A stretch of DNA of 64,000 nucleotides, taken from assembly GCA_020975725.1 (NCBI GenBank), contig QXJR01000017.1, forward strand, positions 617,680 through 681,679. Reading direction: 5' to 3'. A program made the translations under genes and the position numbers. Positions within the stretch are counted from its first letter, which is position 1; each line of letters begins with the position of its first letter. The notes below the pieces were generated by a model, which saw nothing but the letters and a program-made list of their open reading frames with translations, searched no databases and was not told where the DNA came from. Positions 1 through 64,000 of the stretch are shown here, piece by piece. This stretch comes from Picocystis sp. L7 (Eukaryota; Chlorophyta; Picocystophyceae; Picocystales; Picocystaceae).

Positions 1-1
1 C

Positions 2-707
2 GACAACAAGAGCGCCAATCCCATGCGGGAGATCCGGGTGGCCAAGATGGTGCTGAACATCGCCGTCGGAGAGTCCGGCGATCGACTGACCAAAGCCGCC
101 AAAGTGCTGGAACAACTCACCGGACAAACGCCGGTCTTCACCAAAGCCAGGTACACCGTGCGAAGCTTCGGCATCCGAAGGAACGAAAAGATCGGATGCT
201 ACGTCACCGTGCGTGGCGAAAAAGCACTGCAACTGCTCGATTCGGGACTCAAGGTCAAAGAATACGAACTCATCCGACGCAACTTCAGCGATACCGGAAA
301 CTTCGGATTCGGCATCAACGAACACATCGATCTGGGCATCAAATACGATCCGTCCACCGGCATCTACGGTACGTGAAGCCACGCCCGTCGAGACCCCCCG
401 CGCGTGCGCGTTGGCGCCCTCCCTCCCCCTTCCGCCCGGGGTCGCAAGGAACCAAGGGTACGGGAATCGATAGGGAAGGATGGACCAATGGACTGACCCG
501 ATGCGACGGATGCCACCGCGCGCCCCGTTCGAAACAGGCATGGACTTTTACGTGGTGCTCGAGAGGCCGGGATACCGCGTCTCGCGTCGCAGGCGCATCA
601 AGAACAAGGTCGGGTGCCAGCATCGCGTGACCAAAGATGAGGCCATGAAATGGTTCCAAACCAAGTACGACGGGGTCATCCTCAACAAGGAGGTCGGCGC
701 CATGTAA
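2..707 (+). CDS. RPL11: 60S ribosomal protein L11 (uL5), 5'-truncated by window edge, two exons
   Basis: Large-subunit ribosomal protein uL5, which binds 5S rRNA in the central protuberance. Exons are 2..368 and 538..707, giving 178 visible residues. The frame is open to the left edge (DNKSANP precedes the first visible Met at 23), matching the family's short N-terminal extension, so the true start lies outside the window. Exon 1 carries the family block [19 protein letters not shown] and ends at GIYG. The intron is 369..537 (169 nt) with donor g|gtacgt and acceptor aaacag|gc. Splicing rejoins GIYG to [11 protein letters not shown], exactly where the family is continuous. Exon 2 ends in a block containing [15 protein letters not shown] and TAA at 705-707. 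The gene converges on CDC27; the 131 bp between their stops contain a C run at about 821-832. Confidence 0.95.
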
Positions 708-838
708 GCAGAACGAGATCGAGAACCAGAAAAAGGACGATGCCCTCCTCCCCCTCCCCTGTGCCGTTGTCTCCAAAGGCGGACGGAACCAGAGGCGAGC
801 CGGCGCTGGGGAACCTGTTCCCCCCCCCCCCCGTCCGC

Positions 839-3010
839 TCAGAACTCCGCCTCCTCGTGCGCCTCGTCCAGGTGAAGCTTCTCCATCGCCGACTTGATGA
901 GGCTGGCGTCCAACGACGACGGCTTCAGGTCCAAGGCCGTGTTGAAGTGGACCACCGCCTTGTCCAGGCGTCCGAGCCTCTTGCATATCTTGCCCATCTG
1001 GAAGAATATGCTCGCCTCCTTGGGGATGGACTCCTGGAGCATCTCCAGCTCCACCAGGGCCTCCTCCTCCCGACCCTCGCTCACCAGCACGTTGGCCTTC
1101 TCGAACTTGGCCAGCGGGTTCTGAGGATCCGCCGCGATCGCCGCCTGCAGGAGGGCCAAGGCCTCCTGCAAGCGATGCAGGCGATGGAGGCACATCCCCA
1201 GGTAGCTGTACAGGACGCTGCTCCTGCCGTTCACCGTCAGGGCCCGCCGGAAGTGATACTCCGCCATGTCGTACTTCTCCTGACGGAAGTAGATCTGTCC
1301 CAACCCGAACCAAGCGTTGTACTGGCGCGCATCGATGCGAACGGCCGTACGGTAACAGACCATGGCCTTGTCAAAGTCCTCGTTGGCAAAGTACTCGTGC
1401 CCGCACAGCGCGTGGGCGTAGGAGAAGTTCTCGTCCAGCTGCAGGGCTCTCTGGAAGAAACGTATGGCCGCGCCGTGATCCTTCTGCAGGCTGAAGTGGT
1501 TGCCCATGGCGCACCAGGCCATGGGGCTCCATCGATCCAGGGTGGTCAGCTCCCTCGCCAGGTACATCAGCTCCGACTCCCGCTTGAGGTGCCACAACGC
1601 CGTGGAGTAGTATTCCATCCCCGACTGACGATGGGGGGCCACCTGCCTGGCCCATTGGAAGGCGCGGGACGCCTCGGCGTAATCCGCCATCTCGTAGTGC
1701 GCACGTCCCACCTGACACAGGACCCATCCCGTGGCGTAGTGGTTGGGGGTCAGTTTCAGGAACGCCTCCGTGGCCTCCTGGCAATGATACAAGGACAGGT
1801 GGAGGTACGCTTCGGCCATGGACTGGATCAGGCCCAGGGCCCGTTGGATGCTCGCCATCTCTTCCGCCGAGGAAGCGTTACGGAACAGGTGCTGCCTCTG
1901 TGCGTCTTGGGGGCTCATGAGGGCGTCCGGGGACACGGCCAGGCTGAGCCTTTCCCTGTGCATGGGGCTGGCAGTTGCCCCCGTCTCCTCCGCCACGGGG
2001 GTCTGCATCTCGTCCTGGAAGAGCGCCCCGGCCACTTTGCGTGGATGGATGCTGGTGGTGAATTTCCTGCGTGGGGGTGCACGCGGTGCGGCCAACGTGG
2101 AACGCATGGAGTGGTGGCCGGTCGTTTCCCTTCCCGCGCCTTCCGGAGGACCGCCCGGTCCTTGGGTGTTGTCCCTGCGATCTCCAGCCACCACCGGCGT
2201 CACGAAGAGGGACGGGGAGGGATCCCCGTGGCGTCCGGCCGTCTTGGGAGCGGGTTCCAGCTCTCCTGTCCTGGGATAGCCACCACGCAAGGTGGAAGCG
2301 GCTCCGGTTCCCATCCACGGCGTGGCGGGTTCCTGGCTGAACTCCATGTTTTCTGTCCTCCACACCGCCGGGGTGCTCTCGATGTCCATGGCGTTGAGTT
2401 CCAGGAGCTCCTTGCACTCGTTCTCTGCACCCAGGTGGCACAGTTCTTCGAAGGCGCTCCAGAGGAACGGATCCATGGCGTATGCGGTTCGGAGGTGTTG
2501 GACGGCATCGGCCACGCGTCCGCTCGATCTGCATATTTTCCCCAGCAGCAGGTATCCTGCTGCTCCTTTGGGCACGTTGGTTGCATCTCCTCTCATCAGC
2601 AGTGCGTTTTCTGCTTCCAGGTGTTTCCCCATCTCGTAGCAGCACAAGGCCAGCAGATACCTGCACTCGGACGTTTCGTGTCCTGGCCGTCGCGATGCGT
2701 CGTTTTCCGGTCAGCTCGCTTGCGTTCGCACGAAGTCTGTTTTCGTTGGTTGCTCTTCCTTCTGTGTTCGTGTTTTCGTGGCGTGGTGTGGGTTTGGTTC
2801 CGATCCCAGCTCACCGAGCAGTGCGTGTCTGGCGGAGGCGAGTTCGCCTCGTGCGTAGTGTGCCCGTGCCAGTGCATGTGCAGACCTGGGTCCTGGCGTC
2901 TCTGCAGCCATCCTTTCGGCGAGGAACACGGCATCGCGATGGAGTTGCGCGTCCAAAGCGTCCCAGACGCGCTTCTCCCACACGGAGGCGCAGGTGCCCC
3001 CCTTGGCCAT
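839..3010 (-). CDS. CDC27: Anaphase-promoting complex subunit 3 (CDC27), TPR protein, two exons
   Basis: TPR scaffold subunit of the APC/C ubiquitin ligase, which drives mitotic exit in the nucleus. Exons on the minus strand are 3010..2815 and 2682..839 (679 aa). Exon 1 carries the N-terminal family block WDALDAQLHRDAVFLAERM. The intron is 2814..2683 (132 nt), donor g|gtgagc, acceptor ggccag|ga. Splicing joins HALLG to HETSECRYLLALCC, which follows the family's N-terminal TPRs. Next come PFLWSAFEELC, a low-complexity linker, and the C-terminal TPR superhelix (for example GWVLCQVGRAHYEM, NAWFGLGQIYF, CKRLGRLDKAVVHFN). It is slightly shorter than animal CDC27 because the linker is short. An in-frame Met at 3049 would add 13 residues; 3010 is preferred because MAKGG lies directly before the conserved region. 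Confidence 0.93.
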
Positions 3011-3377
3011 GGCCGATTGTGGGACGGACAGGGAGGACGGGATCCACAAGGGATCATGAAGGGGGGCATTGGATGTTTAGGGTTAGGGTTCAGGGGAGGG
3101 TCCCCCCCCCCCACGCGTCTCCGGTCCCGTTTCTGGTGGGATCCAGAGGGATCGGTTCCAACCCATGGAACGAGAAAGGTTGAAAGGGGTGGATCGATCG
3201 ATCGAAAGGGAACAGATGGACAGGGTCGAAAGGGGGGACTGGGAGAAGGTCGAAAGGGAACGGAAAGGCGGAGAGAAAGGGAACAGAAAGGGAGAGAAAG
3301 GGAGGTTGAAAGGGTGGGTTGAAAGGGAGAGAAAGGGAGGTGGAAAGGGAGAGAAAGGGGAGGATTCGACGTGGCAC
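3011..3377. promoter_or_regulatory. Divergent intergenic region with telo-box, inverted CCAAT and GA-rich tract
   Basis: This region separates the divergent CDC27 and J-domain genes. At 3075-3095 lies gtttagggttagggttcaggg, a telomere-like run that reads on the CDC27 strand as ACCCTAAAC, a plant telo-box type element. Immediately before it, GGGGGGCATTGGAT (3061-3074) contains an inverted CCAAT box about 55 bp upstream of the CDC27 start. A C run follows at about 3102-3110. From 3170 to 3362 the + strand is almost pure purine in GAAAGGGA-like units, a probable simple repeat in the 5' UTR of the J-domain gene. The regulatory role is inferred from position only. Confidence 0.5.
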
Positions 3378-4835
3378 ATGCCTGGACGCGGTGTCCTTCG
3401 CAGCGCACAACAGGCGAAGTTGGACCTGCAGAGATGGCATGCGAGCCATTGGATGGGTCCAGGAAGCATGGAAGGGAACGTACGCGAACCTGTCCCTTCC
3501 ATGCTGCCCTTTCGCGTGTTTCGTGCCCAACTGGAAGGGAAGGCAGAGACGGTGTATCCAGACGGAACGTGCACCAAAGAGACGTGGACCGAAGAATACC
3601 ACGTGGAAAACGCACCCAGCATGGCCGTCTACGCCTCCTTCCAACACAGGAGGGACCTCGCACAACAAGCAGCCGTGGGAAAGTGGATGGTCCCACGCAC
3701 CCTGCCGTTTCGTGGAAACCAAACCGAAATCCACGCACAAGGTGAGCACGTCGGAGCGGCAGGAAAGGAATGGATACGGGAAACATGGAGCATGAAAAGC
3801 TCCATGGCCTGGAAACTCGCACTGCTGGGACTCAGGAACCAGGAAAAAGAAGCCAGGCTGGAAAGAGCCAAGGCAACGGATCCTCAAGCCAGAGTCAAAG
3901 TGACCCTGAAGACCTTGACGAGGACGCAGAGGATCGTGCGTGCACCCGTGTACCTTTTCGAGTACCAGTTTGGTGAGAAACACGGCAGAGCGGGCGAAAT
4001 TGTGCCACAGACCTTCCAAGCCATGGTGAGCGCCGTAGACGGGACGGTGGCCGCACAACGGCACCTGTCCCCACCAAAGGCAAGCCTGGTAGCTGGAGCC
4101 ACCGTGCTCTCGGCCACGGGTCTGGTAGAACTCTTGATAGGGTCGCCGCTGGCATCATTAGAGGTGGGATTTTTTGGAGCGGTGGCCGCCGCAGCGGGCA
4201 ACGTGGCCTCCCGACACTTCCACGCCTGGAAGCAAAGGCTGGAAGAACGCGGACGGTTTCGGCTGGAGGAGGAAGCCTTTGACCGCACAGCGGAGGAGAT
4301 CTCTGGGCGCAGCAAACGAGACGAAGACAGCATGCTCGAGATGGAATGGCTGGAGTGGGTGAGGTGGATGGAGCAGGACAAGCACCACTGGAGAGGGGAA
4401 ACGCGAGGCGCGTGGGCAGAGGCCCTTTGGAAACGCCAGCTATCGAGGCGGTTGCAGCGCGTTCACCACGAGGAGAGGATGGAGAAAGAACGGAGGATTC
4501 ACGGGGAGAGGATGGCACGGGAAGCAAGGCACAGGGAACGATACGGAGACCGTCCCCAAGACCAGGTGGGATGGCATTGGCGGGGCCGACGGGACCACCT
4601 CGGATATTACCGGGTCCTGGGTCTGGAAGAGCCCGAGGTCGTCTCTCAGGAGGACATCAAGAAGGCATTCCATTCGGCGGCAAAGAAGTGGCATCCGGAC
4701 ATGTACACGGCGGAGCAGACGAAGGAGGAGGCATCGTACCAGTTCAAGCGCATCCAGCGAGCTTACACCGTCCTCCGAGATCCGGAAAAGAAGGCCATGT
4801 ACGACGCCGGGCGCGCGCTGGACGCGGCCCATTGA
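3378..4835 (+). CDS. J-domain (DnaJ-like) protein with C-terminal J domain
   Basis: Co-chaperone-type protein of 485 aa. The J domain is C-terminal, residues about 407-477: it starts YYRVLGLEEPE, has the HPD triad in KKWHPDMYT (439-441), then FKRIQRAYTVLRDPEKKAMYD. HPD stimulates Hsp70 ATPase in this family. The centre has a hydrophobic Ala/Gly/Leu-rich stretch (VAGATVLSATGLVELLIG and FFGAVAAAAGNVA) that may be one or two membrane segments, followed by a charged helical region rich in Arg/Glu. A J domain at the C-terminus with no zinc-finger or G/F region indicates class C. The frame is open from 3165, but those 71 codons translate a GAAAGGGA simple repeat, so I place the start at 3378; a later Met is possible. 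Subcellular location is not evident. Confidence 0.75.
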   Translation: MPGRGVLRSAQQAKLDLQRWHASHWMGPGSMEGNVREPVPSMLPFRVFRAQLEGKAETVYPDGTCTKETWTEEYHVENAPSMAVYASFQHRRDLAQQAAVGKWMVPRTLPFRGNQTEIHAQGEHVGAAGKEWIRETWSMKSSMAWKLALLGLRNQEKEARLERAKATDPQARVKVTLKTLTRTQRIVRAPVYLFEYQFGEKHGRAGEIVPQTFQAMVSAVDGTVAAQRHLSPPKASLVAGATVLSATGLVELLIGSPLASLEVGFFGAVAAAAGNVASRHFHAWKQRLEERGRFRLEEEAFDRTAEEISGRSKRDEDSMLEMEWLEWVRWMEQDKHHWRGETRGAWAEALWKRQLSRRLQRVHHEERMEKERRIHGERMAREARHRERYGDRPQDQVGWHWRGRRDHLGYYRVLGLEEPEVVSQEDIKKAFHSAAKKWHPDMYTAEQTKEEASYQFKRIQRAYTVLRDPEKKAMYDAGRALDAAH

Positions 4836-5374
4836 GTTGGTTGCACTGGCGTGAGGAGGTCGGATGGCATCCCTGGACGGATCGGTGGTGTGGGTCGATT
4901 CCATCACGCTTGTCAATAAACCTGGAGCGATCCTCCACTCCTCCCTCGGCATGGACCACCCCCTTCTGACCTGCACGTGGCTTTCTTGCTGCAGGTGCCC
5001 CCACCCCCCTCGCTCCCGTCTCCCCTTCGTGCTGTGCTCAGCACGGTCTCCTGGGTGGATCCCTCAGCACCCCCCTTGTTCGTCGCCGATCCATCCCTTT
5101 CGAACGGTCGAATCCCCAGGTACGACTCGGGGACGTGCCTCCTCTCCACCAATGGGAGACCTCCCCGGGGGGAACGAGAAAAGCCGACCCCACGCGCCGT
5201 CGGGGCAATGCCCCCCTTCGACGTCCTTCGACTCCACTCGATCGCGGTCGATGGCGGGACCGAAAGGGGGGCATTGGATCCCGGGTGGCGTGGCCAGGTT
5301 GCAGCAGTGGAGAATCTAATGGGAAGCATCAGAAGCCAAGTGCGTGGACGCGAAGGCGGATCTTTCCTGCATCC
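4836..5374. promoter_or_regulatory. Intergenic region upstream of acidic secreted protein gene
   Basis: No gene recognised. It contains the J-domain gene's 3' UTR and the next gene's promoter. CAATGCCCCCCTTCG (5207-5221) and the motif CGAAAGGGGGGCATTG (5261-5276) are near inverted copies of each other. The latter shares GGGGGGCATTGGAT with the CDC27 upstream region at 3061. Confidence 0.35.
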
Positions 5375-5998
5375 ATGGCGCGCATGCACCTCCTTCCTGC
5401 GACAGCCACCGCCCTCCTGGTCCTCCTGGCCGGGACGGTCCAATCCGGCAGGCATGGACACCACCTGGACGGCGTCTCCTTCGAGATCTGCTACGACAGC
5501 TTGGACCTGGCGCAGAAAATGTGCTTCCCTGGCACGCTGGAACAGATCGACGAATGCAACGGCGTGTGTGCATACGCACGAGGGATCGTGCGCATGGACG
5601 TGACCTTCTGTGGGAACTGTGGAGGTGAACCCGAAGCAGAATGGTGGGACAAGCATGACGGATTGGATCTCGACGAGGTGAACCGTGTTCTGGAACACGA
5701 TGTCGAAGACGTTATCGATTACTACTACAGCCCCGCTCCAGCGCCAACTCCGGAATACGAGGACGATTGGGAAGGCGATGACGACGACTCTGTGACCGTC
5801 GGTGACGACGATGACGCCGTCGGCGACGATGATGACTCCGTTGGCGACGATGATGACTCCGTCGGCGACGATGATGACTCCGTTGGAGATGATGATGACT
5901 CCGTTGGAGACGATGATGACTCGGTCGGCGATGACGACGATACAATCCCTGGAAACGACGGAGACGACGAGGGAGACGACGGATTCGGAGACGATTGA
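5375..5998 (+). CDS. Secreted acidic protein with seven VGDDDDS repeats
   Basis: Predicted secreted protein of 207 aa with no family I recognise. The chosen Met (MARMHLLPATATALLVLLAG) begins a clear signal peptide ending near VQSG. The mature N-terminal half has about eight Cys (including EICYDSL, MCFPG, ECNGVC, FCGNCGG) and is probably a small disulfide-bonded domain. A PAPAPTPEYE linker follows, then seven perfect seven-residue repeats VGDDDD[A/S/T] (nt 5798-5944, 21-nt units) and a Gly/Asp tail. The polyacidic tail could bind Ca2+ or a cationic surface; that is inference. The frame is open 80 codons upstream, but that part has no signal peptide and looks non-coding. It is the first of four consecutive signal-peptide genes on this strand. 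Confidence 0.75.
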   Translation: MARMHLLPATATALLVLLAGTVQSGRHGHHLDGVSFEICYDSLDLAQKMCFPGTLEQIDECNGVCAYARGIVRMDVTFCGNCGGEPEAEWWDKHDGLDLDEVNRVLEHDVEDVIDYYYSPAPAPTPEYEDDWEGDDDDSVTVGDDDDAVGDDDDSVGDDDDSVGDDDDSVGDDDDSVGDDDDSVGDDDDTIPGNDGDDEGDDGFGDD

Positions 5999-7705
5999 AG
6001 GCAATCGAACGCATCGAAGGAACACGGCGCACGGGCCATCGACCGCGTGCAACGCATGAAAAATGCTGCAACCTTATTTTTGTCTTTTATACTCGTGAAT
6101 TCCTCTGTGCCCTCTCGAATGGTCGTGAGTCTTGAACTACTCCTGTGTTGCACTCTCTGACCGCAAGGGAGCAATCACTTACATTGACCGGTGTCTTCTG
6201 TCTCGAAAGGAACGCTTTCGCCGACGGCCTTGGAAAGTCGCTGACCATGTGGTCAGGGTAGGTGCTGTTGTTCTCCTACAGTGTTCCTTTCGTCTTTGCC
6301 CGTGTGCCTCGAATGGGTGCGCATACAGTTTCACATCCAACTCTATGGTCCTGCTTCCTCCACCCTCAGTACTCTGTCCTTATCCCCCCATCGCCGTTGC
6401 CGGCGAATGACCAGCGAATCGCAAGACATTCGCAGTGGCTTGACGTTCCTCTGGCGGGAGCACGGACCCATGTGCACCCCCACGCTGAGTGGCGAAATCG
6501 ATGCAGGGCCATTCTCGAGTGTCTGGGCTCTCACGTGCGAGGGTTGAGAAGTAATCACCTGCCCATGTGTGATCGCGAGTCTCGTCCTGTTCCGTGACCT
6601 ACGCCCAGCTGTGTCCTGCCTCCTCTTTGCGATGGCAATGCGAGGAGAGGGGAGTCACCCATTCTTGACGCGGTAGGTCTTCTTCGATTCTTCGACATGG
6701 AGACTCGACTTCAACGCACGATGGGATGCGAAGGACGGGGCGGATCGTTCGCGCCTGCTCTTCGTTTCGAAACGGCACCTTTTGCATCGCGTGATACGTC
6801 CAGAGGCGCGGACCGTCGGGCGCATCACCCATAATTCGACCGGGATGGCTGGACGTTTCGCCGTGTTCCTCGTCCTCTTCGGTCCGTCCGGTTCGATGGC
6901 TTCGGATGCGTCTACCCATCGTCCCGATCTGCTGCACACCTTTCCTCTGTTTCGAACGGTGCATGGTCGAGTGCAAGACGTCTTCGTCGATGCATCGCCT
7001 TCCCGTGGCGAATCCGCTGGATGGGATGAGGATCTCCACGTCGCTGCACCAGGTCTGTGCCTGGATCGCTCGTGTGGTGGGGAGGGGAGGGCGATACGGA
7101 AGGAATCGCATCCCCCCACGTGAACCCCACCCTGCCTCGTTGTGTTCCACGTGTTCGTCGTGCCCCCCTCCGCCCCTCCGTTTCTCGGAACCCTCCGATC
7201 CAATCCGGGGCGTTCCCGCCAAAAAAAGGGGCTCCCTCCGGTGTTTCACCCAGGGATGCGTCACCCTCTCGGATCCGTGCCGTTCCGAGAATCCCTCCCT
7301 CGGATGTCCGGGTTCCCCCGACTGGAGATCCCCGATCGAACCCTTGAAGAAAGGGAAAATCGGGTCCGACTGTCCGATCGAAACCCGGGTTCGCCTCCCG
7401 AAAGAAGGAGAGGGGATCGATGTGGGGGAACCCCCCCCCCCCCTCCACGCACCACGACCCATCTCTCCCAAAGGAAGGGGGACAAGCCCCGTTCGGAGGC
7501 CGCGCCTGGGGACGTGTACCGCGGAGGAAATGGCCCTGACGGTTCGACGGAAGACGTGGCGAGGGGGGCAGGCCAGGTCACACCAGGAACTGCAGCCATT
7601 GCAGAGCAGAAGCAAGCGGTGACCGTCGAAAGAGGTGCATCGAAAGCACGGACGATCGTGGAGGTGTGGTCCTGGATCGAATCGAAGAAAAGAGAAGACA
7701 GAGAG
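5999..7705. promoter_or_regulatory. Gene-free interval upstream of LRR gene 1
   Basis: No credible gene seen on either strand. Long open frames here follow from high GC content and match nothing I recognise. The right part is GC-rich with a C run at about 7430-7442, a stretch rich in TCCGAT/CGGGT motifs, and two CACGTG G-box cores (7117-7122 and 7148-7153). Promoter function is inferred. Confidence 0.35.
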
Positions 7706-8680
7706 ATGGCCAACAGATCGATGTGGCTGCTCACGTTCCTCGTCTACGGAATGATCGCATCCATGAGGCATGTGGATGCGTACACCCATCCGGAAGAGAT
7801 GGAGAAGCTCCTGCTGCTTCGACAAGCCCTCCGCAACAGGCTCACCGATGGGTGGGACTATGCCATCAGCACGTGGACCTGCCCGGGTGAACCAGGCCAC
7901 GAAGGACCACCAGGAGAAATGGTGGTGCAGTGGGACGGACAGATCAGGCAAGAGTGCGATCCGTGTGGATCTGATCCGACCAAATGGGGAAACTGGGGAG
8001 AAATCGCGTGTTTCGGAGGCCTAGGTGCTCCGCCCGGCCGTGTCACCACCGTTCACGTCACCGACCTGGTCACTGGGATACGCGGAGGCGTGCAAACCGA
8101 GGTGCCACCCGAGTTCTGCATGCTGACCGAACTCCGTGAGTTCGACTTGGATGGCAACGATCTGGTCGGAACCATCCCCAACTGGATTCCTGCTTGCTTT
8201 CCCCACCTGGACGAGTTGGACCTCAGCTACAACAAGCTTACTGGAACGATCCCTTCCTGGATGGACATGCTACCCCACGCACGAGAGTTCAAGCTGGAAC
8301 ACAACCTCCTGACAGGACGCATCCCGGAAGGATTCAGCAAGATGGAGAGCATCAAGGTGATTCGCTTGGAGCACAACGAGCTGGCTGGGAGGCTACCTGA
8401 CGACTTTGATGGTTTCGTCATCGAGGCGCTCTGGTTGCACGAAAACCCAGATCTGTGCGGTCCCATGGAAGCGATCCAAGCGGATCGATGCAGTTTCATG
8501 GAGTGTGGAATCGTCACCACGAACACCAGGATTGGTCGCAGATGTCGGTCCGATGTGCCAGAAGTGGCTGAAATCACTCCGGTGGAGACCTTGTATCCAT
8601 GCGAGTTCGAGTCCAAGCACGGTCGGCCAATCAAGATGGACCTTCCTGTAGCTGCATGCGAAATTATCCAGAACCTTTGA
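7706..8680 (+). CDS. Secreted leucine-rich-repeat protein 1
   Basis: Predicted secreted LRR protein, 324 aa. MANRSMWLLTFLVYGMIASM is a signal peptide ending before YTHPEE. The N-terminal cap matches the plant-type LRRNT pattern: a helix (EKLLLLRQALRNR), WTCPG, CDPCG and WGEIACFGG, that is 'W...W.G..C'. About five LRRs follow with the plant-type consensus, e.g. LDELDLSYNKLTGTIPSWM and FKLEHNLLTGRIPEGF. A Cys-rich C-cap ends at CEIIQNL with no membrane anchor or kinase, so it is probably extracellular. It is a tandem paralogue of the next gene, sharing THPEEMEKLLLLRQALR, VTTVHVTDLVTG, EVPPEFCMLTELRE and WLHENPDLCGP. A protein-recognition role is typical of the fold; the ligand is unknown. Confidence 0.85.
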   Translation: MANRSMWLLTFLVYGMIASMRHVDAYTHPEEMEKLLLLRQALRNRLTDGWDYAISTWTCPGEPGHEGPPGEMVVQWDGQIRQECDPCGSDPTKWGNWGEIACFGGLGAPPGRVTTVHVTDLVTGIRGGVQTEVPPEFCMLTELREFDLDGNDLVGTIPNWIPACFPHLDELDLSYNKLTGTIPSWMDMLPHAREFKLEHNLLTGRIPEGFSKMESIKVIRLEHNELAGRLPDDFDGFVIEALWLHENPDLCGPMEAIQADRCSFMECGIVTTNTRIGRRCRSDVPEVAEITPVETLYPCEFESKHGRPIKMDLPVAACEIIQNL

Positions 8681-9596
8681 ATGCACGCTGTCGCCGTTTT
8701 CATGCATCGTTTGGTAATGCACTATATTTGCATGGCATGGAACGCCAGGCGTAAGGGCGCCATTCCATGTCTGTCTTGCTTGGTTCAACATTGGCACATC
8801 TCTGCATGAACCAAACACAGTCGTTCGCATGCAGACAATCCATGCCTGGCCGTGGCAGCAGATCCGGGCTACGGCGATGGGCTGGCTACGGTCCGGTTGC
8901 GTTGCTGGGGATGCAGCTGGGGCAGCTTACTCCCCTACTTCCGAGCAGGCGGACTTCTATCTCGGGAAATCCCATACCTTTCCTCCACTCGAGAATCTAC
9001 TCTGGTACGTCCGACGTGCTGGACCTTCCCTCGCCCTGGATCTGCCACGTGGCTCCCTCGTGGGGTTCCCCCCACTTTGTACCATCGCCCACCATCCCCC
9101 GTTCGCCCTGCTGCACCTCTCTCCCCGCCCCAAACCCCTCTCGATCGATGATCGGGTGACGGTTCGTGTGGGGGAGGGGGGTCTCTCCGGTTGGGGTTCG
9201 GACGCGTCCAAGGCTCCCAGCTGTCGCCACGTGTCCATCCCTGGACGCTCCCCTTCCGTTCCGAGGGTTCGTGGATTCCGATCGAAACGGGGATCCCCAA
9301 AGGAACCCCCACCGGTTCGAACCCGAACCCCAATCCCGTTCGAACCCGAACCCGAACCCCTTTCGGACCGTCCGAGGTGCCTCTTCGACGCACGTTCCTC
9401 CTCGCCCCTCTTCCCCAGACCGTCATCCTTCGTACGCGTCCATCGACCATGTGCCGTGGAGGAAAGCCTCTCCACGTCCCAGGTGGTTGGGACGTTTCCG
9501 AGACGCAATCGATTCGTCTTCACCACCACCACACGTTCGCCACTCGTTCGAGATGGACACAAACGCTTCGCATCGACGCAGGAGGTGGTGAGAAAG
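8681..9596. promoter_or_regulatory. Intergenic region upstream of LRR gene 2
   Basis: No gene seen. It holds a perfect 10-bp G-box palindrome GCCACGTGGC (9044-9053), a second CACGTG (9228-9233), a G run near 9170-9180, and a degenerate (GAACCC)n tract at about 9315-9360, which is (GGGTTC)n on the other strand and resembles a telomere-type repeat. The regulatory role is inferred. Confidence 0.4.
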
Positions 9597-10919
9597 ATGG
9601 CACGTGCAAGGCACCTGGTCCTGGCGCTTTGCTGCGCACTCTGCTGCACGTTCGGGATCGCCTACACCCATCCAGATGAACTGGAACGGTTGCTGGTGCT
9701 GCGAGATGCCTTGCGAAAGAGAGGACCAGGATGGGTGAAAGCAGTGGAAACCTGGACCTGTCCTGGTGACGAAGACCACGACGAAACGAGAATCGTCGAT
9801 TACGGTGGTGACAGGGTGCAAGTGGCGCAAGAGAACGGCACCGAAGAAGGAGAAGAAGAAGAAGAAGAAGTGCAAGAGGAAGAAACCCAAGCGGAGGATG
9901 CTGTCGAAGAAGAGGAAGAAGAACCCCAAGCAGAGGGTGCTGTCGAAGAAGAGGAAGAAACCCAAGCAGAGGATACTGTCGAAGAGGAAGAAGAAACCCA
10001 AGCGGAGGATGCTGTCGAAGAAGAAGAAGAATCCCAAGCGGAAGAGAGGGAAGAGAGCACGTTTGGAGGAGGTCTGTTCAGGGACTGGTTCGGGACTGGT
10101 CGCAGAAGGTTGCAGGAGGACAACCCCTGCGACCCCTGCGGCGATGACAACCAAGGTTGGGGAAACTGGAAGCACGTGGGGTGTAGGGGAGGGCCAGGAG
10201 GAGAATACACAGGAGATCGATCCTTCTATGGCATCGATGCACCAGCGGGATACGTCACCAACATTCACGTCACAGATCAGTCCACCATAACTCCAGGAGG
10301 ATTGGACACGGAGGTCCCTCCAGAGTTCTGCCTGTTGACCAAGCTCCGAGAACTGGATCTGGACGGTGGCAATCTCATCGGGGAGATACCGAGCTGGATC
10401 CCTTCCTGCTTCGAGTACCTTCGCGAACTGGATCTCAGCTACAACTTTCTGACCGGCGAGATTCCCAACTGGTTTCCAGAGATGAGGGGACTGCAAGAGT
10501 ACAAAATTGAAGCGAACAACATGACTGGACGCGTTCCAGAAGGGTTTGCTAGCATGGACAACATCCGCATCATACGCCTGGAAGAGAACGACTTTTATGG
10601 ACCACTGCCTCAAGATTTTGAGTTTCTGTACACCATCCAAGTGCTCTGGCTGTTCGACAACCCACGCCTCTGCGGGCCGGTGGACGTTCCCGAGATTGAG
10701 CTTGTCTGCTGCTTTTGCGAAGTGGCTGACTGTGGAATCTTTATACAGAATACAGGGTTGAATGAACCGTGCACCCAGCGTTGGCCCAGATTGGACAATG
10801 CACCGAGGGATCCGGTAGAGCCCTTACTGCCCTGTGCCGTTCCTACCAAGTCTGGTGAAGAAATTCCAGCCGAACTTCCCCCATCTGCCTGTGGTGTGCT
10901 TTTGCGAGTGTATGAATGA
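9597..10919 (+). CDS. Secreted leucine-rich-repeat protein 2 with acidic repeat insertion
   Basis: Secreted LRR protein, 440 aa, tandem paralogue of the gene at 7706. Signal peptide MARARHLVLALCCALCC..., cleavage expected before YTHPDE. It has the same N-cap helix and WTCPG block, but between WTCPG and the CDPCG/WGNWKHVGC cap it has gained a Glu-rich tract (residues about 80-151, nt about 9834-10050) of imperfect EEEEETQAEDAV units. RRLQE follows at about 169-173. The plant-type LRRs (LRELDLDGGNLIGEIPSW, LRELDLSYNFLTGEIPNW, NNMTGRVPEGF, ENDFYGPLPQDF) and the Cys-rich C-cap align with the first copy. No transmembrane segment, so probably extracellular or cell-wall. The start at 9597 is chosen because the signal peptide begins there; the 256 upstream in-frame codons are GC-rich non-coding sequence. 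Confidence 0.85.
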   Translation: MARARHLVLALCCALCCTFGIAYTHPDELERLLVLRDALRKRGPGWVKAVETWTCPGDEDHDETRIVDYGGDRVQVAQENGTEEGEEEEEEVQEEETQAEDAVEEEEEEPQAEGAVEEEEETQAEDTVEEEEETQAEDAVEEEEESQAEEREESTFGGGLFRDWFGTGRRRLQEDNPCDPCGDDNQGWGNWKHVGCRGGPGGEYTGDRSFYGIDAPAGYVTNIHVTDQSTITPGGLDTEVPPEFCLLTKLRELDLDGGNLIGEIPSWIPSCFEYLRELDLSYNFLTGEIPNWFPEMRGLQEYKIEANNMTGRVPEGFASMDNIRIIRLEENDFYGPLPQDFEFLYTIQVLWLFDNPRLCGPVDVPEIELVCCFCEVADCGIFIQNTGLNEPCTQRWPRLDNAPRDPVEPLLPCAVPTKSGEEIPAELPPSACGVLLRVYE

Positions 10920-12484
10920 GGAATCTCTGTACGTCGTCGTTCAAACCTGCTGCTGAGGAGGTAGTGGAGCCATGGTTCCCAACACAGAAATCGACATGCA
11001 TCTGTTTCCGCATTTGTGCATCGCCCGCAAGCAATATTCAACATGCGAGTATGTGCTTTCGGCGTCTGTAAAAAGTAGAATTGAACAGTTCCTTTTCTCT
11101 GTCTGCTGCATCACCTGCTTCCGAACGGCAACTCAGGATCCCAACGTCCAGCACCCCCTTGGAACCGCTTTCATCGAGCACCGCCGACGGTCCTGTTGGA
11201 CTATCTATCACAGTCCCGAGCAGGTATGGTGCTTTCTGTGGCGCCGAGGAAACGTGGATGATGTCTTTCATTACTTCAGCTCCTCCTTGCGCTGGGGTGA
11301 ATGCGACACGATACGGACAACCTCACAGTTCGGCCCATGTCAAGTTCTAACATTGAATCTGATCCATTCAGATGGCATGATCGGCGATTCCTTGCTTGTT
11401 TCATGGAACGATGAGCATGACCGTGCGCAATGGAAGCGCAGCCACAAAAGGATGCGGCGATCCCTTGCGCCAAATCTGCACCGTTGGTGTCGACCACGAG
11501 AGCGACACCTGTCGCTGAGGTACGAGAGTACCTCAATGCTATGAAAGAGCCGTATCATGGAGAGGAACGCTTCCGTTCATGCTTTCTTCTTTCGGAGACA
11601 GTGTTAGGCCAAGGCAGCAGCGTAGCGTATCCGTATGCATGCGCATGCATTCTCAGCGACGCAGAACAACCCGAGCAACGATCGGCAGAGGTACAGGTGG
11701 GGGGCTATCGCGTCCTGTGTGCCTCGTTCTTGAGAACGCATGCTTTCGCGAAAACGCACAACTGCTCCATCTTTCGTTCCGATTCCAGATCGCACATGCA
11801 TGGCGGTATCGCAAGATCCGGAGTGCAGCCCTTTTCTCCGTGGTTGGATTCCCCAGCACATCCAAGCGTTCGGCAGGCCAAGCAGCCATCACCTGGGCCT
11901 TCCTTCCTCCGTTCACCACCGCCCTCGTTTTCAGGTCTGTTGTGGTGGCGGACCCCTCCGTCCATCCTGCAGCACGCCATCGGGAAGACCATGTGGTACG
12001 GATCACAACCGTGTCTCTCCTCGGGGGTTCCCCGGAACCGTCGCTCCTCCCTGTGTGCCTCTGCAAAGGGGGGAAGAGGCCCAGATCCGGGGCGTGGAGG
12101 TGCAGCACACCCCCGTCCTCGTCCCGTCTCCTGCCACGTGGCACCCGGAGGGCCCCCCTCCCCGGCCCTCGGGGGGAACCAGGGAGGGGAAACCCCCGTC
12201 TGCGTGCGACACGTGGCGCACGCAGAGGGATCGGGGGGGCACGTCCCTCCCTCGGACCGATCCACGAACCCAACCGACACCCGGTTCGGAACCCGAACGT
12301 CCTCCCAACTGTTTCCATCGACAAAGGGCGAAGCCATCGGGGATCGTCCGGGTTCGTAAGGGGACAGACGGGGGGATGCGAACCGGGGCAGGTATAAGTG
12401 GTGGCAGACACACCACAAGCTCATCAGAAGTGTGGTGGTGACCACGTGCACGCACCCATCCGGTGCAAAGGAGCAAAGAGACGA
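10920..12484. promoter_or_regulatory. Gene-free interval upstream of CotH-kinase gene
   Basis: No gene recognised. From about 11900 the sequence is very GC-rich and open in several frames at once, typical of composition rather than coding. It contains a perfect 12-bp G-box palindrome TGCCACGTGGCA (12132-12143), further CACGTG cores at 12210-12215 and 12443-12448, and a TATA-like TATAAG at 12393-12398, about 90 bp upstream of the CotH start. Confidence 0.4.
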
Positions 12485-14563
12485 ATGAAGGCCGTGGCCA
12501 CCCAGCTGCTGCTGGCAGCGTGGACGTGGAGCCGAGCCTTCGCCGAAGACGATGCCAGCGCGTCCGCCGTGGGAGAAGGACAAAGGGTGACCGCCATCGG
12601 TGAACCCTGCGTGTTTCCCTTCGAATTCGATGGAGAAGAGCAGAACGATTGCGTGGAGTTCAACGACCAGGAATGGTGCATCACGCGTGACGAGCAGTGG
12701 GCCGTCTGCAGATCGCAAGATGGCGGTGCAGCTACCAACGGAGCCATGCTAGGAATTACCACCGACGAATTCCCCGTGGTCATCAATGAAGTGGTGCACG
12801 CGCCCAACCGTCACTCCAATCAGAAGGATTGGGTGGAGTTCAAGAATATCGGTGACTCCGCGTTGGACCTGAAGGGCTTCATCATGAGAGACGAGAAGAT
12901 GGACCGAGGATTCGTGTTCGGGGAGACGCCCGAGTGCGAGGGACCGGGACTCACCATCATAGAGCCGGGAGAGTATCTCATCCTCGTGGAAGAGGATGAT
13001 TGCAGCTTTGACTTTGGCCTCCACTCCGAAGAAGAAGTCACGCTGTTCGATCCTGAAGAAAGGATCGTCGACCATGTGAGCTGGGAGAGGGGGGATGGTC
13101 CCAACGGTCTCTCCTGGGGACGCATTCCCGACGGAAGCGGAGAGTTTGTCACGACTCACCTTACGCCCGGTGAGCCAAACAAAAAGTTCCCTTCTGCAAG
13201 AGGGGATTGCTGCGAAAAGATTCGCACCGAGCTCCCTGATTTCTTCACGGATTTGCCCGTGGTCGTCATCAACTCCAGGGGCGAAGAGCTTACCCAGCGC
13301 CCCACTCGCAGGTTCAGCGACATTTGCAGCTGCGAGTGCATGCAACCCTTTTCTTGTGATGCCCCTGAACCAGGTTGGAAAGATATCAACGGGTATGCTG
13401 GCATCCGCCACAGGGGGAGTTCCAGCTTGAACTTTGATAAGAAATCCTTCGCCGTCGAATTTTGGGACGAGGATGGTGAAAAGTATGACGAGAATTGGTT
13501 TGGCGAGTCACGGGACGATGACTGGGTTCTGTACGGCCCAGAGCATGACAATTCGCTGCTCATGAACGTGCTCACATACAACCTCAGTCGGGAAACCGGA
13601 GAATGGGCTCCCACCACCCACTTCGTTGAAGTCTTCCTTATGGAAGATGGCAGCGAGGAGCTGGATTATGACAAGCACTACAACGGGATCTACGTGGCGA
13701 TGGAAAAGGTATCTCGTGGACCTGGCCGAGTTGACGTCAGCAGATGGGATCCAGAGACCAGCCCGAGTGGGGGATACATATTCAAGTACGACAACAACAA
13801 CATCGGATCGCACAACATTGTCTTCAAGACTTTGTATAGTGAGTTGGACATGGTTATGGCGTACCCCAAGAGGAGGGTCCAATGGGCAGATGACTTGAAC
13901 CCCATCGTGTTGTATGTGGACGACTTTGAGCAGGCACTGTGGTCGGACAATTTTGCAGATCCAGAGGAAGGCTACCGCAAATACATTGACCAGGAAGCGT
14001 TCATCAACTACATGCTGATCGCTGAAGTGGGCAAAAATCCTGATTCGTACAGGGGATCGACCTTCATGCACAAGGACAGGGATGGACCTCTGGCCATGGG
14101 GCCGCTTTGGGATTTCAACGAGGCCTATGGGCTGTGCTGCGGTTTTCCCCTGAGAGGATACAACACGGAGGAGCCAGACAGCGAAGAAAGGCGCGAACGC
14201 ACCATTGGTGCGCCAGGATGGCGATTCGATGTCTGCATCGAGGAAAACGGACCTTGGTGCGAAGCGGATCCCATCGACGGCATCTCTCGGTGGTATCAGC
14301 GACTATGGGAAGACCCGAATTATAGAGCTGCCACTGCAGAACAATGGAAAGAACTCCGGGAAGACGAACTGCGCGATGAAAGGCTGACTGCAATCATCGA
14401 CTACAATGTGCAATTGTTGAGCGAGGCTGCAGAGCGCGATTATGAGCGCTGGCCCGACAAGCTGCAGGGCCGCAGTTTTCGCCAGGAAGTGCAAAGATTG
14501 CATGATTGGCTGTTGGAACGTGTTGCTTGGATGGACGAAGAGCTCGCAAGACATGAGAAGTGA
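12485..14563 (+). CDS. Secreted FN2 + lamin-tail + CotH-type kinase protein
   Basis: Secreted multidomain protein, 692 aa. MKAVATQLLLAAWTWSRAFA is the signal peptide. Residues 38-76 form a fibronectin type II-like module (GEPCVFPFEFDG, C56, WCITRDEQWAVC; four Cys). Residues about 95-240 match a lamin-tail domain (VVINEVVHAPN, DWVEFKNIGDSALDLKGF, DHVSW, LTPGEPN). The rest is a CotH kinase-like domain: LPVVVINSRGEEL, IRHRGSSSLNFDKKSFAVEF, DDWVLYGPEHDNSLLMNVL, YNGIYVAMEKV, and GPLWDFNEAYG with the metal-binding type Asp. CotH kinases phosphorylate secreted or surface proteins in bacteria; LTD plus CotH is a known bacterial pairing, and the FN2 addition is unusual. TATAAG and G-boxes lie upstream. 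Activity is inferred from the fold. Confidence 0.85.
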   Translation: MKAVATQLLLAAWTWSRAFAEDDASASAVGEGQRVTAIGEPCVFPFEFDGEEQNDCVEFNDQEWCITRDEQWAVCRSQDGGAATNGAMLGITTDEFPVVINEVVHAPNRHSNQKDWVEFKNIGDSALDLKGFIMRDEKMDRGFVFGETPECEGPGLTIIEPGEYLILVEEDDCSFDFGLHSEEEVTLFDPEERIVDHVSWERGDGPNGLSWGRIPDGSGEFVTTHLTPGEPNKKFPSARGDCCEKIRTELPDFFTDLPVVVINSRGEELTQRPTRRFSDICSCECMQPFSCDAPEPGWKDINGYAGIRHRGSSSLNFDKKSFAVEFWDEDGEKYDENWFGESRDDDWVLYGPEHDNSLLMNVLTYNLSRETGEWAPTTHFVEVFLMEDGSEELDYDKHYNGIYVAMEKVSRGPGRVDVSRWDPETSPSGGYIFKYDNNNIGSHNIVFKTLYSELDMVMAYPKRRVQWADDLNPIVLYVDDFEQALWSDNFADPEEGYRKYIDQEAFINYMLIAEVGKNPDSYRGSTFMHKDRDGPLAMGPLWDFNEAYGLCCGFPLRGYNTEEPDSEERRERTIGAPGWRFDVCIEENGPWCEADPIDGISRWYQRLWEDPNYRAATAEQWKELREDELRDERLTAIIDYNVQLLSEAAERDYERWPDKLQGRSFRQEVQRLHDWLLERVAWMDEELARHEK

Positions 14564-14915
14564 ATGCATGAAGACTCGCCAGTTGGTCTATCAAAGCGAA
14601 TGTGAAACAGGCATGTAGCAACCCAAACTGTAACGCTTGCAATGTAAAGTGCTGTTGTACCTTTAAACTTGTAAGGAACCATGCCTCCGCTGGCAAGGCA
14701 GCCCAGTTTACACGCCATTGGTTGCATGTGCCTCTTTTTTTTTACCTGCATTCGACTGCGAACGAGTTGCATCGACTGAGGGTCTTTGCTGAATGCAATG
14801 CCACTCAAGCAACGAAAAACGAATAGGCATCCCTACGGCAAATCCGAAGGCACTTCCTGCAAACACTACCTACCAAGCAGTGTGCGTCCTGAATCCCCAC
14901 AGTCAGAGTGTCCAA
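14564..14915. other. Convergent intergenic spacer
   Basis: Spacer of 352 bp between the convergent CotH and sulfite oxidase genes. No gene, repeat or structured element seen apart from a T run at about 14735-14743. Confidence 0.5.
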
Positions 14916-16553
14916 TCACTCTTCGTCAGATACCAGCACTTCTACACCATGCCAAGAGTTACACAGAAGCCCACGAAGGTTCCACACGCTCTCAGGGCGT
15001 TCTGGCTGGGTATTGCCAGAAGAATCCACCGCCCTGCAGATCACTCTGACCTTCCTTGCCCCACTACCAAGCTTGGCATTCGGAGAGTCCGCATCGGCCT
15101 CTGTTTCTGGGAGGAAATGTTCCTGCACATCTGCCATGTTCAGGGTCGCTGTCCAGAGTGTCCAGGCCCAGTCCTGGTTGTGCGATGCCTTTGGGCGTGG
15201 AAGCAAATCCGCTTGCTTCCAAGATTGCCCGCCGTCGACGGAGATATCTACCCTTTGGATGGAACGACCACCCCCGCTAAGCGCGAATCCCTTCAGCTCC
15301 AGTTCCTCATCCCACTTCGAAACTGTGGCGCCTGGTAAAGGAGACAAAATTGCCGATTGCACTGGAGTCTCTTGAATGGATGGAGCACTGTGCTGAGAGA
15401 CGTTCTCCCAGTTCACATGGGGAGGGAAGACTTTGTAGTCTTGGCGTTGCCAAAAACTGCGACTTTCCTCCTCACTGGCCACCACCCGGTGCACCCACTT
15501 GACATTCCGCGCTCCCACTACTCCGGGCACAATGGCTCGCAGCGGCCCGCCGTGATCTGGGGGTATCGGTTCCCCATTCATCTCGTGGGCCAATATCACA
15601 TCCCCACGTGGATCCATCGCCTTTCCCACGGGAATGGAGGCCCCATAGCAATCTCCGCTGGGATCAGAGTCCATACCTTCAAACTGGATGTGATGTATGG
15701 TCTTGTCTACCTCTTTCTCCGGCAGTCCTGCAGCGAGCAGGACGTCTCTCAGTCGAACCCCGGTCCACTCTGCGGTGCTCACGGCTGCTGTTCTCCATGG
15801 CAGACCCTTGGCAGGTTTGGCTCGGTCCAGGTCCACCCTGCGATTGCCAGCACATTGCAGTGTGGCCACTACTTTGACTTGATCAAACCCTTCCTTGAGT
15901 TCATGCAGTCGATATGGTTTCGGTCCTTTTCCGGGCACTTCCACCAGGAGGCGGTAGCTGTCCAGGTCCACCTTGGGCACCGGGAGGTGGTTCCTCACGA
16001 AGAAGAGCTCGTTGGGCGTGATGAAGGAATCCAGGAGCAGTGTCGCGGGTGCTTCTGCATTGCATGGTTTCTCAGAGTGCACTTCCAGCGCGGGATGTCT
16101 TTCGGGTTCGTTTGCAAAGGGATCGCTCTCTTCCCCGTCTTCTGGTGTGGTGGAATTTTTCCGATCCTTCGGATCGATGTTTCCGATACGCATGCCTTCC
16201 AGCATTTCCCACGTGCTTTGTTTCTGGTGTGGTTCACGATAGATCTTCCAGAAAGGATCCACCGCTTTTCCTGCGGCCAATCCTATCTTCTCTGCACCCC
16301 CGGGGTGTGCTTGCAAGAACTCGGTGATGTCATAGACCCCGTCTCGATAGGTCACCCACACTCTTTCCTGCTGTTTTCCGTCGTGTTTGGCCACGTCTTC
16401 CTTCCGATAAGTGGGCAGATCCTTGCGATGTGCGCCTGGTTCTTTCCCTTCTGTGGCAGGTTCGTTGGTGGTTGGCTGAGTGACCAAGCTCCAACCTGCA
16501 CCGGCCACGGCGCAGGCACGGGCGGCGTGGCTTCGCAGTGCACACGACCACAT
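14916..16553 (-). CDS. SUOX: Sulfite oxidase with N-terminal cytochrome b5 domain
   Basis: Molybdenum-cofactor enzyme that oxidises sulfite to sulfate, 545 aa. The N-terminus MWSCALRSHAARACAVAGAG is Arg/Ala-rich and amphipathic, consistent with mitochondrial intermembrane-space targeting. A cytochrome b5 domain follows (WVTYRDGVYDITEFLQAHPGG, haem His 83, second His about 109), then the Moco domain with FFVRNHLPVP and the catalytic cysteine in TLQCAGNRR (Cys 234), HEMNGEPIPPDHGGPLR, GARNVKWVHRV, and a dimerisation domain ending VLVSDEE. The b5 + Moco layout is that of animal sulfite oxidase; the plant peroxisomal enzyme lacks b5. The chosen Met is the first after GC-rich, repeat-containing upstream DNA. 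The + strand is also open but is only the antisense shadow. Confidence 0.93.
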   Translation of the reverse strand: MWSCALRSHAARACAVAGAGWSLVTQPTTNEPATEGKEPGAHRKDLPTYRKEDVAKHDGKQQERVWVTYRDGVYDITEFLQAHPGGAEKIGLAAGKAVDPFWKIYREPHQKQSTWEMLEGMRIGNIDPKDRKNSTTPEDGEESDPFANEPERHPALEVHSEKPCNAEAPATLLLDSFITPNELFFVRNHLPVPKVDLDSYRLLVEVPGKGPKPYRLHELKEGFDQVKVVATLQCAGNRRVDLDRAKPAKGLPWRTAAVSTAEWTGVRLRDVLLAAGLPEKEVDKTIHHIQFEGMDSDPSGDCYGASIPVGKAMDPRGDVILAHEMNGEPIPPDHGGPLRAIVPGVVGARNVKWVHRVVASEEESRSFWQRQDYKVFPPHVNWENVSQHSAPSIQETPVQSAILSPLPGATVSKWDEELELKGFALSGGGRSIQRVDISVDGGQSWKQADLLPRPKASHNQDWAWTLWTATLNMADVQEHFLPETEADADSPNAKLGSGARKVRVICRAVDSSGNTQPERPESVWNLRGLLCNSWHGVEVLVSDEE

Positions 16554-16686
16554 GTCTTCACGTCCTCTGGACGAACTTTCGAGGCACGAAGGGACGCGTG
16601 CGATGCGACGCGATCCGAAAGGGAAGCGATGGAAACGACGCGACGAACGAACACAGACCTGCACCCCTTCCCCACCGAAGAAACAC

Positions 16687-16850
16687 GGTTGTGACGTCAC
16701 AACCGGGAGAGAAGGGGAAAGGGAGTTTCTTCTCGAGGAGGGAGGAGGGGAGAAGAAACTCCTTATTCCCGGTGGGAACCGTTGTGACGTCACAACCGGG
16801 AGAGAAGGGGAGGAGGGGCTGCGGGTCGAGGAGGGAGGTGGGGAGAAGAA
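16687..16850. promoter_or_regulatory. Duplicated CRE-like palindromes upstream of sulfite oxidase
   Basis: GGTTGTGACGTCACAACC (16687-16704) is a perfect 18-bp palindrome with the bZIP/CREB core TGACGTCA. A second copy with 16 palindromic bases is at 16781-16796. Both sit in a 94-bp tandem duplication followed by GGGAGAGAAGGGG. An inverted repeat GGAGTTTCTTCTC / GAGAAGAAACTCC with 13-bp arms lies between them, and a further GAGAAGAAACTCC follows the second copy. The sites are 134-243 bp upstream of the sulfite oxidase start on the minus strand. Binding by a bZIP factor is inference. Confidence 0.6.
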
Positions 16851-17592
16851 ACTCCCTTGGGGTTGGTTTCCTTCGCGAGGGTTCGTGTCGACTGGAGCGG
16901 AACGGGACGGCGCGAATGACGCCATCGAAGGGAGGCGTGATGCTGGCCCTCGTCGATGGGAGGAATCAGCAAGGACGCCAAGGTTCCCAACCCAAAGGGG
17001 ATGGGATCCCTAGGATAGCGATAGACGCTCCAAGAACGAACGGGAACGAGCCTCGTCCAGGTGAGAAACGAGAGCGCATCCGTCCTTCTCCGGCGTGAGA
17101 ACCAACTGAACGCATCCAATCCGACGTGGGAGGAAAGCGAGGATGGCGGTTCGGAACGCCCACCAAACCTTCCCGTGAACCTCCATCAACTCGACGTTTC
17201 GGATGCGTACATCGCGTGTTTCGTCCTCACCGTCTCGGATTCTGTCCGATCGTCCATGTCGCACGTCACCGACACGGACGGACCGCCTTCCTCATCAACC
17301 AATCGATGTCGCGGAAAAACGATGCTTCGACGTGCGCCTTCCTTCCCCCACGCTTTGGTTCGTTCGATGGGATGTGGACACCCCGCCCTTGACGAACCTC
17401 CACCAATCCCTGTCCAGGGTGGAGAATGGATCGGGGCGGATGTCGACATCGGGTGGTCACCGCCCCGTACCCGACACATAAGCGATGGATCGAGGGAGAC
17501 AAGGAGCAAGGCGACGAACAGCAGGTCATTTGCACGTGTCCAAGCATCAGAGACGACCCACAGACCCAGGTCCCATCCCCAACGAGAGAGAG
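16851..17592. promoter_or_regulatory. Intergenic region upstream of GPI-anchor-like protein gene
   Basis: No gene seen. GC-rich with a CACGTG core at about 17533-17538, some 55 bp before the next start codon. It forms the divergent promoter space with the sulfite oxidase gene. Confidence 0.3.
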
Positions 17593-18324
17593 ATGAATCC
17601 GAAGCACGTCATGTGGATGATCCTGGTTCTGCTGTGCACAGTCCAGGCCGAAGATATCAATCCCGTCCAGAAACACACACAAACAGCATCAGAAGGCGAC
17701 CTGTACGTGGTGGATCCGTGGATACGACCGCCAAAAGGAGCACAGTCGCTGGAAGCGGTGGGCAAAGCAGGAAATTTCGATGGATACCCAACCATCCAAG
17801 CCACGGAGTCCGATCGTCTTTCCTTCATTTCCAGGCCCATCGAACGTAACGATGCTGGCATGGAGGGAGACAACGTCCAACGCCATGGCGTCTATGTGGT
17901 CACTGATCTCGATGTCTACGACGAGGAAATCCCCTGCCCTCCGCTAGAATGGACCGAGGAACAGCCCTGTCAAGTCACCGTTCGAGGGCTGAACGAGACA
18001 AGCTGTCCAGGCTACCGGACCCTGTTCCCCATGGTGGAGGTGAGAGGGAACGGCGGGTACATCACATACACCACGCCTGAGCTGCACGAGCTCACTGCAG
18101 AATTTGGTCGCGTGAAGGACGGGAAGAAAGAACTCGTTCTGGCTTGCCCATGGATTCAGAGCAGGAGCCAAGAAGGTGGGCCTACCCAAAGCCATTGCAA
18201 CAACAACCTGTTTGTCAGGGTTTTGGTCGACAGCAGGCACGACAACTCGAATGCCCAGTTGCCTGCATTTCTGCCAAGCATACTGTTCTCCACCATCCTT
18301 TTGGTGCTGCCCATTCTCTTGTGA
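17593..18324 (+). CDS. Secreted, probably GPI-anchored protein of unknown family
   Basis: Predicted 243-aa surface protein. MNPKHVMWMILVLLCTVQA is a signal peptide and the last 21 residues (LPAFLPSILFSTILLVLPILL) are hydrophobic and run to the stop with no basic tail. After a short polar stretch with small residues (DNSNAQ) this is the pattern of a GPI-attachment signal; a tail-anchored membrane helix is the alternative. The body has six Cys (EIPCPPLEW, QPCQV, TSCPGYR, VLACPW, QSHCNNN) and N-glycosylation-type NET and NNL sites. I recognise no domain. The start at 17593 is preferred over an upstream in-frame Met because the signal peptide begins there. Confidence 0.7.
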   Translation: MNPKHVMWMILVLLCTVQAEDINPVQKHTQTASEGDLYVVDPWIRPPKGAQSLEAVGKAGNFDGYPTIQATESDRLSFISRPIERNDAGMEGDNVQRHGVYVVTDLDVYDEEIPCPPLEWTEEQPCQVTVRGLNETSCPGYRTLFPMVEVRGNGGYITYTTPELHELTAEFGRVKDGKKELVLACPWIQSRSQEGGPTQSHCNNNLFVRVLVDSRHDNSNAQLPAFLPSILFSTILLVLPILL

Positions 18325-19180
18325 GTTCCTTTTCCAATGAAGCCTCCGCAATTTCGTCCTATGCAGCAGGGACATGCATGTGAGGTCATGCCATTATTTA
18401 AAGTACTGAAATGTACGTGCCATCATCGATCGAGACAATTTCTGCGTCCGCACGTGCTTGGTTCCTTGACTGTTGCTGAGAAGTGGCGCATTGCTGGTCC
18501 ACATCTCCCCTGATTCCATCTCAATTCAGCCGGGCCAATGCATCCTACTGTGCAAAGGCCTTGCGTGGCATGGAGGATCGAGCTGGGGTAGGACCACCCC
18601 GTGCATGGTTATCTTCAGATCACATCTCGGCTCTTTCCACAGGCACGTTCGGGGTGCTTTCGAGCGTGCTGGCTGTCCGTGTTTGTGTTCGCCAAGAAGG
18701 GGCACAAGCACGTCCATTTGTCGTCGTAGGGAGGGATCTCGATCGTTCCCAATGCAAACTGCGGTCGGGGCAGACACCACCCACCTTTGGCTTTCGCGTG
18801 GGCTTGCTTCGTTTGCGGATGGCACGAGATGGATTCCCGTGTCCATCCACCAACTACACGGCGGTCGGAACACCTCTCTCCCGTAGGAGGTCCATCTGTG
18901 CATCCTCTCCAGCAGAGATGGTATTCCTTGGCCCACGCTCCTCCACCTCCGCTGCACCTCCCTCCGCCCCGATCCGTACGTGTTCGGTTGTGTGTTCCTC
19001 TACAACGTCCCTCGAATCCGCCCCACCCGGAGAGAAAAAACTCCCTCCCTTTCTCTCCTTCGGGCACGGTCGATCCCCCCTCACCTTTTCCCGCCAAATT
19101 TCGGGCGAGGGGGGAACGAAGCCTTATCGGAAGGATCCAAGCATTTGCGGTTTCGCGGGTTTGGGAAGACGCTTGGCGGG
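18325..19180. promoter_or_regulatory. Intergenic region upstream of ORC2
   Basis: No gene recognised. The right half is GC-rich and open in several frames by composition. The ORC2 frame is open upstream to 18980, but the residues there resemble nothing in the family. Confidence 0.3.
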
Positions 19181-20143
19181 ATGGAACTGCGCACACGTCG
19201 AAGCAAGAGGAGGCAAGACGGGACGGAAGAGGACGGAAGGAAGGGTGGGAAGAAGATGGAACGGATCAGGAAGGAGGACGACGTTCCACCGACGGAGAAG
19301 GAAGGGACGAACGAGAGGTTCCGAAGGTGGAAGAAACAACTCGAAGCGGGATTCAACGTCGTCGTGCACGGGATGGGATCGAAAGAACGCGTCCTGGAAC
19401 GCTTCGCCAAACTGCAGGAGGACGTCGGAATCGTCGCGGTCCGCGGATACGCAGCCGCACCGATGAATCCGAAACACCTCCTGGCCGCGATCCACGCCGC
19501 ACTGAGAGGAACGACCGTGGAAGCCACCAAGAACATGAACGTGGAATCCCTCCTGGACGCCATCGGAGGCATGGACGGGACCAAAGTGCTGCTGGTCGTT
19601 CACAGCTTGGATGGAAACGCCGTGCGCGGACGAGACGTGCAAACCGTGTTCAGCCGGCTGGCCCAATGCAACGCCGTGCATCTCGTGGCTTCAGTGGATC
19701 ACATCAACTGTCCAATCCTCTGGGACAAACGAATGGCAGCCGCATTCAATTGGGTGTGGGAACTGGTGCCGACCTGGGAACCGCACTCCGCTGAAAAAGA
19801 ATTCCTCCCTCCGCTGCTGAGCAAGAACGCGGACGAAACCGCCATGCGAGGAGCCGCCCTAGTCCTCAAGTCCCTTACCAGCAATACAAGAGGGGTGTTT
19901 CGAGTCCTGGCCGAGAACCAGCTCGCCAAGCAAGGCGCCGTCCAAGGTTTGCCTTTCATGCAGTTCTACTCGTTGTGCAGGGAACAGTTCCTCGTCAGCA
20001 GCGAGCTCACGCTACGTACGCACCTCACCGAATTCAAAGACCACGAGCTCATTCGGACGAAAAGGGGTGGAGATGGACAAGAGTACCTTTACGTTCCCTT
20101 TGGCAAGGACAAGATCGAAAAGATGCTGCAAGAATTGCCTTGA
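19181..20143 (+). CDS. ORC2: Origin recognition complex subunit 2, compact form
   Basis: Subunit of the nuclear replication-origin complex, 320 aa. Family blocks in order: FNVVVHGMGSKERVLERFA (Walker A-like loop, degenerate as usual in ORC2), VRGYAAAPMNPKHLLAAIH, KVLLVVHSLDGNAVRG, VFSRLAQCNAVHLVASVDHINCPILWD (the most diagnostic block), VWELVPTWEPH, LKSLTSNTRGVFRVLAENQL, and the winged-helix region FYSLCREQFLVSSELTLRTHLTEFKDH and TKRGGDGQEYLYVPF. The N-terminal region is only about 60 basic residues, whereas ORC2 in animals and plants usually has a long disordered N-terminus. Start 19181 (MELRTRRSKRRQ) is chosen because residues upstream look non-coding; a further N-terminal exon cannot be excluded. 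Confidence 0.9.
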   Translation: MELRTRRSKRRQDGTEEDGRKGGKKMERIRKEDDVPPTEKEGTNERFRRWKKQLEAGFNVVVHGMGSKERVLERFAKLQEDVGIVAVRGYAAAPMNPKHLLAAIHAALRGTTVEATKNMNVESLLDAIGGMDGTKVLLVVHSLDGNAVRGRDVQTVFSRLAQCNAVHLVASVDHINCPILWDKRMAAAFNWVWELVPTWEPHSAEKEFLPPLLSKNADETAMRGAALVLKSLTSNTRGVFRVLAENQLAKQGAVQGLPFMQFYSLCREQFLVSSELTLRTHLTEFKDHELIRTKRGGDGQEYLYVPFGKDKIEKMLQELP

Positions 20144-21552
20144 ACAGCGGGCAGTCTTGCCTTTGGCCCCAGGGTTCCTTTGAACGCTCCTACCTACGGA
20201 TCGTCGTTCGGTAGCCGAAAGAACAAGCAAGACCTACGACCAACCCGGACCCCTCGACCATCCGCACTTCTGCTTTGACTGCGTTCCTTGCAGGCCCTGA
20301 AGCTCCGATCGCTATTCGTTGTCTGTCGGCGCGAACGGAGGCGACTGCCTTCCAGGGTTCAGCTCTATGTACAGGAGAGATTCAGCGAAGGCTCGCGTTC
20401 AAAACGAGCAAAGAGTATAAATTTAGCCTGGCAGGCCTTGACGAATGAATCTCTGCTCCATCCCTGGTGGCGGAGGAGCGCGATTTTACTCTTCTTCCTC
20501 CCACAGGAGAAACCAAAGATCCAGGCAAAGGGCGTTTCTATGAGATAGGGTGAAGGTTTGTTGGGGAGCATCGAAGCTTTTAGTGGAACTGTACCATGCC
20601 GGTTTGTTTGGGCGCTGGAAAGAGGTTTCGTGCTAGAGGTACTTTCTCTTTGTCGATGCCAAAGGCAATGCTCAGGCTTTCAGTCCCAGCCCATGGCCAC
20701 TACCCACAGGATTCCTCGGGCCAGTCGTAGCTCTTACTTGATGGCGGTGGTGCTCTGTGCACAGCACCTTTCTACGGTCCACCGCATCCCTTCCACGGAT
20801 CCAACCTTCTGCGTCTTTGAACGGCATCAAGGAATCTGGGAAACACAGGTAGACTGGTTGATTCTGCTCCACTTTTGTAGAGGGATCGCCAAAGGGATCG
20901 CCCTTTCCTCTTACAAGGTGTAAGGGAGTAGGTCTCCACCATGCCAACCGTAAGCGCCCCCCTGGGCGCAGCGCCTGCAGCCATGTTCCCGGGGAAAGGA
21001 TGCACCACTTACACCGAGGAGCTGCGGCATAGTGCTTTGCCATGTGCCGTTGGGGAGCGAGTTACAGCTTGGCACAGGCAGGCAATTTATGAAAGCACAT
21101 GTTCTCTTTGCTTGGCGGGTGTCTGTGATGTTCGTTTTTTTCTTTGCAGGGGGACAACCTGCACCATTCCTAAAGAATGGAACGCCGGGTGTCACAATTC
21201 TCGTACCATGGTCCTGGATTCGGTGCCGACGGGAGGGCGCACTCGAACATAACGTTCGTTGCTCACGTTGCATTCTTCTTGATGCTTGTGGTTTGCATTC
21301 TCGTGCGCGTCTCCAGTGGCCCAGTCTTGCCTTCCTTCCATCCCGCTGGAACGTGTCTCTCCATCCATCTCCTCCGTGGATCTCCATCTGGGAAGGTGCT
21401 GCTCCCCATCCATCCATCCATCCATCTCCACCTCCAGGAAAGTATGGATCGCCCCCCCCACCTTGTGCTTGTACACCCTTGTATGAAACGAGCAACCCCA
21501 TCCCTGAATTGGGACACAACCAGAAGGTCACGCACGCGTTCGCGGTTGGACC
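20144..21552. other. Gene-free interval
   Basis: No recognisable gene on either strand. There is a CCATC microsatellite at about 21408-21428 and scattered open frames without family features. The last few hundred bases are presumably the promoter of the thioredoxin-fold gene. Confidence 0.35.
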
Positions 21553-22176
21553 ATGTCGCAAGTCAAAGGGATGCATGTGTTGTGGATGCTTCTCCACGTG
21601 TTGGGCGCTTGGACGGTGGGATCTGCGTTCCAAACACAAGAGGGTCCTGTGGTGCTGTTCGCGGACGATTTCGAACGCATCACGCAAGCATCGACGGGAC
21701 AAACTGCAGGAAGATGGTTCGTCCTCTTTCGAGGAAGCCATGGAACGAAACAAGGCTGGAACAACATGGAAAACGTATGGACGGACATGGCAGAGGCATG
21801 GAAGAAGAAAGGCACGATCTTTGCCTGTGCAGACCTGGAAGATAAAAAGGGAGCTTTGGCAAAGAGGTTCGGTATACAATCCACCACGGCTCTGTACTTT
21901 GCTGAAGGAGTGCAATACGAGTATCAGGGTGGTGCGACGCAAGATGAAGTGGAAGCCTTTCTGAAAGGCGGTTACAAGGATGCAAAGGTGTCGAAAGTTC
22001 CGCCGCCCTTGAACTTGTGGGATGAGTTGTGGATGGACAAGCTCGCACCCGCTTTGTCAACTCTCAAAGAGCTGACCAACCAGAAACTGTCTCTCATGGA
22101 GCTGTGGAAGCTGTGGATCCTTTCTGGTGTGTGCATCGTGGTAGGCATAGGCCTGGGTGCCCGCATGCTGCGTTGA
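21553..22176 (+). CDS. Thioredoxin-fold ER membrane protein lacking the CxxC active site
   Basis: Predicted 207-aa secretory-pathway protein. It has an N-terminal signal sequence (MHVLWMLLHVLGAWTVGSAF after a short leader), then a thioredoxin-like domain: PVVLFADDFERIT, GRWFVLFRGSHGTKQGW where a PDI has xPWCGHCK, WTDMAEAWKKKGTIFACADLED, and LAKRFGIQSTTALYFAEGVQYEYQGG with a TTA in place of the usual cis-proline (x-T-P/I-P-T). The C-terminus has a single helix LWILSGVCIVVGIGLGARML (about 185-205) ending in basic ARMLR, so type I topology is likely. Layout resembles the TMX/PDI-like family, but both active-site cysteines are missing, so oxidoreductase activity is unlikely; a chaperone or scaffolding role is inferred. 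Met 21571 is an alternative start. Confidence 0.75.
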   Translation: MSQVKGMHVLWMLLHVLGAWTVGSAFQTQEGPVVLFADDFERITQASTGQTAGRWFVLFRGSHGTKQGWNNMENVWTDMAEAWKKKGTIFACADLEDKKGALAKRFGIQSTTALYFAEGVQYEYQGGATQDEVEAFLKGGYKDAKVSKVPPPLNLWDELWMDKLAPALSTLKELTNQKLSLMELWKLWILSGVCIVVGIGLGARMLR

Positions 22177-22817
22177 CGCTCGCACCTGAAAAAATGGCAA
22201 CGCGGCACCTCGCAGCAGATCCAGGATTCCAGACGTCCCCTCCTTTGCAACGCTTCTGCATCTGCCCGGAACAACCTGGCCAAAAGCTCGATCGCGTGGC
22301 CTATTGACCTCCACCGTGCTCGAACATATCCCGTGGCTTAAGCGCGCAGGCGGTTGGTGACACCTGCTGTCAGACTGGTTGCTTCCATGGGCACGGCACC
22401 TCGTAAGAAAACTGGCAAAGAGGAAGCGCTCCTTTCTGTGCATGACCAGATGCTTTTCCAAATTAGGGAATCTGCGGGCCAGTTCTAACTCCTTCTCAGA
22501 AATAGTGCGCTTATGGTCCTGGGGGGAACAGATATCTGCCTACTTACGGCCAGAAGAAACATATCCGCAACAGCAGACTATCAAAATAGGTACTGTTTTT
22601 GGTACTTTTGGAAAGTCCACTACTTCACAATTCTCCTTCTTGCCAGAATGAAGCATATTAGGCGCACATCCAACGTTTGGCAGGAGCGTGTGACGTCTTT
22701 GCATGTGTATCGTGGGTGAGCCAAGGCAACGGTTTACCCGCTTGCAACTCAGCATTTCTACTTCATCCCCGTAGCTCAAGGATGAGGACAACCCTTGCAG
22801 GAACATGGAGCTGTCAA
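22177..22817. other. Convergent intergenic spacer
   Basis: No gene or repeat recognised. It lies between the thioredoxin-fold gene and the minus-strand frames to its right. Confidence 0.35.
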
Positions 22818-23486
22818 CTATAGCAAGTGGATCAAAAGACAGGAATTTGACTTCTTGATGCAATCACACACTGAACGCCACTTCAAATGCTGGACAAGCA
22901 TCCCTGGCAGGTTGCGCTGACAAAGGGAAAGCCCATGATGTGCCTTCGCTGGGCGAAGCAAGTATGATCTCTCCATCCCTGAAATCCCAGCAAGACAATT
23001 CAGATCCCAGGCCACGGGAAAGTCATTGCTTTTCTTTGATTCGAGGAACGCGTAGACGAAGCACCGCTGGTCTGGACGTAGATCACTGCCAGAGTCCAGA
23101 AAGCCAGGACAGCGGGAAATCATGACTCTATCGAATGCGACAACATTGCGCCCCACACCGTCAATGTACTGAGCATCACAGCCAACACCTGTATTTCCCG
23201 CACCCTCGGTCTTTAATGTCCAGCAAAACCACCCAAACAAAGCATGGTAGCGCTTGATACCCTCCATGCCCAGCCATGCTCCCAGCGCAATACCTGCATT
23301 GCGCAGCACTCTTTCTCCGTCTAAATGTGGCCGACTTGGCGAAAAGGAAGAGTCCTGGGCCGTTAAGAACAAGGGAGATGCCATCCTGAGATGTGTTGGG
23401 ATAGCTCTGATTGTGGGCAAAGTGCATTCAGTGGGCGGACCTCCAGCGCGTGTGAGGGATAAAAGGCGAGAATCTCGCGCCTTCAT
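22818..23486 (-). CDS. Unassigned open frame, 222 codons
   Basis: An uninterrupted minus-strand frame starting MKARDSRLL and ending KSNSCLLIHLL. I recognise no family. It contains a hydrophobic stretch (GIALGAWLGMEGIKRYHALFGWFCW) and several Cys. The frame also continues upstream, antisense to the S4 gene. Base composition here is near balanced, so so long a stop-free run is unlikely by chance, which is the only support. It could be a real gene, part of an intron-containing gene, or residue of a decayed one. Confidence 0.25.
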   Translation of the reverse strand: MKARDSRLLSLTRAGGPPTECTLPTIRAIPTHLRMASPLFLTAQDSSFSPSRPHLDGERVLRNAGIALGAWLGMEGIKRYHALFGWFCWTLKTEGAGNTGVGCDAQYIDGVGRNVVAFDRVMISRCPGFLDSGSDLRPDQRCFVYAFLESKKSNDFPVAWDLNCLAGISGMERSYLLRPAKAHHGLSLCQRNLPGMLVQHLKWRSVCDCIKKSNSCLLIHLL

Positions 23487-23650
23487 GGAGGAAGAGACTT
23501 TGCAGGCGCCAAGGCGCGCAGTCCATCCCAACCTTCCAGCCACGAGCTTGAATACCTTCCACGTGCTTGATGTGATGTTTTGGGGGGTTCTATATGCATC
23601 CCTTGGTGTGGTAGTTGTGCAGGTGCTCGATCCCTGCCATCGGAAACGAA

Positions 23651-24541
23651 TCAGAGGTAACGTTCTACCGTGATGTAGTATTTGCCTTTGCTTGTGGGTT
23701 GAACGTCCACCAGGTGCGCTCTCCCACGTCCGGCTACGGAGATGACGTCTCCGGCCTCCAATTTGGTCATTCCCTTCTCCACGCCTTCCCAATTGACGCG
23801 TACGTCTCCATTCTTCACCAGTTCTGCGGCTTTGGACCTGGACATTTGGAACGCCGTGCTGGCGATCGCATCGATCCTTGTGGAGGTTTCTACGGATCGT
23901 TTGGTGTCCACCACGGGTTCGGGCACCTCCAGTTCGCTCAACGGAATGGGTTCTACTTGCACGTCTATTTTTCCTATCCGCTTCAATTGACTGCAGAGAT
24001 AAGGCACAAGTGTTGCAGCCACCACTACGTCCACGTGTTGTTGATGGGGATGCACCCACACGTCTCCCACTTTGTTTCGATCCAATCCCGTTCCCAGCAC
24101 CGATCCGAGCGCATCTCGATGTGGCGAACGAAGCTTCTCGAGGTTCCCACGCGCACGCAAGGCGCCCACGTACTGTTCCACGAACCGGTTTCGTTCCTGT
24201 GCGTCTTCGCCACGTGGGAACTTGGACGGATGTCCGACGACGAGTCGGGTCCTTTCGGCGTGGACGTGTCCACCACAGGTCCAGACCTTGGCCTGGGTGC
24301 GTTTCTCGATCCATTCCACCGCCATCTTCGCGCGTGGCGGCGTCAAGAAATCGCCGGCGTGCACGGTCCACCTGGACGTGGCTCGTTCTGCCGCTTCGCA
24401 TCCCTTCTGAGCCGCCCGTCTGGCCTCTTCCGAAGCAAACGCGTGTCTCCTTCCGCTCCTGCACGGTCCTGACAAGCATCTCCCTTTCCTCTTCGCCGCA
24501 CGTGGATGCATTTGCGCCATGCTTGGTCCGTGATCCGCCAT
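23651..24541 (-). CDS. S4-domain RNA-binding protein, YlmH / photosystem II S4 type
   Basis: RNA-binding protein of 296 aa. The middle and C-terminal parts follow the YlmH/PSII-S4 family: DFLTPPRAKMAVEWIEK, CGGHVHAERTRLVVGH, LRSPHRDALGSVLGTGLDRNKVGDVWVH, VVVAATLVPYLCSQLKRIGKIDVQVE. The S4 domain follows, RIDAIASTAFQMSRSKAAELVKNG through DVRVNWEGVEKG and AGDVISVAGRGRAHLVDV. Homologues occur in cyanobacteria and plant plastids, so its presence supports a plastid-bearing organism. The N-terminus is Arg/Lys/Ala-rich (AAKRKGRCLSGPCRSGRRHAFASEEARRAAQ), compatible with a transit peptide. Start 24541 is preferred, with 24520 as alternative. The long + strand frames opposite are shadows. Confidence 0.88.
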   Translation of the reverse strand: MADHGPSMAQMHPRAAKRKGRCLSGPCRSGRRHAFASEEARRAAQKGCEAAERATSRWTVHAGDFLTPPRAKMAVEWIEKRTQAKVWTCGGHVHAERTRLVVGHPSKFPRGEDAQERNRFVEQYVGALRARGNLEKLRSPHRDALGSVLGTGLDRNKVGDVWVHPHQQHVDVVVAATLVPYLCSQLKRIGKIDVQVEPIPLSELEVPEPVVDTKRSVETSTRIDAIASTAFQMSRSKAAELVKNGDVRVNWEGVEKGMTKLEAGDVISVAGRGRAHLVDVQPTSKGKYYITVERYL

Positions 24542-25679
24542 TCCATGCGGCGCGATTGGACGTGCACGTGGATCCGAAAGGGAACGGATTCCCCTTTCGA
24601 ACCCGAGACGGATCCCCTTGGGATTGGGGAGGGAAGACCGAAGGGCTCTCCTTTCGAAATGAGGGACGGAAAGGGAGAGAAGTAACCACCCGAACCCAAT
24701 GGATGGGTCCAGGCAGGCCAGAGCTAAGCCCATGGGAACGCAAGGAGGCATGGTGATGTGTGTCAGCGTGAAGAGGGAGGGCCGGACATGCAAAGTAGAT
24801 CCGCGGGGTTGGAGAACATGAAGGGATCCTGAGTAGGACGCAGAGTTGTCAGACCGCCCCCGTAATACGATGCAAGGAAGTTGCGGTGGGCCCGACACAT
24901 GGCCGAGGAGAGGGCCCTATATCGACCACCCAATCATGGACTGTTACAGACCGTATCCCGCATTGTGAGAAGATCGTTTGCAAAGAAGTTTGAAAGAATG
25001 TGCTGCCTGTCCCTTGCCCACTTGCAACCGCATCGACGTTCATCGAGGAGTGCTCGACTCCTAGAAACGTGTGATCCGTGATGGTTGACTTCCGGACGAA
25101 ACACCGGGATTTGAAGGACTGAGCCGAGCCACACGAAAATTTTAGCAACCAACATGAAAATGGTTTGGACACGAACGGTTGCTTCCATGCAATCGTAGAA
25201 TGCGACATATTGACCCCATTCGCAACTAGTGTTGCGGTCTCGTGCCTCAAACAGCCTTTTCAATCGCAACTTGCTAGTCTGTTCGTGATGTTGAAGGTCT
25301 TCTCAAGTCCGGAAGTGTGGCAACCGGTGCTCGCGTGGGAGTAAGTGTCAAGAAGGTTCCAATCGTTTTTCCGGTTCAAGAGGGGGGGCATAGAGGTCTC
25401 ATTCGCGTGGATGGTCTCTCGCACCTTATTTGCCAAGATATGGTGAGTGTTACAAAGCGTCCATGAAGAACGTAAGACAACCGAATTGCTCCTGGAAACT
25501 TCGACTCCTCATGAAATGGAGGCGGTTTCTTTTTCTTTGGGGTGGCGCATTTCTCGTTGGCGAGAGCGGCGTCCGTCCCCTTTTTGGCTCGGTGGTGCCT
25601 CCTCCGGCACTTGGAGAGACTTGGAGCGCTGCTTCTCCGGCGCGGAAAGTGCTGATGGCTCGCGAAAATCCGTGGGAGA
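24542..25679. other. Gene-free interval, probably decayed repeat DNA
   Basis: No recognisable gene. The left part is promoter space for the S4 gene; the right part grades into the diverged direct repeat beginning near 25690. Short open frames at 25376-25758 overlap in three frames and show no family features. Confidence 0.3.
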
Positions 25680-25689
25680 GGCGCCGTGG

Positions 25690-26030
25690 ACGTCGTGGGG
25701 TCAAGCAAGTTCTCCTCTACTACATGCTAGGGAGGTCCCCTTGAGAGCTTCCCCTTGAAGGTTGAGGGGTTCGTACGTAGCCCCCTCAACTGAATTGCGG
25801 CGGCTGATGGTCACGTGTTGCTTACGTCATCCATCGAACGGCCAAGATTCAGCTCGTGAGCCGACCGAATCTTCCACATGACATCTCCACCCTTCGTACC
25901 CCCTTCTCGATTCTTCGAGAGGATTCGGCCCAGGGGATCGGTCGGTCTGAGTCCGGTTCGCCCGGACTATTCCGTCCGACTATCCCGAGGATTAGTCCGG
26001 GGCTCACTCGATCGACCGGCCGATTGTCGG
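25690..26030. repeat. Diverged direct repeat, copy 1 (possible old LTR)
   Basis: This stretch resembles 27030-27370 in the same orientation: both carry CAAGTTCTC, GGGAGG[TC]CC, a TAGCCC(C/T)CCTCAA block and CATCTCCACCCTT followed by TTCTCGA and GATTCG. Many substitutions and indels separate them. The arrangement (two direct repeats about 1.3 kb apart around an internal segment) suggests the decayed LTRs of a small element. Boundaries are approximate. Confidence 0.4.
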
Positions 26031-27029
26031 GGTCCTGCCTCTCATTGCTCTTGGAACTCTAGGGGCATGGCTTCGTGGGAGAGCCAGGCCTACCCGGCGT
26101 AACAGAAGCGTGGAGCAACACGTGGTAGGAAGGCGTGGTGCTCCGCTTGGTAAGCTTCAGCACGGAAGAGCCAACGACCATCGTTTGCTACCACGCGGCA
26201 CGCACTTCGACGGAGGAGTGGCTGATATGTGAGAGAACGGTGATCCGTTACATGGTTGTGGAGTATCCAAAGGAAAAAGGACCCCAACGCCGGGAGATGG
26301 AGGAAGAAAGGCCACATCAAGGAATGTCGGCCAGGACGGTTACTTTGTATCTCCACCCACGGAGGTACAACTTGATGAGGCCTTCCTCGATGTCCAAGAG
26401 TACGCAACGCTCCACGAGGAAGGCTTGAACCCGCTTGATCATTGAGTGGAAGCGAATGAAACAACAAGGGATGATTTCGGAATGGTACGGGAAGAGTGTT
26501 AGGAACCAATATTTTCAGTAGTTTCCTCACTTACAGTAACCCTTCAATGGATGGTCATCCCTCGATGGGGTGGAGTATTCTATTCCCCTAACACTATGTG
26601 ATTAACTTGATCTTGACCTTGAAGGAGGAGTTGCCGCCAAATTGCCTCCTCGAATTCCGATGCAACTTCCTCCATATGAGTGGAGCTTAAGAACCATGCG
26701 GATCACGCGCAACAAAAGGAAGAGGCACACGTGATGGTGGACTCTCGCGCTGCCAAATTCATCATGGACAAGTAGCAAGGCCACGGCTCACCTTTTTCGT
26801 ATGTTTCTTAGACAAGCATTCCTGAAGTTAGTTCTCAACACACGTTTTCTTGGTGAAGAGGTTTGTCCGAGGAAGAACGACCTTGCTTTGTGTCTCACTT
26901 TCTACGTGAGGTTCCTTCTTGCGTCTTTTGGCCGACCCTGGCTGTTGTGTAAGGATCTAAAGGGACGCGTTAGAGGGTCCTCAAAGTAGTGTCACCATGG
27001 GAAGGTCAAGTTCGGACGTGGAGTTGCAT
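26031..27029. other. Segment between diverged direct repeats
   Basis: No gene recognised. Short, frame-broken open stretches only. If the flanking repeats are LTRs this would be the remnant of the internal region of a non-autonomous or decayed element. Confidence 0.25.
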
Positions 27030-27370
27030 GGCACAACTTGCTTGGCAAGTTCTCAAGTTTATTCTAGTATAAGGGGAGGCCCTCGCTCTATGGGCTCCCT
27101 CGAAGGAGGAAATCAGTACATAGCCCTCCTCAATTACTTTGCATCGCGAAGTTAACGTGTACTCCTCTCTGCATCGCAAAGTTAGCGAGTTGCGTTTTGC
27201 TCGCTAATATCTTCCACTACCATCTCCACCCTTGGATCCCCTCTTGCAAATCTTCTCGAAGATTCGCACCTAGAGGATCCTCGATCTATTTCGAATTGAA
27301 GGAGCTCCACCCACTCGACTGATCCCTTTGTTGACAGGGTTCCGTACCAAACTGACCGTTCACTTCTTGA
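27030..27370. repeat. Diverged direct repeat, copy 2 (possible old LTR)
   Basis: Partner of the repeat at 25690-26030, with shared blocks in the same order. It additionally contains a local duplication of a GCATCG(C)GAAGTTA-like motif at about 27141-27182. Confidence 0.4.
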
Positions 27371-27872
27371 GCCTACCATCACGCTCCATTTCCCCGGATC
27401 CTCGAGCTCACCGCGATGGGAACAATCTTATTGGAGAGCCCTTTCGAGGGTGTGGGGCATGCCTCCTGCAATACTGTTTAAGAACGACAACTTTGTATCC
27501 CCTCCTATTCAACTTTTGCTCGCATGCACGCCTCTACAGCTCTTTGCATTACTTTCAACTATCCGGCTTTGGCACAATGCCATTTCTCCAACACACACTG
27601 TCGTCCAACAACGCATGGATTACTAACTGACCAGAATGGGTTGCTTTCCTTTTCTGTGCGTCTCCATTTAACAAACCCCGAGCCCACATGACTCAGAGAC
27701 AAGTTTCGCTATCTTATTCATGTGTCCCTCCATGAACTTGTTCCTCTCCATCACCGTCTCCTCTCGCTACTCAAGCAAGTGCTTGACCAAATCCACCTCG
27801 TGGACTTGGACTCTCGACCGACCTCGCCTAGTGGTAGTGCACGCTCATTGGTTCCTCTCAAGAAGTTCGTTC

Positions 27873-28600
27873 TGTTGCATAGGGCAGGTGCCTCCTCCTG
27901 TGAACGAGGCCCACCAGGGTCCGTCGAGACCCTGGCTTACGGGTCCGAACCATCGGGGCTACCCATTGAGTAAGGGATCTGATATCCCTTTGGAATACAA
28001 CGACAGTACCGTTCCGGAACCAGAACCAGTTTCCCCGGGTCGCATTGAAGCACGGTCGCCCCCGATCAGAACGGGCTTCCTGTAAGGAGATCCGAAGACC
28101 TTGATCGAGACAGACCGAAAGGAACCAGCCGACCCCGCCCCTATCTACAATGGTTGCGGATGGGACTGTGGGGCTGAACGGTGTCGAGCAAGTGACAGCT
28201 CACAGTCGCCCCGGGGCGAGCAAAATGGACGGTCAGGTGTGACTTAGAGGAGGACGAAGGCGGATAAGACACCCCCTTTGCTCCAATTCCAACCGCCAGT
28301 GAGAGGCGGTGAGAGAGGTAGACCTATCGTCCCTCTTTGCTTTGAGATAGAATTTGACTTTGCCAACCACCAGCGCGCCTCCTTCCGTCCTCTCTCGACG
28401 ACTTGCTGAGGCCTACGCGCTTGCCCAACCACCAGGAGGTCGACCTCGCTAGGCACCACGCCTCGAGCCGGCTAGAAGGGGACTTTGTCCGCGAGTGCGA
28501 GGACCCTCGCCCAAGACCGGTGCACCGGCTCCTTCCCGTCACACGCTCTCCTCCAAGGCACGTGTGTGAGTGTCCAAAACTCACGGACGCTTTTGCAACA
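27873..28600 (+). repeat. 5' LTR
   Basis: A 728-bp LTR with TG...CA ends, same length and apparently same sequence as 34896-35623. It presumably holds the promoter for the genomic RNA. Confidence 0.95.
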
Positions 28601-28646
28601 CTGTCTAAGCTTGTACTTGAGAGAAGACTGCCGTACGTTCAAGTAA

Positions 28647-29885
28647 ATGGAAGATCCGGAGCACACAACTCGAATGGGTTCGCTCCGTAGGGACTTGGAA
28701 GAAGAACGAGCCATGCGAAGCACGCTCCAAGAGCGCATTGCTGAGCTCGAAGGTCAGCTTGAAGCCTTGCAAACAAACCCAACTGATGGCGAAGAACAAA
28801 ATATCACCGATGAGAACCAAGAAAATCAGCAAGTGACAACCGTAGGAGGGACGCATGCGCCCTCCGAGGAAGAGGGACTTCCTCATCTCACCACATTGTA
28901 TGGAACAGCCCTCCAGGACTCAAAGAACATACAAAAGGTCTCCCTGGAGAAGCCTGAAAAATTTACTGGACTGGAGCTTGATGAAAATCCATATGCTTTA
29001 ACTTACTGGTATCGTGATGTTGTGTGTTGGTGCCAAGCATACGCTCTCGACCGTCCGAAAGAGCAGTTGGTACTTGCGATCAGTCAAGCTTTGGGAGGCA
29101 CAGCAAAATCAATGGTGCAGAATCTCATTATGCGCGATCCAGGTGCCCTCAAATCAGTGGAAGAATTGTACGCTTACCTCCGCCGTACGTTCCAGAATCA
29201 AGACCCAGGCCCCGAAGCATGGCGCGAATTTCATACTACCCGTATGCGCAGGAGCGAAAATGCGTTACAGTTTCTGAACCGGCTGGTGCAATTGACATTC
29301 GTCGTCAACGCAAGTACGTCTCCTGTATGCCGTACGCTAACGGAGAACGATATATCAGCGAGGCTGCAGCACGGGCTGCCAGCCTACCTCCAGCGAGCGT
29401 TGTATAAGCACCTGGACCACCTGATTGATGTGGATAAAGTTCCTGACATGGAACCAGGAAACTTAGCATCAGTCATATTCAAGCTAGAAAAGGAAGCTGC
29501 TGAACAGCCCCGCAAAGAGACCAAGACAGCTGATGATCAATGGAAGAATCGCTACGCAACTGCCCGTCGCAACAGCGATCACCGTCCCCGTTTGGAACCG
29601 ATGCGAAGGCCAGTAGCTGCTGCGATGCCGGCGCCATCGAAGGATAATCAGGACAGCGGCTCCGCAAGGAGAGAGCGAAAGCGATTCGACGATCTCGATG
29701 AAGGGCAGAAGAGTGCTATCATAAAGGTGCAGACTCAGCTATCGAACAAGCCGCTCGGAGCCAGGCTGTCCCAGGAAGAGAAGAACATGTGCCTTGCGCA
29801 CGGGCTGTGCCAACGCTGCCGTCGTTACGGCCATGATCAGTCCTCATGCAAAATGGCATCTGTTATGGGTGCCCCAAAAAACTGA
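28647..29885 (+). CDS. gag: Retrotransposon Gag polyprotein
   Basis: Structural protein of the retrotransposon particle, 412 aa. The N-terminus has a Glu-rich predicted coiled coil ([25 protein letters not shown]). The middle is a gypsy-type capsid region ([71 protein letters not shown]). The C-terminus is basic and ends in one CCHC zinc knuckle [14 protein letters not shown] (C388, C391, H396, C401) for RNA packaging. The stop at 29883-29885 directly follows the slippery heptamer that lets a fraction of ribosomes enter pol. The start Met lies only 46 nt after the LTR. Confidence 0.92.
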
Positions 29886-29923
29886 GTACTCTCCGCCCGG
29901 TGACCCAGGTTACCGGAGCGGAG
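29876..29923 (+). promoter_or_regulatory. Programmed -1 ribosomal frameshift signal (gag to pol)
   Basis: Slippery heptamer A AAA AAC at 29876-29882, in the zero frame of gag and immediately followed by the gag TGA. An 8-nt spacer (29883-29890) leads to a hairpin: arms CTCCGC + CCGGTGAC (29891-29904), loop CCAG (29905-29908), arms GTTACCGG + GCGGAG (29909-29916 and 29918-29923) with one bulged A at 29917. That is a 14-bp stem with one G-U pair. The -1 frame continues as LSTLRPVTQ into pol. Confidence 0.88.
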
Positions 29924-32900
29924 CCGGGAGCGAAACCAGCAGCAGCCCCGGTTACCAATGAAAGGACTCCTGTCTGCCTGAACTCATTGAGTAATATAAG
30001 GCCTAGACAGGAATTCCTAGCTGCAGAAACTTACTTTGGAAAGAAAACGAACAAAATCAGGACACAAGCCTACCTTGATACATTAGCAAGCTACTCATTC
30101 ATCAGCGAGAAACTATTTCATGAACTGCAGTCCACTGACCCAGCAGGGGTGACCTGGAAGAACACTGGCGATGCCGTGCAGTTCACCGTAGCCGTAGGCC
30201 AGCAGGTTCATACAGCCCCCGTAATTCAGGCCACCGTTACGATCGATGGCTTCCGTGGTCAAGTACCCTTCGCAGTTGCACCACTGGAGACATTTGATTG
30301 CATATTAGGGGGGACCTTCTGTGACAAACACCTGATGGCCCTAGACTGGCAGAACCACCGAATGGTCTTAAAGAACAGTAATGGCAGAAAGCACACTGTG
30401 TATGGAGATCACCAGTTCATCGCATCCAGAAAGCTGGACTTAATCGTCCCCAGATGCGAAGCTCGGAAGGCGGTACAGGACCCAGGCTGTCTATTGCTTA
30501 TGATACAGCCTCTGGATCCCAGACCGGAAATCATCGATGAAGAAGCAGACCTTGACCACATGCGGACAAAAGTCAGCGATGAATGGGAGCTGGACCACAG
30601 CGATCAGTACCGGCTGGACCGACTGATCAATCACCGATATAAGGGCTTATTTGAGCCTCGTACGCAGCTACCGCCAGAGCGTGTCAGCGGAGAGGCCTTC
30701 AAAATACAGCTCACTGAAAATGCGACCCCGCAGTACAGGAATTATTATCGGCTATCCCCTCACCAGCAGGCTGCCCTAAAGGAGTTAATCAGCGAATACG
30801 TCGATGCCGGTAAAATGGACCTTTGTGCTGGCTCCAGCTGGGGAGCCCCAGTAATCCTAGTACCGAAGAAAGACGGGGGCTGGCGGGTCGTGTTTGACTA
30901 CCGCCTGCTTAACAATGTTACTGTCAAGGACAGATATCCGCTGCCCCGTATAGATGACTACCTGCAGAACTTGAGAGGTGCGAAATACTTTTCCTCGCTG
31001 GATGCTTTGGATGGGTTCCACCAGGTTAGGATGGATCCTGCCGACATCGATAAAACTGCAGTGGTCACACCCTTTGGATCCTATGTGTGGAAGGTCATGC
31101 CCATGGGTGCTGCCAACGCGCCTGCGATGTTTCAGCGCATGATGAACAGAATATTTGGTCACCTGCTCTACTTAAAGGTGTACATGGATGACATATTGGT
31201 GCATTCTGAAACAAAAGAACAGCATTTCCAACACCTTGAGGAATTCTTCGCTACCTGTGAACAGGCCGACATCCGGCTGAAACGATCGAAGTGTCACTTT
31301 TTCAGAAGTACTCTGGAGTGGGTAGGCTTTCGGATACGTAATGGACAGTTGGCCTGTACCAACCACCTACTTACCAAGATCCAGCAGTTCCCGCGACCGC
31401 AGTCGCAACGCGATAATATGGCCTTCCTTGGGCTGTGCCAATTCTATATGCGATTCGTTCCGCATTATGCTGAACTTACAGCCCCATTGACTGAGCTGAA
31501 CCAGGCATCGATGAAACATGGGTTCACATCCTACTGGAAAGACCCACAAGAAGAAGCTTATAACAAGCTGGTTGCAGCACTCACGAACCCACCTGTCCTG
31601 GCACTGTTCGATGAGGACCGACCGATCCGAGTCGAGACGGATGCTTCGGACATCGGCATGGGAGCAGTTCTGATGCAGCAGGATGAGCAAGGGGAGTGGC
31701 ACCCAGTTGAATATTGGTCAAAGAAGCTGAATCAAGCCCAACAGAATTATCATCCAGCAGAGAAGGAAACCTGTGCCATCCTGTATGCTCTGCAGCACTG
31801 GAGACACTTGTTGTTTGGTCAGCACTTCAGCGTACTTACGGATAACAAAGCTAGCCATTTCCTCAACACCAAGTCTACAGAGCAGCTGTCTCCGCGCGAG
31901 ATGCGATGGATTGAGAAATTAGCCTACTTTGCCCCCTTCACTGTTGAGTATAGACCAGGATCAGAAAATACTGGGGCAGACTACTTATCGCGCCATTCGG
32001 CTAAGGTGGACAGTGGATCAGTCTACTGCATACTGGATCTGTGTGCTGGTATGGGTACAACGCTACGCGCTTTGGAAATTGCTCTGCCTCCATCCACAGA
32101 TATTACGATCGATTACATTGCCGTCGAAAGGGACCCAGATTGCCGCAGCGTCATACAGAGGGTGTTCAATCAAGTACGACTCGCCCGTCCAGGGCTGTTT
32201 ACGCGCAAAGACATATTCCGTTACGGCAATGATGTGACCATATTAGGGCAGCGGCGAAAACTCCCCAAGGTACACTTACTTATAGCAGGAGTACCCTGCC
32301 AGCCCTTTTCGCGAGCGAACACAGACCAAGGCAAACCTCCCCTGGGACTATTTGACCAACGAGAGCTGTTCACTGCAGTTGCTAATATACACAAGCGCTT
32401 GAACAGTCCGGACTTTATATTAGAGTGCACCCCATTTGCTACTCACCTGGAATCTCACCTGGACACGATTGCTGAATGGTTTGGATCCCCAGTAGTTGAG
32501 GACCTGTCACAGTATGGGGCGCAGGCTCGTACAAGGTTATGCTGGACCTCACTACCCCCTCTGCAGGAACCTCAGCTCTCGATGGGACCAATACCTCTTA
32601 CCTGGCAGGAGTGCTTGGATGCTGGTGCAACCGTCCAACGCGATGCTCTGAATCGCCCTCGCTTGAAATGTCCAACTTTGATGGCCAGCTCACGGTCGCA
32701 CAGCGATCGTGCGAAAACCACCTGGGTCCATGATGAAGGAGGCGAACTTCGCCCGCTGAGCGTTAACGAACGAGAGCGATTGGTTGGGATGCAGCCTGGT
32801 GATACTGCTGCAGCGAACGTAAGCGATGCAAGCCGGCAGCGCATGTGTGGTAATGCATTTCCAGTTGGATGGATTGCCCACATGCTGCTGCGTTGGCAAA

Positions 32901-34867
32901 TTCACACACGGACGCTTAGACCGCTAGCATGCCGCAGTCCAGCAAGGACTGTGTGTGGATCGATCGCGTCAATTACTACGCCACGATCGGTGCGCTCAAT
33001 GCTCTGCGCTACGCAAGGGGAGCCACCTACTCTACTGGAGCGTATACGCATCGCTGCCGACAATGATGCCAGTTACCAGGAACTTCTTCATTCTCCAACT
33101 GAAGACCATATTGTCAAGAACAACCTTCTTTTTACAAGCAGTGACAATGCACAACCAGTACTGGTGGTGCCTGCAGACAATAGCCTCAGACAGGAGCTGC
33201 TACACATGGTTCATGATCAGCGACACTTTGGTTCAGCGAGAACTTATGCAGATGCCTCAAGACACTTCACGTGGAAGGACCTGAAGAGACACATCGAACT
33301 CTTCGTCGCACGCTGCCCTGTGTGCCAACTGCAGAAGCCCAGTAACCGGTCCCGACACAGTCAGCTTTGCCCAGAGTTCAGGTTCTTTCCGTATCCTTTC
33401 CATACTGTTGTGATAGATGTGGTTGAAAATCTACCGCTCACTGCTCTTGGCCATAATGCTGTCCTGACAGTGGTGGACCGCTTCACGAAGTTCGCTATCT
33501 ATATACCGATTCACTCCACATGGAGTGCGCATCGTCAGGCTCAGTGCTTAATGGATAACCTGGTGTACAAGTATCACACCCCAGTTCATATACATACCGA
33601 CAACGGGCCCGCCTACCGATCGTTGTTTCAAGCTTTCTGTGCAGCTTTGGGAGTCCGCCATGTTACTGGCACTCCATATCATTCTCAATCGCAGGGAGGA
33701 GCAGAGCGACAGCATCGCACGCTCCTGCAAACGCTGAGAACAACATGCTCTGATAAGCACCAATGGGATCTGTTCTTACAAGCAGCAGCTCACGCATACA
33801 ACGATTCGGTGCATACAGCTACGAACTTCTCACCCTTTCAGCTATTATTTGGATGTCCATCCAGACTGCCCTGGCATTTGCAGATTCCAACCATAGAGGG
33901 CACTAATCAATCAGACATCGTAACGACATTCGACCGCCGGGTAACCAGTTTATTAAAACAGCACCGATCGGTCTACGATACTGTCCAGGCCAATTTGCGT
34001 AAAGCTGCGGAGCGCATGGCCGCCGCTGCCGCGCATCGACCGAAGAAAACATTTGAAGCTGGGGACAAGGTGAAGGTGCAGTATGGTCTCAAGGGGCCTG
34101 CTGACAAACATAAGCTGGACCCATACTTTGTTGGCCCTTATGTCATTAAACGGGCGCTGAGGAACGGCTGTTACGAACTGGACTTACCACCTGGCTCTGC
34201 TTTTTCAGAACGAATCCACGCTGATCGCCTTGAACACTGGACAGATTCAGACCTCACGCTATTTCCGATGGACGAAGATCGACAACTGCAAGCGTCCCCG
34301 CTGCCGGATACAGATGCTATGCGTACCGAGTCAAGGCAGTACCGCATACGACGCTACCTGCTGCGCGATTTCTCCGCGTTCCCAGCGAGGCCAGTGCGCT
34401 ATTGGGTGGAAAGCAATCTGTCAGATCCTTCGCAACGCTACTTCTGGGTGGATGAAACAGCAGCTTTGTTGGATGACTTTTTACCACTGGAAGAACACAA
34501 TGGGTGTATTCCAGAACAGGGTATCACAGATGCTAACTATGAAGCAGTTCAGACGCATAAGAAAACTACCTACCTGCAGTCACCCAGCCCAATTATGATC
34601 AACACCTGGCCATTCACCAAGCTACCTTTTCAGACCAGACAGCGGCCACGCAAGCCGCAACGGACCGACCTAACCGGCGCAGTTGTGCAGGAGCTTTTCC
34701 ATGAGGGGCAGGACAAGTCAGCTTATTATCAGGGGTTGGTGACAGATGAAGACAATGGGCTCTTTGAGGTGCTATGGACAGATGGCAAGAAAGACTACTA
34801 TCTTGCAGACCAGATCAGATCAATGTTGTATGACCCCATAGCATACATCTATGACTTTCAGGTATAG
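29882..34867 (+). CDS. pol: Retrotransposon Pol: protease-RT-RNase H-C5 methyltransferase-integrase-Tudor-like
   Basis: Made as a Gag-Pol fusion by -1 frameshift; 1,661 codons, frame also open from 29846. Residues below count from 29846. Protease: [11 protein letters not shown] (D78; the usual DSG/DTG is DTL) and [25 protein letters not shown] 446-449. RNase H: ETDAS (D599), E639, D666, D712. Methyltransferase 729-1012 with all main C5 motifs (listed separately). Integrase: HHCC zinc module (H1123, H1127, C1157, C1160), catalytic D1191, D1252, E1287 with 34 residues between the last two, and a GPY/F motif near 1429-1432. C-terminus: 1613-1661 resembles a Tudor fold ([30 protein letters not shown]). 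No stop or frameshift interrupts it. The protease DTL triplet is unusual and could affect processing. Confidence 0.93.
32030..32881 (+). other. Cytosine-5 DNA methyltransferase domain within Pol
   Basis: About 284 residues inserted between RNase H and integrase. Motif [12 protein letters not shown] binds AdoMet; motif [10 protein letters not shown] carries the catalytic Cys (C818, nt 32297-32299). Motif VI is ILECTPF, with the catalytic Glu (E860) but CTP in place of the usual NV. Motif VIII is QARTR (893-897), motif [19 protein letters not shown] and motif [10 protein letters not shown]. Between VIII and IX lies a short target-recognition region of about 70 residues. Motif order is the unpermuted C5-MTase order and every key residue is present, so an active enzyme is plausible. 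The short size and motif IX wording are closer to DNMT3-like or bacterial enzymes than to DNMT1. Target sequence cannot be read from this. Confidence 0.9.
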
Positions 34868-34880
34868 CCGGGTTCGTCCC

Positions 34881-34895
34881 AGGGAGCCGGGAGAG
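34881..34895 (+). other. Polypurine tract
   Basis: AGGGAGCCGGGAGAG lies directly before the 3' LTR, the expected place for plus-strand priming. Two pyrimidines interrupt it. Confidence 0.6.
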
Positions 34896-35623
34896 TGTTG
34901 CATAGGGCAGGTGCCTCCTCCTGTGAACGAGGCCCACCAGGGTCCGTCGAGACCCTGGCTTACGGGTCCGAACCATCGGGGCTACCCATTGAGTAAGGGA
35001 TCTGATATCCCTTTGGAATACAACGACAGTACCGTTCCGGAACCAGAACCAGTTTCCCCGGGTCGCATTGAAGCACGGTCGCCCCCGATCAGAACGGGCT
35101 TCCTGTAAGGAGATCCGAAGACCTTGATCGAGACAGACCGAAAGGAACCAGCCGACCCCGCCCCTATCTACAATGGTTGCGGATGGGACTGTGGGGCTGA
35201 ACGGTGTCGAGCAAGTGACAGCTCACAGTCGCCCCGGGGCGAGCAAAATGGACGGTCAGGTGTGACTTAGAGGAGGACGAAGGCGGATAAGACACCCCCT
35301 TTGCTCCAATTCCAACCGCCAGTGAGAGGCGGTGAGAGAGGTAGACCTATCGTCCCTCTTTGCTTTGAGATAGAATTTGACTTTGCCAACCACCAGCGCG
35401 CCTCCTTCCGTCCTCTCTCGACGACTTGCTGAGGCCTACGCGCTTGCCCAACCACCAGGAGGTCGACCTCGCTAGGCACCACGCCTCGAGCCGGCTAGAA
35501 GGGGACTTTGTCCGCGAGTGCGAGGACCCTCGCCCAAGACCGGTGCACCGGCTCCTTCCCGTCACACGCTCTCCTCCAAGGCACGTGTGTGAGTGTCCAA
35601 AACTCACGGACGCTTTTGCAACA
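34896..35623 (+). repeat. 3' LTR
   Basis: 728 bp, TG...CA ends; I found no difference from the 5' LTR. Confidence 0.95.
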
Positions 35624-35809
35624 GTTCAAAACGACTATAAAAAGTTGATTGACGTGATCGATCAAAGGCTTCAAAGCTTGGAACAAATGATGATGATCCC
35701 ACTTCAAAGAGCAAATAAGCGCACTTATGCAGTCCTCGTTGGCTCGTGTCTCTACTTGGTGAAGGGATTGCAAGAGTGGAAAATCCATTGGTGGAGGAAG
35801 ACAAGGTGA

Positions 35810-37232
35810 GGTATTTTTTTATTGTCCATGATCCATGTCTAGGATTTGCAGCTTCGATAGCCATACACGGTAATAGATCATCCGCCGAGACCTACCCTGA
35901 CCTAGCACCTAGTGACTACGCCATCGGCTATCGCTACTTGAATGTGGAGGCTTCTTCGCCATGCTTGCAATCTTGCTTCCCCGGCAAACTTCATCTTCAT
36001 CGATAGAAGCCTTCTACAACGAGGCAAAGTCAAATGTTGGAACACTACGGATCTTGCAAGAAAATGAGATGGCCGTCAATGCGAAGCACCTGTGTATGTC
36101 CTTCGTTTTGGTATTAAATTCGATCATTCGTCCATTCGTTGAGGAGGATCCTCGACTAGTCATACCCACTTCTTTCTCGAAAGCGAGACCATTTTCTCCA
36201 ATGAAGTGTGTACCTGGCCGCGGGGTAACAATGCAGGCGACCGAAGTCGGGGCAGCCACATTGGAAGCCAATACTCGACGTGGAATGTTGCTTTACCTTG
36301 TTCAGCGGGGACCTCACTTGTTTAGGAAGCCCCACCGTATCGAGGGACGGGCAACCTCCCGCGACGTGGAAACGAGGGAACTGATGGCCAGTAGCTTTGA
36401 GCACAACACCCTTCGGTTCCTCGACTTGTGGGAGATGAACCCATTCCCTCGTGCCCCCTGACGGTCGAGTCGCCCCGAAAACTCACAGGTGTCGGAATTG
36501 ATCCACCTAACGCTCCCCTACGCATCTGGGGTGCCGTACAGGATCTACCCGAGTTCACCTCGGAGATGACGGAAACAACGTTCGCATCGATCTTTTGGGA
36601 TCGAGCCACGCCCCGCGGTACCTTCGACTGCTCCGACTTGACAGTTGGGTCACACAAAGATATAAAACTTGGATTGCACACTTAGACGTCCATTCTAAGG
36701 ACAAAAACGCATGCGCCCCATCCACCACCATCGAACGACGGGAGAAAAGGATGTGGCCCTCGGGACTGCCGGAAAGATACGTTCCGGCATGCGTGACGAA
36801 GGTGTATTTAAAGGGTGCGGGGTCGAACGATCGTCATTGTTCAACAACTGAAGCGGTGCATCCTTTCTAGCATATCCATCGCAAGTAGCAAGTGGTGAGT
36901 GAGGGAGAAGCGTTGGGACATTCAGCATTCCAATTATCCTGGAGTGATTCAACTCTTGAATAATCCTGTGGGCTGCCGCACTTATGCGTTCTACAATCCC
37001 AAAAATGTGAATGTCACCTCCCTGTTTCCGACACCGATTGGACCAGAGATGGATCCAGTCTTTCGAGAGGTGACAAAGCGACAAGTTCAGGAAGTCCGTT
37101 GATCACTGTATACTGTTAGTCCCAGTTTGCCTTGATTTTGTATCGTGCAGAAGCAATGGCTGACCTGTCTTTTTTCCTGCGTTCTCTGTGGAAGACCTTT
37201 CTCTTCTAGTGATCTCTTGACTCCAGACCACC
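35810..37232. other. Gene-free interval, probably decayed repeat DNA
   Basis: No recognised gene; open frames are short and broken. It continues the pre-insertion sequence to the right of the retrotransposon. The last few hundred bases are presumably the promoter of the beta-helix gene. Confidence 0.3.
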
Positions 37233-39080
37233 ATGTGTGTTTCATTGAAGGGGGCAACCTGGCTGGGCCTTCTTCTTTGCCTCAGTTACATTACCTCCAT
37301 CAGGTGCATGGAGGATGAAGCTTTGTTGCTGGATGACAAAGACTTCTGCACCGTACCCGGTGCGGCCGACGTGAGCGCCTGTGACTGGATCGTGGAGGAG
37401 CTGGAAGACCAGAATCCAGGCGTCCCGTACGGCTTCTTCTACTCCAAAGAAGAGGACTGCAACAACCAGTCTGTGGAAGGGAACGTGGTGGATTGGTTCT
37501 CCGGGGGCTGCAATGGACCCAAAATCGTTAACCGGCTTTGTGGCTGCTGCGTCTTCACTCCCGAGCCCGTGCCCCCGCCTCTTCAACCGGAATGTATCAC
37601 GAGTGAGGACTGTGTGGAACCTACTGCTCCAGTGTGCGTTTCAGGTTTCTGTGTTGCATGTGCACCTATTGAAGCACCACCAGTACAAGGCAATTGCCCA
37701 GGGGAAACATTCTGTCAAGCTGATGGAAGCTGTACTCCTGAACAGTGTGAAGAGGATGATGACTGTGGTATGAACCTGGTCTGTCAAGACAATGAATGCA
37801 AGTGTGAGCTAGAAGGCTTGGAACCACGCGAGGTGGATGGCGTGTGCATTGCACCTCCAGGGGAAATACTTGTGTTTGATACAGAAGGCAATCCTGTACC
37901 TGTTGAAAATGGCAATAGGCGACTCTTGCAAGAGGACGATGAGTTTGACTTCCCAACGATTGCCTCCGCTGTTGAGGCTGCAGGGGAGGACTTTGTCATC
38001 TATTTGGGCAGTGGGCGTTACACATTTGATCTTTCTGGCCTGGATGAAGAAGGGGTTCAACTACTCGGTGCGCAGTTTGGAATTGATGCAAGGGAACGTG
38101 ACCGAGACATTGATGAATTTGAGTCTATCCTGGAAACTATTGGTATCATCAATGTTGACGAGAACAAGTTTGTCCTAGACGGCTTTCTGATAGAACTCAA
38201 TGACGGTTGTGTAACAATCCAACAGGACAGTGAGGAAGTTTTAGTTGCGAATAACATATTCTCAGGAGAAACCCGGAATAATGTGTTTGGAGCTGTTCAT
38301 ATCCGAAGCACTGCCAACTTTGCTACTTTGCTGCAAAACAAATTCAGCTTCATCCGCCGTAGAAATAACACGGAGATTGAATTCTTTCAGGCCAATGCCG
38401 TGTTCCTGGGAGAGCCGAGTGGAACTCTGGAAGGACTGGTGATCAGACAGAACGAGTTTGTTGACATCGGTAACCAAGCCATAAGCACCCAGCAGGACAG
38501 TTTTGATACCGTGTTGACCGATTTTGTCATCGAAGACAACTCAATCATGGATGTCGGAGGGATATGCATTCAAATGTACGCGAGAGAAATTGAGAATGGC
38601 ATCATACAGAGGAACTCGATGCAAGGTTTTAATGTCGGAAGGGAAAGAGCTGCCCTTTGGTTCCGTGTTGCAGGAGTTCCTACTGATCTTGTACAAAATG
38701 TAGCGATTACACAAAATGTCATCACAGGGGATCAAGCAATTCCTGCTTTTGAGGGAAACATTGGCATCCACTTCACTATCGATACTACTGATCCAGCAGA
38801 CTACATCAATGTCACTGTTGAAGACAATCTGATACAGAACAACAAGATTGGGCTGCTCGTTTCCAATCTTGGTGATGCAGGAGCCGAAGCAGATCTCCTT
38901 GTCTCTGGAAACCAGTTCAACGCCAACGGACGATTTGAAAGTGGTTCTGCTGTCGGTGCACAAGTTAGATTGGAGGGATCAACGCTACTCGATCTTGGGA
39001 TTGTCTTGGAAACAAATGAATTCACCCCAGATTCTGTGATCAGATTCTCACCTTTTTTTCAGATCATTCAGGAGCAGTAG
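37233..39080 (+). CDS. Secreted Cys-rich plus right-handed beta-helix protein
   Basis: Predicted secreted protein, 615 aa. MCVSLKGATWLGLLLCLSYITS is a signal peptide. Residues about 30-210 are Cys-rich; CITSEDCVEPTAPVCVSGFCVAC and CEEDDDCGMNLVCQDNECKC follow a spacing common in small extracellular Cys modules. NRRLLQEDDEFDF then precedes a region starting FPTIASAVEAAGEDFVIYLGSGRYTFDL, a typical first coil of a right-handed parallel beta-helix. Coils rich in NxF/NxI ladders follow (VLVANNIFSG, LVIRQNEFVDIGNQAI, FVIEDNSIMDVGG, VAITQNVITG, VTVEDNLIQNNKIGLLVSN, LLVSGNQF). Such helices are often polysaccharide lyases, hydrolases or adhesins; I see no catalytic motif that decides. No C-terminal anchor. 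The single exon reads through without interruption. Confidence 0.82.
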   Translation: MCVSLKGATWLGLLLCLSYITSIRCMEDEALLLDDKDFCTVPGAADVSACDWIVEELEDQNPGVPYGFFYSKEEDCNNQSVEGNVVDWFSGGCNGPKIVNRLCGCCVFTPEPVPPPLQPECITSEDCVEPTAPVCVSGFCVACAPIEAPPVQGNCPGETFCQADGSCTPEQCEEDDDCGMNLVCQDNECKCELEGLEPREVDGVCIAPPGEILVFDTEGNPVPVENGNRRLLQEDDEFDFPTIASAVEAAGEDFVIYLGSGRYTFDLSGLDEEGVQLLGAQFGIDARERDRDIDEFESILETIGIINVDENKFVLDGFLIELNDGCVTIQQDSEEVLVANNIFSGETRNNVFGAVHIRSTANFATLLQNKFSFIRRRNNTEIEFFQANAVFLGEPSGTLEGLVIRQNEFVDIGNQAISTQQDSFDTVLTDFVIEDNSIMDVGGICIQMYAREIENGIIQRNSMQGFNVGRERAALWFRVAGVPTDLVQNVAITQNVITGDQAIPAFEGNIGIHFTIDTTDPADYINVTVEDNLIQNNKIGLLVSNLGDAGAEADLLVSGNQFNANGRFESGSAVGAQVRLEGSTLLDLGIVLETNEFTPDSVIRFSPFFQIIQEQ

Positions 39081-39346
39081 AGCTATTGTACCGTGTCGGA
39101 AGGCTCGGGAATCGAATGTTAGAATGGGGAGAGCGTAATCTTTGGTCATAGGATGATCGTGACTCCTGCAGGTCTGCATGTCACGATGCGCTCTTTGTTT
39201 GTTTGTTTATCCCCTTCTACAGCTTAAATATGGGGTCCGAGTAGCTTTCTTGCTGTGAATTTGCATGAGCATGACGTTTTAATTGAACTAAATTGTGATC
39301 CTTTCAGAGCCAAGGGTGCGAAATTTCAATGAGCGTCGGGCTCCTA
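39081..39346. other. 3' flank of the beta-helix gene
   Basis: AT-richer spacer with a TTTG microsatellite (about 39196-39208). No gene. It ends at the boundary of repeat block A. Confidence 0.4.
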
Positions 39347-40281
39347 GGGGTACCCCAAAATGCCCGTGCCGAAACAGGGATTAGGGGTCGAATTGGGGTC
39401 TGCCCCCACGGGACAAAACTGCCCCCACGGGACACCTTCCCCGTGTTTGAGAGGAGCCGTATCGAAGCCCCCGAAACTCGGTACGGTAAGAATGTGTAAT
39501 TCCGACACTAAGACCCGGGATTCCCGTCCCCTGTTCGGCTGCAAAAGTTCGCGGTCCTCCCAAGCTCTGTCCCTCGATTTGGGTTCAGAAGCAAGGAATC
39601 CCGATACTTGGGGCGACTCAGCGGGGACTGTAAAGGAAATGCCTTGGGTAGCAGATTTGCCATTGGACATCCCGAGCAAGTATCCATGCCCGCCGAGGAC
39701 GACATCCGACTTCGGACCAATCACGATGAAGGAACCAAAGGGGGTATTCAGGAGCGCGAATGAGACGAAGACAGAGAGAAAAAGGGGGGCATTCCTACTT
39801 TCGTGAACCCCTCGGGTACTGTGCGAACGAGCTGTCGGAACAACCCCGACCCCTTCGGACGCACGACCAATTCGTCCAAAATCACTCCGACGAGTCTTCC
39901 AGGCGCCCACGATGCCTGAATCTACGATTGATAAAGGATCCAAGACGCAATCATCCCGACGCCTGACTGCCAGCGTTTTCAGCGCTGTCTACCCTCTCCC
40001 TCCTGCACGACCTCCCAGCGGCCAAGGGACCGAGGCGTCGTCGGGCAGCAGGAGGTCCCTTCGCGGCCTCGGAATGGGAGGAAGGGTCGGGACGAGGCCT
40101 CCACCTGTCTCCGGAGGCTTCGAAAGGCCTGTCTGCTGAGTTTCGGATCCATTTTCCTCGAAACGACGCAATTGGAAGGGGTCCTCCGGGTGGACGACCT
40201 CCCAGCGGCCAAGGGACCGAGGCGTCGTCGGGCAGCAGGAGGTCCCTTCGCGGCCTCGGAATGGGAGGAAGGGTCGGGACG
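39347..40281. repeat. Repeat block A, copy 1
   Basis: Starts at the palindrome GGGGTACCCC followed by AAAATGCCCGTGCC. It is repeated in direct orientation at 48088-49022 with a constant offset of 8,741 bp, so no net indels over about 935 bp, and only scattered substitutions. It includes two units of a GCCCCCACGGGACA motif and the start of a 187-bp tandem array. A minus-strand open frame (39344-39943) is conserved between the copies but resembles no protein I know, and conservation follows from recent duplication. Confidence 0.85.
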
Positions 40282-40610
40282 AGGCCTCCACCTGTCTCCG
40301 GAGGCTTCGAAAGGCCAGTCTGCCGAGTTTCGGATCCATTCTCCTCGAATCGACGCAATTGGAAGGGGTCTTCCGGGTGGACGACCTCCCAGCGGCCAAG
40401 GGACCGAGGCGTCGTCGGGCAGCAGGAGGTCCCTTCGCGGCCTCGGAATGGGAGGAAGGGTCGGGACGAGGCCTCCACCTGTCTCCGGAGGCTTCGAAAG
40501 GCCTGTCTGCCGAGTTTCGGATTCATTTTCCTCGAAACGACGCAGTTGGAAGGGGTCCTCCGGGTGGACGACCTCCCAGCGGCCAAGGGACCGAGGCGAT
40601 GGTCACGTGG
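40011..40610. repeat. 187-bp tandem array
   Basis: Units beginning CCTCCCAGCGGCCAAGG start at 40011, 40198, 40385 and 40572 (the last truncated), a strict 187-bp period. Two further starts with the same period (48752, 48939) lie in block A copy 2. Open frames run through because 187-bp units are GC-rich, but the period is not a multiple of three, so they are not repeats of one protein. Confidence 0.9.
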
Positions 40611-40966
40611 GCCTGCTAGACATCCACGACCAGTCTGTGCATGATCGAGCCTTCGGGGAAGGGCGGTTGAGTTATATTAACAAGAAAGTAATTCAACGTA
40701 TACCACAAATATGAGACGTGGTTAGACAAGATGGTTGAAGGAGTGATCCACGGAAAGTGCCGCTTCCGATGCATGTACCTGGTTTAGAATCTGGTTGGGC
40801 CCTATTCTTCCTGTTTACTCTCAACGCACATCTCTGCTATCTACAAGGGGCGGTATAGTAGATCTTCCCATTCCACGACCAGCCCGAGGAGATTTTTCGG
40901 CTCTAGCCTTTGGGAGAGCCCTGGTAGTGAGGACAACTCTCGATCATTTTCAGAAAATCAGAAAGT
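40611..40966. other. Unique spacer between arrays
   Basis: No gene or repeat recognised. Confidence 0.35.
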
Positions 40967-41515
40967 CCCCACGGGACACGACTGCCCCCAGGGGACAGGG
41001 TCGACCCCACAGGGACACGGTTGCCCCCAGGGGACAGGGTCGACCCCCAAAGGACACAACTGCCCCCAGGGAACACGACTGCCCCCAGGGGACAGGATCG
41101 ACCCCCAGGGGACACAGTTGCCCCCAGGGTACACGGCTGCCCCCAGGGAACACGGTCAAGCCCCAAAGGACACAGCTGCCCCCAGGGAACACAGGTGCCC
41201 CCAAGGTACACGGCTGCCCCCAGGGGACAGGGTCGACCCCACAGGGACACGGTTGCCCCCAGGCAACACAAGTGCCCCCAGGGAACACGACTGCCCCTAG
41301 GGGACAGGATCGACCCCCAGGGTACACGGCTGCCCCCAGGGAACAGGGTCGACCCCAAAGGACACGGCTGCCCCCAGGGGACAGGGTCGACCCCAAAGGA
41401 CACGGCTGCCCCCAGGGGACAGGGTCGACCCCAAAGGACACGGCTGCCCCCAGGGGACAGGGTCGACCCCTAGGGAACACAACTGCCCCCAGGGGACACA
41501 GTTGCCCCCAGGGGT
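40967..41515. repeat. 19-bp minisatellite (GCCCCCAGGGGACACGG-like)
   Basis: About 28 degenerate copies of a 19-bp unit combining GCCCCCAGGGGACA with variable ACGGTT/GGTCGA ends. The related motif GCCCCCACGGGACA occurs twice inside block A and a CCCCCAAAGGACAT version occurs at about 47292, so the array probably grew from block A sequence. The frame running through it translates as Pro/Arg/Gly/Gln repeats and is not a gene. Confidence 0.85.
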
Positions 41516-41539
41516 ACCCCAAAATGCCCGTGCCGAGTC

Positions 41540-41678
41540 AGGCTTCGTGAATTTTAATAGGACGGTTGGAAACATCCCGGCATGAGGGACTGTGGGATGG
41601 CCGATTCCCCAGATAGGCCCATCTCGGACATCGGTCCAGTCCCCCCCTCTCGGGGCCCCCATGCGAAAACAACCCCCC
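41540..41678 (+). repeat. Left terminal inverted repeat of KDZ-like element
   Basis: Inverted match of 47109-47248, differing by about one base in a C run. It ends inward at a CCCCCC run. Confidence 0.85.
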
Positions 41679-42183
41679 TTCCTTCGCCACAGGTACAGAC
41701 CACGAGGGTTTCGACCCACTCCAGCGCGTCCGACACGTCGGTCCAGGCCACAAGCGTTTGAAGGAAGGAGAGAAGAGCGGACGCAACGCATCGACAACCG
41801 TGCGTGGGGCAGAGGAAAGAAGCGAGGAGGACATCGGAGGGGCAGGGAAAAACACCGTGGCCTGGTTCGGCCGTCCACGGACCAGCAGGCACGCACGAAA
41901 CCTTTGGTCGCCTACACGAAACGCACCGATGGGATGCCGAGCTGCTGGTGGTTGCGTGGTCGTTCTTCCTGCTTTAGACGAAGAAAGGGAAGAAAGACCA
42001 CGCAACTTCGAAGTGGCACGATAACGCAATGGAAGAACGAGAGGTGTGAGGGAAGGTGCTGACCAAACCATGTTGATGGAAATGTGCCCTGCGGAGCGAA
42101 AAAGCCATGCTGTCATTGACCAACCCCACTTGAATGGGGAACAAAACTATGGGGTTACAAGTAATGGGGGCCGCGTAGAATGG

Positions 42184-44937
42184 TTACATGTCCTCCAATG
42201 TTTCTCTTTTCTTTGCGTTCCAGTAGAGGGCTTGGGCACAAATCAACGTGATGTAGCCTACTTGTGAGCTGAACATCATGCTATTCTGCCGGCAGCGGAC
42301 AAAAGCATTGAACTGCTCACTCAGAGGGCCAATGATGCTCCTGTTGTGTTTCGAGTTGTAATGCTCAGGAGCGGTGGTGTGATTTCTATGATGCATTTGA
42401 TCTTGAAAAAATCTGGTCTTGCGAAAAAAATATGGTTCGCGGAGACTAGCGGCCAGTTCAAGTTCCTTTCCATTGTCGTACACGATCTCTTCAGGAGCAT
42501 CAGGAAAGAATGCATACAAGTACTCCACAATTTCTGTTGTGCTTTCGGCATTTTTTTCGTTGATGACATGAAATCCCACAACACGTTGACATCCTCCACA
42601 AAGATAATACACTAGTCCGGGGGTAAAGTGTATGCTTCGTGCATGGTCTTTCTCTGCTTCTACGACACTTTCCTTCCCATAATGCCTTGCTGATCTGACC
42701 CATTTGCCTTTGGGACCCATTGCACCTGTCTTCGACACCAAATGCAAAGTGGAAATCCCCTCGAAAGACTTCAAGTATGTGGAGTGGGAGCTGCACTCAC
42801 CTTGCTCGACGAGAGATTCTTGGATTGTGCTTTTCTTGACTCTCAAAAGCAAATATTGTAAGAAAGGGTCCAATTGATCTTTGCTTGTGTGTCTTGTCAA
42901 GTATTCCATAGCAATGCCCAAGAATCTACTGCTTGGAAACATGCTTGCTATTGCTAGATCGGTTGGTTGGCATGCCAATTCCATGTTGCAAATTCTAGCC
43001 AATAATTCCCGGCAATCACTTGGTATGAGGGAGTTCAACGGGTAGTGTGATCCAATGGCCATTCCTAGCTCTCTCAAGTTTCTCACTAAGTGCCAAAGGC
43101 CTGGTCTAGTCTCGTTGAGGCATTGGTCCATGAGCAAGATACTTAACTCCCAAGGGCACTGAAGTTTCAACTCCAACACTTCTCCCAACGCAATTCCACT
43201 AGTTGCAAGCCCCCACAAGAGCCCCCTCGTCTTTTTGGGCAAGTAATTTTGTGCGAATGGCTTCACAAGTATCGGATCCCTACAACGCAGCCATGGTTGC
43301 TCAAAGTCTGCCGCTTTCCTCCTCACTCCCAGCACGATCCCGTCGATATGTATTCGCTTGCATTGTTTTCCTCTCTCACAGACACATTGAAATGGATGAT
43401 GATTGTCAATGTCAATTGCGGCAATTATCCCTCGCATGGCTTGACGGAAACTATCTTTCGATGCCTTTATCAATTGCCTCGCATTCACGCTTCCTGATGG
43501 CCCCGAGTACATCCCTTGCTTCACAAGCGTTGTAAGTAAACTTATGAATGTGTGCTTGGTTTCAGAGAAAGAATTCCAACACAACATCAAGTCACGCAAT
43601 AGAAAGATATAGTGGTGATACTCCATTCTTTCGCCGCTACCTTTCCGTGGAACAAAGAAAAAGGCACACGCTCGAGGATCACATGCACAATGTGGACAAA
43701 CCTTGGCCCCAATAACTGTCACAAATCCATATTGACTGACAATTATGCAATTGTCAATTGCTTGCAAATGCTGTGTTTTGCACCGACGACAACCACCGTC
43801 ACTTGACACGGGTCCAAAGCACTTGTCCATGTCTAGGACCACTTTCGCATTATCCTCCATCAAGTTTTTAGCCATGATTCTGCCGATAGCTTCAGTGACC
43901 TTGTGCATGCTAATCGCTACTTCTTTGCTAGGCTTGTGAAAGAAGTTCCCAAGTTGCCTTCGTTTGAAAGCTGCTTCAACTGTTGCAAATTCTTGTACCT
44001 CATTTCTTTCCAGTTCCGGCCCGCTCACACGGCTCCCCACACAAGCATTATCGAGGAGGATGTCCGTGCAACAACGACGAATACACTTCGTGTGTATCCA
44101 AGATGTTGTATGCCTTTTGCAAGTCAAACAGCGGTCTTGTCTTTGTGAGCCGTATTGCCTCGTAAGTCCCCATGCATGTGCATCTTCACGCGATCCACAA
44201 CATACCGCTTTGAAAAGGTTACCTTTTTCTTCCAATTCAAATTCTTAAACCAAACCTGCCATGCCCTTCAATTTCTCATGCTCTTCCAAATCTTCCCTAG
44301 AGAGATTAGCATCCACACTTCGAACGTCTTGAAGAATGTCTTCCCGTACATCCACACCAATCCCATCACACAACAATACCATTCCTCTCTGAAAAGGAAT
44401 ATCCACTTCGATGATGCTTGGAAAGATAGACAATAAGTTCTGTGTGCATCTACAAATTTGTCCTATTCCACGGGTCGCCATGTCCATATAAGCCCATTCA
44501 CTCCCCCCACAACCATGCACATTGCAATAGCTCATTGTGAGACCGTCCACCTTCCTTGCACTGCACATACCTAGTGGTATGGGTGCGTTGTTGCTTGACA
44601 ACCCAACAACAACAAAGACTATCTCTTCTGAGTTTCTGTAGACGGTCGGCACCCCATTTGTAGCAACGTAGGACTGAAAAAAGAGATCAGAATGTGACCA
44701 TTCAGCACGTACATCACGCAATGATTCGTTGCCATCACCTTCTCCCAGATCTTCGATTGGTATGAAACCGTCATCTCCCAAGCCCGGACTCTCACTTACT
44801 TCTACTATGACACGGTCCTCCGTGTTGGATCCCTCAACATCTTCAACAAGGGACTTCTGCTTCCGCTTCTTCCCTACGTTGACTCGGTTCGCGAAATTTT
44901 TCTTATGAGACTTACGGAATCCAAGGTATTTTGGCAT
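42184..44937 (-). pseudogene. KDZ/HMGXB3-like transposase with one in-frame stop
   Basis: One minus-strand frame runs from 44937 (MPKYLGFRKSHKKN) to 42184, about 917 codons, broken only by TAA at 44245-44247. The N-terminal part is basic then acidic, followed by Cys/His-rich segments (CNVHGCGGSEWAYMDMATRGIGQICRC; CLTCKRHT; CRRCKTQHLQAIDNC; CPHCACDPRACAFFF). The C-terminal part has VYYLCGGCQRVVGFHVI, IVEYLYAFFPDAPEEIVYDNGK, REPYFFRKTRFFQDQMHHRNHT and LSEQFNAFVRCRQN, which match the transposase-like region of HMGXB3-type/KDZ proteins as I know them (a YD motif after the 'AP.x.IVYD' turn, then 'REP.FF..TRF'). A 33-nt gtttgg...aaaag segment around the stop could be read as a tiny intron, but a nonsense mutation is simpler. 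Confidence 0.55.
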
Positions 44938-45920
44938 GGCCCTTGTGGAAGATTGAAAACGTTCGAAGATGAATGCAAGAACTCCACCACCTCAACAAGA
45001 ACGAAGAGGATCTCTTGCCCGATACTTCCTCGCTTGCTTCGTCGATATCTTTGTAAGCGTTATTCTAGCAGGAGCAATGTAATCCTCAGTTGCCACGTTA
45101 GCTTCATGCCTTTCGAAAAGAGTATCATGCCTTTTCAACTCCACACGGGAAACTAGACCAAGCCTCTATCACATGCCACATCCATACATTCGTGGTGCAA
45201 CACGCTGTCTACGTACAAGGTATTCCTTGTTCGCGCGCGTTAACGGCCCGTTCTTTTGACCGAGACGTTGGATGCGTCCGTTGACCGTCCGGCGTCTTCG
45301 TCCTTTGACGTGGAAGTCGGCAACCGTTGCAAGGGCAGGCTAGTGCTACAGGGGCGGTAGATCTTGAGACCGAGAACAACCTGTGGATCGACAACTTTCG
45401 TAGCATAGGTGGCCTGCATGGATCGGCACACAAAAGCGAGATCGCGAGAAATGCGGGTTTAAGGCGATCAGTGGATTTCATTTCGTCCGACAGAATGCAA
45501 ACAAAGTCGCGCATGTCAGGAAGATCGAATTCCGCCCCAATGCATACCAACTGCAGGTGCGTCCCGTCGCGACCTGCCTCGCATCGAGGCGATGCAGGTT
45601 TCGAGTGGACGCATTGGGAGGTCGGTCCAGTTCATTCGACGAGTCTCTTGATGCCACCCCTGTAGCATGACAGGAATCCACGAGCTCTGCAAGAAATGCC
45701 TCAAAGCGCAATTTTGTTACCTTGGAGAACTATCCATGATGACTAGTACCGCAGAGGAACCTCTTTACCAGGAAGGGTTCTACCAATGGGCATCGATCCC
45801 CTCACAAACGTGCAGGGTCAATCCACTCGGGTGCGCGGTGTACGGGAGATCTACAAAATTGTTTTGCGAAGGAAGTCGCCGTGCATATCGGGTAGTTCGG
45901 TCGTAAAGAATCGCTGAAAC

Positions 45921-46586
45921 ATGACTGAAGAAGGAGAACACGTTGAACCCATGCACAATACATCATTAGGCTTGCCTTTGAGGGCAAGCACATTTTCGCA
46001 TTTGGCCAATGCTTTGAAGAGTCTCGATCGGGCAAAGAAGAAAGAAGAGCGCCTCCATTATGTCTTGTTGTTATGCAAAGACAATCAAGCATCATCGGTC
46101 CACTCCGAAAGTCTAGAGCATTTGCCAGTGCTAGGATATTGGATGAGAGAAGGGCCCGATATGATCCGCACCCACCTTGCGATGCAAGTTGAGATCGATG
46201 CAAGGAGAGCTCGCAATGGCACTCCAAGAACTCTTGGTCTGAAATTAACCTGTGCAACAATCAGGTACATTCAAAAGGCTATCGTGGCAGATATTCCAAG
46301 AAAGTCTAAAGCCCTGCCTCTAGAGCAAGGAGGAATTCGGCCAATCTTGTTGTCCTCCCGGCAAAGGGCATTATTGACCAAGGAGGCTCCATGGTGGCCT
46401 TACGCCGAAGTAGGCTGGTTCTCTTTCACGAAGCCTAGTGCAAAGATGCAACGTAAGGCCAAAGATGTCTTGAACTTGTGCATGTCGAATATGACTCTTG
46501 CACAATACCAATGTGCACTTGGTCTCTCCGTAGGAGAAGGCAATGACCATGTGTCTCTTTTCTTGCAAGAAAATTGGCAAAGCTAG
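45921..46586 (+). CDS. Unknown protein inside the KDZ-like element
   Basis: Open frame of 221 codons (MTEEGEHVEPMHN ... LQENWQS) divergent to the transposase and inside the same inverted repeats. I recognise no domain. It is rich in Leu/Lys/Arg helical segments (LANALKSLDRAKKKEERLHYVLLLC). Its lower GC and good frame length suggest a real second gene of the element; an upstream exon is possible. Confidence 0.4.
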   Translation: MTEEGEHVEPMHNTSLGLPLRASTFSHLANALKSLDRAKKKEERLHYVLLLCKDNQASSVHSESLEHLPVLGYWMREGPDMIRTHLAMQVEIDARRARNGTPRTLGLKLTCATIRYIQKAIVADIPRKSKALPLEQGGIRPILLSSRQRALLTKEAPWWPYAEVGWFSFTKPSAKMQRKAKDVLNLCMSNMTLAQYQCALGLSVGEGNDHVSLFLQENWQS

Positions 46587-47108
46587 CACTAGCTTGCTAG
46601 ACAATTGGTCATCACCTTCTCTCTTTTTTTCTGATGTCAATTCAGCATGCAAATTAGATCAGAAATCGGCGAGGTTGTCCACCAGTTTCTCGCAGCAGGA
46701 TCCACCTCCCCCCCCCTCCGCGCCCCCCTCCGTCCTCTTTCGCATGGAAAGCAGCAAGTAGTTGCGTTGCCGTTCCTTCCAACCCGTGGACGTGTCAGGA
46801 GGAACGGCCACGCAACCCGCATCAGCTCGACAGCCACGTCGTTGGTGGTGTTGCAGCGTCCAGGCCCGTGAGGATCCCGATGGTCCACGAACGATCACCT
46901 CCACTCCAAGCGCTTCTTCCCCTCCTCTCTTCTTCCGACACTTGTTCCTGTCTATCTTTTCCACCTCTCGAGCGTTTCGATCCCCTCCGTCCGACCTTCT
47001 CCTGCTCTGTCCACGATTCCACGTGTGGTGTGATGCACCAGATGCGTCGTCCTGGTCGGCACCTTCGTGGTGTACCCCCCCCCCCTGAACCCAGTGAAAC
47101 CCGGGTTA

Positions 47109-47248
47109 GGGGGGTTGTTTTCGCATGGGGGCCCCGAGAGGGGGGGGACTGGACCGATGTCCGAGATGGGCCTATCTGGGGAATCGGCCATCCCACAGTC
47201 CCTCATGCCGGGATGTTTCCAACCGTCCTATTAAAATTCACGAAGCCT
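47109..47248 (-). repeat. Right terminal inverted repeat of KDZ-like element
   Basis: Inverted match of 41540-41678; it ends ...ATTAAAATTCACGAAGCCT. Confidence 0.85.
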
Positions 47249-47251
47249 ATT

Positions 47252-48087
47252 TGCCCGTGCCCGAATAGGGATTAGGGGTTGTTTTGGGGACGTCCCCCAA
47301 AGGACATCGAACGTCCCCCAGAGGACATTTTGTGTGAATTTGAGAGGAACCCTACCGGGATCCCCCCATCTTGATACGGTTTACAAAAGGAAATCCGCAC
47401 CTATGAGTAGGGATTCCCTCTCTTCGATTGGTTAAAAAACCGCGGTTGAGAGGTCCGAAGAGGAGGGGATCGAGAGGTCCACGGAGGAATCCCGCACCTT
47501 CGAGTCTCTCTTCGGTAGTTGTTCCCTTTTGGTTCCAGATCGTGGAATAAAACCTATCGCTGCCAGCATTCGAAGAAGGAACCTGTCGAGGATCCCGTCG
47601 GGTCTGGACCAATCGCAAGCGAGAACGAAGGGGGGTATTGGAGACTCGAAATCGACGCGGTTGGGAGGTACAAAGGGGGGCACTATGATCTGTTTTCTTC
47701 CTCCGATCTTCTACAAACGTGTTGTCGAAACAAGCAGCGCCAAACGAGCTTGGAATCACGGAACTACGCCGATTCGATCTCGAAAAACTTCAGATGACAG
47801 CCATACCAGAGTACAAGGTTATTGAAGTTGAAACAGCTCGAGATGAGTGATTGGAAGCCTTCTCCCACACATCGTGCGAATCCCCTGGCCACCTTCGGAA
47901 GGACGAGCTGCGCGCAAGGGACGGAAGGGTCGTGGATCCACCAGGCGACTCCGTGGCCGATTCGAGGCACCCCCGATGGGTTTCCCGACCCCTCCATCCT
48001 CTTCCGCTGGCTTCGAAAGGGTGGTGGCCGTGTTTTGGGATCGATTCCTACCGAAACGACGAAATTCCATCGGGACCTCCATCGGAA
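47252..48087. repeat. Diverged copy of repeat block A (A')
   Basis: Begins TGCCCGTGCCCGAATAGGG and follows block A in order (AGGGATTAGGGGT, a CCCCCAAAGGACAT doublet, TTTGAGAGGA, GATTCCC, CGCGGTT.GAGAGG) with many substitutions. Its missing left end (GGGGTACCCCAAAA) is found left of the KDZ-like element at 41515-41524, so that element split it. Confidence 0.55.
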
Positions 48088-49022
48088 GGGGTACCCCAAA
48101 ATGCCCGTGCCGAAACAGGGATTAGGGGTCGAATTGGGGTCTGCCCCCACGGGACAAAACTGCCCCCACGGGACACCTTCCCCGTGTTTGAGAGGAGCCG
48201 TATCGAAGCCCCCGAAACTCGGTACGGTAAGAATGTGTAATTCCGACACTAAGACCCGGGATTCCCGTCCCCTGTTCGGCTGCAAAAGTTCGCGGTCCTC
48301 CCAAGCTCTGTCCCTCGATTTGGGTTCAGAAGCAAGGAATCCCGATACTTGGGGCGACTCAGCGGGGACTGTAAAGGAAATGCCTTGGGTAGCAGATTTG
48401 CCATTGGACATCCCGAGCAAGTATCCATGCCCGCCGAGGACGACATCCGACTTCGGACCAATCACGATGAAGGAACCAAAGGGGGTATTCAGGAGCGCGA
48501 ATGAGACGAAGACAGAGAGAAAAGGGGGGGCATTCCTACTTTCGTGAACCCCTCGGGTACTGTGCGAACGAGCTGTCGGAACAACCCCGACCCCTTCGGA
48601 CGCACGACCAATTCGTCCAAAATCACTCCGACGAGTCTTCCAGGCGCCCACGATGCCTGAATCTACGATTGATAAAGGATCCAAGACGCAATCATCCCGA
48701 CGCTTGAATGCCAGGGTTTTTAGCGCTGTCTACCCTCTCCCTCCTGCACGACCTCCCAGCGGCCAAGGGACCGAGGCGTCGTCGGGCAGCAGGAGGTCCC
48801 TTCGCGGCCTCGGAATGGGAGGAAGGGTCGGGACGAGGCCTCCACCTGTCTCCGGAGGCTTCGAAAGGCCTGTCTGCCGAGTTTCGGATCCATTCTCCTC
48901 GAATCGACGCAATTGGAAGGGGTCCTCCGGGTGGACGACCTCCCAGCGGCCAAGGGACCGAGGCGTCGTCGGGCAGCAGTGGGTCCCTTCGCGGCCTCGG
49001 AATGGGAGGAAGGGTCGGGACG
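48088..49022. repeat. Repeat block A, copy 2
   Basis: Near-identical to 39347-40281. It contains one full and one truncated 187-bp unit. It breaks off inside a unit after GGGTCGGGACG and is joined directly to subtelomeric module S. Confidence 0.88.
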
Positions 49023-50825
49023 AGGAAGAGGATTTTTGCGATGCGCGTGGGACCAATTAAGGTTTAGGGTTTCAAAAACAGGCTCGCAAAACGGTTCGAG
49101 CTAAGCTGAGTTGCGCAAAGTAGTTGCTGGAGGTCGAACTAAGCTGAGTTGCGCAAAGTAGATGCTTGCCCCCCTTTTTGAAATCGTCCGTGCCCCCCTT
49201 TTTTTCTTCCGCTTCTTGTGGGGCAGCTCCCCCGTCCTTCGTTCGTTCCTTTTTTTTTCGGGCGTGGGGGATTCGGGTTGGGGGGCGCGGAACCCGCCAT
49301 CGCCCCGGGACCTCGTTCGTGGGCGTCCTTTCGGTCGGGGAGCGGGGTGGGGGCGTCGGCGGGGCCTCTCCATCGCCATCGCGCGTGGGGCGCATCCCAC
49401 CCCGTCGGGCGCGCGGGGGGGTGGGGGGGGGTGAGGCGCAGGGGGGAAAGGGGGGCATAGGGGGTTGGGGGGTGTGTGGGGGGTTTGAGGGGGCCAGGGG
49501 GGGCATTCGCGATCGCGAGAGGGACAGGGGGAGAGGCGGTACTCGAAGCGCGACCGAACCAGCGCGCGAACGCGACACCGACAGACGCGGTCCCACGGAC
49601 GCGCGCGACGCGCACGCGCCGTCGATCCTCCTCCGTGGGGGGTCGACGCGTGCGTGCGGAGCGTTTCGTGCGCCCGTGGCACCGCGTACGACCCGTGCGA
49701 CGCAGGGCCACGGACGGCCGACGCCACGGAGGTCGGCCCGACCGCGACCGACGGGATCGAACGGACATACGAACGATCGTTTTTCGGGCTTCGAACGTCG
49801 GAATCTCTCCTTTGTAATACAAGAGCGTGTTTCGAAGCGATATTCGTCCCCGTCTCGCCCGTTCGACCGGTTTTGGTGGACTCCTGGTCCCTCGTCGGCG
49901 AAACATCCGATGGAGCGACCAGCAGGCATCGCGTACGCTTCGACTGGCGATGCAATGAACCAAACGAACGCTACCACTGGATTCTACGTGCTCGAAAACG
50001 GGTGGATGCAAAAATTCAGCGTCATTGGAGTGGTGGCGAAAGAATTGGAGGAGGGCAGGTGGGTCGTCGACATCCCGCACCAGGCGCGACGAGGGGAGGA
50101 CGAGGAGGGACCTCGAGTCGGTAGCGAAAGCGATCGCAACGGGACAACTTGACCCTGCCACCTTCGTTGGATGGGTCCGAGAGGGACGCACGCGAAAATT
50201 CAGCGCCATCCATGTCGAAACGACGAAATGGACACCCTGCTGATGGGTCGTCGACATCCCGCACCTGGAGCGACGAAGGGAGGCCAGGAGAGATACCGTG
50301 TTCGCAAAGCAAGCTTCCTCTTGCTGCATGTTGGATCGGCCATGTTCACGAATCTATCGCATAAGGGTTTTACAGCCGTTATTCGGATGTGTAGGGGTTG
50401 CTCCACAGATGCTCCGCGCAATGTAGCATTGAGAAGAGATATCCACGGGTTGTGACCCATCCGACCCCATGCAATCAAGAAACGTTGGGGTGCTTATGCT
50501 TCGCCGAACATCCGTTGCAAGACTACAACGCTCTCCAAATGAACCCAATGGCTCGAGAGGAACGTTTACGCTACCACTATGCCCACAGCTATTAATGAAG
50601 GCATTGGCATGGCTTCCCTCAATCTACGCCTTCTACTCCATCAGGATACATGGAGCCACCCAACTTGTACACGTCTAATACACAACGGGCCTCCACACAC
50701 CCAACCTCTTCTCCTGAACAAAGGTCGATCACAAACCTTTTCCCCGAATACCAACCGAACAAGCGCTTTCCTTCCATTCCTTTGGTTATCCACGAAACCA
50801 CGCGCCCAGTCCGGACCAACCACTC
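49023..50825. repeat. Subtelomeric module S, copy 1
   Basis: A block of about 1.8 kb starting AGGAAGAGGATTTTTGCG. Copies occur at 54183-54601 plus 60301-61884 (split by the MULE) and at about 62099-63430. Internal landmarks: a single GGTTTAGGGTTT stub (49063-49074), a doublet of GAGCTAAGCTGAGTTGCGC, a very G-rich stretch (about 49436-49508) with G-quadruplex potential, a GACGCGCGCGACGCGCACGC stretch, and a 184-bp tandem duplication (unit starts 50058 and 50242). Long open frames on both strands are conserved between copies but shift frame at the 184-bp units and look like GC-rich non-coding DNA. Confidence 0.88.
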
Positions 50826-51258
50826 GTCCGGGAGTTGCGGACCTACCTTTTGTCCGGGAATTCCGGACCTGGGTTTTGTCCGGGAATTCCGGACCTGGGT
50901 TTTGTCCGGGAATTCCGGACCTGGGTTTTGTCCGGGAATTCCGGACCTGGGTTTTGTCCGGGAATTCCGGACCTGGGTTTTGTCCGGGAATTCCGGACCT
51001 GGGTTTTGTCCGGGAATTCCGGAACTACCACTTGTCCGGGAATTCCGGACCTACCACTTGTCCGGGAATTCCGGACCTGGGTTTTGTCCGGGAATTCCGG
51101 ACCTGCCTTTTGTCCGGGAATTCCGGACCTGGGTTTTGTCCGGGAATTCCGGACCTGGGTTTTGTCCGGGAATTCCGGACCTGGGTTTTGTCCGGGAATT
51201 CCGGACCTGGGTTTTGTCCGGGAATTCCGGACCTGGCATTTGTCCGGGAATTCCGGAC
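50826..51258. repeat. 26-bp array of near-palindromic units with EcoRI core
   Basis: Seventeen units at strict 26-bp period. Each has GTCCGGGAATTCCGGAC, a near-perfect inverted repeat around GAATTC with one extra G, then a spacer (CCTGGGTTTT or variants CCTACCACTT, CCTGCCTTTT). The first unit is degenerate. Open frames through it are an artefact of stop-free units. Confidence 0.95.
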
Positions 51259-51732
51259 GCGCCACCCGTGATTGTGTGTCATCCAAGTGCCGGTACCTTT
51301 GAATTTCTCCTACTAGTGCTTTGCCATTTAACTTCGCGTCTTGAGTGTCATTCAAATCCTGGCTTGCAATCTTTTGAAAGTTTTGTAGGTAAATACCGCA
51401 ACGATATCTCTTGTGTTAAGGTGGGTCGCATTTCGCTGACACTGTCGTCATCGGCACTGCTATTAACGCGGCCCCATCTTTAGGGTGTCAGGATGGTTGT
51501 CTCTATTCTGCGTCCCTAGTCAGTGAGCATTTCTCCAAGTTCAGACATCATTCAAGTGGAGACGATGTAGTCGCATATTGTCTAGCTCTAAATCTCTTGG
51601 ACTGCAACCGTCTATGAACGAGGGTATATAATCTTGGGTGCATGTGTTTTGCGAAGTTTTTGATGAACACCAAGCCCTTCGAGCGTCTGGGTTTCAAGGG
51701 GAGGACCTGGGACGGGGGTTTGGGCAGAAGAG
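51259..51732. other. Spacer upstream of SET-like gene
   Basis: No repeat recognised. It contains the likely promoter of the following gene, with TATATA at about 51625-51630, roughly 105 bp before its start codon. Confidence 0.35.
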
Positions 51733-52494
51733 ATGACGGACGGGAATGAGCGCCGGGCTGGGAACATGGTCCTCCGGCGGCAGCCAAGACCGAACTACGA
51801 AACAGTTCGGGATGGGAGTGGCAGGCTGTTCGAACGGTTTCAGTATACGAACCGTACGCCACGTGAAGAGGAAGGGGCTGGATGCGCGTGGATAAAGCGT
51901 AGAGGACGTCCGCAGAAGGGCGCATTCAAACCACCACACCGATGGCCAGTTCGAAAGTCTGGGACGCGCTTCGACGTATGCTTCACGACGAAGCTACGAG
52001 GAGAGTGGGTCCGGCATGGTCTGCACCCAATCGGAAGGGCCAAGTCGACGGAAGGTTTGAGTAGTCGAGCGCAGCGTCGGGGTTTGCAAGTGCAGGCCGG
52101 GCGCCAGTTTCACGAATACATCCCAGCGGGCACCTACCTACCAGGTGGGATTTATGGGATGGAGTATACTCCTGCGGAGGTGCAGCACTTGAGGGAGGTC
52201 CATGCAGACGACCCAAATGTGATGTGGGCAATCACTCACTCTTGCTTGGAGTTGCCGGCTGGACTGGCTCGGGAGCGTAACCTGCCAGATGGCAATTTGA
52301 TCATTCCTGACCTGAAAGCATCGGGGATTGTCATCCTCATCAACGATGGAAATGTGCCGAATTGTAGGATGGTCGCCTCCATTGATGGCATCGGACCAGC
52401 AGGACGTAATTCTTGGGTCGTCTCCTTCCATACCACGAGGGACGTGTACCAGAAGGAGGAATTGATTGCTCAATACATCTCCGCTGCTAATTAA
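51733..52494 (+). CDS. Protein with degenerate SET-like domain, in subtelomere
   Basis: A 253-aa frame. The N-terminal 100 residues are basic and low in recognisable structure. Residues 118-250 follow the order of a SET domain: QVQAGRQFHEYIPAGTYLPGGIYGMEYT ('a...i.aGt.l...yGe..t'), a Leu-rich middle, LINDGNVPNCRMV (202-214) where SET has 'fINHSC.PN', and WVVSFHTTRDVYQKEELIAQY (228-248) like 'v.f.a.rdI..GEEL...Y'. The catalytic NHSC and GEEL motifs are only partly kept (NDGN, KEEL), so methyltransferase activity is doubtful. Lower GC than its surroundings and isolation between satellite arrays suggest transfer or mobile-element cargo. A TATATA lies upstream. The SET assignment is from pattern only. 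Confidence 0.45.
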   Translation: MTDGNERRAGNMVLRRQPRPNYETVRDGSGRLFERFQYTNRTPREEEGAGCAWIKRRGRPQKGAFKPPHRWPVRKSGTRFDVCFTTKLRGEWVRHGLHPIGRAKSTEGLSSRAQRRGLQVQAGRQFHEYIPAGTYLPGGIYGMEYTPAEVQHLREVHADDPNVMWAITHSCLELPAGLARERNLPDGNLIIPDLKASGIVILINDGNVPNCRMVASIDGIGPAGRNSWVVSFHTTRDVYQKEELIAQYISAAN

Positions 52495-52630
52495 AGTACT
52501 ATTGTTCCTTTTATTTCAAAATGGAACCCATGCACAGAAGAAGCCTCCTCTCTCATAGGTCAACCGGATTCTTGTAGGGGTTAGGCGGCTCCGCGACCGG
52601 TTCGTGGTTTAGAGTAGCAGTAAGGGTAAA

Positions 52631-54170
52631 GGTCGAGGGCAGGTGGTTTTGCCCGGTTTATCGGGGCTCTTCGCGTCGCGCTAGGACAGCGTGAGACGTG
52701 GATTCGGGTAGCTGGTGCGATTGCCTAGGCCGGATCCGGCGCGTGGATCCCGAGCGGTCGTCCTTTGATCGTCAGGCGGTTTCTTGCCCCCTCCCTTGGC
52801 GGTCTGGTCCCTTGGGTTGAAGAGGGGGGGTCCAGGTCGTGGGCAGGTGATTTTGCCCGATTTATCGGGGCTCTTCGCGTCGCGCTAGGACAGCGTGAGA
52901 CGTGGATTCGGGTAGCTGGTGCGATTGCCTAGGCCGGATCCGGCGCGTGGATCCCGAGCGGTCGTCCTTTGATCGTCAGGCGGTTTCTTGCCCCCTCCCT
53001 TGGCGGTCTGGTCCCTTGGGTTGAAGAGGGGGGGTCCAGGTCGAGGGCAGGTGGTTTTGCCCGATTTATCGTGGCTCTTCGCGTCGCGCTAGGACAGCGT
53101 GAGACGTGGATTCGGGTAGCTGGTGCAATTGCCTAGGCCGGATCCGGCGCGTGGATCCCGAGCGGTCGTCCTTTGATCGTCAGGCGGTTTCTTGCCCCCT
53201 CCCTTGGCGGTCTGGTCCCTTGGGTTGAAGAGGGGGGGTCCAGGTCGAGGGCAGGTGGTTTTGCCCGATTTATCGTGGCTCTTCGCGTCGCGCTAGGACA
53301 GCGTGAGACGTGGATTCGGGTAGCTGGTGCGATTGCCTAGGCCGGATCCGGCGCGTGGATCCCGAGCGGTCGTCCTTTGACCGTCAGGCGGTTTCTTGCC
53401 CCCTCCCTTGGCGGTCTGGTCCCTTGGGTTGAAGAGGGGGGTCCAGGTCGAGGGCAGGTGGTTTTGCCCGATTTATCGTGGCTCTTCGCGTCGCGCTAGG
53501 ACAGCGTGAGACGTGCATTCGGGTAGCTGGTGCGATTGCCTAGGCCGGATCCGGCGCGTGGATCCCGAGCGGTCGTCCTTTGATCGTCAGGCGGTTTCTT
53601 GCCCCCTCCCTTGGCGGTCTGGTCCCTTGGGTTGAAGAGGGGGGGTCCAGGTCGAGGGCAGGTGGTTTTGCCCGATTTATCGTGGCTCTTCGCGTCGCGC
53701 TAGGACAGCGTGAGACGTGCATTCGGGTAGCTGGTGCGATTGCCTAGGCCGGATCCGGCGCGTGGATCCCGAGCGGTCGTCCTTTGACCGTCAGGCGGTT
53801 TCTTGCCCCCTCCCTTGGCGGTCTGGTCCCTTGGGTTGAAGAGGGGGGTCCAGGTCGTGGGCAGGTGATTTTGCCCGATTTATCGGGGCTCTTCGCGTCG
53901 CGCTAGGACAGCGTGAGACGTGGATTCGGGTAGCTGGTGCGATTGCCTAGGCCGGATCCGGCGCGTGGATCCCGAGCGGTCGTCCTTTGATCGTCAGGCG
54001 GTTTCTTGCCCCCTCCCTTGGCGGTCTGGTCCCTTGGGTTGAAGAGGGGGGTCCAGGTCGTGGGCAGGTGATTTTGCCCGATTTATCGTGGCTCTTCGCG
54101 TCGCGCTAGGACAGCGTGAGACGTGGATTCGGGTAGCTGGTGCAATTGCCTAGGCCGGATCCGGCGCGTG
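52631..54170. repeat. 204-bp satellite array, eight copies
   Basis: Units starting GGTCGAGGGCAGGTGG or GGTCGTGGGCAGGTGA at 52631, 52835, 53039, 53243, 53446, 53650, 53853 and 54056 (203-204 bp; G-run length explains the difference). Each contains GGGCA...TGCCC, GCCTAGGC and the perfect palindrome GCCGGATCCGGC. The last unit stops after GCGCGTGG and continues straight into TTTAGGG. A partial, diverged start (GGTTAGGCGG) precedes the first unit. Confidence 0.93.
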
Positions 54171-54184
54171 GTTTAGGGTTTAGG
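54171..54184 (+). repeat. Internal telomere stub at array end
   Basis: GTTTAGGGTTTAGG, two telomere heptads in the same orientation as the chromosome end, joined inside a truncated 204-bp unit and followed by module S copy 2. Confidence 0.8.
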
Positions 54185-54601
54185 AAGAGGATTTTTGCGA
54201 TGCGCGTGGGACCAATTAAGGTTTAGGGTTTCAAAAAGAGGCTCGCAAAACGGTTCGAGCTAAGCTGAGTTGCGCAAAGTAGTTGCTGGAGGTCGAACTA
54301 AGCTGAGTTGCGCAAAGTAGATGCTTGCCCCCCTTTTTGAAATCGTCCGTGCCCCCCTTTTTTTCCTCCGCTTCTCGTGGGGCAGCTCCCCCGTCCTTCG
54401 TTCGTTCCTTTTTTTTTTTTCGGGCGTCGGGGATTCGGGTTGGGGGGCGCGGAACCCGCCATCGCCCCGGGACCTCGTTCGTGGGCGTCGTTTCGGTCGG
54501 GGAGCGGGGTGGGGGCGTCGGCGGGGCCTCTCCATCGCCATCGCGCGTGGGGCGCATCCCACCCCGTCGGGCGCGCGCGTGGGGGTGGGGGGGTGAGGGG
54601 C
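54185..54601. repeat. Module S copy 2, left part
   Basis: Matches 49027 onward of copy 1. It ends at the MULE insertion; the last nine bases GTGAGGGGC (54593-54601) are the target duplication. Confidence 0.88.
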
Positions 54602-55944
54602 GGACGCAGTCCCATCCACTCCAAATGGGGGCCCTGGCTCCACGGACTCTGTGGATGGGGCGATGAAAGAAAAGGGGCCTCTCTGTCGATTTCGTTGTAC
54701 GAGCGCAGTTGTGCGTCGAGGATACATCGAGATCTTCGGTCGTGGTATCGAAATGTTCGCTGTTTTTCTTCCCCACCTTTTCTTCCGAAGTTGGCTGGAT
54801 CGAAATCCATCCCAAGTCCACAAGATCCTTGGGAAAGTCCCCAGTGGTGTCGGAATTCCCAGGACCGTGCAGAGGACACGCCCTGCTGCGGATCGGCTGC
54901 CGAAATGGAACGGACGGACGAAGCGACCGAAACGATGCGAAACCGGCAAGCCACGACGTGCAAGCGATATTCCGAGAGGATCGATCCATCGAACGTCTCG
55001 GAATGTCGCTCGCCGAAACAACCGCGGTTTCGAAGCCACGCTTGTTCCGAACGCGACGAAACATCCGCTCCGACACCGACAACAGCACACCGGAAGGAGG
55101 AGCGGTGCGAGGCATCTTTCGAAGGAGAACGTCGCGAGCTCTTGGTATTCCGCGAAACGGAAGGTAAACCTGCCGTTATCGATGGATACTGATGCTTCCA
55201 ACGAGGCGTTTGGACGCAAACCCTTCCACGCGTGGGCGCTCCAACTGGTCGACCTCGGTGATGGTGTCGGACAAGGAAGAGCGCGGTGGGCCTGATCGGC
55301 AGCCGGTGCGGGATTCGTACGAAACGTTTCGGAAGGCCCTTGGAGCGCAATCATCCCAAAGTTGTCAAAGCTGACGCCACTCACAAGTGGCCACAAGCAC
55401 CGGCTTTGGAAAACCGAAGGAGATCCATTCGTCCAAACCAAGTTCGCGTCCGTGATGCCCACTTGTAACGACCCATGGTCAGCGGCCTTGCTACACCATG
55501 CATCGACGGTGTAATGCGTGGTGGAGCAAGCCCGCTGCGGACGCATCGCCAAAGATCGCATCTCCGCAGATGCGAGCCGGTCCTCTTCTGTCCGAGGTGG
55601 GTCGTCTGGAGTTGTTTCTCCTGAGCCTGGGGAGCGGGGAGAACTGGACCTCATGCAGCAGGATCTGCCAGGATCCGGCCAGAATCCCGCCAAAACGACC
55701 CGTGTGCGCTACGTACGGACGTGCACTCGCGCGGCGAGCTTCACGCAAGCGAAGAACGAACAGCGAGGGGAATGAAAGAAGGTGAGAGAGGAGAAGGGAC
55801 TGGAGGGCGTGGCACTCCTCGAAAAGGAGAACAACGCCAACTGCGCGAGAGAGAGGTGCTGACAAAAAAAATCATCTGCACCTGCAGGAAGTGAACACAG
55901 CCAAGGCACCATGCAGCGGAGTGATCATGTCTTGCGTACTTGCA
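54602..55944 (+). repeat. MULE left TIR
   Basis: 1,343 bp, inverted match of 58958-60300. It contains the promoter region and first 11 codons of the transposase. Open frames inside it are duplicated in the right TIR and are not separate genes. Confidence 0.93.
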
Positions 55945-58928
55945 ATAGAAACATATGTGCCATCGATGTCATTCAAGATGTATTTCAATTCAGTACAAAG
56001 AAGGAAGCTGCGAAGAAGCTTACCAAATACAAAGCCTTGAAGAAGAATGTTGCATTAAAGAGCCTCAAATATGAAGCATTCATCAGCAAGGGGGGGAGGA
56101 TAGCTTGCCTTGCAGCTATCTCATCTTGGTGTGATTTAATGTGCTTACTTCAGAGTTGCCGGGATAAGCATTTGATAGTAAATTTCATGGAACGCAATGC
56201 CGTTCTTTTGCGCTCTACTTTGGGTGATGCGCCTGTGGTGGGCGAGCATGTACTCGAACGGACTCATGGGTTCGGAGCTAGCTCTTTACATCTTCTTCGG
56301 AGTTGTCAAGCTATAGCCTTGCATGAGAGCGCAATGCAAAATGAAGTACACTTGTTACCTTTGACAGAATCTTTGTTCCTGGATGACCTCATTGATGACC
56401 TAGGCCAAGCTTTCAATCACAAGTACAACATTGAGAGATCAAAGTACAAGACTGAGGATTGCCTTAACGTTAGGTATATCCGACTAGCATGCCAGGCACG
56501 TGGGAAACCATCATCTAAAGTCAGGAAGAGAAGGGCGAAAGATTCCATCAAATGTGATTGCAAATCTGTGTGCACACTAAAAGGAAAGGTGGACGAGGAC
56601 ACGGGTCGTATACTTGTTTCTGACTTGCCCTTGTTATACTTCTGTCACTCACATGATTGCACATCTCCGCAATCTGGAATATTTCGACCTCTTCATCCTT
56701 CCCTTGAAATGTTCATCCTACAACACAAGTGCATGACTTTGCAAATGGGCGACCTTCAGCGCCTTTGTTGTGAGAAGGGATCATCTCTAGCCACTAATGG
56801 GGAGGAGGAAATTAGACTTGGTCCGGATGCCCGCTTCAAGCCAACAATAAATCAAATCAAGAATGTCCTAAAACGAGATGCATTGAAAACGTGGCGAAGA
56901 GGTAATGATCAAACTAATCTCAGAGCAAAAGGTTTGGGCATGGCAAAAGATGAAGACACCTTTGTTGTTTTCCGGGAAAGTAGAGAACGTCAACATGCAA
57001 TTCATGGGAAGTTAGGGTTCTTCAGTCCATCCCACGACGGGCCAAAAAGTATTTGGGTTTATGGAGGTTTGAGGAAGGGTACCGTTCCTCATGTATCCTC
57101 GACAGTTTTGCCGTATGAACGACCACTTGCGTCTAGTCACACAAAGGGGCGGCAAAGATTTCTTTTCCTATGGATGACGAGGCACGGAAAATACATGCTT
57201 GAGAAGTATGGTTGTTGGGTAGGCTTCGACTCTACATACCGTTTGAATATGTATGGGTTCCCTCTCTCCATCCTGGTGGTTAAGACTAACATGGGCAATG
57301 CTTTCCCCGTGTGTTTTTACTTGTCTGACCTGGAAGACACAAGCACACATGAAGAGGCTATAGCTTTAGTGAAGTGGATTTGCCCTAACTGGCGCCCGGA
57401 GACAGTATTAAGCGATTGCGCCATGGAACTAGTTCACGCAGTAGTAGAATCAAATTTTCCTCTAGCTACGTGCATTTGGTGCCATTTTCACGTGGAGCAA
57501 GCATTGTTGAGACATGTGAAGAAGAAGTACGTTAACGTAGGCAAAGAAGTTGAGAGGCAAAAGCTCATGAAATTCATGCATGCACTTCTCTATGCAAAAA
57601 CGAAGGTTGCGTTTGAGAACGTTGAATTGGAGTTCAAGCAGTACCTCAAGCATTTTGGATTCGAAGCGACCGAAAGATACTACCACCAATACTTGAAAAA
57701 GCATGAGATGCGGTGGGCGACCTATGCGCGAAACAAGAAGAGGTGTTGGGGTCATGTGAAGAGCATTAATACCAACAACTTGAACGAGTCATTCAATGGT
57801 AAGCTAAAACAACAATTCGGTTTGAAAAGAAACAAATTGGTCACCTCCCTGGTCATGAAGCTCATGAATGTGGCCAAGATGTTCTGGACAGATTATGTGC
57901 ATGCTAACACCATGCAAAGCAATCCATATCGAACGTTATATATTGAAGGGAACATTATCCCCACGAGAGATTTGTGCGTGGTAAGACGACCTGACATTGT
58001 GGTGAGGGCCCTTGCTACTAATCAAAAGAAAGGACAAACAAACAACTACACCATCACCCCAATCGATTCCTCCTTAGGACAGTCATGGTTGGTGTCAGGA
58101 AGCCGGTTTGTACAATACACTGTCAAGAATGATAGAAACTGTTGGACTTGCACATGCGTGGCTTCATCGAGAGCGAGAATCCCATGCCATCACATCTTTG
58201 CAACATTGCAGCATACAAAGATGGATTTCTGCAGTGTGGAACTCCTCGGTCCGCACTTTTGTATTGACGAACAATGCGTAGACTGTCCTGATGGGCGCAC
58301 ATTAGGGGATGCGGTGACCTCTTGTGTAGACACATACGGCGTCTCCTGTCCACAAGATATGGGGGAAGAACCCACATATGCGCTTAGTATTTCTTCTCAG
58401 AGCCCTCTGAATGATGACGATGAGTCAAGGCAAGCGGTGATGGACCAGTTACGAGCATTGCGAAGCAACTTCTTCCAGGTGGCAAACCCGAATCCCACAT
58501 CTCTCGCATTGTACAAAGGCGTGCTCAAAGTCGTTGAGGAGTACGCAATGACGGCAGCTCCTCATACTCAATCAAGTACATCACATGCTCAGACTGAAAT
58601 ACTTGCCACGAGTAAGAGACTTTATGACTTTTGTATGGAAGGTGCCTCCAATGATCAGGTTACCCGCTTACAACAATGCTTGCCATTGGTTGCTGCACTC
58701 CGAGAAGTGACGCAGGGTTCAGTGCCAACACTTGGGACGCCAAAGGTTGTCAAGAAAAGGAAGAGGCAGCAGGTGAGAGAATCACCACTGCTATCGATGG
58801 AGAAATTTGTTAAGACTCATCAGCAAACATATGCAGTGAATCAGAAAAACAAAGTCGTGCGCACATTGAGCCAGTCCCTAAATGACATACCGCTGAACCA
58901 AACATGCGAAAACCGCATACACAGTTAA
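55911..58928 (+). CDS. MULE transposase with SWIM zinc finger
   Basis: DDE transposase of 1,005 aa. The N-terminal half has FAR1-like or zinc-binding regions (RYIRLACQARGKP, CDCKSVCTLKG, LLYFCHSHDC). The catalytic core follows the MULE pattern: GCWVGFDSTYRLN (D440), ETVLSDCAMELVHAV (D502), CIWCHFHVEQAL (Cys/His 521-527, the C/H motif between second Asp and Glu) and INTNNLNESFNGKLK (E626). The C-terminal SWIM finger is CTCVASSRARIPCHH (C747, C749, C759, H761). A long tail ends with a basic patch (VVKKRKRQQ), possibly a nuclear localisation signal. No stop or frameshift. The start at 55911 lies inside the left TIR, so the TIR supplies promoter and start codon; later in-frame Mets (residue 79 onward) exist. 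Confidence 0.93.
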   Translation: MQRSDHVLRTCNRNICAIDVIQDVFQFSTKKEAAKKLTKYKALKKNVALKSLKYEAFISKGGRIACLAAISSWCDLMCLLQSCRDKHLIVNFMERNAVLLRSTLGDAPVVGEHVLERTHGFGASSLHLLRSCQAIALHESAMQNEVHLLPLTESLFLDDLIDDLGQAFNHKYNIERSKYKTEDCLNVRYIRLACQARGKPSSKVRKRRAKDSIKCDCKSVCTLKGKVDEDTGRILVSDLPLLYFCHSHDCTSPQSGIFRPLHPSLEMFILQHKCMTLQMGDLQRLCCEKGSSLATNGEEEIRLGPDARFKPTINQIKNVLKRDALKTWRRGNDQTNLRAKGLGMAKDEDTFVVFRESRERQHAIHGKLGFFSPSHDGPKSIWVYGGLRKGTVPHVSSTVLPYERPLASSHTKGRQRFLFLWMTRHGKYMLEKYGCWVGFDSTYRLNMYGFPLSILVVKTNMGNAFPVCFYLSDLEDTSTHEEAIALVKWICPNWRPETVLSDCAMELVHAVVESNFPLATCIWCHFHVEQALLRHVKKKYVNVGKEVERQKLMKFMHALLYAKTKVAFENVELEFKQYLKHFGFEATERYYHQYLKKHEMRWATYARNKKRCWGHVKSINTNNLNESFNGKLKQQFGLKRNKLVTSLVMKLMNVAKMFWTDYVHANTMQSNPYRTLYIEGNIIPTRDLCVVRRPDIVVRALATNQKKGQTNNYTITPIDSSLGQSWLVSGSRFVQYTVKNDRNCWTCTCVASSRARIPCHHIFATLQHTKMDFCSVELLGPHFCIDEQCVDCPDGRTLGDAVTSCVDTYGVSCPQDMGEEPTYALSISSQSPLNDDDESRQAVMDQLRALRSNFFQVANPNPTSLALYKGVLKVVEEYAMTAAPHTQSSTSHAQTEILATSKRLYDFCMEGASNDQVTRLQQCLPLVAALREVTQGSVPTLGTPKVVKKRKRQQVRESPLLSMEKFVKTHQQTYAVNQKNKVVRTLSQSLNDIPLNQTCENRIHS

Positions 58929-58957
58929 TCAAACATTAACAAGGAAGACTAGCCTGC

Positions 58958-60300
58958 TGCAAGTACGCAAGACATGATCACTCCGCTGCATGGTGCCTTG
59001 GCTGTGTTCACTTCCTGCAGGTGCAGATGATTTTTTTTGTCAGCACCTCTCTCTCGCGCAGTTGGCGTTGTTCTCCTTTTCGAGGAGTGCCTCGCCCTCC
59101 ACTCCCTTCTCCTCTCTCACCTTCTTTCATTCCCCTCGCTGTTCGTTCTTCGCTTGCGTGAAGCTCGCCGCGCGAGTGCACGTCCGTACGTAGCGCACAC
59201 GGGTCGTTTTGGCGGGATTCTGGCCGGATCCTGGCAGATCCTGCTGCATGAGGTCCAGTTCTCCCCGCTCCCCAGGCTCAGGAGAAACAACTCCAGACGA
59301 CCCACCTCGGACAGAAGAGGACCGGCTCGCATCTGCGGAGATGCGATCTTTGGCGATGCGTCCGCAGCGGGCTTGCTCCACCACGCATTACACCGTCGAT
59401 GCATGGTGTAGCAAGGCCGCTGACCATGGGTCGTTACAAGTGGGCATCACGGACGCGAACTTGGTTTGGACGAATGGATCTCCTTCGGTTTTCCAAAGCC
59501 GGTGCTTGTGGCCACTTGTGAGTGGCGTCAGCTTTGACAACTTTGGGATGATTGCGCTCCAAGGGCCTTCCGAAACGTTTCGTACGAATCCCGCACCGGC
59601 TGCCGATCAGGCCCACCGCGCTCTTCCTTGTCCGACACCATCACCGAGGTCGACCAGTTGGAGCGCCCACGCGTGGAAGGGTTTGCGTCCAAACGCCTCG
59701 TTGGAAGCATCAGTATCCATCGATAACGGCAGGTTTACCTTCCGTTTCGCGGAATACCAAGAGCTCGCGACGTTCTCCTTCGAAAGATGCCTCGCACCGC
59801 TCCTCCTTCCGGTGTGCTGTTGTCGGTGTCGGAGCGGATGTTTCGTCGCGTTCGGAACAAGCGTGGCTTCGAAACCGCGGTTGTTTCGGCGAGCGACATT
59901 CCGAGACGTTCGATGGATCGATCCTCTCGGAATATCGCTTGCACGTCGTGGCTTGCCGGTTTCGCATCGTTTCGGTCGCTTCGTCCGTCCGTTCCATTTC
60001 GGCAGCCGATCCGCAGCAGGGCGTGTCCTCTGCACGGTCCTGGGAATTCCGACACCACTGGGGACTTTCCCAAGGATCTTGTGGACTTGGGATGGATTTC
60101 GATCCAGCCAACTTCGGAAGAAAAGGTGGGGAAGAAAAACAGCGAACATTTCGATACCACGACCGAAGATCTCGATGTATCCTCGACGCACAACTGCGCT
60201 CGTACAACGAAATCGACAGAGAGGCCCCTTTTCTTTCATCGCCCCATCCACAGAGTCCGTGGAGCCAGGGCCCCCATTTGGAGTGGATGGGACTGCGTCC
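58958..60300 (-). repeat. MULE right TIR
   Basis: Inverted match of 54602-55944. It carries the same ATG and first codons on the minus strand pointing inward, without a coding sequence behind them. Confidence 0.93.
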
Positions 60301-61884
60301 GTGAGGGGCGCAGGGGGGGAAAGGGGGGTACAGGGGGGTCTGGGGGGCTTGTGGGGGGTTTGTGGGGGCCAGGGGGGGCATTCGCGATCGCGAGAGGGAC
60401 AGGGGGAGAGGCGGTACTGGTAGCGCGACCGAACCTGCGCGCGAACGCGACACCGACAGACGCGGTCCCACGGACGCGCGCGACGCGCACGCGCCGTCGA
60501 TCCTCCTCCGTGGGGGGTTGAAGCGTGCGTGCGGAGCGTTTCGCGCGCCCGTGGCACCGCGTGCGACCAATGCGACGCAGGGCCACGGACGGCCGACGCC
60601 ACGGAGGTCGGCCCGACCACGACCGACGCGATCGAAGGAACATAAGGGCGATCGTTTTTCGAGCTTCGAACGTCGGAATCTCTTCTTTGTAATACAACAG
60701 CGTGTTTCGAAGCCATATTCGTCCCCGCCTCGCCCGTTCGACCGATTTCGGTGGACTCCTGGTCCCTCGTCGGCGAAACATCCGATGGTGCGACCAGCAG
60801 GCATCGCGTACGCTTCGACTGGCGATGCGACGAGCCAAACGAACGCTACCACTGTATTCTACGTGCTCGAAAACGGGTGGATGCAAAAATTCAGCGTCGT
60901 TGGAGCGATCGCGAAAGAATTGGAGGAAGGCTGATGGGTCGTCGACATCCCGGACCAGGCGCGACGAAGAGAGGAACAGGAGGGACCTCGAGTCGGTAGC
61001 GAAAGCGATCGCAACGGGACAACTTGACCCTGCCACCTTCGTTGGATGGGTCCGAGAGGGACGCACGCGAAAATTCAGCGCCATCCATGTCGAAACGACG
61101 AAATGGACACCCTGCTGATGGGTCGTCGACATCCCGCACCTGGAGCGACGAAGGGAGGAACAGGAGGGGCCTCGAGTCGGTGTCGAAAGCGATCGCAACG
61201 GGACAACTTGACCCTGCCACCTTCGTTGGATGGGTCCGAGAGGGACGCACGCGAAAATTCAGCGCCATCCATGTCGAAACGACGAAATGGACACCCTGCT
61301 GATGGGTCGTCGACATCCCGCACCTGGAGCGACGAAGGGAGGCCAGGAGAGATACCGTGTTCGCAAAGCAAGCTTCCTCTTGCTGCATGATGGATCGGCC
61401 ATGTTCACGAATCTATCGCATAAGGGTTTTACAGCCGTTATTCGGATGTGTAGGGGTTGCTCCACAGATGCTCCGCGCAATGTAGCATTGAGAAGAGATA
61501 TCCACGGGTTGTGACCCATCCGACCCCATGCAATCAAGAAACGTTGGGGTGCTTATGCTTCGCCGAACATCCGTTGCAAGACTACATCGCTCTCCAAATG
61601 AACCCAATGGCTCGAGAGGAACGTTTACGCTACCACTATGCCCACAGCTATTAATGAAGGCATTGGCATGGCTTCCCTCAATCTACGTCTTCTACTCCAT
61701 CAGGATACATGGAGCCACCCAACTTGTACACGTCTAAACCACCACGGGCCTCCACACACCCAACCTCTTCTCCTGAAGAAAGGTCGATCACAAACCTTTT
61801 CCCCGAAAACAAACCGAACAAGCGCTTTCCTTCCATTCCTTTGGTTATCCACGAAACCACGCGCCCAGTCCGGACCAACCACTC
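60301..61884. repeat. Module S copy 2, right part
   Basis: Resumes at the target duplication GTGAGGGGC and follows copy 1 from about 49430 to its end. Its 184-bp tandem unit is present in three starts (60933, 61117, 61301) instead of two. It then runs into a second 26-bp-type array exactly as in copy 1. Confidence 0.88.
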
Positions 61885-62087
61885 GTCCGGGAATTCCGGA
61901 CCTGGGTTTTGTCCGGGAATTCCGGACCTGGCATTTGTCCGGGAATTCCGGACCTGGCGTTTTGTCCGGGAATTCCGGACCTGCCTTTTGTCCGGGAATT
62001 CCGGACCTGGCGTTTTGTCCGGGAATTCCGGACCTGGCGTTTTGTCCGGGAATTCCGGACCTGGCGTTTTGTCCGGGAATTCCGGAC
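61885..62087. repeat. Second near-palindromic array (26/27-bp units)
   Basis: Eight units of GTCCGGGAATTCCGGAC with starts 61885, 61911, 61937, 61964, 61990, 62017, 62044 and 62071. Spacers CCTGGCGTTTT give 27-bp units, unlike the strict 26 bp of the first array. The last unit runs into CCTGCCTGGTTTAGG. Confidence 0.93.
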
Positions 62088-62093
62088 CTGCCT

Positions 62094-62101
62094 GGTTTAG
62101 G
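62094..62101 (+). repeat. Internal telomere stub after second palindromic array
   Basis: GGTTTAGG, one telomere heptad, joins the array to module S copy 3. Short, so on its own it could be chance; its position repeats the pattern at 54171. Confidence 0.5.
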
Positions 62102-63430
62102 TAGAGGCCTTTTGCGACTGCGATTGGGTACCCTTAGGTATTAGGTATTGAAGATTTCCGCTCCAAAACGGTTCGAGCTAAGCTGAGTTGCGCAAAGTAG
62201 TTGCTGGAGGTCGAGCTAAGCTGAGTTGCGCAAAGTAGATGCTTGCCCCCCTTTTTGAAATCGTCCGTGCCCCCCTTTTTTTCTTCCGCTTCTCGTGGGG
62301 CAGCTCCCCCGTCCTTCGTTCGTTCCTTTTTTTTTTCGGGCGTGGGGATTCGGGTGGGGGGGCGCGGAACCCGCCATCGCCCCGGGACCTCGTTCGTGGG
62401 CGTCCTTTCGGTCGGGGAGCGGGGTGGGGGCGTCGGCGGGGCCCCTCCATCGCCATCGCGCGTGGGGCGCATCCCACCCCGTCGCGCGCGCGTGGGGGTG
62501 GGGGGGGGGGGAAGGGGCGCAGGGGGGGGAAAGGGGGGTACAGGGGCTCGGGGGACGGGATGGGGGGTTTGAGGGGGCCAGGGGGGGGCATTCGCGATCG
62601 CGAGAGGGACAGGGGGAGAGGCGGTAATCGAAGCGCGACCGAACCTGCGCGCGAACGCGACACCGACAGACGCGGTCCCACGGACGCGCGCGACGCGCAC
62701 GCGCCGTCGATCCTCCTCCGTGGGGGGTCGACGCGTGCGTGCGGAGCGTCTCGCGCGCCCGTGGCACCGCGTACGGCCCGTGCGACGCAGGGCCACGGAC
62801 GGCCGACGCCACGGAGGTCGGCCCGACCGCGACCGACGAGATCGAAGGGACATAAGGGCGATCGTTTTTCGGGCTTCGAACGTCGGAATCTCTCCTTTGT
62901 AATACAAGAGCGTGTTTCGAAACGAAATTCGATCCCGCCTCGTCCGTTCGACCGGTTTCGGTGGACTCCTGGTCCCTCGTCGGCGAAACATCCGATGGAG
63001 CGACCAGCAGGCATCGCGTACGCTTCGACTGGCGATGCAATGGACCAAACGAACGCTACCACTGGATTCTACGTGCTAGAAAACGGATGGATGCAAAAAT
63101 TCAGCGTCGTTGAAGCGATCGCGAAAGAATTGGAGGAAGGCTGATGGGTCGTCGACATCCCGCACCAGGCGCGACCAGGGGAGGACCAGGAGGGACCTCG
63201 AGTCGGTGTCGAAAGCGATGCGAACGGGACAACTTGACCCTGCCACCTTCCTTGGGTGGGTCTATAGAGTGATGCACGTTAAAATTTAGCGCCATCCGAG
63301 TCGAAACGACGAAATGGACACCCTGCTGGTGGGTCGTCGACATCCCGCACCTGGAGCGACGAAGGGAGGAACAGGAGGGGCCTCGAGTCGCGGTCAAAGC
63401 GTTGGCAACGCCACATAGAGGGAACGCAAC
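62102..63430. repeat. Module S copy 3
   Basis: Starts GTAGAGGCCTTTTGCG, more diverged at the left edge than copies 1 and 2, then close to them from GGTTCGAGCTAAGC (62172) through the G-rich stretch (about 62505-62590) to the first 184-bp unit. It ends after CCTCGAGTCGCGGTC. No inserted element here, so it shows the empty MULE site at about 62510. Confidence 0.85.
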
Positions 63431-63568
63431 CATCTTTCCATAACTCAGGAAGGGCGCAAGCCAACCTTATCCTCCGTCGACATCTCGGCACCGAAATGGA
63501 CGAGGTCCTAGTAGATCGACAAAGTTCTACGATTGGTTCGAATGTGAACAAAACAAGGCAGGGCCACA

Positions 63569-63919
63569 CCTCACGCTCAGGCAGGGGCCCCATAGTGAGC
63601 CTGAGGCTTCGGCGATTCCGGACCCTCACGCTCAGGCAGGGGCCCCATAGTGAGCCTGAGGCTTCGGCGATTCCGGACCCTCACGCTCAGGCAGGGGCCC
63701 CATAGTGAGCCTGAGGCTTCGGCGATTCCGGACCCTCACGCTCAGGCAGGGGCCCCATAGTGAGCCTGAGGCTTCGGCGATTCCGGACCCTCACGCTCAG
63801 GCAGGGGCCCCATAGTGAGCCTGAGGCTTCGGCGATTCCGGACCCTCACGCTCAGGCAGGGGCCCCATAGTGAGCCTGAGGCTTCGGCGATTCCGGACCC
63901 TCACGCTCAGGCAGGGGCC
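63569..63919. repeat. 55-bp terminal subtelomeric array
   Basis: Unit starts at 63569, 63624, 63679, 63734, 63789, 63844 and 63899 (six full, one truncated), identical as far as seen. Each unit holds the inverted repeat CTCAGGC / GCCTGAG around AGGGGCCCC. The last unit stops at CAGGGGCC and continues directly into telomere. Confidence 0.95.
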
Positions 63920-64000
63920 GGTTTAGGGTTTAGGGTTTAGGGTTTAGGGTTTAGGGTTTAGGGTTTAGGGTTTAGGGTTTAGGGTTTAGGGTTTAGGGTT
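63920..64000 (+). repeat. Telomere, (TTTAGGG)n
   Basis: Eleven-plus perfect heptads to the window end, G-rich strand running 5'->3' toward the end, so this is the physical right end of the chromosome. The TTTAGGG type is shared by plants, many algae and several alveolates. Confidence 0.97.

Follow-up and report, generated by a model that had tools for sequence, protein, structure and literature searches.

A highly amplified Ty3/gypsy-type retrotransposon of a green alga with a DNMT3-type cytosine methyltransferase domain in pol

The analysed window, a stretch of DNA of 64,000 nucleotides with a GC content of 55.3%, contains an uninterrupted LTR retrotransposon of the Ty3/gypsy type (27873-35623, coordinates exact), in which a C5-cytosine DNA methyltransferase (MTase) domain of the predicted DNMT3 type is part of pol. 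The kind is already known (de Mendoza et al. 2018), and the present element is a highly amplified variant of it in a green alga. Its identity as described here is practically certain.

Structure of the element

The order of the pol domains is that of Ty3/gypsy elements (protease, RT, RNase H, integrase), the MTase being inserted between RNase H and integrase (Table 1). Direct LTRs with TG...CA ends and a short target-site duplication were found, together with an H2C2 domain and an integrase of the D,D35,E type, with 34 residues between the last D and the E. Since the two LTRs are identical (0 mismatches over 728 bp) and flanked by a 4-bp target duplication, the element is recently inserted, and it is autonomous-looking. 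The preliminary description had read protease, RT, RNase H, C5-MTase and integrase in one pol frame, and this is borne out by the open reading frame and by the order of the Pfam matches: RVT_1 (1.5e-37), RNase H (1.1e-36 and 1.7e-35), DNA_methylase (4.7e-9, above the cut-off), Integrase_H2C2 (1.7e-15) and rve (5.5e-13), with a weak aspartyl protease match under the cut-off. The residues that it had named are also right, namely YMDD 446, C818, E860, QARTR 893-897, GNAFP 1002-1006 and the integrase D1191, D1252 and E1287. No tRNA was found in the window with ARAGORN.

Table 1. Features of the element and its flanks (positions in the window).
Feature	Position	Strand	Remarks
Target-site duplication, 5' copy, GTTC	27869..27872	.	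4 bp
5' LTR	27873..28600	+	728 bp, TG...CA, identical to 3' LTR
gag ORF, 412 aa	28647..29885	+	no Pfam match above cut-off; gag named by position
Slippery heptamer A_AAA_AAC, -1 frameshift	29876..29882	+	right register, immediately 5' of gag stop TGA 29883-29885
Hairpin, putative frameshift stimulator	29891..29923	+	8 nt past heptamer; fold z -3.0
pol ORF, 1673 aa from first ATG	29846..34867	+	-1 frame relative to gag; one open frame
Aspartyl protease-like domain, residues 69-158	30050..30319	+	below Pfam cut-off
Reverse transcriptase, residues 339-497, YMDD at 446	30860..31336	+	Pfam RVT_1
RNase H, residues 564-695	31535..31930	+	Pfam
C5-cytosine DNA methyltransferase domain, DNMT3-type, residues 724-1026, catalytic C818	32015..32923	+	Pfam, motifs, predicted structure
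Integrase zinc-binding H2C2 domain, residues 1111-1166	33176..33343	+	Pfam
Integrase core, D1191 D1252 E1287	33395..33706	+	Pfam rve 1184-1280, extended to E
Conserved pol C-terminal region, residues 1455-1672, without known family	34208..34861	+	AF2 model of middling confidence
Purine-rich tract, candidate polypurine tract	34881..34895	+	by eye, directly 5' of 3' LTR
3' LTR	34896..35623	+	728 bp
Target-site duplication, 3' copy, GTTC	35624..35627	.	4 bp

The AF2 model of the pol C-terminal region has a pLDDT of 75.3 (below 50 for model residues 1-43) and a pTM of 0.68, with strands at 159-198 and a possible small beta barrel near its end. A chromatin reader was considered for this region and rejected, the similarity to Tudor/SH3 domains amounting to sub-threshold hints.

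Copies of the element and their host

A protein search of the 20.5-Mb genome with the MTase gave 138 matches at 137 places, about 59 of which (hand count) lie within stop-free frames of at least 1660 aa; this number of places rules out an assembly artefact or a single-copy chimera. The preliminary description would have fallen had the MTase been absent from other copies, and it is present downstream of the RT in 121 of 132 RT copies by protein search, with a Pfam match there in 3 of the other 11. No well-supported conflict was observed between the RT tree and the MTase tree, as expected for domains inherited together.

Among named proteins, those next to the host DNMT1 come from green algae and plants, after one nameless protein at 88% identity, and the one LHC tested, out of 18 LHC matches in the genome, matches chlorophyll a-b binding proteins. 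We conclude that the host of the element is a green alga, and probably not a charophyte. Two proteins labelled Pavlova (Diacronema) lutheri in EukProt are 100% identical to the copy L026 over 1205 aa (P0005) and 100% identical to the DNMT1 (P0022). The GC content of the published D. lutheri genome is 73.25% (PMC8379373), however, against 55.3% in the window; we conclude that this label is wrong or that the data set is contaminated.

Frameshift signal and proposed role of the methyltransferase

The -1 frameshift signal at A_AAA_AAC (heptamer, stop and hairpin) is present in all 20 of the element's own long pol copies examined. It has the X_XXY_YYZ form in register, a short spacer and a stable downstream structure, and 7 of the 12 hairpin pairs have changes on both sides among 14 distinct sequences. 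This conserved signal is a new finding of the present analysis; given its conservation, the MTase should be made as part of a predicted Gag-Pol product and packaged with the RT, which favours, as its putative role, the methylation of new cDNA before integration.

The preliminary description had suggested that the element may methylate its own or host DNA, perhaps to hide from host silencing or to recruit it, and the frameshift signal narrows this suggestion down. The explanation that we propose is that an ancient capture put a DNMT3-type C5-MTase between the RNase H and the integrase of a Ty3/gypsy lineage, where it has been retained ever since. The main product would be Gag, and a -1 ribosomal frameshift at the heptamer would give a minor Gag-Pol with protease, RT, RNase H, MTase and integrase, so that the MTase would share the particle with RT and integrase. 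In the particle, the MTase would most likely act on the new double-stranded cDNA, probably on CG sites, either ahead of integration or during it, so that a daughter copy would land pre-marked and the host DNMT1 could maintain the mark. As a benefit, the copy would probably be taken for normal CG-methylated DNA of the host, or be protected until it integrates. We give this overall explanation (captured MTase, Gag-Pol packaging, cDNA methylation) an even chance, and the methylation of its own cDNA as the main role of the MTase a chance slightly short of even.

Several observations speak against self-methylation. Each of 21 pols with the MTase has lost CpG (0.59-0.77) and gained TG/CA, but some of the 11 host ORFs (0.59-1.20) show the same, so that the depletion is not element-specific and was rejected as a proof of self-methylation. 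Private C-to-T changes in inserted copies are raised at CG and also at CHG; because of the latter, the host, too, seems to methylate copies once they are inserted. A sister family, which has a Dam-like domain and no catalytic MTase domain, has been amplified, and the MTase is thus dispensable for transposition in the present host. Finally, one of the element's own copies, L026, is without the Q of QxRxR.

The C-to-T signature at CG and CHG in inserted copies would also suit an MTase acting in trans on host chromatin or at the integration site, where it would mark the target DNA or recruit silencing, the element limiting its own harm and being tolerated. The MTase adjoins the integrase in pol, and two contigs (C3 and C4), which make up 5.6% and 6.0% of the genome, yet hold 33 and 22 of the 137 MTase places, a regional accumulation in line with such a role. 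This build-up is equally explained by weak purging on the two contigs, and a Gag-Pol limited by frameshifting points to a particle enzyme and not to a free nuclear one; we consider an action in trans unlikely.

A wider form of the cDNA-methylation proposal would be that an old Ty3/gypsy clade in green microalgae CG-marks its own cDNA in the particle with an MTase dosed by the frameshift, its copies mimicking CG-methylated host genes and dodging the CHG pathway, while the sister lineage that lost the MTase would be exposed to host CHG methylation. The sister family indeed shows a CWG depletion, unlike the MTase-bearing family, although its two members L037 and L061 are near-identical and count as n=1, and one ORF of the host region (42184) is equally low in CWG (0.75). 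This wider form is speculative and, taken as a whole, improbable.

Comparison with known elements

The preliminary description had named Symbiodinium and Klebsormidium as bearers of retroelement-borne MTases, and this holds according to de Mendoza et al. 2018 (PMC5890265), where DNMTs are reported on retroelements of both. In the same paper, SymbioDIRS-Dnmt3 has the DNMT inside Pol and performs de novo CG methylation in yeast, whereas no methylation by the isolated KnitGypsy-Dnmt3 domain was detected in yeast. The latter result, called inconclusive there, speaks against the explanation proposed here. SymbioDIRS-Dnmt3 and SymbioLINE-Dnmt share with the present element a DNMT on a retroelement with many copies; DIRS elements have a tyrosine recombinase and LINEs no integrase, whereas the present element has a DDE integrase and LTRs and no tyrosine recombinase was recognised in it.

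KnitGypsy-Dnmt3 of Klebsormidium nitens is described there (PMC5890265) as a gypsy-type pol with a DNMT3-related domain, key residues kept, several copies and purifying selection. As both are gypsy-type pols with a DNMT3-like domain, the present element could be this lineage or its direct descendant, only the host being new. The repeats of KnitGypsy-Dnmt3 are of the DIRS type by the legend of that paper, whereas simple direct LTRs are found here and the DIRS arrangement is not; its copies are said to be fewer than in Symbiodinium, whereas the MTase occupies 137 places of the 20.5-Mb genome analysed here. The present element has its MTase between RNase H and integrase and a conserved -1 frameshift, features that are set beside KnitGypsy by description only. 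No Klebsormidium-named protein occurs in 21 and 67 matches, a weak point since most matches are nameless and shared 5-residue words were required, and the named proteins closest to the host DNMT1 are those of chlorophytes. An identity with the KnitGypsy-Dnmt3 lineage, or a direct descent from it, thus appears doubtful.

Other mobile elements are comparable in part. Some Ty3/gypsy elements have captured chromodomains or, in orchids, an AlkB-type m6A demethylase (as presented in PMC9289625), and thus also have an extra host-type domain fixed in the polyprotein, which is not a C5-MTase. Mariner-1_OLpv of marine viruses, as outlined in PMC3627910, is a mobile element with a C5 methylase, but it is cut-and-paste and the methylase is a separate gene; the same is stated in PMC12477816 for Sola1-1_Ec32 of Ectocarpus and its green and red algal relatives, the Ectocarpus methylase being of the N4-cytosine or N6-adenine type. 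In the open-licence literature searched, no report of DNMT-bearing retroelements outside dinoflagellates and charophytes was found; an earlier mention may exist in Iyer et al. 2011, which de Mendoza et al. 2018 (PMC5890265) cite beside another study for RT-linked DNMTs.

The methyltransferase domain and its origin

Motifs I, IV (PCQ), VI (E), VIII (QxRxR) and X (GN) of C5-MTases are all present. Of known folds, that of DNMT3 is the nearest to the predicted one, and the alignment spans the region from motif VIII to X. The domain shares its predicted fold with animal DNMT3 and plant DRM, and its alignment with them extends over motifs IV-X, target-recognition region included; the motif order is unpermuted, unlike in DRM. 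Judged on whole-sequence E-values, DNMT3A (1.4e-12) and a bacterial Dcm (3lx6, 1e-12) are level, but DNMT3A matches in one piece of 50.0 bits and the Dcm in two, of 38.1 and 9.3 bits. DNMT3-like C5 methylases of phages (Pseudomonas phage Epa40, Synechococcus phage S-CBS2, Psychrobacillus phage Perkons) match with E-values of 2e-9 to 3e-11 in the phage collection, and PHROG 116 matches over the entire domain (4.1e-21); the phage genes are free-standing, and their identity is about 27-32% across 58-72% of the element domain. A scan of IMG/VR with the MTase profile gave 16 loci, 25-45% identical, and PADLOC returned type II MTase models (up to 9.1e-15), which is uninformative.

In the MTase trees, of the kind by which the preliminary description proposed to place the domain, the element MTases form one clade of their own, apart from the host DNMT1, CMT, DNMT2 and PWWP-DNMT, from none of which an origin is supported, and outside DNMT3A and the host DRM-like gene. 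The trees took in one partial DNMT3 and one DRM-like row; grouping the element MTases with the latter is not the best tree and is unrejected by the AU test (p 0.154). Three groups meet, namely the element MTases, DNMT3A with the phage enzymes, and the rest; since the trees are unrooted, a placement next to DNMT3 depends on the position of the root.

The sister family keeps an insert of about 190 aa in the same place of pol with the catalytic motifs absent, which could indicate a non-methylating role of the domain (cDNA or RNA binding, or a spacer between RNase H and integrase), or RNA methylation. This insert was not retained as a remnant of the MTase (hhalign probability 20%, E 0.0011). The catalytic Cys is kept in 44 of 45 compared MTase domains and QxRxR in 41 of 45, the motif VI Glu (11/11) and the motif X Asn (16/16) are invariant, and the domain, with its fold nearest to DNMT3, is not grouped with the host DNMT2; a non-methylating or RNA-directed role is therefore quite improbable. 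The element MTase is probably active on DNA. A chance capture carried as a passenger with no benefit is very improbable. Between the window copy and copy L020, dN is indeed higher for the MTase (0.185) than for RT (0.051) and integrase (0.100), a sign of faster evolution, but the MTase has kept its open frame, its collinearity and its full catalytic set in subfamilies whose synonymous sites are saturated.

Significance

DNMT-bearing retrotransposons were previously described in dinoflagellates and a charophyte. Here, many open and recent copies lie in a 20-Mb genome beside a sister family in which the catalytic enzyme is missing, so that a single small alga would allow a direct test of whether an element profits from methylating its own cDNA. 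From the frameshift signal and its conservation, the MTase is predicted to be a component of the particle. If this is true, a new insertion could bear 5mC without the host having decided to silence it.

Structure and copy number of the element

The preliminary description had placed an LTR retrotransposon with a complete C5-MTase inside pol at 27873-35623; these limits proved exact, and the key residues that it named in pol were found at their positions. The element is bounded by two LTRs of 728 bp each, with zero differences between them, and by the 4-bp repeat GTTC on both sides, so that the insertion must be recent. The order of the Pfam domains in pol is protease-like (below the cut-off), RT, RNase H, DNA_methylase, H2C2 and rve.

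Features of the element, of related loci and of their surroundings (window positions unless a contig of the searched genome G000 is named)
Feature	Location	Strand	Remarks
gag	28647-29885		
pol	29846-34867		1673 aa, -1 frame relative to gag
Heptamer A_AAA_AAC	29876-29882		correct register, gag-pol junction
Strong hairpin	29891-29923		8 nt past the heptamer
Tandem repeats	39995-40598 and 40967-41552		three copies spaced 187 bp apart; array with a 19-bp spacing
MULE-type frame	55911-58928		1005 aa, transposase domain, CTG use low
L037	G000:C3:1010500-1020400		sister Ty3/gypsy copy
L061	G000:C25:794500-802500		sister Ty3/gypsy copy
Element array	C3 345042/352066		tandem-looking
Element array	C4 1048782/1055931/1063080		tandem-looking
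L062	G000:C20:155600-157600	minus	host DRM-like gene, permuted, motif X ahead of motif I

Protein searches of the genome, whose match counts are lower bounds, gave for the 284-aa MTase piece at least 138 matches in at least 137 places (one copy being split in two), with an identity of 48-100%, and about 59 of these places lie within stop-free frames of at least 1660 aa (hand count of the search listing). For the RT piece at least 150 matches were obtained, 132 of them with at least 67% identity, and in 121 of the 132 an MTase match lies downstream in the same orientation, at a distance of 0.9-2.2 kb. The 11 RT copies without an MTase protein match all have frames below 1000 aa; three carry a Pfam DNA_methylase match downstream and one lies at a contig end. 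A divergent subfamily, L005-L008, was detected by the Pfam search only. The LTR of the window's element has 41 matches in the genome, of which 24 make 12 pairs about 7.02 kb apart and 17 are unpaired. The MTase-bearing element is thus a family and not a chimera. Contigs C3 and C4 represent 11.6% of the genome and hold 55 of the 137 MTase places.

Co-inheritance and constraint of the MTase

Trees of RT+RNase H and of the MTase were compared on 34 shared rows, which combine subfamilies of this genome with relatives from databases; left out were five own copies that are nearly identical, L006-L008, and the database proteins P0005, P0006 and P0019. Both trees have 18 of 31 splits in common, and among these rows no split of at least 90 in one opposes a split of at least 90 in the other. 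The deepest rows (P0017, P0018, P0020, P0021 and L005) sit on long branches, and the order in which they diverge is uncertain.

Most subfamilies have reached saturation at synonymous sites relative to one another, few of the 190 pairs having a dS of 0.1-1.5. On such pairs dN/dS was about 0.09 for the MTase (3/190), 0.014 for RT (2/190) and 0.033 for the integrase (2/190). Judged from the first two of these ratios, the constraint on the MTase is clear, yet less strict than that on RT. The catalytic positions are invariant in 16/16 own domains. Among the 45 domains compared, PCQ is absent only from L037 and P0020 (SCQ in the latter), and QxRxR from L026, P0005, P0019 and L037, L026 and P0005 being one sequence and P0019 partial.

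The sister family

A sister family is represented by 18 RT matches of 51-52% identity, with frames up to 2672 aa, and the protein search gave an MTase match downstream of 0/18. In L037 and L061, the two loci fetched, gag and pol are fused in a single frame of 2668-2672 aa, and the MTase position is occupied by about 190 aa that lack both motif I and PCQ. Behind the C-terminal region, L037 carries a Dam-like domain (PF05869, 7.5e-12), which the genome search also detected in L061; it reads HPP instead of the usual Dam motif, NPP/DPP. Many of the 101 Dam matches genome-wide form pairs at a distance of about 8.12 kb, which would fit a sister-family frame that ends within the LTR. Loss of the MTase in the sister family would be the simpler reading, because the farther MTase-bearing relatives P0017, P0018, P0020, P0021 and L005 fall outside or beside it in the trees. 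The database protein P0021 (1851 aa) combines a C5-MTase with a PHD finger and a Dam-like domain, the latter two below the Pfam cut-off.

Methylation signatures

With codon usage fixed, and CpG counted across codon borders, CpG was low (0.59-0.77) and TG+CA high (1.20-1.47) in 21/21 MTase-bearing pols, with a CWG excess of 1.17-1.48. Two copies of the sister family gave 0.88-0.89 for CpG and 0.67-0.68 for CWG, and 11 host ORFs (DNMT1 plus ten from the window, of which one is MULE-like and some are not established as genes) 0.59-1.20 and 0.75-1.42, respectively. Among seven near-identical copies of the window's subfamily (eight fetched, a tandem twin excluded), private C-to-T changes affected 17/402 CG, 17/494 CHG and 15/1004 CHH sites (Fisher p 0.005 and 0.022); the old copy L011 alone accounts for 56 of the 121 private changes. 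From these ratios and this pattern, the copies look methylated in vivo at CG, and probably at CHG. The signatures do not tell the element's enzyme from the host's as the methylator.

Host genome

The host genome (20.5 Mb, 30 contigs) encodes an LHC of the chlorophyll a-b type and a DNMT1 with two close matches, green algae being the next nearest at about 50%. Further host genes are of the BAH-chromo DNMT, PWWP-DNMT, DNMT2-like and DRM-like types, the names CMT, DNMT2 and DRM being assigned from motifs and domains. The DRM-like L062 occurs in a host whose DNMT1 looks chlorophyte-like, to be compared with the restriction of DRM to streptophytes given in the part of Sarre et al. 2025 (PMC12344493) consulted. 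The EukProt proteins P0005 and P0022, labelled Pavlova_lutheri, are identical to proteins of this green-algal genome, and the label is at odds with the published D. lutheri genome as described in the portion consulted (PMC8379373); an error or contamination affecting the label or the culture is probable.

Comparison with known systems

In the sections consulted of de Mendoza et al. 2018 (PMC5890265), LINE- and DIRS-borne DNMTs are described for Symbiodinium, Klebsormidium is said to have one borne by a gypsy element, the SymbioDIRS enzymes are CG-active in yeast, and cDNA methylation is proposed for DNMT-bearing retroelements. These two groups are the only hosts named in the section on the topic in Sarre et al. 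2025 (PMC12344493). The Picocystis element likewise carries a DNMT, but in a different-looking host; it has simple LTRs, an MTase position fixed between RNase H and integrase, a frameshift signal that is kept, relatives in database contigs and a sister family without MTase. The search for such relatives gave 21 hits, each with RT and DNA_methylase domains.

The gag-pol junction

The gag stop stands directly after the heptamer, and this arrangement was observed in 20/20 own long pol copies examined (the window's and 19 chosen from the long-frame listing), the heptamer being kept in 18/20 under a stricter, reading-frame-filtered scan. In 14 distinct hairpin sequences, 92.9% of cells were paired vs 80.0% when shuffled, a count biased in favour of the structure since the latter was picked from single-sequence folds. 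Both sides had changed in 7 of the 12 pairs, the covariation score was 0.452 vs 0.191, and the signal was destroyed when partners were slid by 1-3 columns. Further pair types were no more numerous than in shuffles, 411/500 of which reach the observed count, and the hairpin loop of copy L031, 3 nt longer, is poorly fitted by the alignment. By its sequence, the junction is a classical -1 frameshift design. With such a design, the MTase would be expected solely within Gag-Pol, its output tied to that of RT and integrase, and it would be expected to enter the particle.
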